In this document: in pieces, positions 1-39,187 of the stretch | Layout of the letters: every line of letters begins with the position of its first letter | Position numbering within the stretch: the stretch's first letter is position 1 | NCBI GenBank assembly: GCA_013140995.1 | Contig: JABFRX010000270.1 | Coordinates: 1-39,187, forward strand | Source: Alphaproteobacteria bacterium | GTDB taxonomy: Bacteria > Pseudomonadota > Alphaproteobacteria > Micropepsales > Micropepsaceae | DNA length: 39,187 nucleotides | Reading direction: 5' to 3' | Notes under the pieces: generated by a model | The model's database searches: none | What the model was told of the DNA's origin: nothing | The model's input: the letters and a program-made list of their open reading frames with translations, nothing else | Translations under genes and position numbers: made by a program

Positions 1-129
1 GATCATCACCACGCAGCGCCGTGCCACTCGAACAAGATGATGCTGGACGAGAACGCCATGGCGAACGGGATTGCGCTTTATGCGGCGGTTGCGGAGCGGT
101 TCTTGGACCAGGGGTTGCCGGGGAAGTGA
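1..129 (+). CDS. C-terminal fragment of an M20-type amidohydrolase/peptidase (partial)
   Basis: Reading frame 1 is open from the first base to a TGA at 127-129 and gives 42 residues; the 5' part lies outside the window. The fragment begins with a His-rich turn, DHHHAAPCHSNKMMLDE, followed by an amphipathic helix, ALYAAVAERFL. An APCHSN/HHxP-type segment followed by an acidic patch and a closing helix is typical of the end of M20 metallopeptidases (M20D amidohydrolases), where the late His binds metal. Only the tail is visible, so the substrate cannot be inferred. It converges on the hydrolase gene ending at 200, leaving a 70-bp gap. Confidence 0.55.
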   Translation, partial: DHHHAAPCHSNKMMLDENAMANGIALYAAVAERFLDQGLPGK

Positions 130-199
130 GGGCGGGTGTTGGAGATACTCATCATCAAACTTTCGTGGTCACCCGCCATCGACGGGAGCGCGGAAATGC

Positions 200-1630
200 T
201 CAGGGCCGGCGCGCCTCGAATAGCACGTCGGGATACTGCGATGCAGGACCATCAAGCAACGGTTGCGCCGTGACGCCCTTCAAGGAGCGGTCAAAGAAGG
301 CGCGCGAATAGGCATTGATGATGTTATGGGCGCGCCGCGCATCGATTGGACCGTCCAGGCCGAGCCAGACGTCGAGCGGCGACGCCACAAAGTAGGGGAA
401 GTCGGACAGGTTTTGATGAAACATGTTCGGCACAAGCACCAAATAGCCATCCCCCGGAAGGCTCTCGTACACGCTTCGCATCGTGGTCTGCGTCTCGTCT
501 ATGTCAGTTTGCGCCCAACCTTCACGCCGCATCGTGTCGGCGTCGCGGCTGATCCACATCGTCGGCTGCCGCAGTCCGTTTCGAACGACGTCGGCGGGCA
601 TATAGACATCCATCGCAAGGCAGGCCCGCAGCCGCGCATCGTTGTGGCACGCTTGCGCAGTGACGGCGCCACCCAGCGATACGCCGAACATGCCGGCGCG
701 CTGCAAGTCCAGCCGGCCAGCGAGAATGCCGCTCGGGTCCGACTGGTTGATCGCCGCGAGCTGGTTCAGTGTGAAGCTGACGTCCTGCGCCAAGAAGGGC
801 ACGACACGATCCTGGAAACGGCGATCCATCATGCGGGTGTCGAAGTTCGCCCGGCGTCCATCTGGAAAGTCCACGCCTGCGGCGGCGTAAGGATGATCGA
901 TGGCCGCGACTACGTAGCCGTGCGACACGAGCTCCTCGACCTGAAACGTGTTGTGTAGGCGAACACCGCCGCGCCCGTGCGAAAAAATCAACACAGGGAA
1001 GACTTCCGCACCATCCGCCATAGGGGCAGATGGCATAGCGTTGGTCATGTCGTATTTGAGATGCGTGAACACCCAACCCGGCAAATGCAGCAGACGCGCC
1101 ACCGGCGCCAATACGGAGCCGTCCCGCATATAGGGGGCGCGAGGCGCAGACGGGTTGGCCCTGGCCGGATACCAAACCTGCACCGTCAGCTCGCGCTGAT
1201 CATTCGGGTCGGCGGTGAAAATCTCCGGACGGGCAGCATCGACCCAATGATAGGTCAATGTGCCGATGGCATGCGGTCCGGTCGGTGCCGGAAAGCGGAG
1301 CACGGGAAATGCGAGCGGCAAGAGGCCGGAGAGCGCTAGCACCACGGCACCGAAGGTCGCGCCGGTATAGCCGACAGCCCGCCAGAGGGGGCCGTACGCT
1401 CCGGCTCTCTTCACGGTGGGCGCGAGGGATATCAAAAGGAAAAGCACGCTCAAGGCATACGCGGGCACCATTTGCCAGCGCGCGCCCTCCAGGAGGATTT
1501 GAGCGCTCACCACCAGCAACGCGGTGAACGGCAGAATGCGCGCCGCGCGCGATGCGCGCCAGCGAGGGAATACGAGCGCGGCAAATGTCGCGAGATTGAC
1601 AAGCGTCAGCAGAACTTCGAGCGGCCTCAT
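200..1630 (-). CDS. Membrane-anchored alpha/beta hydrolase, PAF-acetylhydrolase/dienelactone-hydrolase-like
   Basis: This 476-residue protein has about four hydrophobic helices in its first 110 residues, then a soluble alpha/beta hydrolase domain. The HGRGG turn near residue 219 would form the oxyanion hole, GVSLGG near 316-321 is the nucleophile elbow (Ser318), and the His near 405 (NMFHQN) is the likely catalytic base. The order resembles bacterial relatives of platelet-activating-factor acetylhydrolase (isoform II), which cleave short or oxidised acyl esters; the real substrate is unknown. I chose the ATG at 1630 because it overlaps the stop of the upstream gene as ATGA; an in-frame ATG at 1648 would add six residues. 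It is the last gene of the minus-strand cluster that begins at 5996. Confidence 0.8.
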   Translation of the reverse strand: MRPLEVLLTLVNLATFAALVFPRWRASRAARILPFTALLVVSAQILLEGARWQMVPAYALSVLFLLISLAPTVKRAGAYGPLWRAVGYTGATFGAVVLALSGLLPLAFPVLRFPAPTGPHAIGTLTYHWVDAARPEIFTADPNDQRELTVQVWYPARANPSAPRAPYMRDGSVLAPVARLLHLPGWVFTHLKYDMTNAMPSAPMADGAEVFPVLIFSHGRGGVRLHNTFQVEELVSHGYVVAAIDHPYAAAGVDFPDGRRANFDTRMMDRRFQDRVVPFLAQDVSFTLNQLAAINQSDPSGILAGRLDLQRAGMFGVSLGGAVTAQACHNDARLRACLAMDVYMPADVVRNGLRQPTMWISRDADTMRREGWAQTDIDETQTTMRSVYESLPGDGYLVLVPNMFHQNLSDFPYFVASPLDVWLGLDGPIDARRAHNIINAYSRAFFDRSLKGVTAQPLLDGPASQYPDVLFEARRP

Positions 1631-2454
1631 GCGCGGTCTCGCGCGCATCTAAAGCGCGCCAGCGTCGACGGACCCCAAAGGGCGGCGACGATCCCAGCAA
1701 ATAGCGCCAGAATCACGAACAGAACAAAAGGATCGAGATACAATTCGAAAGCCGCAAACACGCCCCAGGGGATATTGATCATTGTATGAAACAGCACGGC
1801 GATGAAGACGCTTTGGCCGGCATTCTCAAACAGCCAGACGATGATGACACGCAGCGCGATTGCGCCAAGGCATCGCCAGATAATCCAATCGACGCTCCGG
1901 CCCATCTCGACAAACGGAATGACATGCCACAGGGCCCAGATCGCGCCGATGATGAGAGCTGCCGTCAACGCGTTCCACCCGCTCCTTAGTCCAGCGTAAG
2001 CGTATCCTTGCCAGCCGAGCTCCTCGCCAATCGCGCCGATGAAGAACATAAGAGCGAACGCGACAACCTCTGCGATTGAGAAGAATTGCACATCTGGCAG
2101 CGCCCGCCCCTCGAGGCGAAGCACGCCATACCCGGCAACGAACGCAATCGGCATGAGCAGGAGGGCGGCGAGAACCCACCTCACGCTCTTGATCCTGCGA
2201 TAGTCCAGAGCGCGCGCGAGCAATTGCCTTGCCCCCATCGCGCCGCTCTGATGGTAGACAAGGATGAGCGCGGCGATCATCGGAGTAAACGCCATGAGCG
2301 CGCTCAAGGGAAGAAACGTTGCGATCGGAAGGCGATCGCCCGCCAGGCCGAGCGCGTAGAATGGGATCGATAGTAGGAACACCAGCAGAAAGAAAAACCA
2401 TGACGATGCGAGGTACGACGCGCGCGCCCGCTTGGTCTGGGAATTGTCAAACAT
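1627..2454 (-). CDS. CPBP-family (CAAX/Abi) intramembrane metalloprotease
   Basis: The 275-residue protein is strongly hydrophobic with roughly seven to eight membrane segments. The three hallmark motifs of the CPBP family are present in order: GEELGWQGYA (Glu144, Glu145), ALWHVIPF (His177) and LFHTMIN (His223). In the usual EExxxR motif the Arg is Gln here (Gln149). CPBP proteins are intramembrane proteases related to Rce1 and often modify or protect against peptides; no substrate is indicated. The start overlaps the end of the preceding gene by 8 bp, and the stop overlaps the next start as ATGA, so it is probably translationally coupled on both sides. Confidence 0.85.
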   Translation of the reverse strand: MFDNSQTKRARASYLASSWFFFLLVFLLSIPFYALGLAGDRLPIATFLPLSALMAFTPMIAALILVYHQSGAMGARQLLARALDYRRIKSVRWVLAALLLMPIAFVAGYGVLRLEGRALPDVQFFSIAEVVAFALMFFIGAIGEELGWQGYAYAGLRSGWNALTAALIIGAIWALWHVIPFVEMGRSVDWIIWRCLGAIALRVIIVWLFENAGQSVFIAVLFHTMINIPWGVFAAFELYLDPFVLFVILALFAGIVAALWGPSTLARFRCARDRA

Positions 2455-2824
2455 CAGAGGGTTCTTCCGAGACCTTCAGACCATACGCCTTGACACTCAG
2501 AATGGCCCCGATTGCTCCAATAGCGGCCAACACCACGTAGGTGACGACATAGTCGGCCGCTTGCGGCGCATCGGGCATAGCCATGCGCCACAGGCCACCA
2601 ATCAAGACGACCCAGCCGGTCAGCGTTGTGAGAACGGGCCAACGCCAAGTCCAGAGATTGTGCGCGCGAACGATAGCAAGGCCGGCAACGAAGAGAATTG
2701 CGCCGTTGAGATAGACAACAGGCGCTATTTGGTTCGCGAAGGCGTCCATGTTGATGACTTCGGTGACGGCAAGTGCGACCATGGTTGGGCCGATCAATCC
2801 TGCGAGTTGTTTTGAGTCCGTCAT
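2447..2824 (-). CDS. Four-helix membrane protein of unknown function
   Basis: This is a 125-residue protein with four predicted membrane segments at about residues 8-24, 35-52, 63-79 and 90-110, and a short acidic tail ending EEPSDV. I recognise no named family. The start was set at the ATG at 2822-2824 because a purine-rich ribosome site (CGGGGGAATAAAC) lies directly before it; longer upstream starts would add a basic stretch of unlikely composition that runs into the next gene. The 3' end overlaps the CPBP protease start by 8 bp, which suggests the two membrane proteins are made together. Confidence 0.65.
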   Translation of the reverse strand: MTDSKQLAGLIGPTMVALAVTEVINMDAFANQIAPVVYLNGAILFVAGLAIVRAHNLWTWRWPVLTTLTGWVVLIGGLWRMAMPDAPQAADYVVTYVVLAAIGAIGAILSVKAYGLKVSEEPSDV

Positions 2825-2876
2825 GTTTATTCCCCCGGAGAGCAAGTCTTCTGACATCAGAACACGCCTGCGCCGA

Positions 2877-3563
2877 TCACGCTGCACGCGCCTGGATCGC
2901 CGATGGCGTTTGGCAACCAACGATCGCGGGGGCCTCTTGTATCAAATCGTTGTTCTCGATGGCGGCCACCATGAACAGCGCAAAGTCCACGCGGCGCGTG
3001 ATGTTGCTGGCAAGGATGGGGTCGCCCACGTGTTTGCTCCAAACCGGGAGGCCTTGGCTTGGGCCTTCTTCAAGGTCGCTGCCGCGCACGACGGTCCAGC
3101 GTGTCTGGCTGGCAAAGACCCGGCGGCACGCCTCCACTTGGTCGTCAATGTCGATCAGGCGCAGAAGCCGGGCAATCCCGCCTACAAATTTCACCAACGC
3201 CTTGACGCGCCATGAATAGACGTCCTGTCCATCCCTCGTGATGTGCCAGCCGCAGGAGAATATGAGCCGAGCATCCGGTTGCGCCAGATCGAGGACGGCT
3301 TGCGCCGTGCCCGAGGCATAGTTGTGAACGCCCCACGGCACCAGCACGGTGAGCACGCCGTCACATCCTTCGACGGCTTTTTTAATGACTTGGCTGTCGT
3401 TGGTGGCTCCAGGGAAAACGGTAATACGCCCCTTGAACCGTGCAAGTTTGCCGATGCTGCGTTCCCGGCAAACGCCCGTGACCTCGTAGCCGCGGTCCAA
3501 CGCATGCTGAACCATGTATTGCCCGAGTTTTCCGGAGATGCCGACGATGCAGACTTTTTTCAT
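2877..3563 (-). CDS. NmrA-like / atypical SDR NAD(P)-binding protein
   Basis: The 228-residue protein opens with a Rossmann beta-alpha-beta unit containing the glycine-rich motif GISGKLGQ (residues 8-15), followed by an Arg-bearing loop (CRERS) that suggests NADP(H). The typical SDR Tyr-x-x-x-Lys pair is replaced by a weak YSWRVK context, as in NmrA/HSCARG-type redox sensors and atypical NAD(P)-dependent epimerases. The sequence continues with TRWTVVRGSDL and VDFALFMV, which match the conserved late strands of that group. It could be a reductase or a nucleotide-sensing regulator. A GAGG ribosome site precedes the ATG. It lies 52 bp upstream of the four-helix gene in the same direction. Confidence 0.8.
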   Translation of the reverse strand: MKKVCIVGISGKLGQYMVQHALDRGYEVTGVCRERSIGKLARFKGRITVFPGATNDSQVIKKAVEGCDGVLTVLVPWGVHNYASGTAQAVLDLAQPDARLIFSCGWHITRDGQDVYSWRVKALVKFVGGIARLLRLIDIDDQVEACRRVFASQTRWTVVRGSDLEEGPSQGLPVWSKHVGDPILASNITRRVDFALFMVAAIENNDLIQEAPAIVGCQTPSAIQARAA

Positions 3564-3621
3564 TTTGCAGCCTCGGCAGCGGGCTAGCGCGGCCGCCGCA
3601 CCCGGGTTGGAGAATTGGCCG

Positions 3622-3852
3622 CTAGGGGCGGGGCGGACCCGAGCGCCGCTTCAAGGACCAAAAGACGGCAAGGCCGCTAGCCGCGAGCACAATAGCTCCG
3701 ACACTGGCCCATGTGAGCGAGGGACCCTGAATGGGAGCGCAATCCGCAAAGCAAAGAATTGGCCGCACGTGCGCGATCCCCAGTCCCTGAAGCAGCCAGA
3801 GCCCGCCCAGCAATGCGGCAAGCAGGCCGAGTACAAAAGCTGCCTTCTTCAC
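3622..3852 (-). CDS. Small two-helix membrane protein
   Basis: This 76-residue protein has two hydrophobic helices (about residues 4-22 and 48-66) joined by a loop with a pair of cysteines, LCFADCAP, and ends in a basic tail, SLKRRSGPPRP. It looks like a conserved small hypothetical protein, but I cannot name a function. The start codon is GTG at 3852 with a GGAG ribosome site eight bases upstream. It sits 87 bp after the lactonase-like gene and 58 bp before the NmrA-like gene in the same direction, so it is probably co-transcribed. Confidence 0.65.
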   Translation of the reverse strand: MKKAAFVLGLLAALLGGLWLLQGLGIAHVRPILCFADCAPIQGPSLTWASVGAIVLAASGLAVFWSLKRRSGPPRP

Positions 3853-3939
3853 GTGATTTCTCCGTTCTCAGCCGGACTGACAACAGCCCCCAAGCCAATA
3901 TCAACGCAGACGGGGGCCACACGTTCCCCTGTGAGGGCG

Positions 3940-4797
3940 TCAAACCGCTGCAGCGAGCGCGGCCGCCGCGCCCGGGTCGTGCGCGGCCAGCACGACGAGC
4001 CCCGCGCAGGCTTGCCGCAATTGGTTCATCATGGCCGTGGAGCGACGCAACACACGCCGGTTTCCCACCCCGGGCACGTGTCCGCAGGCGAGCAGGCGCG
4101 CTTCATAGGTAAGATCCCCGACCAGCGCGAGCGTCGGTCGCCCAGGGCGGCGCACAATCAATGAGCTTGATCCGGGCGTGTGCCCTGGAGTCGGCACCAT
4201 GACCAGGCTGCCGTCGCCAAAGAGGTCGTGCCCGGTGTCGAAGGGGGCAAGCGAGGGATCCCGAAGCGGGCGAGGCTCGATCTCCCGCCATTTCAAACCC
4301 GGCAGTTCGATGTGCTTGCGCATGACGCCAAGCAGTTCTGGCCACAACCCCGACAACGTATGCCACTCCGCCCGGCTGACCAGCAGTTCGGCCTGACCAA
4401 GCTCGCGCAAGCCGCCGATGTGGTCGCCGTGGAGGTGGGACACGATCGCCGTGCCGACGTCGCCGGCGCTGTAGCCAAGGCCCGCCAACAGGGCGCTCAG
4501 AGTCTGGTCCTCAGCCATCTCGAACTTGGCCATCCGGTAAAGCGGCCCCATCAGAAATCCGGTTGGAAAGTACCTCGGGTCCGTGATCGACGCCCGATCC
4601 TGGCCGGTGTCGAACAGCACAAGTCCGTCGCGGTGCTCGATGACATAGACATTGATCGGGCGCGGCGCGGTCCACCGGCGGGAGGTGAGCACCCACAGCC
4701 ACGTGGGTTGCCAGGTGCTCGCCATGTGTTCCGGGTGGATCTGCACCGCGCCGGTGCTGACGACGCTCACACGGCGGATCGGGTCATTGGTGGTCAT
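3940..4797 (-). CDS. MBL-fold metallo-hydrolase, N-acyl homoserine lactonase-like
   Basis: The 285-residue protein carries a complete metallo-beta-lactamase-fold metal site: HLHGDH at residues 121-126, His206 in PTPGHTPGS, Asp228 in VGDLT and His273 in AAHDPG. Length and motif order match the AHL-lactonase (AiiA/AttM-like) branch of dizinc hydrolases, which open lactone rings; lactonase activity is an inference from family. The N-terminus (PINVYVIEHRDGLVLFDTG) matches that branch. The ATG at 4797 overlaps the stop of the upstream alpha/beta hydrolase as ATGA, which fixes the start. There is no signal peptide, so it should be cytoplasmic. Confidence 0.85.
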   Translation of the reverse strand: MTTNDPIRRVSVVSTGAVQIHPEHMASTWQPTWLWVLTSRRWTAPRPINVYVIEHRDGLVLFDTGQDRASITDPRYFPTGFLMGPLYRMAKFEMAEDQTLSALLAGLGYSAGDVGTAIVSHLHGDHIGGLRELGQAELLVSRAEWHTLSGLWPELLGVMRKHIELPGLKWREIEPRPLRDPSLAPFDTGHDLFGDGSLVMVPTPGHTPGSSSLIVRRPGRPTLALVGDLTYEARLLACGHVPGVGNRRVLRRSTAMMNQLRQACAGLVVLAAHDPGAAAALAAAV

Positions 4798-5996
4798 GAT
4801 GACTGATGTCCCGTCGGGTGCGCATCCACCCATGAAAGTATCTGGGACACCGCGAGGCCGAGATTGCCGATCTGGCAGTGTGATTGTGCCTGGTCGGCGC
4901 GGGTGAAAATCTGCGCGGTGACCGATCGCGCGTTCGTCAGCAGCGGAAGTTGCTCGAACAATTGCGCGAGCGGCACGAAATGGTCCTCCGCGCCGGCCAT
5001 GATCAGCGTGTCCTGCGTAATCAGCTTGGAGATGGCTCGCGTGTTGTAGGCCTTGAGCCTGTAGAAATACGCAGCCGGCGCTGCGGCGCCGAGAACATGC
5101 ATGCCCTGTTCGATGCCCCATCTCGACATGAGGTCGTACTTCATCATTGCGCGGGAGAGTGCGTTGATCAACGGCGCGAGGCGCAGCCGCACCAGCGTCG
5201 TCAGCGCCAACTGCGCCGCCCAGCCGCGCCGGGATGTGATGCATTGAAAGAAATCGAGCATGACATCGAAGGCAACGACGCGCTCAACCCTCGGCTCGAA
5301 GGCGGCGGCGCGCAGCGCAAGGCAGCCACCGAGGCTGATGCCGATGAGGGTGACATCGGACAGCCCCAGATGATCGAGGACAGCGCCGACCGGCTTTTCC
5401 CAATCTGGCGTCATTGGCATGTTGTCGCGCATGAGCGTCGAGCCCTGGCCCGGCCCATCGAACATGACGACCTGGTAGCCGCGCGAGGCCATGGCTTGGG
5501 CGAGCCCGTAGAATTCCTCCATGTGAGCGTCGTATCCGGCGTGAACGACGATGGTTCCGCGCGATGGCGATGCTGGCGCCAGTTTCAGCCCATAAAGATG
5601 GCCGCTCTCATAAGGCACGGAGATGCGCTCGAGGCGCCGATCCTGATGGGCACGATAAAACAGCGTGATGAACGTCTCGAACGCGCGCATTCTCTCGGGG
5701 TCGCTCGGGCTCATAAAGAATTCGGCGGCGCGATAGAGCGACGCCGCCAGTGTCAGTTCGTTTCGCTCTTCAGCCAGAGCAGCGGCTGATAGAAACTCTA
5801 CCTTCCAATCCTGGAAGTTCTTGATTCTTGCGCCGATCTCCGCAAACAGCGGTTCCGCGCCGGGAACAAGGAAGCGATTGAGCTGGTAGTTGATATTCGG
5901 ATCGCGATGGAATGTGTAATACTGTGTGATCGACAGCCACGTGGCCAAAGTCGCTTGCGCTGCGGGTCTCGGGTGGGTTTGGGGTCTAGCGGTCAT
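4794..5996 (-). CDS. Alpha/beta hydrolase (FrsA / pseudooxynicotine-hydrolase-like)
   Basis: This 400-residue protein has an N-terminal helical cap region (about residues 15-120) followed by an alpha/beta hydrolase core. The nucleophile elbow is GISLGG (Ser221), the acid is Asp338 in GAEDHFVP and the base is His373 in QSHCQ. The domain order resembles FrsA and 2,6-dihydropseudooxynicotine hydrolase, C-C or ester hydrolases with an N-terminal cap. The start is uncertain: the ATG at 5996 lacks a strong ribosome site, and an in-frame ATG at 6137 would add 47 residues of Arg-rich, non-conserved-looking sequence, so I prefer the shorter form. It is the first gene of the minus-strand cluster and overlaps the lactonase-like gene by 4 bp. 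Confidence 0.8.
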   Translation of the reverse strand: MTARPQTHPRPAAQATLATWLSITQYYTFHRDPNINYQLNRFLVPGAEPLFAEIGARIKNFQDWKVEFLSAAALAEERNELTLAASLYRAAEFFMSPSDPERMRAFETFITLFYRAHQDRRLERISVPYESGHLYGLKLAPASPSRGTIVVHAGYDAHMEEFYGLAQAMASRGYQVVMFDGPGQGSTLMRDNMPMTPDWEKPVGAVLDHLGLSDVTLIGISLGGCLALRAAAFEPRVERVVAFDVMLDFFQCITSRRGWAAQLALTTLVRLRLAPLINALSRAMMKYDLMSRWGIEQGMHVLGAAAPAAYFYRLKAYNTRAISKLITQDTLIMAGAEDHFVPLAQLFEQLPLLTNARSVTAQIFTRADQAQSHCQIGNLGLAVSQILSWVDAHPTGHQSS

Positions 5997-6412
5997 TTTA
6001 AGCGTGTCCGCCTGTTCACGCGCGCCCTCCGTAGCGATCCATGCAATGTACAACGCGCTAAGGTCCTGCAGGTTCCGCCTCGGTGTCGGAGCATTCGCGC
6101 GTGAAGGGTGTCGGTGCGCAGATCGCGAAGCGGGCAAGGTTGCGCTTAGCCGCTCTGCATGGCGCGCCGACGCTTGGCGCGCTCGCCTCGCCCGGCGCCG
6201 ACTTGAAGCAAATCAAGGGCGAAGGGTGTCGCTGTTTAGAACTGCGCCTGTCTTGAACAATCCGGGGACACGTCACAAACTACAACAACGAACCCTGCGT
6301 GCCGTCCGCCGTTTTGGGCTTTGGTTCCGGGCGGAAGGCTTCGACCTCCCCCCGACCGACGTCGCGCCTGGTGCTGCCTAACTCCGTTTCGGCAAAGATC
6401 CCCCTTGTTATT

Positions 6413-6427
6413 GTTCTTCTTTTGTTC
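6413..6427 (+). promoter_or_regulatory. Candidate LexA (SOS) box, GTTC-N7-GTTC
   Basis: The sequence GTTC-TTCTTTT-GTTC matches the direct-repeat LexA site known from alphaproteobacteria, including the T-rich spacer. It lies in non-coding DNA about 280 bp before the MBL gene and about 415 bp before the divergent hydrolase, so no SOS gene is attached to it in the usual way. The eight defined bases alone would occur by chance roughly once or more in this window, counting both strands, so the call rests on spacer composition and position. Confidence 0.4.
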
Positions 6428-6586
6428 TATTTGAATCTCCGGTTGCAGGAGGTGCCAACGAACCGAAACTTGGCCGCGGAAAAAGGGCGGTTTCTGCTCC
6501 TAAAGCTAGGGTACATGGGGTTGTTCGCTCAATTTACGCCCGGTACCCCTCTTGGCGGGAGCGGCTTCCGTGGCGCGGGCGCCGTC

Positions 6587-6612
6587 TGGGACCGTTGGCC
6601 TCCAGCCCGCAC
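6587..6612 (+). repeat. REP-like element, left unit of an inverted pair
   Basis: This 26-bp unit starts with TGGGACCG and contains the imperfect palindrome GGCCTCCAGCC. It matches the reverse complement of 6648-6673 at 21 of 26 positions. Confidence 0.55.
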
Positions 6613-6647
6613 CTTGCTGTCCATGAAGCATTGAACGCAGAAAGTAA

Positions 6648-6673
6648 GTGCCGGCAGGATGCCGGCGGTCCCA
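6648..6673 (-). repeat. REP-like element, right unit of an inverted pair
   Basis: This 26-bp unit contains a clean hairpin, GCCGGCA-GGA-TGCCGGC, and ends in CGGTCCCA. Its reverse complement matches the left unit at 6587-6612, with 35 bp between the two. The form (a short palindromic head with a conserved GGGACCG end, arranged as an inverted pair outside genes) is that of REP/BIME elements. No RAYT transposase gene is in the window. Confidence 0.6.
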
Positions 6674-6708
6674 GGAAGTAAGACTGCACCGTGCGATGGA
6701 GATGCCGA

Positions 6709-7680
6709 ATGTCGCTTGCGAAGAATGGGTACGCTTACAGGCGCGGCCTCACCGATCTTGGCAATGGGACGTTCGCTTACCTGCAGCCCGACGGGTCGTG
6801 GGGGTGGTCGAATGCGGGGTTGATCACCGATGGGGATCAGTCGCTGCTTGTCGATACGCTGTTCGATTTGAAGCTCACGCGCGACATGCTCTCGGCCATG
6901 CGGGCGGCGGCGCCCCGGGCCGCGAAGACCATCGGCACGCTCGTCAACACGCACCACAACGGCGATCATTGTTATGGGAACGAGCTCGTTGAAGGTGCGG
7001 AGATCATCGCGTCAGCGCATGCGGCGGAGGAGATGAAGCGAGAGCAGCCGACCTTGCTTGCCAATTTCATGAAGGCGGCGCCGGGGCTTGGGCTCACCGG
7101 CGAGTACTTGATGCATTGCTTCGGCGCGTTCGACTTCAACGGGATCACGCCGACGGGGCCTACGACGACGTTCAGCGGGCGGATGCACCGGCATGTCGGC
7201 GCGAAGACGGTCGAGCTCATCGAGGTGGGGCCTGCGCATACCGGCGGCGACGTGCTTGTGCATGTGCCGGCGGACAAAACGGTCTTCACCGGCGACATTC
7301 TTTTCATCGAGGGCACGCCGATCATGTGGGCGGGACCGGTCGGCAATTGGATCGCGGCGTGCGATCAGATCTTGCGGCTCGATTGCGAGACGATAGTGCC
7401 GGGACATGGGCCCGTCACCGACAAACGCGGTGTGAAGGCGGTGCAGAGTTATCTCACCTATATTCGCGACGAGGCGCGCGAGCGGTTCGATGGAGGCCTT
7501 TCGGCGCGCGATGCGGCGCATGACATCGCGCTCGGCGATTACGACTCCTGGGGCGATGCTGAGCGCATCGCTGTTAACGTTGCGACGCTCTACCGGGAGT
7601 TCTCTGGCGATGCGACGCCGCCCAATGCGGCCGAGCTGTTTGCGTTGATGGGCGAAATTTGGGCGGCGCGGCGCAAGTAG
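6709..7680 (+). CDS. MBL-fold metallo-hydrolase with HxNxDH motif
   Basis: The 323-residue protein has the metallo-beta-lactamase fold motifs THHNGDHCYGN (82-87 for the metal part), His177 in PAHTGGD, Asp196 in FTGDILF and His233 in VPGHGPV. The usual second His of HxHxDH is Asn84. An NTHxNGDHCxGN variant is, as far as I recall, a recognised subgroup of cyclase/SoxH-like MBL proteins, so this is probably a lineage feature and not damage. The substrate is unknown. The ATG at 6709 has GGAGA six bases upstream; a GTG at 6691 in frame is less well placed. It starts just after the REP-like pair and lies 116 bp before the exporter operon. Confidence 0.85.
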   Translation: MSLAKNGYAYRRGLTDLGNGTFAYLQPDGSWGWSNAGLITDGDQSLLVDTLFDLKLTRDMLSAMRAAAPRAAKTIGTLVNTHHNGDHCYGNELVEGAEIIASAHAAEEMKREQPTLLANFMKAAPGLGLTGEYLMHCFGAFDFNGITPTGPTTTFSGRMHRHVGAKTVELIEVGPAHTGGDVLVHVPADKTVFTGDILFIEGTPIMWAGPVGNWIAACDQILRLDCETIVPGHGPVTDKRGVKAVQSYLTYIRDEARERFDGGLSARDAAHDIALGDYDSWGDAERIAVNVATLYREFSGDATPPNAAELFALMGEIWAARRK

Positions 7681-7796
7681 TTCTTGTTTCGTTCGATCGC
7701 CGTCAGTAAGGTTTCACCCTTGCCGATCAAGCGTCCCGGTCCGATTTGTGCTCTGCCACGTATTGGACGGCACTCGCGGCGGTTTCAGGGGACTTC

Positions 7797-8870
7797 ATGG
7801 CCGAAGGTCAGCGCGAAATGCTCGACCGGTTGCGTATCAACCGGGACGAGGACGACGACGAGGGCGGCGGCAATCGCTGGCTCATCATCGCGCTGGTGAC
7901 GGCGTGCACTGTCATCGTGGCGCTTGCGATTTTTTCGTTTTGGCCGAAGGCGGAGGATCAGACCGCGGCTGCCGAACCTGCAGCTTCGACCACCACCGGC
8001 GCAGCGGCGGCAACGCCGCCGGTGGGAAGCGGCGGCGTGTTGTCGGCTTCGGGCTACGTCACCGCACGGCGGTTGGCGACCGTGTCGGCTGAGATCACGG
8101 GCCGGATGGCAGAGGTTTTGATCGAGGAAGGCATGTCGGTCGAAACGGGTCAGGTGCTGGCGCGGCTCGACACGACGCTGGCGAAGACCGAACTTGGCAT
8201 CGCGGAAGGTAATGTGCGGTCGGCACGGGGCGGGCTGGACGCTGCGATCGCCGACAACGCCGAGGCGCAGCGTGCGCTCGTGCGTATCCGCGGCGTCAAG
8301 GCGAAGGAGTTTGCGAGTACGGCCGACCTTACGCGCGCGCAGGCGGCCGCGGATTCGGCGGCGGCGCGTTCCATGCAGGCGCAAGGAAACTTGCGTTCGG
8401 CCGAGCAGAGTGCAGCACGGGCAAGGGCCTTGCTCGACAAGCACGAAATACGTGCGCCGTTCGCCGGTATGGTGACGACGAAAGACGCGCAGCCCGGCGA
8501 GATCGTCTCGCCCTCTGCGGCTGGCGGCGGGTTCACGCGCACGGGCGTTTGCACGATCGTCGACATGAAATCGCTCGAGGTCGAGGTTGAGGTCAACGAG
8601 GCCTACATCAGCCGCGTGAAGCCCGGGCAGCGCGCGAGTGCGACGCTTGATGCTTATCCCGAGTGGGAAATCCAGGCGAAGGTTGCCGCGATCATCCCGA
8701 CCGCGAACCGCGATAAGGCGACCGTCAAAGTGCGCGTCGCGATCGAGACCGGCGATCCGCGGATCTTGCCCGAAATGGCCGCAAAGGTTTTATTCTTCGA
8801 CGACACGAAGCAGGCCGCACCCTCCCCTGCCGCCGCGCCTGCGACTGCACAAGGAAACACGCCGCAATGA
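7797..8870 (+). CDS. Periplasmic adaptor (HlyD/MacA family) of an ABC exporter
   Basis: The 357-residue protein has a short acidic cytoplasmic N-terminus (DEDDDE), one membrane anchor at about residues 28-48, a Pro/Ala-rich linker, a lipoyl-like half motif (ATVSAEITGRMAEVLIEEG), a coiled-coil hairpin rich in Ala and Gln at about 130-210, the second lipoyl half (IRAPFAGMV) and a beta-barrel region (VEVEVNEAYISRVKPGQ). This is the classic membrane-fusion-protein layout that links an inner-membrane pump to the outer membrane. The start ATG at 7797 was chosen because the mature-like N-terminus begins there. The stop overlaps the ATPase start as ATGA, so the genes form an operon. No outer-membrane partner is present nearby. 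Confidence 0.85.
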   Translation: MAEGQREMLDRLRINRDEDDDEGGGNRWLIIALVTACTVIVALAIFSFWPKAEDQTAAAEPAASTTTGAAAATPPVGSGGVLSASGYVTARRLATVSAEITGRMAEVLIEEGMSVETGQVLARLDTTLAKTELGIAEGNVRSARGGLDAAIADNAEAQRALVRIRGVKAKEFASTADLTRAQAAADSAAARSMQAQGNLRSAEQSAARARALLDKHEIRAPFAGMVTTKDAQPGEIVSPSAAGGGFTRTGVCTIVDMKSLEVEVEVNEAYISRVKPGQRASATLDAYPEWEIQAKVAAIIPTANRDKATVKVRVAIETGDPRILPEMAAKVLFFDDTKQAAPSPAAAPATAQGNTPQ

Positions 8871-9559
8871 GCGAAGCACTGATCCAATTGAAAGGCGTCA
8901 CCAAAAGCTACACGCGCGGCAAGCAGTCCGTGCCGATTTTCGAGCGGCTGGACATGACGATCCCGCAACAGGACTTCGTCGCCATCATGGGGCCGTCGGG
9001 GTCCGGCAAGACGACGTTGCTCAACCTGCTCGGCGGTATCGACAAGCCGACCGGCGGGGAGATCGTGTTCGACGCGAAGCGAATGGACAATCTCGACGAA
9101 AGCAAGCTCGCCTCGTTTCGTGCGGGCAACGTGGGCTTCATCTTCCAGTTCTATAACCTGATGCCGATGCTGACGGCGGCGCAAAATGTGGAACTGCCGT
9201 TGCTGCTCACGAAGCTTGGACCGAAGGCGCGGCGGGAGCGGGTGAACACGGCGCTGTCGATCGTGGGCTTGTCAGACCGGGCGCGGCACAAACCTTCGGA
9301 GCTTTCGGGTGGCCAGCAGCAACGCGTCGCGATCGCGCGGGCGATCGTGTCCGACCCGAAGCTCCTGCTTTGCGACGAGCCGACCGGCGACCTCGACCGC
9401 GAGACGGCGGGCGAAATCCTTTCCATGCTGCAAACGCTGAACCGCGATCTCGGCAAGACGATCGTCATGGTCACGCACGACCCGGAAGCGGCGCGCTATG
9501 CGAAGCGGATGCTGCATCTCGACAAGGGGCACTTCAGCGAGAAGGACCTTGCGGCATGA
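8867..9559 (+). CDS. ABC transporter ATP-binding protein, MacB/LolD type
   Basis: The 230-residue ATPase has all nucleotide-binding motifs: Walker [10 protein letters not shown] (42-50), Q-loop Gln94, signature LSGGQQQR (146-153), Walker [13 protein letters not shown] and switch His204. The EPTGDLD box and short length place it in the MacB/LolD/FtsE group, which drives mechanotransmission-type export. In canonical MacB this domain is fused to the permease; here it is a separate gene followed by two permease genes. It overlaps its neighbours on both sides by 4 bp. Confidence 0.93.
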
Positions 9560-10713
9560 CGCTGATCGAGCTCGTTCGTAAGAACCTGTTCCGCAAGCCG
9601 TTGCGCACGATCTTGACCGTGTTCGCGATCTTTATCGCGTTCGCGATCTTCGGGGTTCTGGCGACGTTTCAGAACGCAATGAATGCGGGAATCGATACCG
9701 CAGGTGCCGACCGTTTGATCGTCACCAACAAGATCAACTTCACGCTGCAGATGCCGATCGCCTACGTCCAGCGCACGCGCGGCGTGGAGGGCGTGAAGAT
9801 CGTGACGCATGCGGATTGGTTCGGCGGCTATTATCAGGATCCGCGTATCTTCTTTGCGGCCATCGCGGTGGAGCCCGCGTCCTATCTCGACATCTATCCG
9901 GAGTACCTGCTTCCGCCCGCGCAACGGCAGGCGTTCATCAGCGATCGTACCGCACTGCTCGCCGGCGAAACGGTCGCCAAGCAATTCGGCTGGAAAGTCG
10001 GCGACCGGATACCGCTCAAGAGCAACATATTTCAGCAGAAGAACGGTTCCGACGCTTGGGACTTCACGCTTGTTGGGATCATCAAAGGCGAGACGGCGCG
10101 CGTCGACACGAACTTCGTGATCTTCCAGTACGAGTACTTCAAGGAAACGCGCAGCTTCGGCGGCGACACGATCGGCTGGATGATCGTCAAGACGCAGAGC
10201 CCGAAAGACAACGCGAACGTCATGAAGGCCGTCGACGTCATGTTTGCGAATTCGCCGTTCGAAACGGAAACGCAGACGGAGCAGGCATTCGCGAAGGCGT
10301 TTCTTGAACAGGCCGGCGATCTTGGCTTCATCATCTCGGCCGTCGTGGGTGCTGCGTTCGCGACGATCCTGCTCATCGTCGGCAACACGATGATGCTGAC
10401 GGTGCGCGAGCGGACGAACGAAATCGCGGTGATGAAGACGATCGGCTTCACGTCGCAGCGCATTTTTGGGCTTGTGATCGGCGAGTCGCTGCTGCTCACC
10501 GTCATCGGCGGCGCGCTCGGCTTGCTCGTCGCCTGGTTGCTGAGTTTTGCGCTGCAGAACGCGACAGGGGGTGCGTTCGGTCCGATGACGTTCACGCCGG
10601 GTATTGCGATCTGGAGCGTCGTGTTGATGGCGATGCTTGGTCTCCTCACCGGCTTGATCCCGGCGCTCCGCGCGATGCGCATCAACGTCGTGACCGCATT
10701 GGGGAGGAAGTGA
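9556..10713 (+). CDS. ABC transporter permease, MacB/FtsX type (first)
   Basis: The 385-residue protein has one membrane helix near residues 18-38, a large periplasmic domain of about 230 residues and three C-terminal helices, the MacB/FtsX layout. The end of helix 2 carries the coupling segment VRERTNEIAVMKTIGFTSQ, which contacts the ATPase. The ATG at 9556 overlaps the ATPase stop as ATGA. With the next gene it would form a heterodimeric permease. Confidence 0.9.
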   Translation: MTLIELVRKNLFRKPLRTILTVFAIFIAFAIFGVLATFQNAMNAGIDTAGADRLIVTNKINFTLQMPIAYVQRTRGVEGVKIVTHADWFGGYYQDPRIFFAAIAVEPASYLDIYPEYLLPPAQRQAFISDRTALLAGETVAKQFGWKVGDRIPLKSNIFQQKNGSDAWDFTLVGIIKGETARVDTNFVIFQYEYFKETRSFGGDTIGWMIVKTQSPKDNANVMKAVDVMFANSPFETETQTEQAFAKAFLEQAGDLGFIISAVVGAAFATILLIVGNTMMLTVRERTNEIAVMKTIGFTSQRIFGLVIGESLLLTVIGGALGLLVAWLLSFALQNATGGAFGPMTFTPGIAIWSVVLMAMLGLLTGLIPALRAMRINVVTALGRK

Positions 10714-11903
10714 TGGGACGGACCTTCACGCAGATCGCCGCCGTCACGATGATGAACCTGCGGTCGATTCCTGACCGGCTTTGGACGTCGCTGTCGACCG
10801 TGATCGCGGTCGCCATGGTAACCGCCGTGCTGCTCGGGTTTCTTGCGTTGGCGAACGGGTTTCAGTCGACGGTTCAAGGCAGCGGGTCGCCGGATGTCGC
10901 GGTGATGCTGCGCAAGGGGAGTGGCAGCGAGCTTAACTCCAACCTTACGCGGGAGCAGTCGCTGCTGGTGGAAGAGGCTCCGGGCCTCGCGCGCGGTGCC
11001 GACGGGAAGGCGCTCGTTTCGCCGGAGCTCTACGTCGTGGTGGACGGGATCAAGAAGTCGAGCCGTACGAAGGCGAACCTGCCCCTGCGCGGCCTCGGCG
11101 TGCGCGCCAATCAGGTGCGGAGCGGCATCAAGATTTCCGCGGGGCGGATGTTCACGCCGGGCACGAACGAGCTCGTCGTAGGCCGCGCTGTGTCGCGACA
11201 GTTCGAAGGGTTCGAGCTTGGACGCAAGATTAGGCTCGCGGCGCAGAACTGGACCGTCGTGGGCGAGTTCGAAGCGGCGGGGTCCGTGTTCGAGTCCGAG
11301 ATATGGGCGGACGTCGCAGTCCTGCAGGGGCTCTATCAGCGCGGCAGCTCGGTGCAGAGCGTGCGCGCCCGGTTGGACAGTCCGGCGAGCCTTGAGAAGC
11401 TCAAGGCTTATTCCGAGGCGGACCCACGGCTGAAACTCGACGTGCAGGCGGAGCGTTCGTTCTATGCCGAGCAAGGCAAGGGGATGAGCGACATTATTCT
11501 TTATCTGGGCTGGCCGCTTGCGATTGCGATGTCGTTCGGTGCGCTGGCGGGCGCGTTGAATACGATGTACGCGTCGGTCGATGCGCGCATGCGCGAGATC
11601 GCGACGCTGCGCGCGATCGGGTTCGGGGGGACGCCGGCGTTTGTGGGTACGATGGTCGAGTCGCTGCTGCTGTCGGCGATCGGCGGTGTAGTCGGGGCGC
11701 TCGCGACCTATTTGTTGTTCGACGGGATCAGCGCTGCGACACTGGGCAGCAACTTCACGCAGGTGGTGTTTGCGCTCAAGATGACGCCGCAGCTCGTGGT
11801 ACAAGGCGTCGTCCTTGCGCTCGTCATCGGGTTCGTGGGCGGCGTGTTCCCCGCCTGGCGGGCGGCGCGGGTGCCGTTGCTCGCGGCGTTCAAGGAGCAG
11901 TAG
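10713..11903 (+). CDS. ABC transporter permease, MacB/FtsX type (second)
   Basis: The 396-residue protein repeats the MacB/FtsX plan: an N-terminal helix at about residues 22-45, a periplasmic domain with the segment GTNELVVGRAVSRQFEG, and three C-terminal helices with the coupling segment DARMREIATLRAIGFGG. The start is the ATG at 10713, overlapping the previous stop as TGATG with GGGGAGG five bases upstream. It is similar in design to the first permease but not a recent duplicate. It ends exactly where the convergent acetyltransferase gene ends, with no gap. Confidence 0.9.
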   Translation: MGRTFTQIAAVTMMNLRSIPDRLWTSLSTVIAVAMVTAVLLGFLALANGFQSTVQGSGSPDVAVMLRKGSGSELNSNLTREQSLLVEEAPGLARGADGKALVSPELYVVVDGIKKSSRTKANLPLRGLGVRANQVRSGIKISAGRMFTPGTNELVVGRAVSRQFEGFELGRKIRLAAQNWTVVGEFEAAGSVFESEIWADVAVLQGLYQRGSSVQSVRARLDSPASLEKLKAYSEADPRLKLDVQAERSFYAEQGKGMSDIILYLGWPLAIAMSFGALAGALNTMYASVDARMREIATLRAIGFGGTPAFVGTMVESLLLSAIGGVVGALATYLLFDGISAATLGSNFTQVVFALKMTPQLVVQGVVLALVIGFVGGVFPAWRAARVPLLAAFKEQ

Positions 11904-12401
11904 TCAGAGTTTCTTCGCGTATTGAATGAAGCCGGAACGGTGCGCGATGCGGTCGTAAAGTTGGCGAGCTGTTGCGTTCGTTTCGTGCGTCATCCAGTAG
12001 ACGCGTGTGCCACCGGCCGCTTTCGTCACGTGATACACATGTTCGATGAGCGCGCGGCCCATGCCTGTGCCGCGGAGATCAGGGTCGACGTAGAGGTCTT
12101 GCAGGTAGCAGGTGGCGGCGTCGATCCAGCCGTGGCGGTGCAGGATGATGTGGGTGAGGCCGCGCGGTTTGCCTTCGTGCTCGGCGAGATAGGCGAACAT
12201 CGGCTCAGTGGGGTCGAGGTAGCGGGCGAATGTCAGATCGTATTGCGCTCTGGGCAGCGTGGTTTCGTAGAAGTCGAGGTAGCCGTTCCAGAGGCGGTCC
12301 CAATCGGCGCGGTCGGTTTTCGTGAGAGGGCGCACGGTCACGCTGCCGTACACACGCGATTGATCGAATGCCCTAGCGTCAAGACCCATGTGCGTTTGCA
12401 T
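11904..12401 (-). CDS. GNAT-family N-acetyltransferase
   Basis: The domain contains the acetyl-CoA-binding signature LYVDPDLRGTGMGRALIEH (R/Q-x-x-G-x-G form) and the C-terminal motif THETNATARQLYDRIA typical of the GNAT fold. It probably acetylates an amine on a small molecule or protein; the acceptor is unknown. The start is uncertain: I used the ATG at 12401 (165 residues), but relatives usually begin near VTVRPLTKTD, which could be reached from a GTG at about 12344, and an ATG at 12389 is also possible. It is divergent from the GST gene at 12468 and abuts the permease stop at its 3' end. Confidence 0.85.
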   Translation of the reverse strand: MQTHMGLDARAFDQSRVYGSVTVRPLTKTDRADWDRLWNGYLDFYETTLPRAQYDLTFARYLDPTEPMFAYLAEHEGKPRGLTHIILHRHGWIDAATCYLQDLYVDPDLRGTGMGRALIEHVYHVTKAAGGTRVYWMTHETNATARQLYDRIAHRSGFIQYAKKL

Positions 12402-12467
12402 CCGACCTGCCCTCGCTCTCGTAGTTCTGGTAAGGCACGCTATCGCACCCATCGAAGGCCGTCATCC

Positions 12468-13250
12468 ATGCTCACGCTCTACGAACACCCGCTCAGCCCC
12501 TATGCGCAGAAGTGCAAGATCGCGCTCCTTGAGAAGGGCGTGCCGTTTCAGTTGAAAATGCCTACAGCGATCGGGACAGGTCAGGTCGATGCCGAATTCT
12601 TGAAGGCGTCGCCGCGCGGCGAGGTGCCAGCGCTGGTGGACGGCGATTTCGCGGTGTTCGATTCGACTGTCATTCTCGAGTACATCGAAGACGCGTATCC
12701 CACGCCCGCCATGCTGCCGCGCGACGCGAAGTTGCGAGCCAAGGCGCGGATGATCGAAGACGTTATGGATACGCTCTACGAACCGATCAATTGGGGCCTT
12801 GGTGAAATACGCTGGTTCAAGCGGGCTGAGGGCGAACAGGCGCGGGTGATCGAGACGCGCGCGGCCGCTCAAGCGCGCGACTTCTTCTTGTGGCTGGAGC
12901 GGCAGCTTGGTGATCAGGAGTGGTTCTGCGGTGCGTTTGGGTGGGCCGATCTGTCGGTCATTCCCTACATCAACGGATCGACGGGGCTGGGTGTCGGGCC
13001 ATCCGCCGTGTCGAAACTAGGGGCCTGGCAGGCGCGGGCGAATGCACAGGCTTCGGTTTCGCAGGTTGCGCAGCAGGCCGTGGAATCGATCAAGGGCATG
13101 GCCATGGTCGGCGAGGCGGTGAAGCAGCGGCTCTTCAAGCGCGAGTATCGCGATCACCGGTTGGAGTGGATGATCCGCTCCGGCGGGCTTGATGTCGTGC
13201 TTGACGGCCTCAAGGCCGATACGATCCGCTTCTCGAACGAATTCAGATAG
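12468..13250 (+). CDS. Glutathione S-transferase-like protein
   Basis: The 260-residue protein has an N-terminal thioredoxin-like domain with YEHPLSPYAQKCKIALLE (active-site Ser/Cys region), the cis-Pro segment RGEVPALVDG and the glutathione gamma-glutamyl-binding DSTVILEYIE. A helical C-terminal domain follows, with WADLSVIPYI in the N-capping position. Such enzymes conjugate or reduce electrophiles with glutathione. The C-terminal 40 residues (RDHRLEWMIRSGG) extend past many GSTs. It is followed 8 bp later by a second GST-like gene, and the pair is probably co-transcribed. Confidence 0.88.
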   Translation: MLTLYEHPLSPYAQKCKIALLEKGVPFQLKMPTAIGTGQVDAEFLKASPRGEVPALVDGDFAVFDSTVILEYIEDAYPTPAMLPRDAKLRAKARMIEDVMDTLYEPINWGLGEIRWFKRAEGEQARVIETRAAAQARDFFLWLERQLGDQEWFCGAFGWADLSVIPYINGSTGLGVGPSAVSKLGAWQARANAQASVSQVAQQAVESIKGMAMVGEAVKQRLFKREYRDHRLEWMIRSGGLDVVLDGLKADTIRFSNEFR

Positions 13251-13258
13251 GGCCGCAC

Positions 13259-14179
13259 ATGAGCGAGATCATTTTTCATCATTACTGGACGTCGCCGTTT
13301 TCGGAGAAGGTGCGCATCGTCTTCGGGATGAAGGGGCTTTCGTGGCGTTCCGTCGAAATTCCGAACATGATGCCGAAGCCCGATTTGATGCCTTTGACCG
13401 GCGGGTACCGGAAGACGCCGGTGATGCAGATCGGCGCCGACATCTATTGCGATACGCAGCTTATCATCCGGGAGTTGGAGCGGCGGCATCCGACGCCTGC
13501 GGTCATTCCGCATGCTGGGTTGAGTTTCGCGCTCGCGTTCTGGTCGGACCGGCCGTTCTTTCAGGCGACGGTGCCGCTGATCTTCGGCGAGGTCGGACCG
13601 ATGATCCCGGAGGCGTTCAAAAAAGACCGCGAGAAGATGTTTCCGGAGCGGCCGTTCAATTACGAGCAGATGAAGGCGGCAATCCCGGCGTTCAAGGATC
13701 AATGGCGCGCGCATGCCGACTTCTTGGAAGCGCAGCTGCAAGACGGGCGGAAGTTCCTGCATGGCGCGGTTGCCACCATCGACGACGCGCATTGCCATAT
13801 GAACATCTGGTTCTTGAAGAGTTTCTTCGCGCCGACGGCGGAGGCATTGTTGAAAGAGTTTCCGAAGTTGGCCGCGTGGTATGCGCGCGTTTGCGCGATC
13901 GGGCATGGCACGCACACGGTAATGGATTCGAAAGAGGCTTTGGCGATTGCTAAGGCTGCGACTTCGACTACGGTTTCGCGCGCGGATGAGCATGATCCGA
14001 ACGGGCGCAAACCGGGGGATCGGGTCAGCGTGATGCCTGACGACTATGGCCGCGACCCGGTAATGGGGGAGCTTGTGTTTTCGACGGCGCAGGAGATTGC
14101 GATCAAGCGGCACGATCCCGCGGCCGGCGACGTCGTCGTGCATTTTCCGCGTGCGGGGTTCTTGGTGATTTCGGCTTGA
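13259..14179 (+). CDS. Glutathione S-transferase family protein, long form
   Basis: The 306-residue protein begins with a GST thioredoxin-like domain (HHYWTSPFSEKVRIVFGMKG, then RKTPVMQIG and CDTQLIIRELE). The C-terminal helical region is followed by about 70 extra residues (from roughly 235) with mixed beta content, including PGDRVSVMPDDYGRDPV and EIAIKRHDPAAGDVVVHFPRAGF, not part of a standard GST. That added module looks like a small conserved domain, but I do not recognise it. It lies between the first GST gene and the carboxylesterase, with gaps of 8 and 13 bp. Confidence 0.82.
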   Translation: MSEIIFHHYWTSPFSEKVRIVFGMKGLSWRSVEIPNMMPKPDLMPLTGGYRKTPVMQIGADIYCDTQLIIRELERRHPTPAVIPHAGLSFALAFWSDRPFFQATVPLIFGEVGPMIPEAFKKDREKMFPERPFNYEQMKAAIPAFKDQWRAHADFLEAQLQDGRKFLHGAVATIDDAHCHMNIWFLKSFFAPTAEALLKEFPKLAAWYARVCAIGHGTHTVMDSKEALAIAKAATSTTVSRADEHDPNGRKPGDRVSVMPDDYGRDPVMGELVFSTAQEIAIKRHDPAAGDVVVHFPRAGFLVISA

Positions 14180-14192
14180 GGGGTTTTGCGAA

Positions 14193-15713
14193 ATGAATAT
14201 TGCTGAGTCCGTTACTGTTCTGGCCGATGCGCCATGCGGCAAGCTTGAGGGGTCGCGCCGCGGGGGCGTTTCGACTTTCAAGGGCATACCTTTTGCGACC
14301 GCCAAGCGTTGGCACATGCCGGAGCGTGCTGAACCGTGGAGCGGCGTTCGTTCGGCGCGCGCTGCCGGTGCGGTGGCGCCGCAGAACCCGACGCCGCTCG
14401 AAGGGTTGATCGCCGGCGGCGGCAAGACGGTACAAAGCGAGGACTGCCTGTTCCTCAACGTCTGGACGCCATCTTGCGACGGTGCGAAGCGGCCGGTGAT
14501 GGTTTGGATTCATGGCGGCGCCTTTTCCACTGGAGCGGGCAGTGTCGGGCTCTATAGCGGGAAGAATTTGGTGACGGCTGGCGACGTTGTCGTCGTGACG
14601 ATCAACTACCGGCTGTCGAGCCTCGGCTTCCTGCGACTGACCGACATCACGAACGGTCGCATCCGCTCGACCGGCGCTGAAGGTATCGCCGACCAGATCG
14701 CGGCTCTCGGCTGGATGCGCGACAACATCGCGGCGTTCGGCGGCGATCCCGGCAACGTCACAATCTTCGGCGAGAGTGCGGGCGGCATGTCGGTCGCCTG
14801 TTTGCTTGCGAGCCCTGCGGCGCGCGGGCTGTTCCACAAAGCGATCTCTCAGAGCGGCAGCGCACACATTGCACGCCCGCGCGAACACGCGAACCGCGTT
14901 GCCGACGTTTTCCTGCGGCATCTGGGTGGTGCCGGGAACGACCTTGAGCGAGCGCCCGTCGAGGCGCTGCTGAAAGCGCAAGCTGACCTCGTCGCGGAGG
15001 TCGATAATCAAGACCCGCACAAACTTGGTTCAATGGCTTTGCAGCCGGTTGTCGATGGCGACGTTCTTCCGTTGTGGCCTATCGAGGCTGTGCGTGCGGG
15101 GTCATCTGCAAGCGTACCGATGATCGCTGGGACGACAACCGAAGAGTGGAAGCTCTGGACTGCGCTCGACGCGAAGTTTCACACGATGGATGAAGGCAAG
15201 CTTGAGCGGTGGGCCGAGCGGATGTTCGGCGATGATGCGGCAGCGCTGCTTGCGGCAGACAAAGACGGGACGCCGTATGAACGGTATGTTTCGATGCAGA
15301 CGGACCGCGCGTTTCGCGAGCCTACGCGGCGGTTGCTCGCGGCGCAGAGTGCGCAGGCGCCGGTCTATGAGTATGTGTTCGATTGGCGCTCGCCCGCGAT
15401 GGGCGGTGCGTTTGGCGCTTGCCATGCGATGGAGCTTGGGTTCGTGTTCGGGACGCATAGTTTGCCGGGTGCAGACAATTTCTTCGGCAAGGGGCCTGAG
15501 GCCGACGCGATCAGCCTTGCCATGATCCAGGCTTGGACTTCGTTCGCGCGCACGGGCGTTCCCAAAGCGGATGGCGTCGAGGCCTGGCCGCACTGGTCTA
15601 AGGCGTCGCCGGCGGCGATGGTGTTCGGCGCAGACTCGCGCGCGGCGCATGTGAGCCGGTTCGAACTGCCAAAGGCTTGGGCCGCCCTGCCCGACCGGTT
15701 AGTCGGACCTTAG
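14193..15713 (+). CDS. Type-B carboxylesterase/lipase
   Basis: The 506-residue protein matches the type-B carboxylesterase family: EDCLFLNVWTP at 83-93, oxyanion HGGAF at 107-111, nucleophile elbow FGESAGG with Ser195, an acid near Glu317/318 (TTTEEWK) and His411 (GACHAMEL). Length is normal for the family. There is no signal peptide, so it should act in the cytoplasm on esters of aromatic or xenobiotic compounds, although the substrate cannot be read from sequence. It follows the GST pair by 13 bp. Its TAG overlaps the stop of the convergent Popeye-type gene by 4 bp. Confidence 0.92.
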   Translation: MNIAESVTVLADAPCGKLEGSRRGGVSTFKGIPFATAKRWHMPERAEPWSGVRSARAAGAVAPQNPTPLEGLIAGGGKTVQSEDCLFLNVWTPSCDGAKRPVMVWIHGGAFSTGAGSVGLYSGKNLVTAGDVVVVTINYRLSSLGFLRLTDITNGRIRSTGAEGIADQIAALGWMRDNIAAFGGDPGNVTIFGESAGGMSVACLLASPAARGLFHKAISQSGSAHIARPREHANRVADVFLRHLGGAGNDLERAPVEALLKAQADLVAEVDNQDPHKLGSMALQPVVDGDVLPLWPIEAVRAGSSASVPMIAGTTTEEWKLWTALDAKFHTMDEGKLERWAERMFGDDAAALLAADKDGTPYERYVSMQTDRAFREPTRRLLAAQSAQAPVYEYVFDWRSPAMGGAFGACHAMELGFVFGTHSLPGADNFFGKGPEADAISLAMIQAWTSFARTGVPKADGVEAWPHWSKASPAAMVFGADSRAAHVSRFELPKAWAALPDRLVGP

Positions 15714-16384
15714 GCTGCTTCCGCTTCGTCCTGCTTTTTTAGTTTCTGCGCGAGGTCGCGGCCGATGACGCGGTGGATCGCGACGGCGACGAGGTCGTCG
15801 GTCTCGACCAGTTTGCGCAGGTGCTTGATGTCGAACACGAAAGCGCGCGTCGGTTGTTCGATGACGACGCTTGCGGATGCGGGATTGCCGGAGACGAACG
15901 CCATTTCGCCGACGAACGCGCCGCCTCGCAGGTGGGCCACCGTCGCGCCATGCACGTTGACGACGGCCGAGCCGTCGCAGATCAGCACGAGCTCGGGGAC
16001 CGCCTTTCCTTGCTCGGTCAGCACGGCGCCGGGTTCCAGGTCGCGCCACGAGCCTGCGGTAACCACTCGCGCGAGCTGCGCGTCCGTGAAGCCGGCGAAG
16101 ACGCCTTGGCGCAGCAGATGCGCGTGTTCCATCGTCTTTAGCTTGCGGCGTTCGGCGACCAGCCAATAGATTTGGTAGAGGTTGATTGCGATGAACACGA
16201 CATCCCAGCCGATGCCCGCGCCCAGATCTCCACCTGAGAGGCGGAAGTAGACGATTTCGAGACTGAGGCCGAGGACGGCGGTGACCCGCAGCCAATAGAT
16301 GTTCGTCAGCCAATATGAGATCGCGATCAGGACATAGGAGACATGTCCCGGCACGTCGGCCCAGGGTAGCGAGAATACTTCCAT
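15710..16384 (-). CDS. Popeye-type membrane protein with cyclic-nucleotide-binding domain
   Basis: The 224-residue protein has three N-terminal membrane helices (about residues 13-28, 33-48 and 60-76), then a cyclic-nucleotide-binding beta-barrel from about 90 to 190. The junction WDVVFIAINLYQIYWLVAER resembles the third helix and linker of animal Popeye (POPDC) proteins, as does the overall order. In the phosphate-binding cassette the Gly-Glu pair is present (FVGEMAF, residues 157-163), but the usual PRxA Arg is missing (NPASAS), so nucleotide binding is doubtful or non-canonical. There is no output domain. It sits between the convergent carboxylesterase and the co-directional alcohol dehydrogenase, 19 bp from the latter. 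Confidence 0.8.
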   Translation of the reverse strand: MEVFSLPWADVPGHVSYVLIAISYWLTNIYWLRVTAVLGLSLEIVYFRLSGGDLGAGIGWDVVFIAINLYQIYWLVAERRKLKTMEHAHLLRQGVFAGFTDAQLARVVTAGSWRDLEPGAVLTEQGKAVPELVLICDGSAVVNVHGATVAHLRGGAFVGEMAFVSGNPASASVVIEQPTRAFVFDIKHLRKLVETDDLVAVAIHRVIGRDLAQKLKKQDEAEAA

Positions 16385-16403
16385 GGGCGTGTCCCTCGTC
16401 CCC

Positions 16404-17432
16404 CTAGTTCTCCAGCATCACCTTACACTGATGCGCCGGTTTGCGAAGCGCCTCGAACGCGGCCGGTAAACCGTCGAGGTTAACAACGTCGGTGATCATG
16501 TGTTCGACGTCGACGCGGTCTTTCGCAATCATCTCAATCACATAGTCGAAGTCAGCGGGTCGATAGCCGAGTACGAATTGCAGCGTTAGCTCCTTTAGAA
16601 TGCCGACCAGCGGCATGATCATGTCCATCTGCTGGCAGACGCCAGCGACCACGATCTTCGTGTGGCGCGGCGCCATCATCATGACTTCGTTGATGAGGCC
16701 CGGCGCGCCGACGCATTCGAAGATGATGTCGGGGCCTTTGCCGGCGATCGCTTCGACTTGGGGGATGATCGCCTTCGCCGGATCGACAGCATCGGTCGCA
16801 CCGAAGCGGGCGGCCATTTTCGCGCGTAGCTCGGCGCGTTCGCTGACGATGACGTGGCGGGCGCCTAAAAACCTCGCCCAGAGCATGACGGCAAGACCCA
16901 CTGGACCGGCACCGATCACGAGTACGGTTGCGCCGCGTTCCATGCCCGCTTTGTCGACAGCGTGTAACCCCACCGCGAGCGGTTCGATCATTGCGCCTTC
17001 GCGGAAGCTGACGTTCGCCGGGATCTTGTGCGCACCCACCGCGCTGATCTTCACGTATTCGGCGTAGGCGCCGTGGCTTTGGCCGAGGCCTACGGTCAAG
17101 CCTTTCGCGCAGGTCGCGTAGCCGCCGGCCGTGTTCAGGCACGGGCTGACTTCGCCGCAGCAGATGAACGGGAAGCCCGCGACGCGATCGCCTGCCTTCC
17201 ATTTGCCCTTGGCGGCGGAGCCGACCTCGATCACTTCGCCAGCGAACTCGTGGCCCATGACGGAGCCGCCGGGCAGCGGTTGAATCGACGTCGCCTCCGT
17301 CATGTGCAGGTCGGAGCCGCAGATGCCGCAGTTCTTGACCTTCAAGATCAGGTGCGCCGGTCCGCATTCCGGGTTGGCGAGCGTTTCGATGGCGAGCGGT
17401 TTGCCGATTTCCTTGAAGACGGCGGCGCGCAT
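16404..17432 (-). CDS. Zinc-dependent alcohol dehydrogenase (MDR family)
   Basis: The 342-residue protein has catalytic zinc ligands in CGICGSDLH (Cys38) and GHEFAGEV (His61, Glu62), a Cys-rich lobe that would hold the structural zinc (ICCGEVSPC and following Cys) and a Rossmann motif VLVIGAGPVGLAVM near 170-183. These define a medium-chain zinc alcohol/polyol dehydrogenase using NAD(P). The divergent luciferase-like monooxygenase gene starts 82 bp away, and a perfect dyad lies between them, so the two are probably regulated together. Substrate is unknown. Confidence 0.9.
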   Translation of the reverse strand: MRAAVFKEIGKPLAIETLANPECGPAHLILKVKNCGICGSDLHMTEATSIQPLPGGSVMGHEFAGEVIEVGSAAKGKWKAGDRVAGFPFICCGEVSPCLNTAGGYATCAKGLTVGLGQSHGAYAEYVKISAVGAHKIPANVSFREGAMIEPLAVGLHAVDKAGMERGATVLVIGAGPVGLAVMLWARFLGARHVIVSERAELRAKMAARFGATDAVDPAKAIIPQVEAIAGKGPDIIFECVGAPGLINEVMMMAPRHTKIVVAGVCQQMDMIMPLVGILKELTLQFVLGYRPADFDYVIEMIAKDRVDVEHMITDVVNLDGLPAAFEALRKPAHQCKVMLEN

Positions 17433-17464
17433 GGGGTTCCTCGTCGGTTGTCAATGGCTTGGTC

Positions 17465-17483
17465 GGCTGACAGTATGTCAGCC
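17465..17483. promoter_or_regulatory. Perfect dyad operator between divergent ADH and monooxygenase genes
   Basis: The sequence GGCTGACA-GTA-TGTCAGCC is a perfect 8+8 inverted repeat with a 3-bp centre. It lies at almost equal distance from the two start codons (32 bp upstream of 17432 and 31 bp upstream of 17515). TGACA-N3-TGTCA dyads are typical TetR-type operators. No regulator gene adjoins it. Confidence 0.6.
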
Positions 17484-17514
17484 ACCACGACATTGCCAAC
17501 GAAGGAAACATCGC

Positions 17515-18690
17515 ATGACCATCAAGCTCCGTAACGGTACCTTTCTCGCGCCCTTCCATCCGCTGGATGAAGATCCCACACTGTGTTTGCACCGCGACTT
17601 GGAGTTGATCGAGCACCTGGACCGGCTGGGTTACGACGAGGCGTGGGTGGGCGAGCACCATTCGGCGGGGTATGAGATCATCGCGTCGCCGGAGCTTTTC
17701 ATCGCGGCCGCGGCGGAGCGGACGAAGCGCATCCGGCTCGGCACCGGCGTTGTTTCGCTGCCGTATCACAATCCGCTGACTGTCGCGAACCGGATGATCC
17801 AACTCGATCATCAGACGCGTGGGCGGGTGATGTTTGGCGTTGGGCCTGGCTTGCTGCCGTCGGACGCGTTTCAAATGGGCATCGATCCGAACACGCAGCG
17901 CGACCGGATGGTCGAGGCGATCGAGGTGATTCTGAAGCTGTTCAAGGGCGAGCGGGTTACGAAGAAGACGGAGTGGTTCAACCTCTCGAACGCGATTTCG
18001 CAGTTGCGCCCGTACACGTGGCCGCATCCGGAGATTTGTGTCGCATCGAGCGTCACGCCGTCTGGCGGCAAGCTCGCAGGCAAGCACGGGTTCGGCATGC
18101 TATGCGTGGCGGCGACGCAGACGGGCGGCTATGACGCGCTCGGCATCAATTGGAGGATCGCGAACGATGTGGCGGCCGAGCATGGCCGCAAGATGAATGC
18201 GGAGCTTTTGCGCCTCGTCGGGCCGGTGCACATCGCCGAGACGAAGCAACAGGCGATGGAGAACATCAAATACGGCTTCTACAAGTGGGCCGACTATTTC
18301 TCGAAGATCAGCCCGACGAACCAGCAAGACGATCGCAACGCCGATCCGCTGGAGCGCGGGATTAAGGACGGTGTGATCGTCGTCGGTACGCCGGACGATG
18401 CGATCGCCCAGATCAAGCGTCTGCAGGCGAGGCAGGGCGAGTTCGGCTGCTTCCTGCAGCTCGCGCACAATTGGGCGACGTTCGACAACACGAAGAAGAG
18501 CTTCGAGCTTTGGCAGCGGCACGTGACGCCTGTGATCAACGGCGCGAATGTGAACCGGCAAGACAGTTTTGACGACGCGACGAAGCACTCCGAGAAGTAC
18601 ATCGGTGCGGCGATGGGTGCCGCGATGTCGACGATCCAGAAACACGCGATCGAACAGGCAGCGAAAGAGAAGAAGAGCGCCGCCGAATAG
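17515..18690 (+). CDS. LLM-class flavin-dependent monooxygenase (luciferase-like)
   Basis: The 391-residue protein is a bacterial luciferase-like oxidoreductase. Visible landmarks are LGYDEAWVGEHH at about residues 37-48, RIRLGTGVVSLPYHNP, the flavin-binding GRVMFGVGPGLLPSDA and a late segment GTPDDAIAQIKRLQ. The family uses FMNH2 and oxygen (or F420) to oxidise substrates; the EHH motif and length resemble limonene- or alkanal-type monooxygenases. The ATG at 17515 has GAAGGA upstream. It is divergent from the alcohol dehydrogenase and followed 9 bp later by a GFA-type gene, which suggests oxidation of a compound to alcohol/aldehyde and further processing. Confidence 0.9.
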   Translation: MTIKLRNGTFLAPFHPLDEDPTLCLHRDLELIEHLDRLGYDEAWVGEHHSAGYEIIASPELFIAAAAERTKRIRLGTGVVSLPYHNPLTVANRMIQLDHQTRGRVMFGVGPGLLPSDAFQMGIDPNTQRDRMVEAIEVILKLFKGERVTKKTEWFNLSNAISQLRPYTWPHPEICVASSVTPSGGKLAGKHGFGMLCVAATQTGGYDALGINWRIANDVAAEHGRKMNAELLRLVGPVHIAETKQQAMENIKYGFYKWADYFSKISPTNQQDDRNADPLERGIKDGVIVVGTPDDAIAQIKRLQARQGEFGCFLQLAHNWATFDNTKKSFELWQRHVTPVINGANVNRQDSFDDATKHSEKYIGAAMGAAMSTIQKHAIEQAAKEKKSAAE

Positions 18691-18699
18691 GAGCGTTTC

Positions 18700-19131
18700 A
18701 TGGGCGCGATGATGGCGTTTGGCGGCGGGTGCCATTGCGGCGCCATCAGCGTCACGTTCGAGAGCGCACTACCCGCCGCCTCGATCGAGCGGCGGGCTTG
18801 CCAATGTTCGTTCTGCCGTTCGCATGGTGGGCTGACGGTGAGCGATGCGGACGGCGCGCTGCGGTTCGACGCGGACGCAGGCTCGCTCGTGCGCTATCGC
18901 TTCGGCCTCAAGACCGCAGACTTTTTGATCTGCGCGCGGTGCGGCGTCTATGTTGGGGCGATCTACGGCGAAGGCGACGAGTACTGGGGCATCGTCAACT
19001 CCAACGTGCTGCATGACCGCAACGCGTTCACGGCGCCGGTCGTCGCGATCAGTTACGACAACGAGACGCCGTCGTTGCGCGGTGAGCGGCGCAAGCAGCG
19101 CTGGACGCCGGTCGAGGTCTTGAATTTCTAG
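18700..19131 (+). CDS. GFA-family zinc protein
   Basis: The 143-residue protein has the zinc-binding cysteines of the glutathione-dependent formaldehyde-activating (GFA) fold: GCHCG (Cys11, Cys13), CQCSFC (Cys34, Cys36, Cys39) and CARCG (Cys78, Cys81). Members are zinc proteins of mostly unknown activity, the prototype binding S-hydroxymethylglutathione. The start at 18700 follows AGGAGCG at good spacing. It is in the same direction and 9 bp after the monooxygenase. Its TAG overlaps the convergent acyl-CoA synthetase stop by 4 bp (CTAG). Confidence 0.88.
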   Translation: MGAMMAFGGGCHCGAISVTFESALPAASIERRACQCSFCRSHGGLTVSDADGALRFDADAGSLVRYRFGLKTADFLICARCGVYVGAIYGEGDEYWGIVNSNVLHDRNAFTAPVVAISYDNETPSLRGERRKQRWTPVEVLNF

Positions 19132-20924
19132 AGCCTGATCTCGCCTGCCATGAGGCGGTCGTAGAGTTCGGGCGTGAGCGGCACGTATTGGCCGTCGACG
19201 GGGTCGAGGAAGAAGAGCGCGTCGCTGACCGTGCGCGGGTCGTAGCCTTCTTTGACGAGTTCGACTTTGCGGTGCTTGAACGTGCCCGTGATTTCGATTT
19301 CACCTTGCATGCGCAGGAAGATGGGGCGGGCGTAGGCGGCCAAGTTCTTTTCGAGGTGGGCTTTGAACTTTGCGAGGTCTAGCGGTGCGGCAGTCACCAG
19401 GGCTGCCATGCCGGCGCGGCCGTCGGTGCCGGGGACCTTCACACCATAGACGTTGGCTTCCTTGATGCCGGGGAAGATCGAGATCGCTTCGGCGACTTCG
19501 CTGGTCGCGACGTTTTCACCCTTCCAGCGGAACGTGTCGCCGATGCGGTCGATGAAGTAGTAATAGTGTTGCGCATCGCGTTTCAGCAGGTCGCCGGTGC
19601 GGAACCAGGCGTCACCCTTTTCGAACACGTCGCGGAGTACCTTCTTTTCAGTGTCCGTGCCTTTCGAGTAGCCCTCGAAGCGGCCGCGCTGTTCGTCGAT
19701 CTTGCCAATCGCCTCGCCCGCTTCGTCAGGCTTGCACTCGATGCAGAAGCCTTTGGCGTTGCGCACCGGCTGTTCACTTTCGATGTCGAACTGGACGAGG
19801 CGCGTTTGCAGGATGCGGCGCATGTAACCGGGGATGCGGCCGATTGCGCCAACCTTGCCGTCGAAGTTCACCATCGACACGTTGCCTTCGGTCGCGCCGT
19901 AGAACTCGATGATTCTTGGAATGCGGAAGCGGGCTTTGAAGGCCGGCCAGATTTCGGGCCTGAGACCGTTGCCCATGACAACGCGAAGGCGGTGCTTGCG
20001 TTCCTTTGGGTGTGCGGGTGAATTCAAAAGGTACCTGCAGAGCTCACCGATGTATTCGAACTGGGTCGCCCGGTACTTGACGCAATCATCCCAGAACGCG
20101 GTCGCCGAGAATTTGCGGCGGATAATGACGGAGCCGCCGACGGTCAGCGTCGAGCCGATCGCGCAGACGCCGCCGGCCGAGTGGTAGAGCGGGAGCACCA
20201 CATACATGCGGTCGCGCTCGGTCGACTTCATGGCAGACGCGAACGAATGCATCATCGTTTGGATGCGCAGGTGGCTCATGTTTGCGGCTTTGGGCAGACC
20301 CGTCGTGCCGCTGGTGTAGATGTAGAAGCACTTGTCGTTCGCGGTGACACCTTTGCGGACGTCCTTTGGAAGTGGCGCATCGGATTGTGCGGCCAACACG
20401 GTGTCCAGATCTTCAGCGCCGGGGACGGCGCCGCCGGTCGCCCAGACGGTGAGCTTCTCTTGTAGATCGTCCGTGCAAGATTCGTAGTTCGCGGCGAGTT
20501 CGGCGCCCAGTACCACGTGCTTTGCGCCGGAGATCGCGAGGCTGTGCGCGAGCGCGCGTTCGCGGAGGTTCGTGTTGATGAGGCCGACAGTGACGCCGAT
20601 CTTGATGAGGCCGGTCCAGGCGAAGAGATATTCGGGACGGTTCTCCATCAACAACGCGACGGCGTCGCCGCGCTTTAGGCCCAACGACTGAGCCCATCGG
20701 GCATAGCGGTTCGCTTGGGCGTCGTATTGGCGGTACGTGTACTTCGTGTCTTCGAACCAGATCGCGACGTTGTTCGGACGCTTGGTGGCCCAACCCTCGA
20801 TGATGTCGGCGACGGTGAACGAGGAGTCCGGCGTGACTTTACCGATCCGGCGCAGAAGCCTCGTCGTGCTGGAAATGAACCGCCACTCGCGGGCTATTGC
20901 GCCAAACACCCCCTCGTCCCCCAT
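19128..20924 (-). CDS. FATP-type long-chain acyl-CoA synthetase
   Basis: The 598-residue enzyme has the adenylate-forming motifs YTSGTTGLPK (203-212), FYGATEGN (341-348), FRTGDLL and FRWKGENVATSEV. The C-terminal TGTFKHRKVELVKEGYDP is characteristic of the fatty-acid transport protein / very-long-chain acyl-CoA synthetase branch, distinct from classic FadD. It activates long-chain fatty or related carboxylic acids with ATP and CoA, probably at the inner membrane. It starts divergently from the TusA gene (97 bp apart) and overlaps the GFA gene stop. Confidence 0.92.
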   Translation of the reverse strand: MGDEGVFGAIAREWRFISSTTRLLRRIGKVTPDSSFTVADIIEGWATKRPNNVAIWFEDTKYTYRQYDAQANRYARWAQSLGLKRGDAVALLMENRPEYLFAWTGLIKIGVTVGLINTNLRERALAHSLAISGAKHVVLGAELAANYESCTDDLQEKLTVWATGGAVPGAEDLDTVLAAQSDAPLPKDVRKGVTANDKCFYIYTSGTTGLPKAANMSHLRIQTMMHSFASAMKSTERDRMYVVLPLYHSAGGVCAIGSTLTVGGSVIIRRKFSATAFWDDCVKYRATQFEYIGELCRYLLNSPAHPKERKHRLRVVMGNGLRPEIWPAFKARFRIPRIIEFYGATEGNVSMVNFDGKVGAIGRIPGYMRRILQTRLVQFDIESEQPVRNAKGFCIECKPDEAGEAIGKIDEQRGRFEGYSKGTDTEKKVLRDVFEKGDAWFRTGDLLKRDAQHYYYFIDRIGDTFRWKGENVATSEVAEAISIFPGIKEANVYGVKVPGTDGRAGMAALVTAAPLDLAKFKAHLEKNLAAYARPIFLRMQGEIEITGTFKHRKVELVKEGYDPRTVSDALFFLDPVDGQYVPLTPELYDRLMAGEIRL

Positions 20925-20950
20925 GTTCCCGGTTTCTATTGGATTCGCTT

Positions 20951-20967
20951 GCGATGCCGGACATCGC
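20951..20967. promoter_or_regulatory. Short dyad in the acyl-CoA synthetase/TusA divergent region
   Basis: GCGATG-CCGGA-CATCGC is a 6+6 inverted repeat with a 5-bp centre, lying 27 bp upstream of the synthetase start and 54 bp upstream of the TusA start. It could be an operator, but dyads this short are common by chance in GC-rich DNA. Confidence 0.25.
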
Positions 20968-21021
20968 CTACGCTGGTTCGCGAAATTAGGGACTGGGCGT
21001 CAAGGGTCAATCGAACTTTCC

Positions 21022-21288
21022 ATGAACGAACGGGACGACAAGGCCGATTGGGCGGCGGCGCGGCAACTCGACCTCACAGGCCTCAAGTGCCCGATGCCGT
21101 CGCTGATGACGAAAAAGGCTTTGCGGGGGATGGGCCCAAACGAGCTGTTGGCGGTTACCGTGACCGACCCGCTGGCACCGCTCGACCTTCATCACTTGTG
21201 CCAGAGCCACGGGCATTCAGTGGTGGCCGAGGGCCAAAACGACTCCGGGGCCCGCCGGCTCTTGATTTGCCGCGGGCCCCGGAGCTGA
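21022..21288 (+). CDS. TusA-family sulfurtransferase
   Basis: The 88-residue protein carries the TusA signature LDLTGLKCPMPSLMTKKAL, with the catalytic Cys in the Cys-Pro-x-Pro turn at about residue 23, and the typical beta-alpha-beta-alpha-beta-beta length. TusA proteins pass persulfide sulfur to tRNA thiolation, molybdenum cofactor or other sulfur pathways. The start is the ATG at 21022, which gives a normal family length; earlier starts overlap the divergent promoter. A strong GC-rich hairpin overlaps its 3' end. Confidence 0.9.
   Translation: MNERDDKADWAAARQLDLTGLKCPMPSLMTKKALRGMGPNELLAVTVTDPLAPLDLHHLCQSHGHSVVAEGQNDSGARRLLICRGPRS
21243..21284 (+). terminator. GC-rich hairpin at the end of the TusA gene
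   Basis: CTCCGGGGCCCGC at 21243-21255 pairs perfectly with GCGGGCCCCGGAG at 21272-21284 across a 16-nt loop. The stem lies inside the last codons and ends 1 nt before the TGA at 21286. There is no clear U-tract after it, so it may end transcription weakly, protect the 3' end, or block read-through from the opposing small genes. Confidence 0.45.
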
Positions 21289-21307
21289 AGGCTATTTCGC
21301 TTGCGGT

Positions 21308-21409
21308 TTAAGCGAACATGCCCGTGTTTCCGATCAACACTGCCGACACTGCGATGTAAGCCACGAAAGCGACGGCCGACCATTGAATAACCGTTGTAAG
21401 CGTTTGCAT
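21308..21409 (-). CDS. Tandem small membrane peptide A (33 residues)
   Basis: Reading leftward from the ATG at 21407-21409 gives 33 residues starting MQTLTTVIQWSAVA and ending GNTGMFA before TAA. One hydrophobic helix covers about residues 11-26. An AGGAGAGA ribosome site sits about seven bases upstream. The start region and ribosome site are nearly identical to those of peptide B at 21456-21560: the leader AGGAGAGACxxCAATG is shared, and M-x-T-L-T, I8, W10-S-A, A14 and Tyr18 are conserved between the proteins. Shared residues plus shared leader argue for real, duplicated genes. Function unknown; candidates are a regulator of a membrane complex or a small membrane-active toxin. Confidence 0.7.
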   Translation of the reverse strand: MQTLTTVIQWSAVAFVAYIAVSAVLIGNTGMFA

Positions 21410-21455
21410 TGTTGTCTCTCCTATTGGGACTTGGGGTTCTTTTCAGCTTCCGGGA

Positions 21456-21560
21456 TCAGGCGATGCCGGCGAGCGCTTCGACCGGTAGGGCCAGCGCGAG
21501 CGTCGCGTAGAGCGCGACCGCAATCGCCGACCATTCGATCATCACTGTGAGCGTCTTCAT
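21456..21560 (-). CDS. Tandem small membrane peptide B (34 residues)
   Basis: Reading leftward from the ATG at 21558-21560 gives 34 residues starting MKTLTVMIEWSAIA, with a hydrophobic helix at about 11-26 and the end EALAGIA before TGA. AAGGAGAGA precedes the start at proper spacing. It aligns without gaps to peptide A with 11 identical residues, mostly in the first 14. It is the promoter-proximal copy; A follows after 46 bp. Both face away from the TetR-efflux operon, separated from it by an AT-rich 283-bp region. I recognise no named family. Confidence 0.7.
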   Translation of the reverse strand: MKTLTVMIEWSAIAVALYATLALALPVEALAGIA

Positions 21561-21788
21561 TGCCGTCTCTCCTTCTCTCTCTTTCTCGGTTCCGTCCCCC
21601 TCGGGGTCCTGCGGGCGGGGCGGGTTTTTGTCCTTGCTGATGGACTAGTATGTTGTTTGTAATACTATGAATTCAACTGCATTAGATGCATGTCAGGTCT
21701 GACTCTCCCGCATGGCTGGCGTTTCTGCAGATTTTATCGTTATTTTTCATATGCTTAACTAAGTTTCCGTTGTAACTACTTCTTAATC

Positions 21789-21817
21789 TTGTTCACGACC
21801 GCGATAGCTGCTAATAA
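21789..21817 (+). promoter_or_regulatory. Predicted sigma-70-type promoter of the TetR efflux operon
   Basis: TTGTTC at 21789-21794 and TAATAA at 21812-21817 are separated by 17 bp, the ideal spacing. The -10 box overlaps the left arm of the dyad at 21813-21834, so binding there would block transcription. Confidence 0.5.
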
Positions 21818-21834
21818 ATGACTGGTCAGTTATT
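21813..21834. promoter_or_regulatory. TetR-type operator in front of the regulator gene
   Basis: AATAAATGAC and GTCAGTTATT form a 10+10 dyad with one mismatch around a 2-bp centre (TG). The core TGAC-TG-GTCA is typical of TetR-family operators. It ends nine bases before the regulator's start codon and overlaps the predicted -10 box, which fits autorepression. Confidence 0.65.
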
Positions 21835-21843
21835 TATTTAACC

Positions 21844-22485
21844 ATGAACCAGCTCGAGCGATCTCAACGGTGGCAACGGCGGAAGGACGCCCGTCCGGCG
21901 GAACTTCTGGAGGCGGCACTCGACGTCTTCTTTGAGAAGGGGTTTGCGGCCGCGCGTCTTGAGGACATCGCCGCCCGCGCAGGGGTCACCAAGGGCACGA
22001 TCTATCTCTATTTCCAAAGCAAGGAAGACGTGTTCGAAGCGCTTGTGCGGGCGATCCCGCAGCCGAACATCGAACAGCTGCGCGCGCTTGCAGCCGACGC
22101 GTCGGTGCCTGCCGACGCGATGCTCCGACGCGTGCTGACGTTCATGGGTACGGTCTTGCGCGAAGGGCGAATGGCGATGTTCCCGCGCCTCGTCATCGGC
22201 GAGGGCGGCCGGTTTCCGAAACTCGCCGAGACCTACAAGCGCGAGATCATCTCACGCGGCGTTGGCGTTATCTCCTCGATCATCGAGCGCGGGATCGCCG
22301 AGGGACGCTTTCGCAAGGTCGATCCTGCGCACGCCGCTTATGGCGCGGTTTCGCCGGTGCTCTTCGTCGCGATCTGGCGCACCACGTTCGAACGTTTCGA
22401 CAGCGCTCCGTTAGATGGCGCGGCGTTCGTCGAGCAGCACATTGATACATTTTTGCGCGGCATCACCGTTGGGAGTGAGCCATGA
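21844..22485 (+). CDS. TetR/AcrR-family transcriptional regulator
   Basis: The 213-residue protein has the N-terminal TetR helix-turn-helix (about residues 17-64: LLEAALDVFFEKGF, LEDIAARAGVTKGTIYLYF, SKEDVFEALV) and a helical ligand-binding C-terminal domain. It heads an operon of adaptor, ATPase and permease and most likely represses it until a toxic ligand binds. The layout recalls the CecR (YbiH)-YbhGFSR locus of Escherichia coli. The dyad over its own promoter supports autoregulation. Its stop overlaps the adaptor start as ATGA. Confidence 0.92.
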   Translation: MNQLERSQRWQRRKDARPAELLEAALDVFFEKGFAAARLEDIAARAGVTKGTIYLYFQSKEDVFEALVRAIPQPNIEQLRALAADASVPADAMLRRVLTFMGTVLREGRMAMFPRLVIGEGGRFPKLAETYKREIISRGVGVISSIIERGIAEGRFRKVDPAHAAYGAVSPVLFVAIWRTTFERFDSAPLDGAAFVEQHIDTFLRGITVGSEP

Positions 22486-23423
22486 GAGTTAATCACACGA
22501 CTGCAGTTGCGTTGGCGCTGGTGCTTGCCGCCTGCGGGAGCGAGCCGGAGAGCACGATCACGGGCTACGCGGAAGGCGAATACGTCTACGTCGCGGCGCC
22601 AGAGGGCGGTTGGGTGAGCGAACTGCTCGTCGCGCGTGGCGCGCAGGTGAGGGTGGGCGACCCCCTGTTCGCGCTCGATGCGGAGACGCAGGTCGCGCTA
22701 CGCGATCAGGCGGCGGCGCAGGTGCGTCAGGCGGAGGCGCAACTCCTAAACCTGGAAACGGGACGTCGGCCGGATGAGATCGCGGCGCTGGAGGCGGCGC
22801 TCGCGCAGGCCAACGCCAATCGCACACTGGCTGACGCTGAGTTCAAGCGTGCCGTCGAGCTCAATCAGCGCGGCTTCGTCTCACAAGCGGCGGTCGATAC
22901 ACGGCGTGCGCAACGCGATGCCGCCTTGATGCAGGTAAAACAGACAGAGGCCAATCTCGCGCTCGGGCGCAAGGGTGCGCGGAGCAATGAGATCGGTTCG
23001 GCGCGCGCGGCGGCTGAAGGCGCGAAGGCAGCGCTGGCGCGCGCTGAATATGCGCTGAGCCAGCGGCGCATCCGGTCGAAGGTGGCGGGCCGCGTCGAGG
23101 ATACACTGCGGCGCGCGGGCGAGTATGTGCCGCCGGGTGGTGCGATCGTGCAGATTTTGCCGCCGCAGAACGTGAAGCTGCGCTTCTTTGTGCCCGAGCG
23201 GCTACGCGCGAAACTATCGCCGGGATTTGTCGTGGGCGTCACTTGCGACGGGTGTGCCAAGGATTTGAAAGGACGCGTGACGTTCATTGCTTCGACCGCC
23301 GAATTCACGCCGCCCGTCATCTACAGCGTGGGCTCGCGCGAAAAGCTCGTTTGGATGGTCGAAGCGGTGCCGGAAGGCGGCGCACTTGCGCCCGGGCAGC
23401 CGATCGATGTGACGTTGCCATGA
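22482..23423 (+). CDS. HlyD-like periplasmic adaptor lipoprotein (YbhG-like)
   Basis: The 313-residue protein starts with a lipoprotein signal whose lipobox is LAAC (Cys18), then the first lipoyl half (GWVSELLVARGAQVRVGDPLF), a long Ala/Gln-rich coiled-coil hairpin at about 70-190, the second lipoyl half (IRSKVAGRVEDTL) and a beta-barrel with FVPERLRAKLSPG. The related YbhG has an N-terminal signal or membrane segment; here the adaptor should be a lipid-anchored periplasmic protein. It couples the ABC pump encoded by the next two genes to an outer-membrane channel. It overlaps the genes on both sides by 4 bp. Confidence 0.88.
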   Translation: MRVNHTTAVALALVLAACGSEPESTITGYAEGEYVYVAAPEGGWVSELLVARGAQVRVGDPLFALDAETQVALRDQAAAQVRQAEAQLLNLETGRRPDEIAALEAALAQANANRTLADAEFKRAVELNQRGFVSQAAVDTRRAQRDAALMQVKQTEANLALGRKGARSNEIGSARAAAEGAKAALARAEYALSQRRIRSKVAGRVEDTLRRAGEYVPPGGAIVQILPPQNVKLRFFVPERLRAKLSPGFVVGVTCDGCAKDLKGRVTFIASTAEFTPPVIYSVGSREKLVWMVEAVPEGGALAPGQPIDVTLP

Positions 23424-24349
23424 CCGCCACGCTCGCGATCGACGTCAGCGAGCTGACCAAGAGCTTCGGCACGCGCAAGGTCGTCGACAAGTTTTCGATC
23501 CAGGTTCCGCGCGGTCAGGTATGGGGATTTTTGGGTCCGAACGGCAGCGGCAAGACGACGACGATCCGCATGCTGTGCGGGCTGCTTCTGCCCGACAGCG
23601 GAACCGGCACGTGCCTGGGCTACGACATCAAGAGCCAGGCCTCCGAGATCAAGCGCAATGTCGGCTACATGACGCAGAAATTTTCGTTCTACGAGGATCT
23701 TTCGATCCGCGAGAACCTGGACTTTGTCGCGCGCATCTACGAGATGGCGGATCGCAAGCGTGTCGTCGATCAAGCGATCGAGCGGCTGGGGCTTGTCGAG
23801 CGGCAGCAACAGCTTGCGGGCACACTTTCGGGCGGTTGGAAGCAGCGGTTGGCGCTGGCGGCCTGCATCCTGCACCGGCCGCAATTGTTGCTGCTGGACG
23901 AGCCGACGGCCGGCGTTGATCCGCAGGCGCGACGGGAATTTTGGGACGAGATTCATCAACTCGCTGCGCAAGGACTGACCGTCCTCGTCTCCACACACTA
24001 TATGGACGAGGCCGAGCGGTGCGACCGTATCGTCTATCTGGCGTATGGAACTGTGCTCGCGCGGGGCACGGTCGCGGAGGTCATCGAGGGGTCAACGTTG
24101 AGCACGTGGATCGTCACGGGCAGCGATGTGCGGACACTTGCCGGTGAGCTGCACGGATGCGAGGGGATCGACCAAGTTTCCGTGTTCGGCGTGACACTGC
24201 ATGTCAGCGGAAGGGATGCCGAGAAACTGGAGCGAGCGATCGCGCCGTTTCGGGCGCGCACAGAGTTCACTTGGGAGAAGTCGAGCCCGAGCCTTGAAGA
24301 CGTGTTCATCCACCTGATGGCGCCGTTTCGCGCGCGGTTGACGGGGTAG
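23420..24349 (+). CDS. ABC transporter ATP-binding protein (drug-export type)
   Basis: The 309-residue ATPase has Walker A GPNGSGKT (39-46), signature LSGGWKQRLALA and Walker B LLLLDEPTAGVDP. The C-terminal region of about 80 residues matches the CcmA/DrrA-like drug-export subgroup. E. coli YbhF carries two fused ATPase domains, whereas this protein has one, so it must act as a homodimer. The ATG at 23420 overlaps the adaptor stop as ATGA. Confidence 0.92.
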   Translation: MTATLAIDVSELTKSFGTRKVVDKFSIQVPRGQVWGFLGPNGSGKTTTIRMLCGLLLPDSGTGTCLGYDIKSQASEIKRNVGYMTQKFSFYEDLSIRENLDFVARIYEMADRKRVVDQAIERLGLVERQQQLAGTLSGGWKQRLALAACILHRPQLLLLDEPTAGVDPQARREFWDEIHQLAAQGLTVLVSTHYMDEAERCDRIVYLAYGTVLARGTVAEVIEGSTLSTWIVTGSDVRTLAGELHGCEGIDQVSVFGVTLHVSGRDAEKLERAIAPFRARTEFTWEKSSPSLEDVFIHLMAPFRARLTG

Positions 24350-24353
24350 TCCC

Positions 24354-25487
24354 ATGCTCGGCGTCTCGTTCGCGCGGATCGGTGCGGTGTTTCTGAAGGA
24401 ACTCATTCAGATGCGCCGCGACAGGCTGACCTTCGGGATGATCATCGGCATCCCGGTGCTGCAGCTTGTACTGTTTGGGTTTGCGATCAACAGCGATCCG
24501 AAGCATCTACCGACCGCGGTCAATGTACAGGACCCAAGCGTCTATTCGCGTACGCTGGTGCGGGCTTTGGAGAACTCCGGCTATTTCCGCGTTACCAACA
24601 TTGTCAAAGGCGAGCGCGAAGGCGCAGCGTTGCTTGCGAGCGGTAGCGTTGCCTTCGTTGTCACCGTGCCGCCAGAGTTTTCGCGTGAACTCGCGCGCGG
24701 GGACCGGCCACAGATTCTGATCGAAGCCGACGCCAGCGATCCGGCAGCTGCGGCAAATGCGGTCGCCGCAGTCGCGCAGTTGCCGTCGACGGTGTTCAAC
24801 CGCGAACTCACCGGTGCGCTTGCGCCGTTGCGTTCGACGCCACCGCCGTTCGAGATCGTGGTTCACCGGCGCTACAATCCGGAGGGCATCTCCTCCTACA
24901 ACGTCGTGCCCGGGCTCATCGGCGTGATCTTGACGATGACGATGGTGTTGATCACGGCGCTCGCCGTCACGCGCGAGGTCGAGCGCGGGACGATGGAAAA
25001 TCTGCTTGCGATGCCGTTAAAGCCGTTCGAGGTGATGGCGGGGAAGATTCTGCCCTACATCTTCATGGGCTACATCCAGGTGACCGTCGTGCTGGTTGCG
25101 GCGCGGCTGTTGTTCGGCGTGCCGATGTTGGGATCGTATTTCGAGCTGTCGATCGCGCTTGCGCTTTTTATTGCAGCCAACCTGTCGATCGGCTTTACGA
25201 TCTCGACGATTGCGGCAAACCAATTGCAGGCGATGCAGATGACGTTCTTCTTTTTCCTGCCGTCAATCCTGCTCTCCGGGTTCATGTTCCCGTTCCGCGG
25301 CATGCCGGAATGGGCGCAGTGGATCGGCTCGATCCTCCCGAACACGCACTTCATGCGGATCGTGCGCGGCGTGATGCTGAAGGGTAGCCATCTCGGCGAT
25401 ATGGTGGCCGACCTGTGGCCGCTCGCCGCGTTTATGCTCGCGGCGATGACGATCGCCCTCATGCGCTACCGCCGCACGCTCGACTAG
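24354..25487 (+). CDS. ABC-2 type transporter permease (YbhR/YbhS-like)
   Basis: The 377-residue protein has one N-terminal helix at about residues 22-42, a periplasmic domain of about 130 residues, and five C-terminal helices with the ABC-2 signature REVERGTMENLLAMPLKP after the second helix. It starts 4 bp after the ATPase gene. The E. coli system has two permeases (YbhS and YbhR); here there is one, so the pump probably contains a permease homodimer. Substrates are probably cationic or hydrophobic toxic compounds, by analogy only. Confidence 0.9.
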   Translation: MLGVSFARIGAVFLKELIQMRRDRLTFGMIIGIPVLQLVLFGFAINSDPKHLPTAVNVQDPSVYSRTLVRALENSGYFRVTNIVKGEREGAALLASGSVAFVVTVPPEFSRELARGDRPQILIEADASDPAAAANAVAAVAQLPSTVFNRELTGALAPLRSTPPPFEIVVHRRYNPEGISSYNVVPGLIGVILTMTMVLITALAVTREVERGTMENLLAMPLKPFEVMAGKILPYIFMGYIQVTVVLVAARLLFGVPMLGSYFELSIALALFIAANLSIGFTISTIAANQLQAMQMTFFFFLPSILLSGFMFPFRGMPEWAQWIGSILPNTHFMRIVRGVMLKGSHLGDMVADLWPLAAFMLAAMTIALMRYRRTLD

Positions 25488-25544
25488 CCGGCGCTGATCC
25501 ACTTCGCTTTGGCTGGCGTACTTGCTTCGTCAAACGGAGGACAA

Positions 25545-25925
25545 ATGCGCATCTTGGTGGTGGCGGCGCTTGCTTTGGCTGGGAGCGCGCCTGGGCTCAG
25601 CGAGCCGGCAACGCGTGTCGCGCAACTCAACGGTCAGTGGACCGTAGATTTATCTACAGACCCAGGTGCGCCTTACACCAAGCCGATGGTGTTGACGCTG
25701 GAGCCCGATGGTACGGTCGAGGGATCCTTCTACGAGTCCACCATCGAAGCGGGCCGGTGGAAGACTGATCGCGGGCGTACGTGCGTCAGCTTCCGTACTA
25801 GCGACGGAGCCGGTCCGTACCATTCGGCAGCCTGTTTGGCGGGGGCGGAAGTGCACGGACAAACCTGGGCAGAACATCGCAACTTCTTGTTCAACTGGAA
25901 CGCCACGCGGCCGGCGCAACGCTGA
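25545..25925 (+). CDS. Small secreted protein of unknown function
   Basis: The 126-residue protein has a Sec signal peptide (MRILVVAALALAGSAPGLS) and a mature part with a repeated beta-strand pattern: NGQWTVDLSTDP, MVLTLEPDGTVEGSFYES and GRWKTDRGRTCVSF. Two Cys residues could form a disulfide in the periplasm. The look is that of a small lipocalin-like beta-barrel, but no named family can be assigned. The start was placed at the ATG at 25545, preceded by CGGAGGACAA. It may be read from the efflux operon, 57 bp upstream. Confidence 0.7.
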   Translation: MRILVVAALALAGSAPGLSEPATRVAQLNGQWTVDLSTDPGAPYTKPMVLTLEPDGTVEGSFYESTIEAGRWKTDRGRTCVSFRTSDGAGPYHSAACLAGAEVHGQTWAEHRNFLFNWNATRPAQR

Positions 25926-26127
25926 AATTGTTCCTATTTGCGCTAACCAGCCGGCAACCAGCGCGAACAACGACAACCGCGCAATTCCGGGTCTGTTGCA
26001 GTTTGAAATAAAACCGACCTCTCATTTGAACGGCCTTTGAGCGTGGTGTGCGCGAGGATGTACACGTCGTTGAAGGCAGGCCTTGGCGAATAGGACGCTT
26101 GGCCGTCAACTGGGTGGTTAACGAACT

Positions 26128-26664
26128 ATGACTTCGCGCGTCTTCACATTTTTGGCTGCCGCGGCACTTGCGCTCGGATTAAGCGGTTGCGCCGGCTTCG
26201 ACGATCCGGGGCCGGTGTCCTGGAACTCGACCGGGGCGAACCCGCGCGTATTGCGCAATCAGCCTAAGCTTCAGTGTGTCCCCTATGCCCGGCAGGAGTC
26301 CGGGGTCGGTATTTGGGGCGATGCTTATTTGTGGTGGGACAAGGCGGCTGGCAGGTTTGGACGCTCGTCCGCGCCGGAGGCGGGCTCTGTCATGGTCATG
26401 AAAGGGTATGGCAACGCCCAGCGCGGGCATGTCGCTGTAGTACGCCGGGTCGTGAATGACAGGGAGATCGTGGTCGATCACGCCAACTGGCTGAACGGGG
26501 GTGAGATTGGCCTCGACAACCCGGTCATGGACGTGTCGGACGACAACGACTGGTCGGAAGTCCGGGTTTGGTACGCTCCCGGTGGCCACTACGGCGGGCG
26601 CGTCTACCAGGTACAGGGGTTCATTTTGAGCCCGCATGATGGGCAGCGGGTTGCCTCCCGCTGA
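26128..26664 (+). CDS. CHAP-domain lipoprotein 1
   Basis: The 178-residue protein has a lipoprotein signal with lipobox LSGC (Cys21) and a CHAP (cysteine, histidine-dependent amidohydrolase/peptidase) domain. The catalytic Cys is Cys50 in LQCVPYAR, the His is His101 in QRGHVAVVRRV, and DHANW at 117-121 completes the site. CHAP enzymes cut peptidoglycan cross-links or stems; a lipid-anchored form would act on the wall from the inner or outer membrane. It is a clear paralogue of the protein at 26871. The motif GGTTAACG occurs just upstream at 26116. Confidence 0.88.
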   Translation: MTSRVFTFLAAAALALGLSGCAGFDDPGPVSWNSTGANPRVLRNQPKLQCVPYARQESGVGIWGDAYLWWDKAAGRFGRSSAPEAGSVMVMKGYGNAQRGHVAVVRRVVNDREIVVDHANWLNGGEIGLDNPVMDVSDDNDWSEVRVWYAPGGHYGGRVYQVQGFILSPHDGQRVASR

Positions 26665-26672
26665 CATTTCGC

Positions 26673-26706
26673 TCACGCAGTGCTGCCGTTCTGTCGCACT
26701 GCGTGA
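26673..26706 (+). terminator. Hairpin after CHAP lipoprotein 1
   Basis: TCACGCAGTG and CACTGCGTGA form a perfect 10-bp stem around a 14-nt loop, starting 8 bp after the stop codon. No strong U-tract follows, so it may be a weak terminator or a 3'-end stabiliser. Confidence 0.5.
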
Positions 26707-26834
26707 ACCACATATTGGGGTTTATTGCCGCAGTTTTTCTAGATATTGCGTCAAAGGTTAACGGTAATAAATCATTAAGTTGACTCCCTCACCCTTGGGC
26801 TCCACCAAGCCCGGCTCGATAGCTGCTTAAGGTC

Positions 26835-26856
26835 CGACTGGACGGCTTTCCAGTCG
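26835..26856 (+). promoter_or_regulatory. Hairpin abutting the ribosome-binding site of CHAP lipoprotein 2
   Basis: CGACTGGA-CGGCTT-TCCAGTCG is a perfect 8-bp stem with a 6-nt loop. Its last base is the first base of the ribosome site GAGGGAG. A fold at this point could control translation initiation. Confidence 0.45.
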
Positions 26857-26870
26857 AGGGAGTGTATCGT

Positions 26871-27542
26871 TTGAAGACCAATACCACACGTTGCCTGACG
26901 GCCCTCCTGGTAGCCGGCGCTGGCCTTTCGGCTTGCCAATCAGTTCCTTCAAACTATTCACCTTCATTTGGTGCCGGGGCGATCGATCCCTCGAATACTT
27001 CCGCCTACGATCTGCCTTTGGCGGAGGCCGAGGCGAAGCTGAGCGCGATTGAGGAAAGCCTCGTTCCTTCGCCGCGGGGTAAGCCGGCGGTCGAACCCCT
27101 CTTGGATGGTGTCCGTCCCCGGATTGTGGACGCCGACCTCCAGTGCGTGCCCTTCGCGCGCGACGCTTCAGGCATCGACATCCGCGGCAACGCCAATCGC
27201 TGGTGGAAGCTTGCCGCCGGCAAGTACAGCCGCGCCCGCCGTCCCCAGGAAGGGGCGGTCTTCGTGATGCGCGGCTACCGCACGGCGCGCCGCGGACATG
27301 TCGCGGTGGTCAAGCAAATCCTCGATCCCCGCACGATCGTCGTCGATCATGCGAACTGGGGAAACGACGGGCGCATTTATTTGAGCGCGCCGATCCGCGA
27401 CGAGAGCGCGAAGAACGACTGGAGCAAGGTGCGCGTCTGGTACACGCCGACGAACCAGTGGGGTAGCAGGCTCTACCGGGCGAAGGGCTTCATCCTGCCC
27501 ACGACCGCAGTTGCCGGTAGCTTTGCCCTAGGCAGCAACTGA
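26871..27542 (+). CDS. CHAP-domain lipoprotein 2
   Basis: The protein (223 residues from this start) has a lipoprotein signal with lipobox LSAC (Cys22), a linker of about 60 residues, then a CHAP domain with Cys92 in LQCVPFAR, His143 in [11 protein letters not shown] and VDHANW. The CHAP part closely resembles the one at 26128, with the added linker as the main difference. I prefer the TTG at 26871 because GAGGGAG lies eight bases upstream; a GTG at 26862 would be too close to that site. The last 15 bp overlap the end of the convergent hybrid kinase gene. Confidence 0.85.
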
Positions 27543-30203
27543 TAGCGCGGAAAGCTTCAAGGCGATTTCGCGCGAAGCTTCCGCAAACAAGCGATCGAGA
27601 TCGGTCAGCCGCTCGATCGCCGGCCCCGGTTCGATCGTCAAGGCAACCGACTCCAAGGCCGTCGCCGCTTCTGCAAGCGCGCTCGCACCAAGCAATCTCG
27701 CTGCGCCTTTGAGCGAATGCGCACGGCGGCATAGCGTTTCGCGGTCGTTGCTTGCGATGTCGCCGCGCATGGCTTCGAGATCGCGCGCTTGGTTCGACAT
27801 AAACGTGGATGCCAGCTTCTTGACTGCACCTACCGGCATGTCGCTTTGCAGGTCGGTCCACGTGCGCGCGCAGAGCAGCGACGACGCGCGCTCGACAGCC
27901 TCGTGCGACGTTAGGTACCGCAGCAGAGCCGCCTCCAGGATGTGACGGCGGATCGGCTTTGTCAGATGCTCGTTCATACCGGCGGCTTTGCAGCGCGCCG
28001 CGTCTTCCACGAACGCGTTTGCGGTCAGGGCCAAGATGGGTCTCGACTGATTGGGACCTGGCGACTTGCGGATGTACTGTGCCGCTTGCAGACCGTCCAT
28101 CTCGGGCATCTGCATGTCCATGAGGATGAGGTCGAACGCCTTCTTCGCGGCTTCACGTACGGCCTCTAAGCCGGTGCGCGCGGTCGTGACGATGCAACCC
28201 AGCTGTTGTAGCATGGTGGTCGCTGCGTAGAGGTTCGTTTCGTTGTCCTCGACGAGCAGGATTTCGGCACCGGAAAGGCGCATGTCTTGCGGGCTGTTGC
28301 CGACGCCGTGATCCCAAGCGAGCGGGTTGTCGCAGAAGACGTTCGTCAGCGATTCAAGCAAGGCCGCCCGCATCAACGGCTTGAACAGGACTGCGTCGAA
28401 CTGCGTGCCGGCACCTGCCGAAACGGTGACGCCGTGGCTGATCGAGGAGCAAAGGACGAGCTTAATCGCGTCGCCGTGTTCGAGTTTGCGAATTGCCTCG
28501 GCGACTTCGGTGCCGGTTTGGCCGGGCATGTGCCGGTCGAGCAGAACGACATCGAAGGGCTTGCCCGCCTCCGCCGCGCGATCGATCGCGACCAGCGTGG
28601 AAACCCCGTCATGTACGGCTTCTACGCTCATGTTCCAGCGCGCGAGCTGACGCATCAGAATTTCACGATTGAGCGCCACGTCGTCGACGATCAGCGCGCG
28701 CTTGCCGGCCAGCGCGGCGACGTCGGACGATAGCGACGGCGAAGCGGTTCGGGGCAGTGTCACTTCGACAATGAAGAGTGAGCCCTTCCCCACTTCGCTT
28801 TGCACCGAGATTGCGCCGTTCATCGCCTCGACGATTTCTTTGCAGATGGCCAGCCCTAAGCCGGTGCCGCCGAAGCGGCGCGTAATCGAGTCGTCGCCTT
28901 GCGAGAATTTCTCGAACAGTTTCCCGCGCGCTTGCGGCGTCATGCCGGGGCCGGTGTCGCGCACGGCGAAACGCAAACGCCCTTGCGAGGCGGCAACTTG
29001 GACGAAAACCAAGCCCTTCTCGGTGAACTTCACAGCGTTGCCGACCAAGTTCAACAACACCTGGCGCAGGCGTGTAGGGTCGCCTTGATAGGCACCCTCG
29101 GCTTCAGCTGAAACGTCAACGCAGATTTCCAGACCCTTCGCGTGTGCTTTCGCGGCGAACGTTTGTGCGGCGCCTTCGACCAGCGGGGTCAGGTCGAACG
29201 GCACGCTTTCGAGCGAGAGTGACCCTGCTTCGAGTTTCGAAATGTCCAAAATGTTGCCGATGACCTGCAAAAGCTGATCGGCGGAGGCGCGGGCGGTTTC
29301 GGCCTGGACACGTTGCTCGTGGCTCAGCGTCGAATCCAGGAGGATTTCCACCATGCCGACGATGCCGTTCAACGGAGTCCGAATTTCGTGGCTCATGTTG
29401 GCGAGGAACGCGGACTTTGCGGCGCTCGCCTGCTCGGCTACCAGCTTCGCCTTTTCGAGTTCGGCGACGTAGAGCTGACGCTGCTCATCGTTCTGGCGCG
29501 ACAGCCGGTTTGCCGAGCGCGCGTAGAGGAAACTCGCGAGCACAAGCAGGATGACGAGGATGACGAAGGCATACTCAGCGAGTTGAGCGTCGTTGATCGA
29601 TGCGCTGACGACGGCCAGATCGTCGTTCTGATCGGCAATGATCAGCTGCATGATCTGCGTGATCGCGGTGCTTGCTTCTTTGTAGAGTTCGTCGACGACG
29701 ACCATTTCCTTGGCGGCGTCCGCGCGACGCCCGACCGCGAAGTAGTCGAGCACGACATGCGTGCGGCTCGCCATCTCAGAGGCGGCATCGCGAACCTTGT
29801 TGAGTTCGAATCGTAGCGCCTTTGTGAGCGAACTTTTGTTGGCGATCAGCTGATCGTCTTCGGCGAACTTACCGAACGCGATGCCGAACGCGCTTTCGGC
29901 GCGCGCGAGACGGCTGCGTTCCAATGCAACGTCTTCGGTTTGGAATACATTGTTTGCGGGTACGTCGAGGTCGGCCAGCGTATCGCGGAGATGGATGAGC
30001 TGCGTATTCTGCTCGTTCCACGCCTTGTTCTGCGCCTGACGGTCGCCAAGCAGCGTGAGCGTGTAATGCCCAACGGAAAGGCCGCCTAAGGCGGTCACGA
30101 CGTTCAAGATCGCAAGAACGGCAAAAATTCGCGCCAAGCCCCGTCTCGATTGGGCAGGGTTTAGCTCGCCATCGGCCGGCTTCTTTCCGCTCACAGCGCG
30201 CAT
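27528..30203 (-). CDS. Hybrid sensor histidine kinase, BarA-like (HK-REC-REC-HPt)
   Basis: The 891-residue protein has membrane helices at about 24-43 and 209-227 enclosing a helical periplasmic sensor, a short coiled linker, HisKA with His272 ([12 protein letters not shown]), HATPase with Asn389 and G boxes ([15 protein letters not shown]), receiver 1 with Asp556, receiver 2 with Asp696 (LILMDMQMP), and a C-terminal HPt domain with His829 (HSLKGAA). All phosphorylation residues are present, so it can run a full His-Asp-His relay. The signal is unknown. It follows the receiver gene by 9 bp, so that protein is a likely partner. Its 3' end overlaps the CHAP lipoprotein gene by 15 bp. Confidence 0.93.
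27547..27584 (+). terminator. Bulged hairpin just after CHAP lipoprotein 2, inside the kinase gene
   Basis: GCGGAAAGCTTC at 27547 pairs with GAAGCTTCCGC at 27574 with one bulged A and a 15-nt loop. It lies 5 bp past the CHAP stop and within the kinase coding sequence. No U-tract follows. Confidence 0.3.
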
Positions 30204-30212
30204 GCTCCGAGC

Positions 30213-30611
30213 CTAGACGGCGATCGATTTCTGGTCTTTGACCGCTTTGGCAAGCAGCGCGTCCACGCGCTCGCGCAGGGCGGCGGGGCGGAACGGCTTT
30301 TGTATTACGTCGTTGGCGCCGAGTGCCGACGCCGCCACCAGCAACGGCTCTTTGAGCGATGCCAAGCCCGCGGTCATGGCGAGGATCGGCGTCTTCACGC
30401 TGCCCTCGCGGATCGCGCGGATGACTTCGAGGCCGTCTTTGTCCGGCATCAAAAGGTCGGTGACGACGAGATCGAAGGCGGATGCCCTCAGGTGGCTCAG
30501 CGCCTGCACGCCGTTCGCGGCGAACACGACCTCATGCTCGCCGCCGGCGAAAGCCGCTTCGGCGATCTGCTGGTACAGTTCGTCGTCTTCGCAAATTAGA
30601 ATCTTGGCCAC
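30213..30611 (-). CDS. Stand-alone response regulator receiver
   Basis: The 132-residue protein is a single receiver domain with acidic pair Asp9/Asp10, phospho-acceptor Asp52 (VVTDLLMPDKDG), Thr80 and Lys105 (QKPF). There is no output domain, as in CheY or relay intermediates such as DivK. It precedes the hybrid kinase by 9 bp in one operon, so it probably receives phosphate from the kinase HPt domain and passes the signal through protein contact. Confidence 0.92.
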   Translation of the reverse strand: MAKILICEDDELYQQIAEAAFAGGEHEVVFAANGVQALSHLRASAFDLVVTDLLMPDKDGLEVIRAIREGSVKTPILAMTAGLASLKEPLLVAASALGANDVIQKPFRPAALRERVDALLAKAVKDQKSIAV

Positions 30612-30789
30612 GTTGGTTGCCCCACCAAACGTCGTTGATGCATTGTTTGCAATATCGCGCAGATGTGCGAAGGAGCCGTTAAGCGGTGGCCTGGGCTAAG
30701 CTTAATTTTCGATGAACGCGCTCCGGCTTCCCGCGGGGGCTTGGCGATGCCACAATGCGGATTGTCGATCATGTGGCTGGAACTGCTTG

Positions 30790-31575
30790 ATGTCCGCAAC
30801 AGTGCAAAAGCTCTTCAATTTTGCGAACAGCCGCCACCGCCGGGCGCGGCTGCGGAATATGCTCGAAATTCAGTTGAACAAGTGGACCGCCGGGGAACGG
30901 CCGGGTGACGGCAAAGCCGCGAGTTTCGAAGAGTTTCTCGCGGCATCACCGCCTCGGCTGCGCGCGCTGCTGCAGCCTGGCGGCGAGGCGGAGGCGGCCG
31001 TTCGCGAGGTGCGGGGAGGGTTTGAGGAAGCCGCTGCCGCACGCGGGCCGCTTCCCTTCCCTGCGTTCTTCAACGCGGACGTTTCGTTCGCGCAGTTGAG
31101 CTACGCCTTGGCCCGCTCACTTGGCTGCGAGACGGCTGTCGAGTCAGGTGTCGGTTACGGGGTCACGTCTGCGCTCATCCTGCTTGCGATGGAGCGGAAC
31201 AGCCGGGGCCGACTCATCAGCATCGACCTGCCGGCACTCAGCGACCCGCACGGGCAATCCATCGGGCTTGCGGTTCCCGACCGGCTGCGCGCGCGGTGGC
31301 AGCTTCATTCCGGCAGTACGCGACAGCACCTTCCGCGGATCTTGAACGGCACGGCACCGATTTGCTTCTTCGTTTCCGACAGCGCGAACATCTTTACAAT
31401 GCAACGCTACGAGTTCGAGACGGCTTGGCCGCACATCCGCCGAGGCGGCGGCGCACTGTTCAACAATATCAGCGCGAAATTCCAGCAGTACCTCAGCGGC
31501 ACCGAAGGGGTCGTGGTGCATTGCATCCGGCAGGTCGAGAAGTCGAAAAGCGTGAGCGCACTCGTGCTCAAGTGA
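30790..31575 (+). CDS. Class I SAM-dependent methyltransferase (Methyltransf_24-like)
   Basis: The 261-residue protein has an SAM-binding strand-turn ETAVESGVGYGVTSALIL (motif I at about 118-127), an acidic residue after strand 2 (ISIDLP, Asp146) and the late segment YEFETAWPHIRRGGGALFNNI. These match the Methyltransf_24 type. In many relatives the metal/substrate loop reads HDSxHTY; here it is VSDSANIF, so the His is lost and the chemistry may differ. The ATG at 30790 gives a normal length; longer forms add a Cys-rich stretch unlike the family. The stop overlaps the MFS start as GTGA, so the two are coupled. Confidence 0.75.
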   Translation: MSATVQKLFNFANSRHRRARLRNMLEIQLNKWTAGERPGDGKAASFEEFLAASPPRLRALLQPGGEAEAAVREVRGGFEEAAAARGPLPFPAFFNADVSFAQLSYALARSLGCETAVESGVGYGVTSALILLAMERNSRGRLISIDLPALSDPHGQSIGLAVPDRLRARWQLHSGSTRQHLPRILNGTAPICFFVSDSANIFTMQRYEFETAWPHIRRGGGALFNNISAKFQQYLSGTEGVVVHCIRQVEKSKSVSALVLK

Positions 31576-32822
31576 CGGCGGCTCAACGGATTTGGGCGCA
31601 TGCCGATTTCCGCCGGTTGCTGCTTGCCCAGGCGGTGAGTGCGGTCGGCAGCCGTATCACGCGCACGGCTCTGCCGATCATTGCGGTTAATTCGCTTCAG
31701 GCGTCGGCTACGGCGACCGCCTTTTTGAGCGCGATGACGATGCTGCCCGGCGTGGTTGTCGCTCTTTTTGCGGCGGGATGGATCGACCGCACACGCAAGC
31801 GGCCGTTGCTGATCTTGATGGATTTGGTACGGGCCGCATTGTTGTTGACACTGCCGGTGGCAGCGTATTTCGGTGCGCTGACGATGACGCAGCTGGTCGT
31901 CATTGCGACGCTGACAGGTGCTGCGAGCGCAATCTTCGTGATCGCGAAGTCGGCTTATCTGCCGCGCTTGGTCGACACGCACCAGCTCGTCGACGGCAAC
32001 ACGAAGCTGCAGTCGACCGAAGCCGTCGCGGAGATCGCCGGGCCGAGCGCCGCCGGTGTGCTCATTCAAGCCGTCACGGCGCCGGTGGCTATCATCGTTG
32101 ATGCGCTGAGCTTCATATGGTCGGCGTGGTGGCTGCGTGAGATTCGTGCCGTCGAGGATGTCGCGGCTGCCACAGACAAGTCCGACGCACTGCGCGACAT
32201 CGCCGAGGGTTGGCGCGTTTGCCGCGGGCATCCGATCGTGTTTCCCCTTCTCATGGCGCAGGCGACGTTTGGGCTGTTCGCCGGGTTCTTCTCGGCGATC
32301 TACATGCTCTTTGCGCTCCGTACGCTGGGGCTCAGCGAGTCGGCCGTCGGCGTGATCATCGGCGTCGGCGGCATCAGCGCACTTGCCGGGGCGTTTGCCG
32401 CGGCGCCGCTCAGCCGCATGTTGGGCTATGGACGCGCCGTCGTGCTCTGCCTCGGCGGCTGGATCCTGGCCAGCGTGTTCATTCCGGCGGCGGAGGGACA
32501 GGGTGCACTTGCCGTACCATTCCTCGTGTTGCAACAACTCATCGGCGACGGTTTCCTTGCGGCGTTCGTCATCCTGACCGTGAGCATTCGCCAGACGGCG
32601 CTCGATCTCGACGTGCAAGCGCGCGCCGGTGCCACGTTTCTGGCGGTCGAGGGCTTTGCACTCCCGGTTGGGGCATTGATCGCGGGGCCGCTCGCCGAGA
32701 TTGTGGGGCCGGGCGCCGTTTTGTGGATTGCGATCGCGGGTTCGCTCGTCCCGCTTCTGATTCTCTCGTTTTCCAGGCTTTGGACGTTGAAAACGCTTGA
32801 GGATTCGCGGGTTGCTAAGTGA
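31572..32822 (+). CDS. MFS exporter (EntS / MFS_3-like)
   Basis: The 416-residue protein has twelve hydrophobic helices and the EntS-like signature of drug and siderophore exporters: FRRLLLAQAVSAVGSRITR at the start, then DRTRKRPLLILMDLVRA between helices 2 and 3 and the conserved IAGPSAAGVLIQ. The start is a GTG at 31572 in the overlapping GTGA with the methyltransferase stop. A methyltransferase coupled to an exporter suggests modification followed by export of a small molecule. Confidence 0.85.
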   Translation: MTAAQRIWAHADFRRLLLAQAVSAVGSRITRTALPIIAVNSLQASATATAFLSAMTMLPGVVVALFAAGWIDRTRKRPLLILMDLVRAALLLTLPVAAYFGALTMTQLVVIATLTGAASAIFVIAKSAYLPRLVDTHQLVDGNTKLQSTEAVAEIAGPSAAGVLIQAVTAPVAIIVDALSFIWSAWWLREIRAVEDVAAATDKSDALRDIAEGWRVCRGHPIVFPLLMAQATFGLFAGFFSAIYMLFALRTLGLSESAVGVIIGVGGISALAGAFAAAPLSRMLGYGRAVVLCLGGWILASVFIPAAEGQGALAVPFLVLQQLIGDGFLAAFVILTVSIRQTALDLDVQARAGATFLAVEGFALPVGALIAGPLAEIVGPGAVLWIAIAGSLVPLLILSFSRLWTLKTLEDSRVAK

Positions 32823-32935
32823 CGAGGCGCACTTGACCCGCGGCGCCGCCCGCCTGCACATTCCGCCGCGATACACATGCCGGACGAGGACTTCAGTCCG
32901 CCGGAGACCGCTCTTAACTCTCAAGGACCAACCCG

Positions 32936-34498
32936 ATGATACGTAGTCGCATGGCGCGGCGTTCGACGCCCGCGCTGATGTTTGCCCTTTTTCTGACCGC
33001 TTGCGGCGGCTCGAGTTCGGGCCCCGCCGTCGATGCGAAGCTGCTGCAGCAGCGGCTCGACCAATTCGTTGCCACGGTGACGAAGCCGGAGCCCGGGTCG
33101 GAACTCGTCGCGAAGGCCGAAGGTGCGGCAAAGGTCGAGACGCAGAGCGACGGCTCCGTCGTCGGCACGCTGCCCAGGCTGACGTTCCAGGGCGCGGACG
33201 GCGGTTCGGCCGTTCTCGACCCCGTGACTATGAAGTTCGCCAACGGCGGCGACGGGCTCGTCAACGTCGAGGCGACTATCCCGAGCACGATGACGGTCAA
33301 AGGCAAAGACGGTAAGGTCGAGGGCGAAATCAAAATCGGCAGCCAGACGCTGAAAGGCGTTTGGGTCGACAAGCTGCAGTCGATCGACAAGCTGGACATA
33401 CGGCTGGGCAACATCACGATTACTTCGCCGGGTGAACCGGGACTCGCCAAGATCGAGCAGATCGCGATGACGGGCGGGCTGACGTCGAAAGGCGGCGGGC
33501 TTTACGACGGCCGCTACGATATGACCGTGAAGAACTTCACTGCGGACGATCCGTCGGACAAGACGGTGATGAAGATGGCTGCGATCAATGTCGTCACGAC
33601 GATGACGGGAGCCAAGATGGAAGACTGGGCGAAGGCCGCGAAGGAAGCAGGCTATACGCTGTCCAATCCCAACATCTTCAGGGCGTGGACGGGCGGCGAG
33701 ATCGACCCGAAGATGATCGCGTTCATGAAGCGCATGCCGGACTATATGGGTACGATCGACTACTCGTACTCTCTCAACGGGCTTGAGATGGTGCAGGACG
33801 GCAAACTGCAGTTCGCGCTCAAGAACACATCGTTCGGTATGGGCGTCGGACCGGATAATGCGGGTACCACGAAAGTGAAAATGGCGTTCGGTGTCGGCGG
33901 CGTGGCCGGCGCGCCGGAAGACCCATTGCTACCGCCGGAGGCGGATGTGAAAGAGGCGTCGATGGAGCTTGAGGCGTCAGGCGTACCGGGGCGGAAGCTT
34001 TGGGAGATCTACATGGACGCGCTGCCGCAGCTTCAGGCCGAGGCCAAGAAGGCGGCGGCCGACACTGCAAAGGGTGGCGATGCGACCGCGGCAGGTGCCG
34101 CCGTTCTCGAGCAGATGGGCACCGATATGTCGGCTAAGGCAATGGAGGTTTTGATGGCCTCCAAGCTTTCGATTGCGCTCAACAAGCTAAATCTGTCGAC
34201 GCCGACGGCAAAGATGACCGGCAAGGGGCTCGCGAGCTATCTGCCGGCCGAGAACATCATGCCGGAGGGCAAGGTGTCGCTGCGCTTTACCGGCATCGAC
34301 GCGCTTGCCAAGGCGATGGAGAAGCGCGGCGCGAAAGACGAAATGGCGCAACAAGTGATGGGCGTGATCGCCGCCGTGCGTGCCATGGGCAAGCCCGACC
34401 CGGCCTCGCCGAAGGACGACCGTGCCTACATCATCGACATTCAGATGACGAAGGACGGCAAGGTTTTGGCGAACGGCCAGGACATGCTGGCGCAGTAG
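32936..34498 (+). CDS. Large lipoprotein of unknown function (DUF945/DUF2125-like)
   Basis: The 520-residue protein has a lipoprotein signal with lipobox LTAC (Cys23) and then long stretches of alternating beta-strand sequence, for example KVEGEIKIGSQTLKGVWVDK and KLDIRLGNITI, with an Ala/Lys-rich helical part near 360-390. Repeated strand-turn units and the late GKGLASYLPAENIMPEGKVSL are reminiscent of the DUF945 (YdgA)/DUF2125 group of envelope proteins, but the match is only by eye. It could be an envelope beta-solenoid or lipid-handling protein. An AAGGA site precedes the ATG. It follows the MFS gene by 113 bp and ends 1 bp from the convergent gene. Confidence 0.7.
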   Translation: MIRSRMARRSTPALMFALFLTACGGSSSGPAVDAKLLQQRLDQFVATVTKPEPGSELVAKAEGAAKVETQSDGSVVGTLPRLTFQGADGGSAVLDPVTMKFANGGDGLVNVEATIPSTMTVKGKDGKVEGEIKIGSQTLKGVWVDKLQSIDKLDIRLGNITITSPGEPGLAKIEQIAMTGGLTSKGGGLYDGRYDMTVKNFTADDPSDKTVMKMAAINVVTTMTGAKMEDWAKAAKEAGYTLSNPNIFRAWTGGEIDPKMIAFMKRMPDYMGTIDYSYSLNGLEMVQDGKLQFALKNTSFGMGVGPDNAGTTKVKMAFGVGGVAGAPEDPLLPPEADVKEASMELEASGVPGRKLWEIYMDALPQLQAEAKKAAADTAKGGDATAAGAAVLEQMGTDMSAKAMEVLMASKLSIALNKLNLSTPTAKMTGKGLASYLPAENIMPEGKVSLRFTGIDALAKAMEKRGAKDEMAQQVMGVIAAVRAMGKPDPASPKDDRAYIIDIQMTKDGKVLANGQDMLAQ

Positions 34499-34499
34499 C

Positions 34500-35513
34500 T
34501 TAAACTTTGGAATCTTGAGACGACGGGCCCGGTGATGCCGGGCCCGTTTCGTTTGGGAGTGCGCCTTGCTCTGCCGACAGCACGGCGTCAATGACGTGCA
34601 TGATGCCCGCGATATCGGCCACGATCGTGCGCACACGCTTGATGTCGTCCAAGTTGGCGAACATCGATCCGATCTCGAATTTGTCGCCGCCTTCGATGGC
34701 CACCAGGAGGTCACCTTCGAAGAAGGCACAGCGCAGGTTCTTGCCCTCGAACCGCTTCTCGAGATCGAGCAAGCGCTCCATGAAGACCGGGTGGATGAGG
34801 TAGCGAGCCTCAACCTGGTCGTCCGAGTAAACTTCGAACGCCTTCTCCAAGCGGCTGTCGCCGAGGCCGACGCGCTGCAAGCTTGTCATCCAGCGCTGCA
34901 TGAAGTTGAACACGCCGGCGTCGCGCTTGACGATCGTTTTGCCGTGGAATTTTTTCGGGAAGGCAATGCGGATCAGCTGACCACGGAAGACGGTTTTCCA
35001 GGTGTGCCCGTTCTTCGTTTTGACCTTGCGTTCCAAGTGGCCGTCGTAGAACGCGTATTCACAGCCGCTGTGCTTGCCGTCGAAGCAATCTTCATATGTC
35101 GAGCGATCGCATGAGGGCAGCAGCTGAAGTTCGCTCAGTTGCTCCGCCCCGGCGGGCTCGAAACCGTTGAGCTCGAAGCGGCAACCGATCGCGTCCGCGA
35201 TTGCGGTCAACGACTGGCGCTTCGTGTTCGTCGCGACCTCTTGCAATGGCATGTACGCCCACCAATGCGCGCCGGCGAAGGTCAGGCCGCCGAAGATCAG
35301 CACGTTCCAGATGTCGCTGCTGATCGCGTATGTGATGCCGCCGGCAGCAAGAGCCGCGACGACGCCCAATGCGAAGCGCATCTGGTAGGTCGCCATGGCC
35401 TTCGTGCGGCCCTCTTCCTGGGCGCGCAGGATGGGCTCGATGCGCTCGGCGTAGAGGCCGTTCAGACCGTCGCCGGCTAGCGACATGACATCGACGATCT
35501 TTTGATCCTGCAT
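34500..35513 (-). CDS. DUF3137-type membrane protein
   Basis: The 337-residue protein has a cytoplasmic N-terminal helix, two membrane helices at about residues 47-64 and 68-86, and a soluble domain of about 250 residues. Segments such as YEDCFDGKHSGCEYAFYDGH, GQLIRIAFPKKFHGKTIV and VEARYLIHPVFMERLLDLEK match the DUF3137 pattern, whose function is unknown. An AAGGAG ribosome site sits at good distance from the ATG. It is divergent from the spinster-type MFS gene 104 bp away. Confidence 0.85.
   Translation of the reverse strand: MQDQKIVDVMSLAGDGLNGLYAERIEPILRAQEEGRTKAMATYQMRFALGVVAALAAGGITYAISSDIWNVLIFGGLTFAGAHWWAYMPLQEVATNTKRQSLTAIADAIGCRFELNGFEPAGAEQLSELQLLPSCDRSTYEDCFDGKHSGCEYAFYDGHLERKVKTKNGHTWKTVFRGQLIRIAFPKKFHGKTIVKRDAGVFNFMQRWMTSLQRVGLGDSRLEKAFEVYSDDQVEARYLIHPVFMERLLDLEKRFEGKNLRCAFFEGDLLVAIEGGDKFEIGSMFANLDDIKRVRTIVADIAGIMHVIDAVLSAEQGALPNETGPASPGPSSQDSKV
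34523..34547 (+). terminator. Terminator hairpin inside the convergent DUF3137 gene
   Basis: ACGGGCCCGG and CCGGGCCCGT form a perfect 10-bp stem with loop TGATG, followed by TTCGTTT. It lies 24 bp past the lipoprotein gene stop and within the last codons of the opposing gene, which encodes GPASPGP there. Confidence 0.7.
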
Positions 35514-35617
35514 GCCGATCTCCTTAGGCCTTCGTCCATCGAAAGGCTTTGCCGTTTGGCGGCGTTTCCTGCAAGTTCGGTTCTAAATAAGAAAACGTCA
35601 ATTTCAGGGAAACGCCC

Positions 35618-36919
35618 ATGAGCTCGGTCACGGCCGCGCCTTCGCAAGCGCAGGATTTTTCAACGGCCTACAAGATTTATGTGCTGTTGCTGCTGCTCGT
35701 CGTCTACATCAGCAACTACGCCGACCGGATGATCCTTTCCGTGCTGATGCCCGCGATCAAGGCGGAGTTTCAGGTTTCCGACGCGGCGCTCGGGTTCTTG
35801 GCCGGAACGGCGTTTGCGATCTTTTACGCAACGCTGGGCGTACCGATCGCGATTTGGGCGGATCGGGGCAACCGCAAGACCATCATCTCGATCGCGGTTG
35901 CGATTTGGTCGGTGATGACGGCCGTGTGCGGCCTCGCGCAGAATTTTTGGCAGTTTGCGCTCGCGCGTGTGGGCGTGGGTGTCGGCGAGGCCGGGGGTAG
36001 CCCGCCGTCGCATTCGATCATCTCCGACATGTTCGGCCCGAAGACGCGGGCGACGGCGCTCGGCATCTTTGCACTCGGTGTGCCGTTCGGGTTGTTCGTC
36101 GGGCTCTATGGCGGAGCGCACATCGCCGCCGCATATGGCTGGCGTACCACGTTCTACGTACTCGGTGTTCCAGGGCTGATCTTGGCATTGCTTGTCATGT
36201 TCACGATCCGCGAGCCGAAGCGGGGCGCAAGCGACGGCGTCGCTCTGACTGGCGATGCGCCGCCGCTGATGACGACCGTCAGGCACATGTTGCGACAACC
36301 CTCCCTCGTGCACGTCTTCATCGGCGCGACGATCACGACGCTGGTGGGGTATGCTGGCGTGCAGTGGTGGCCGACATTCGTTATGCGCAGCCATGGGCTT
36401 TCGATGACGGACTTGAGCCTGTTCCTGGCCCTGGTGTTCGGCGTCGCGGGCGGGCTTGGCACGTTCTTCGGCGGCTATATCGCCGATCAGTTCTCGAAGC
36501 GCGATCTGAAGTGGATGCCACGGATCGTGACGATCGCGACGCTGGTTGGCTTACCGTTCGGGCTTGCGATCTATTTGACGAACTCGTCGGCGATGGTGTT
36601 TGCGCTGATTGGCGTGCCGGCGGCGCTTGGCTCCGTCTACTTGCCGCCAACCTATGCAATGACGCAGGGCCTCGTCGAGGTGCGCATGCGCACGGTGGCG
36701 TCGGCGCTGTTGCTTTTCGCGATCAATCTGATCGGTATGGGGATCGGGCCGTTTCTGGCGGGGTACATTAGCGATGCGTTGGCGCCGACCTACGGCAAGG
36801 ACTCGCTGCGCTACGCGCTTCTCATCCTCACGTTCTTAAACATTTGGGCGGCTGGCCATTACTGGCTTGCCGGCAATTACTTCGAGCGCGATCTGAAGCG
36901 GATGACGAAACTGGCTTAG
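35618..36919 (+). CDS. MFS transporter, spinster-type
   Basis: The 433-residue protein has twelve hydrophobic helices. The first reads YISNYADRMILSVLMPAIKA, and GVPIAIWADRGNRKTI and GVGVGEAGGSPPSHSIISDM follow; these are hallmarks of the spinster-like MFS group common in alpha- and gammaproteobacteria. Substrates in bacteria are mostly unknown. It lies next to an SDR and hut genes, so it may carry a related organic acid, but that is inference. Its TAG overlaps the stop of the convergent SDR by 4 bp. Confidence 0.92.
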   Translation: MSSVTAAPSQAQDFSTAYKIYVLLLLLVVYISNYADRMILSVLMPAIKAEFQVSDAALGFLAGTAFAIFYATLGVPIAIWADRGNRKTIISIAVAIWSVMTAVCGLAQNFWQFALARVGVGVGEAGGSPPSHSIISDMFGPKTRATALGIFALGVPFGLFVGLYGGAHIAAAYGWRTTFYVLGVPGLILALLVMFTIREPKRGASDGVALTGDAPPLMTTVRHMLRQPSLVHVFIGATITTLVGYAGVQWWPTFVMRSHGLSMTDLSLFLALVFGVAGGLGTFFGGYIADQFSKRDLKWMPRIVTIATLVGLPFGLAIYLTNSSAMVFALIGVPAALGSVYLPPTYAMTQGLVEVRMRTVASALLLFAINLIGMGIGPFLAGYISDALAPTYGKDSLRYALLILTFLNIWAAGHYWLAGNYFERDLKRMTKLA

Positions 36920-37665
36920 GCCCAGCCGCCGTCGATGACGAAGCTTTGGGCGGTTGCCATGCGGCTGTCGTCGGCGGCGAGCCACAAGACCATGCGCGCA
37001 ACGTCGGGCGGGTAGAGCTTTTCCTTCAAGCACTGCCTCGCCATCAATTCTGTTTCGCTTTCGGGCGTGAGCCAGAGTTTGACCTGACGCTCGGTCATGA
37101 TCCAGCCGGGGATGACGCTGTTCACGCGGATGCCGTCGGCACCCACGTCGCGGGCGAGGCCGCGGGTGAGGCCTTCGACCGCTGCCTTTGCAGTCACGTA
37201 AGCGGGCATGCCGCCGAGTGCGAGGCGCCAGCTGATCGAGCCGACGTTGACGATGGAGCCGCGCTTGCGATTGCGCATCGCGGGCAGCACGGCTTGGGCG
37301 GCGAAGAATTGGTGGCGCAGGTTCGTCGCCATGCGGTCGTCCCAATAGGCGGGCGTGACCTCTTCTATCGTGTGGCGGTCGTCGCGCGCGGCGTTGTTCA
37401 CCAGCGCGAGCGTGGGGCCGAAAGCGAGTTGCAACTTCGCGATAGCGGCGCGCAGCGCGTCGATGTCGCGCAGGTCGCAGTGCGTGAATGCGGCGCCGTA
37501 ATTCTTTTCGATCGCTCTGCCCGCTTCGACGTCAACGTCGATGAGGCCGACATACGCGCCTTGTGCTGCGAAGTGCTCCACGATCGAAGCGCCGATGCCC
37601 GAGGCGCCGCCGGTCACGATGACGGCTTCGTTCTTCAGGCTTGGATAGGTGGCGAATTTTGTCAT
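36916..37665 (-). CDS. SDR-family oxidoreductase
   Basis: The 249-residue protein is a classical short-chain dehydrogenase: TGGASGIG at 18-25, Asp43 after strand 2 (LIDVDV, suggesting NAD), NNA at 90-92, catalytic Ser143, Tyr156 and Lys160 (YVTAK) and the closing FVIDGGWA. It resembles sugar or galactose/arabinose dehydrogenases. The ATG at 37665 overlaps the hutI stop as ATGA, so it is translated with hutI. In many hut loci that position holds hutG or hutH; its role here is not known. Confidence 0.9.
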   Translation of the reverse strand: MTKFATYPSLKNEAVIVTGGASGIGASIVEHFAAQGAYVGLIDVDVEAGRAIEKNYGAAFTHCDLRDIDALRAAIAKLQLAFGPTLALVNNAARDDRHTIEEVTPAYWDDRMATNLRHQFFAAQAVLPAMRNRKRGSIVNVGSISWRLALGGMPAYVTAKAAVEGLTRGLARDVGADGIRVNSVIPGWIMTERQVKLWLTPESETELMARQCLKEKLYPPDVARMVLWLAADDSRMATAQSFVIDGGWA

Positions 37666-38909
37666 GGCACTTCTTGGTTTGCGGCGGCGAGGGCGGCGCT
37701 GCAGGCGATGGCGGACGGGCTGATGTTGCCGCCGATCCAATAGCTGAGCTCGGCCGGATGATCGATGGGCCAGACGGCGTAGTCGGCAGCTTTGCCGACT
37801 TCGAGCGTTCCCGTTTCGGCGCTCAAGCCCAGTGCTCGGGCGGCGTTGCGGGTGACGCCTGCCAGCGCCTCCTCCGGCGTCAGGCCGAACAGCGTGCACG
37901 CCATCGCCATCGTCGTGTGCAGCGAGACGTTCGGAGACGTGCCGGGATTGCAGTCGGTCGCGATGGCAATCGGCACCTTGGCGCGGCGGAATGCTTCGAC
38001 GGGCGGCTTTCTTGTTTCGCGCAGTACGAAGAACGCGCCGGGCAGTAGGACGGCAATCGTGCCTGCCTTCGCCATCGCGGCGACGCCGGACGCGTCTGTA
38101 TATTCGAGGTGATCGGCGGAGAGCGCGCCGAACTTGGCGGCGAGCGCTGCGCCGTTCGTGTCGGAGAGTTGGTCGGCGTGTAGTTTGACCTTGAGGCCCA
38201 GCGCAGTTGCTGCCGAGAAGAACTGCGCGGTTTCGTCTACTGTGAACGCGATACCCTCGCAAAACGCATCCACTGCGTCGGCGAGGCCTTCGGCGGCGAC
38301 AGCGCGCAGCACAGGGCCGCTCATTTCCGCTACATAGGCCACGCGCTTGTTTGCGTATTCGGGCGGCAGCGCGTGGAGGCCTAGATAGGTCGTTGTTACG
38401 CGCATCGCGGATGCCTCTCCCAGCCGGCGGGCAACGCGTAGCAGCCGAAGCTCCGTTTCGAGGTCGAGGCCGTAACCCGACTTGATTTCGATCGTCGTGA
38501 CACCTTGGCCGAGCAACGCGGTCAGGCGCGCTTGCGCTTGCTTGAATAGCGTGTCGTCATCGGCGGCGCGTGTGGCGCGGACCGTCGACATGATGCCGCC
38601 GCCGGCTTTGGAGATCGCTTCGTAACTGACGCCCTTCAGGCGCTGCTCGAATTCAGGTGCGCGGTTGCCGGCAAAGACGAGGTGCGTGTGGCAGTCGATG
38701 AGGCCCGGCGTGATCCACTGTTTGTTTGCCTCTACTACGCGGGTGGCGAGTGCGTCGGGCTTGCCGGGCAAGTTCCGCATCGGGCCTGCGAAGACTATGC
38801 GGCCGCCGCTATCGGCAAAAGCGGCGTTCTCGATCGCGCCGTACGCGGTTGTCCCCTCGCGCATCGTGGCGAGGCGGGCATTGATCCACAGATGGTCCCA
38901 TTTCGACAT
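37662..38909 (-). CDS. hutI: Imidazolonepropionase
   Basis: The 415-residue enzyme hydrolyses 4-imidazolone-5-propanoate to N-formimidoyl-L-glutamate, the third step of histidine degradation. The amidohydrolase metal site is visible as His74 and His76 (DCHTHLVFAGNR), His244 (KLHADQLS), His267 (SADHLEY) and Asp319 (ATDCNPG). GGGIMSTVRATR and KSGYGLDLETE are HutI-specific. A GGAG ribosome site is very close to the ATG and borders the dyad at 38914. It is divergent from hutF, which takes the product. Confidence 0.95.
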   Translation of the reverse strand: MSKWDHLWINARLATMREGTTAYGAIENAAFADSGGRIVFAGPMRNLPGKPDALATRVVEANKQWITPGLIDCHTHLVFAGNRAPEFEQRLKGVSYEAISKAGGGIMSTVRATRAADDDTLFKQAQARLTALLGQGVTTIEIKSGYGLDLETELRLLRVARRLGEASAMRVTTTYLGLHALPPEYANKRVAYVAEMSGPVLRAVAAEGLADAVDAFCEGIAFTVDETAQFFSAATALGLKVKLHADQLSDTNGAALAAKFGALSADHLEYTDASGVAAMAKAGTIAVLLPGAFFVLRETRKPPVEAFRRAKVPIAIATDCNPGTSPNVSLHTTMAMACTLFGLTPEEALAGVTRNAARALGLSAETGTLEVGKAADYAVWPIDHPAELSYWIGGNISPSAIACSAALAAANQEVP

Positions 38910-38913
38910 CGCT

Positions 38914-38949
38914 CCACTTTGTCATGGTCCGCTACCCATGACAAAGTGG
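38914..38949. promoter_or_regulatory. 36-bp dyad between divergent hutI and hutF
   Basis: CCACTTTGTCATGG at 38914-38927 is the perfect inverted repeat of CCATGACAAAGTGG at 38936-38949, with an 8-bp centre. It fills most of the 53-bp gap between the two start codons. It could be an operator, or a hairpin placed at the start of either transcript. Confidence 0.65.
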
Positions 38950-38962
38950 GGGCGGAGGACAC

Positions 38963-39187
38963 ATGCAGCATTACTTTGCCGACCATGCCCTGCTGCCCGA
39001 GGGCGTTCGTAGCGGCGTTCGCATCGCCGTCGCGGACGGTCTGATTCGCGCCGTGGAGGTGGCCTCGCCGACCGAGAGCGATCTGCCGATCCGGGGGCTC
39101 GTTCTGCCGGGGATGGCGAATGTGCATTCCCATGCGTTTCAGCGGGCGATGGCGGGGCTTGCGGAATGGGACGCGGGGGGCAAGGAC
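38963..39187 (+). CDS. hutF: Formimidoylglutamate deiminase, N-terminal part
   Basis: The frame gives 75 residues before the window ends. MQHYFADHALLPEGV and LPGMANVHSHAFQRAMAGL match HutF, with His55 and His57 the first metal ligands of this amidohydrolase. HutF converts N-formimidoylglutamate to N-formylglutamate and ammonia, the route used by many pseudomonads and alphaproteobacteria in place of the direct formiminoglutamase. GGAGG lies four bases before the ATG. Confidence 0.93.
   Translation, partial: MQHYFADHALLPEGVRSGVRIAVADGLIRAVEVASPTESDLPIRGLVLPGMANVHSHAFQRAMAGLAEWDAGGKD

Follow-up and report, generated by a model that had tools for sequence, protein, structure and literature searches.

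The perfect dyad lying between hutI and hutF in the window (the whole 39,187-nucleotide stretch of DNA analyzed here) is very probably a degraded copy of a palindromic repeat interspersed through the genomes of the genus, a TGTC-tagged REP of the CGTC super-family. We found nothing to suggest that it arose to regulate histidine genes, and it is most likely a passive, nonautonomous repeat. The dyad is real but likely ordinary: a worn repeat copy, probably passive and possibly co-opted. Reading it as a repeat guards against annotating the remnant as an operator of histidine genes.

Results

The geometry described in an earlier note on this DNA was confirmed: two 14-bp arms, 100% complementary, and the 8-nt loop between them occupy 36 bp of the 53-bp interval (38910-38962) that separates the start codons of hutI and hutF (Table 1). 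The identity of hutI is given by NCBIfam TIGR01224 (449 bits; cut-off, 298). The best NCBIfam match of the 75-amino-acid hutF fragment is TIGR02022 at 75 bits, a score that falls short of the full-length cut-off as the contig breaks off within the gene; the ortholog in a relative (L007) clears it, with 525 bits against 413. The dyad is the longest perfect-arm palindrome with a loop of up to 30 nt in the whole window. In a first-order Markov simulation, 2 of 40 equally long windows yielded an arm of 14 bp, so its standing as the window-wide maximum is only borderline, but a chance palindrome would land in one particular 53-bp gap far less often. Another inverted repeat in the window, at 21243-21284, is GC-rich, with perfect arms of 13 bp around a 16-nt loop, and is possibly a terminator hairpin.

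Table 1. Features in and around the hutI-hutF gap of the window
Feature	Position	Strand	Remark
hutI, imidazolonepropionase	37662..38909	-	ATG at 38909, 4 nt from dyad
Dyad, 14 + 8 + 14	38914..38949	none	
Left arm, CCACTTTGTCATGG	38914-38927		
Left flank, CCACTT	38914..38919	+	Symmetric with 38944-38949
Core of probable decayed repeat copy, TGTCATGG-TCCGCTAC-CCATGACA, 24 bp	38920..38943	none	
Exact family end, TGTCATGGTCCGC, 13 bp	38920..38932	+	Pattern TGTCATGGTCNGC dispersed in genus
Right arm, CCATGACAAAGTGG	38936-38949		
Right flank, AAGTGG	38944..38949	+	
GGAGG, likely hutF ribosome-binding site	38954..38958	+	4 nt from hutF ATG
hutF, formimidoylglutamate deiminase, cut by contig end	38963..39187	+	ATG at 38963, 13 nt from dyad

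The dyad is not peculiar to hut, as its end is dispersed through the genus: TGTCATGGTC-N-GC occurs at 124 sites in the 11 genomes, and in every one of them, compared with 1 site for the reversed control. Some of these 124 TGTCATGGTCNGC sites resemble ordinary coding sequence. A unit consensus was drawn from the 97 of 123 ends that passed an element filter, which itself favors element-like sequence; the search pattern itself dictates its 13 positions, so that only the bases after them are independent evidence. The intact unit reads TGTC-ATGGTCCGC-GAAG-GCGGACCA(C/T)-CCA, followed by CGACTT. Its TGTC tag is set by the search pattern, the free evidence for it being the partner end of most elements. 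The stem, TGGTCCGC/GCGGACCA, is 8 bp long (9 with an outer A-T pair where the base is T) and encloses the loop GAAG, and the CCA tail follows the stem at 75 to 87% per base (97 ends).

A covariance model built from 35 aligned units gave at least 136 matches at E <= 0.01 in the 11 genomes, a lower bound because 150 candidates per genome were scored. The listed minimum per genome was 45 in G006, 30 in G002, 16 in G003, 13 in G010, 11 in G004, and 8 in G008, and copy number was low in 5 of the 11 genomes (4 matches each in G000, the window's own genome, and G005; 2 each in G001 and G009; 1 in G007). Complete elements assembled from fetched loci (n = 57) comprised 10 of 24 to 30 bp, 3 of 66 to 68 bp, 32 of 84 to 93 bp, and 12 longer ones, two of which (L107 and L108) have doubtful right ends. 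The commonest architectures were inverted dimers of 84 to 93 bp and a 30-bp collapsed form, which occurs with its loop in either orientation (L130 versus L150, L158, on the plus strand). By rough ORF scoring, 52 of the 57 elements lie between called genes (31 tandem, 13 divergent, of which 5 are hut copies including the window's, and 8 convergent), 4 overlap a call, and 1 is at an edge. The family is therefore multicopy and intergenic as well as dimeric, and since its elements usually lie no more than tens of bases from gene ends, a gap filled by a repeat is typical of it. A second repeat type, TTTCACGCCAAGACGCCAAGACGCAAAG-like, was seen inside or beside several units (L131, L132, and L139).

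A link to a transposase was sought through the Y1_Tnp class, which gave 25 matches in 10 of the 11 genus genomes; only one of them, on contig C367 of G006 at a distance of about 1.5 kb, comes within 2 kb of any repeat end listed. As judged by this class, the family is not flanked by a transposase gene. Rfam, at gathering score, gave no match in eight loci, including the one that holds the window's hut gap (L035). Our literature searches found no paper on the genus's repeat; we do not claim that none exists.

The window copy carries the family ends and is orthologous to intact copies, but it is not itself an intact unit (8- to 9-bp stem-loop, loop of 4 to 5, CCA tail), as its inner stem-loop (GGTCCGC/GCGGACC) and CCA tail are gone. 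Its core is 24 bp long compared with 30 bp for the usual collapsed form. With the repeat-unit model it scores 12.8 bits (E 0.28); the only higher-scoring match in the window, at 13.9 bits, looks like a chance one. The copy is not among the model matches in its own genome. Because the inner stem is gone and the model score is weak, we call it a remnant rather than a full member, a status that rests on its exact ends and its orthology. Within its own genome it is also the sole match to the two-ended pattern with a gap of 4 to 34 bp, which counts against a repeat there; this result is outweighed by the one-ended pattern across the genus and by the hut gaps of relatives. A search of the same genome for ACTTTGTCATGGTC with up to 2 mismatches gave 31 sites compared with 19 for the reversed control, only 3 of them with 0 or 1 mismatch, and is weak when taken alone.

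The outer 6-bp symmetry of the window copy, CCACTT/AAGTGG, is better than is usual for the flanks of the family; a CCCACTT-type flank also adjoins the repeat in L006 and L150. Across the 57 elements, 3.21 of 8 outer-flank positions were complementary compared with 2.68 in shuffled pairings (P = 0.0006). With one element per site (43 of the 57, after dropping 14 rows: the window, four hut orthologs, seven orthologous duplicates, L107, and L108), the values were 3.19 and 2.70 (P = 0.006), and without the remaining hut site they were 3.10 and 2.67 (P = 0.017). The idea of palindromic insertion targets was dropped, as the excess lies mostly in the two bases adjoining the core. Hairpin-templated mutation may be the source of the extra symmetry in the window's flanks.

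A search for HutI in 61 genomes gave a match of any strength in 38, and the hutI-hutF gap could be read in 8 of the 11 genus genomes; the exceptions were G010 (contig end), G007 (hutI start missing), and G008 (weak matches only). All eight keep the divergent pair. The earlier note had tied its reading to the presence of the dyad in close relatives with this gene arrangement, and the outcome is mixed: both arms are present in six gaps, one arm remains in G005, and G009 has no dyad. The two-armed elements range from 24 to 265 bp, comprising the 24-bp core of the window's genome, elements of 30 bp (G001) and 68 bp (G003), inverted dimers of 86 bp with hairpin-forming halves (G004 and G006), and a 265-bp form (G002). 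The left side of the G006 element, CCCACTTTGTCATGGTCCGC, stands in the same place with nearly the window's letters. In these elements, the two 8-bp core ends stand 8 to 249 bp apart. The note had also suggested that relatives would tell a protein site, by strict base conservation, from an RNA structure, by compensatory changes; the gaps show no strict conservation of a site and no clean compensation, and their conserved bases are those common to the dispersed family. The gaps of G002 (L009/L156) and G005 (L007) hold further inverted-repeat inserts, of a CACAATGACACAATG type and a CACCAAG type, so the hut gap collects small repeats.

Discussion

On a hutI tree, two-armed copies fall on both sides of the deepest split in the genus (support values, 99/98 and 96/96, with some weak inner forks), so that in the simplest history the repeat inserted early, G009 later lost it, and G005 kept half; repeated insertion at one point may be an alternative. 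From this spread, we infer that an inverted dimer of the repeat would already have stood between hutI and hutF when the genus began to diversify. In the window's lineage, it would then have collapsed to a short form that kept both outer ends and lost the inner stem-loop. Slippage could easily explain such a collapse, as the dimer carries GGTCCGC...GCGGACC twice, and the product would be TGTCATGGTCCGC(loop)GCGGACCATGACA, a single hairpin with a tag at each end that corresponds to the 30-bp form. Loss of about 6 bp more from the inner stem would yield the window copy.

Persistence in six of eight gaps could reflect selection. However, comparing fetched loci by BLAST uncovered several further repeat sites that two or three genomes of the genus have in common (among them L096/L109/L116, L099/L176, L134/L114, L144/L178, and L161/L126), so retention at hut is not special. 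At L169/L117 and L160/L127, as in the hut gap of G000-G006, the position is kept with an interior of a different type; the pairs L158/L121 and L153/L101 are not shared elements, as their repeat-like sites fall at different places. One tentative and rather doubtful reading is that REP sites act as long-lived sockets, whose outer TGTCATGG ends stay fixed through speciation while their interiors are repeatedly swapped to the current type of the species, in which case CGTC repeats would exchange interiors by an end-directed process. Such exchange, if real, would take place despite these repeats being thought to be transposase-less. A single REP site followed through eight related genomes offers a series for asking how CGTC-tagged repeats, for which no mobilizing enzyme is known, change over time.

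Any effect of the dyad on hut expression is hypothetical. The strong hairpin proposed in the earlier note stands: the predicted hairpins on the two strands reach -22.3 and -23.8 kcal/mol, values not equaled by any of 200 shuffles. Also in line with the note, no match to a sigma-70-type promoter was found in 38700-39187. Any leader including the remnant would carry the hairpin. Since the hairpin ends 4 nt from the hutI start codon, such a leader should hinder initiation there. For hutF, the GGAGG motif lies past the hairpin, and a longer predicted plus-strand fold, in which 38909-38915 pairs with 38949-38955, takes up its first two bases. The repeat could thus have been co-opted, acting as a hairpin in the leader of hutI, hutF, or both, through these two routes, or supplying promoter sequence. 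The fold energies, the reach into GGAGG, the missing separate promoter, and the long retention of the element in the genus are consistent with this idea. Nevertheless, we consider co-option unlikely, as the pairing into GGAGG would need transcription to begin within hutI, repeat sites with no connection to hut have likewise been kept in more than one genome, and one of the eight gaps has lost the dyad.

HutC operators of proteobacterial hut genes are palindromes upstream of hut genes, and a perfectly symmetric site between two divergent hut genes, with both arms in most readable gaps, is where an operator for a regulator binding between two divergent promoters might be expected. The earlier note saw no likeness to a HutC site, and the protein search agrees: a HutC-type (UTRA domain) protein was found in none of the 11 genus genomes, whereas the whole search of 61 genomes turned one up in 14, and it also scored in 8 of the 14 controls. 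HutC was therefore rejected as the binding protein and is very unlikely to be the regulator here. With the same ends at many unrelated loci, arm spacing that differs so widely among relatives, and the dyad gone from G009, an operator for a hut regulator is highly improbable. In another genus of the family (G033 and G025), a partly palindromic stretch, ATGCCTAGACATG, lies upstream of hutI (L018, 2705-2717; L019, 2687-2699); it is possibly an operator, although both genomes lack a UTRA protein. A palindrome unrelated to the repeat, arisen by chance or made perfect through hairpin-templated mutation, would suit the borderline simulations and the weak model score of the window copy, but it is scarcely credible given the exact 13-bp family end and the orthologous full dimers at the same point, and we set chance aside because the dispersed family and these orthologous copies exist.

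Measured against known systems, the dyad differs from HutC operators (PMC5343134) in that the genus has no UTRA protein and the sequence of the dyad is a dispersed repeat. GTAG REPs and REPINs with RAYT transposases are likewise short palindromic units, found in inverted pairs and between genes (Di Nocera et al. 2013; PMC3733652); the genus repeat instead has the tag TGTC and the single Y1_Tnp match near a listed end. The closest likeness is to the CGTC-tagged REPs, which according to the same paper occur mainly in alphaproteobacteria, often with TGTC as the tag, and have a stem of 8 to 9 bp starting with A-T pairs, a loop of 4 to 5, and a CCA tail; they form head-to-head dimers with variable spacers, lie between genes, and lack a dedicated transposase, and in one case dimers had lost the spacer and adjacent bases. 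A CGTC-type pattern searched across the class matched 34 of 385 genomes, including one match in the window's own genome, which has a classical-looking unit, GTCATGGCCGGGCTTGACCCGGCCACCCACG, with no control match among the matches listed. On the features given in PMC3733652, the family of the genus differs in its TGGTCCGC/GCGGACCA stem, its inner CGACTT, and its common 30-bp collapsed forms, and the window copy differs as a remnant without the inner stem-loop, but the family agrees with CGTC REPs in tag, stem, loop, tail, dimers, intergenic placement, and, as judged by the Y1_Tnp class, lack of a flanking transposase.
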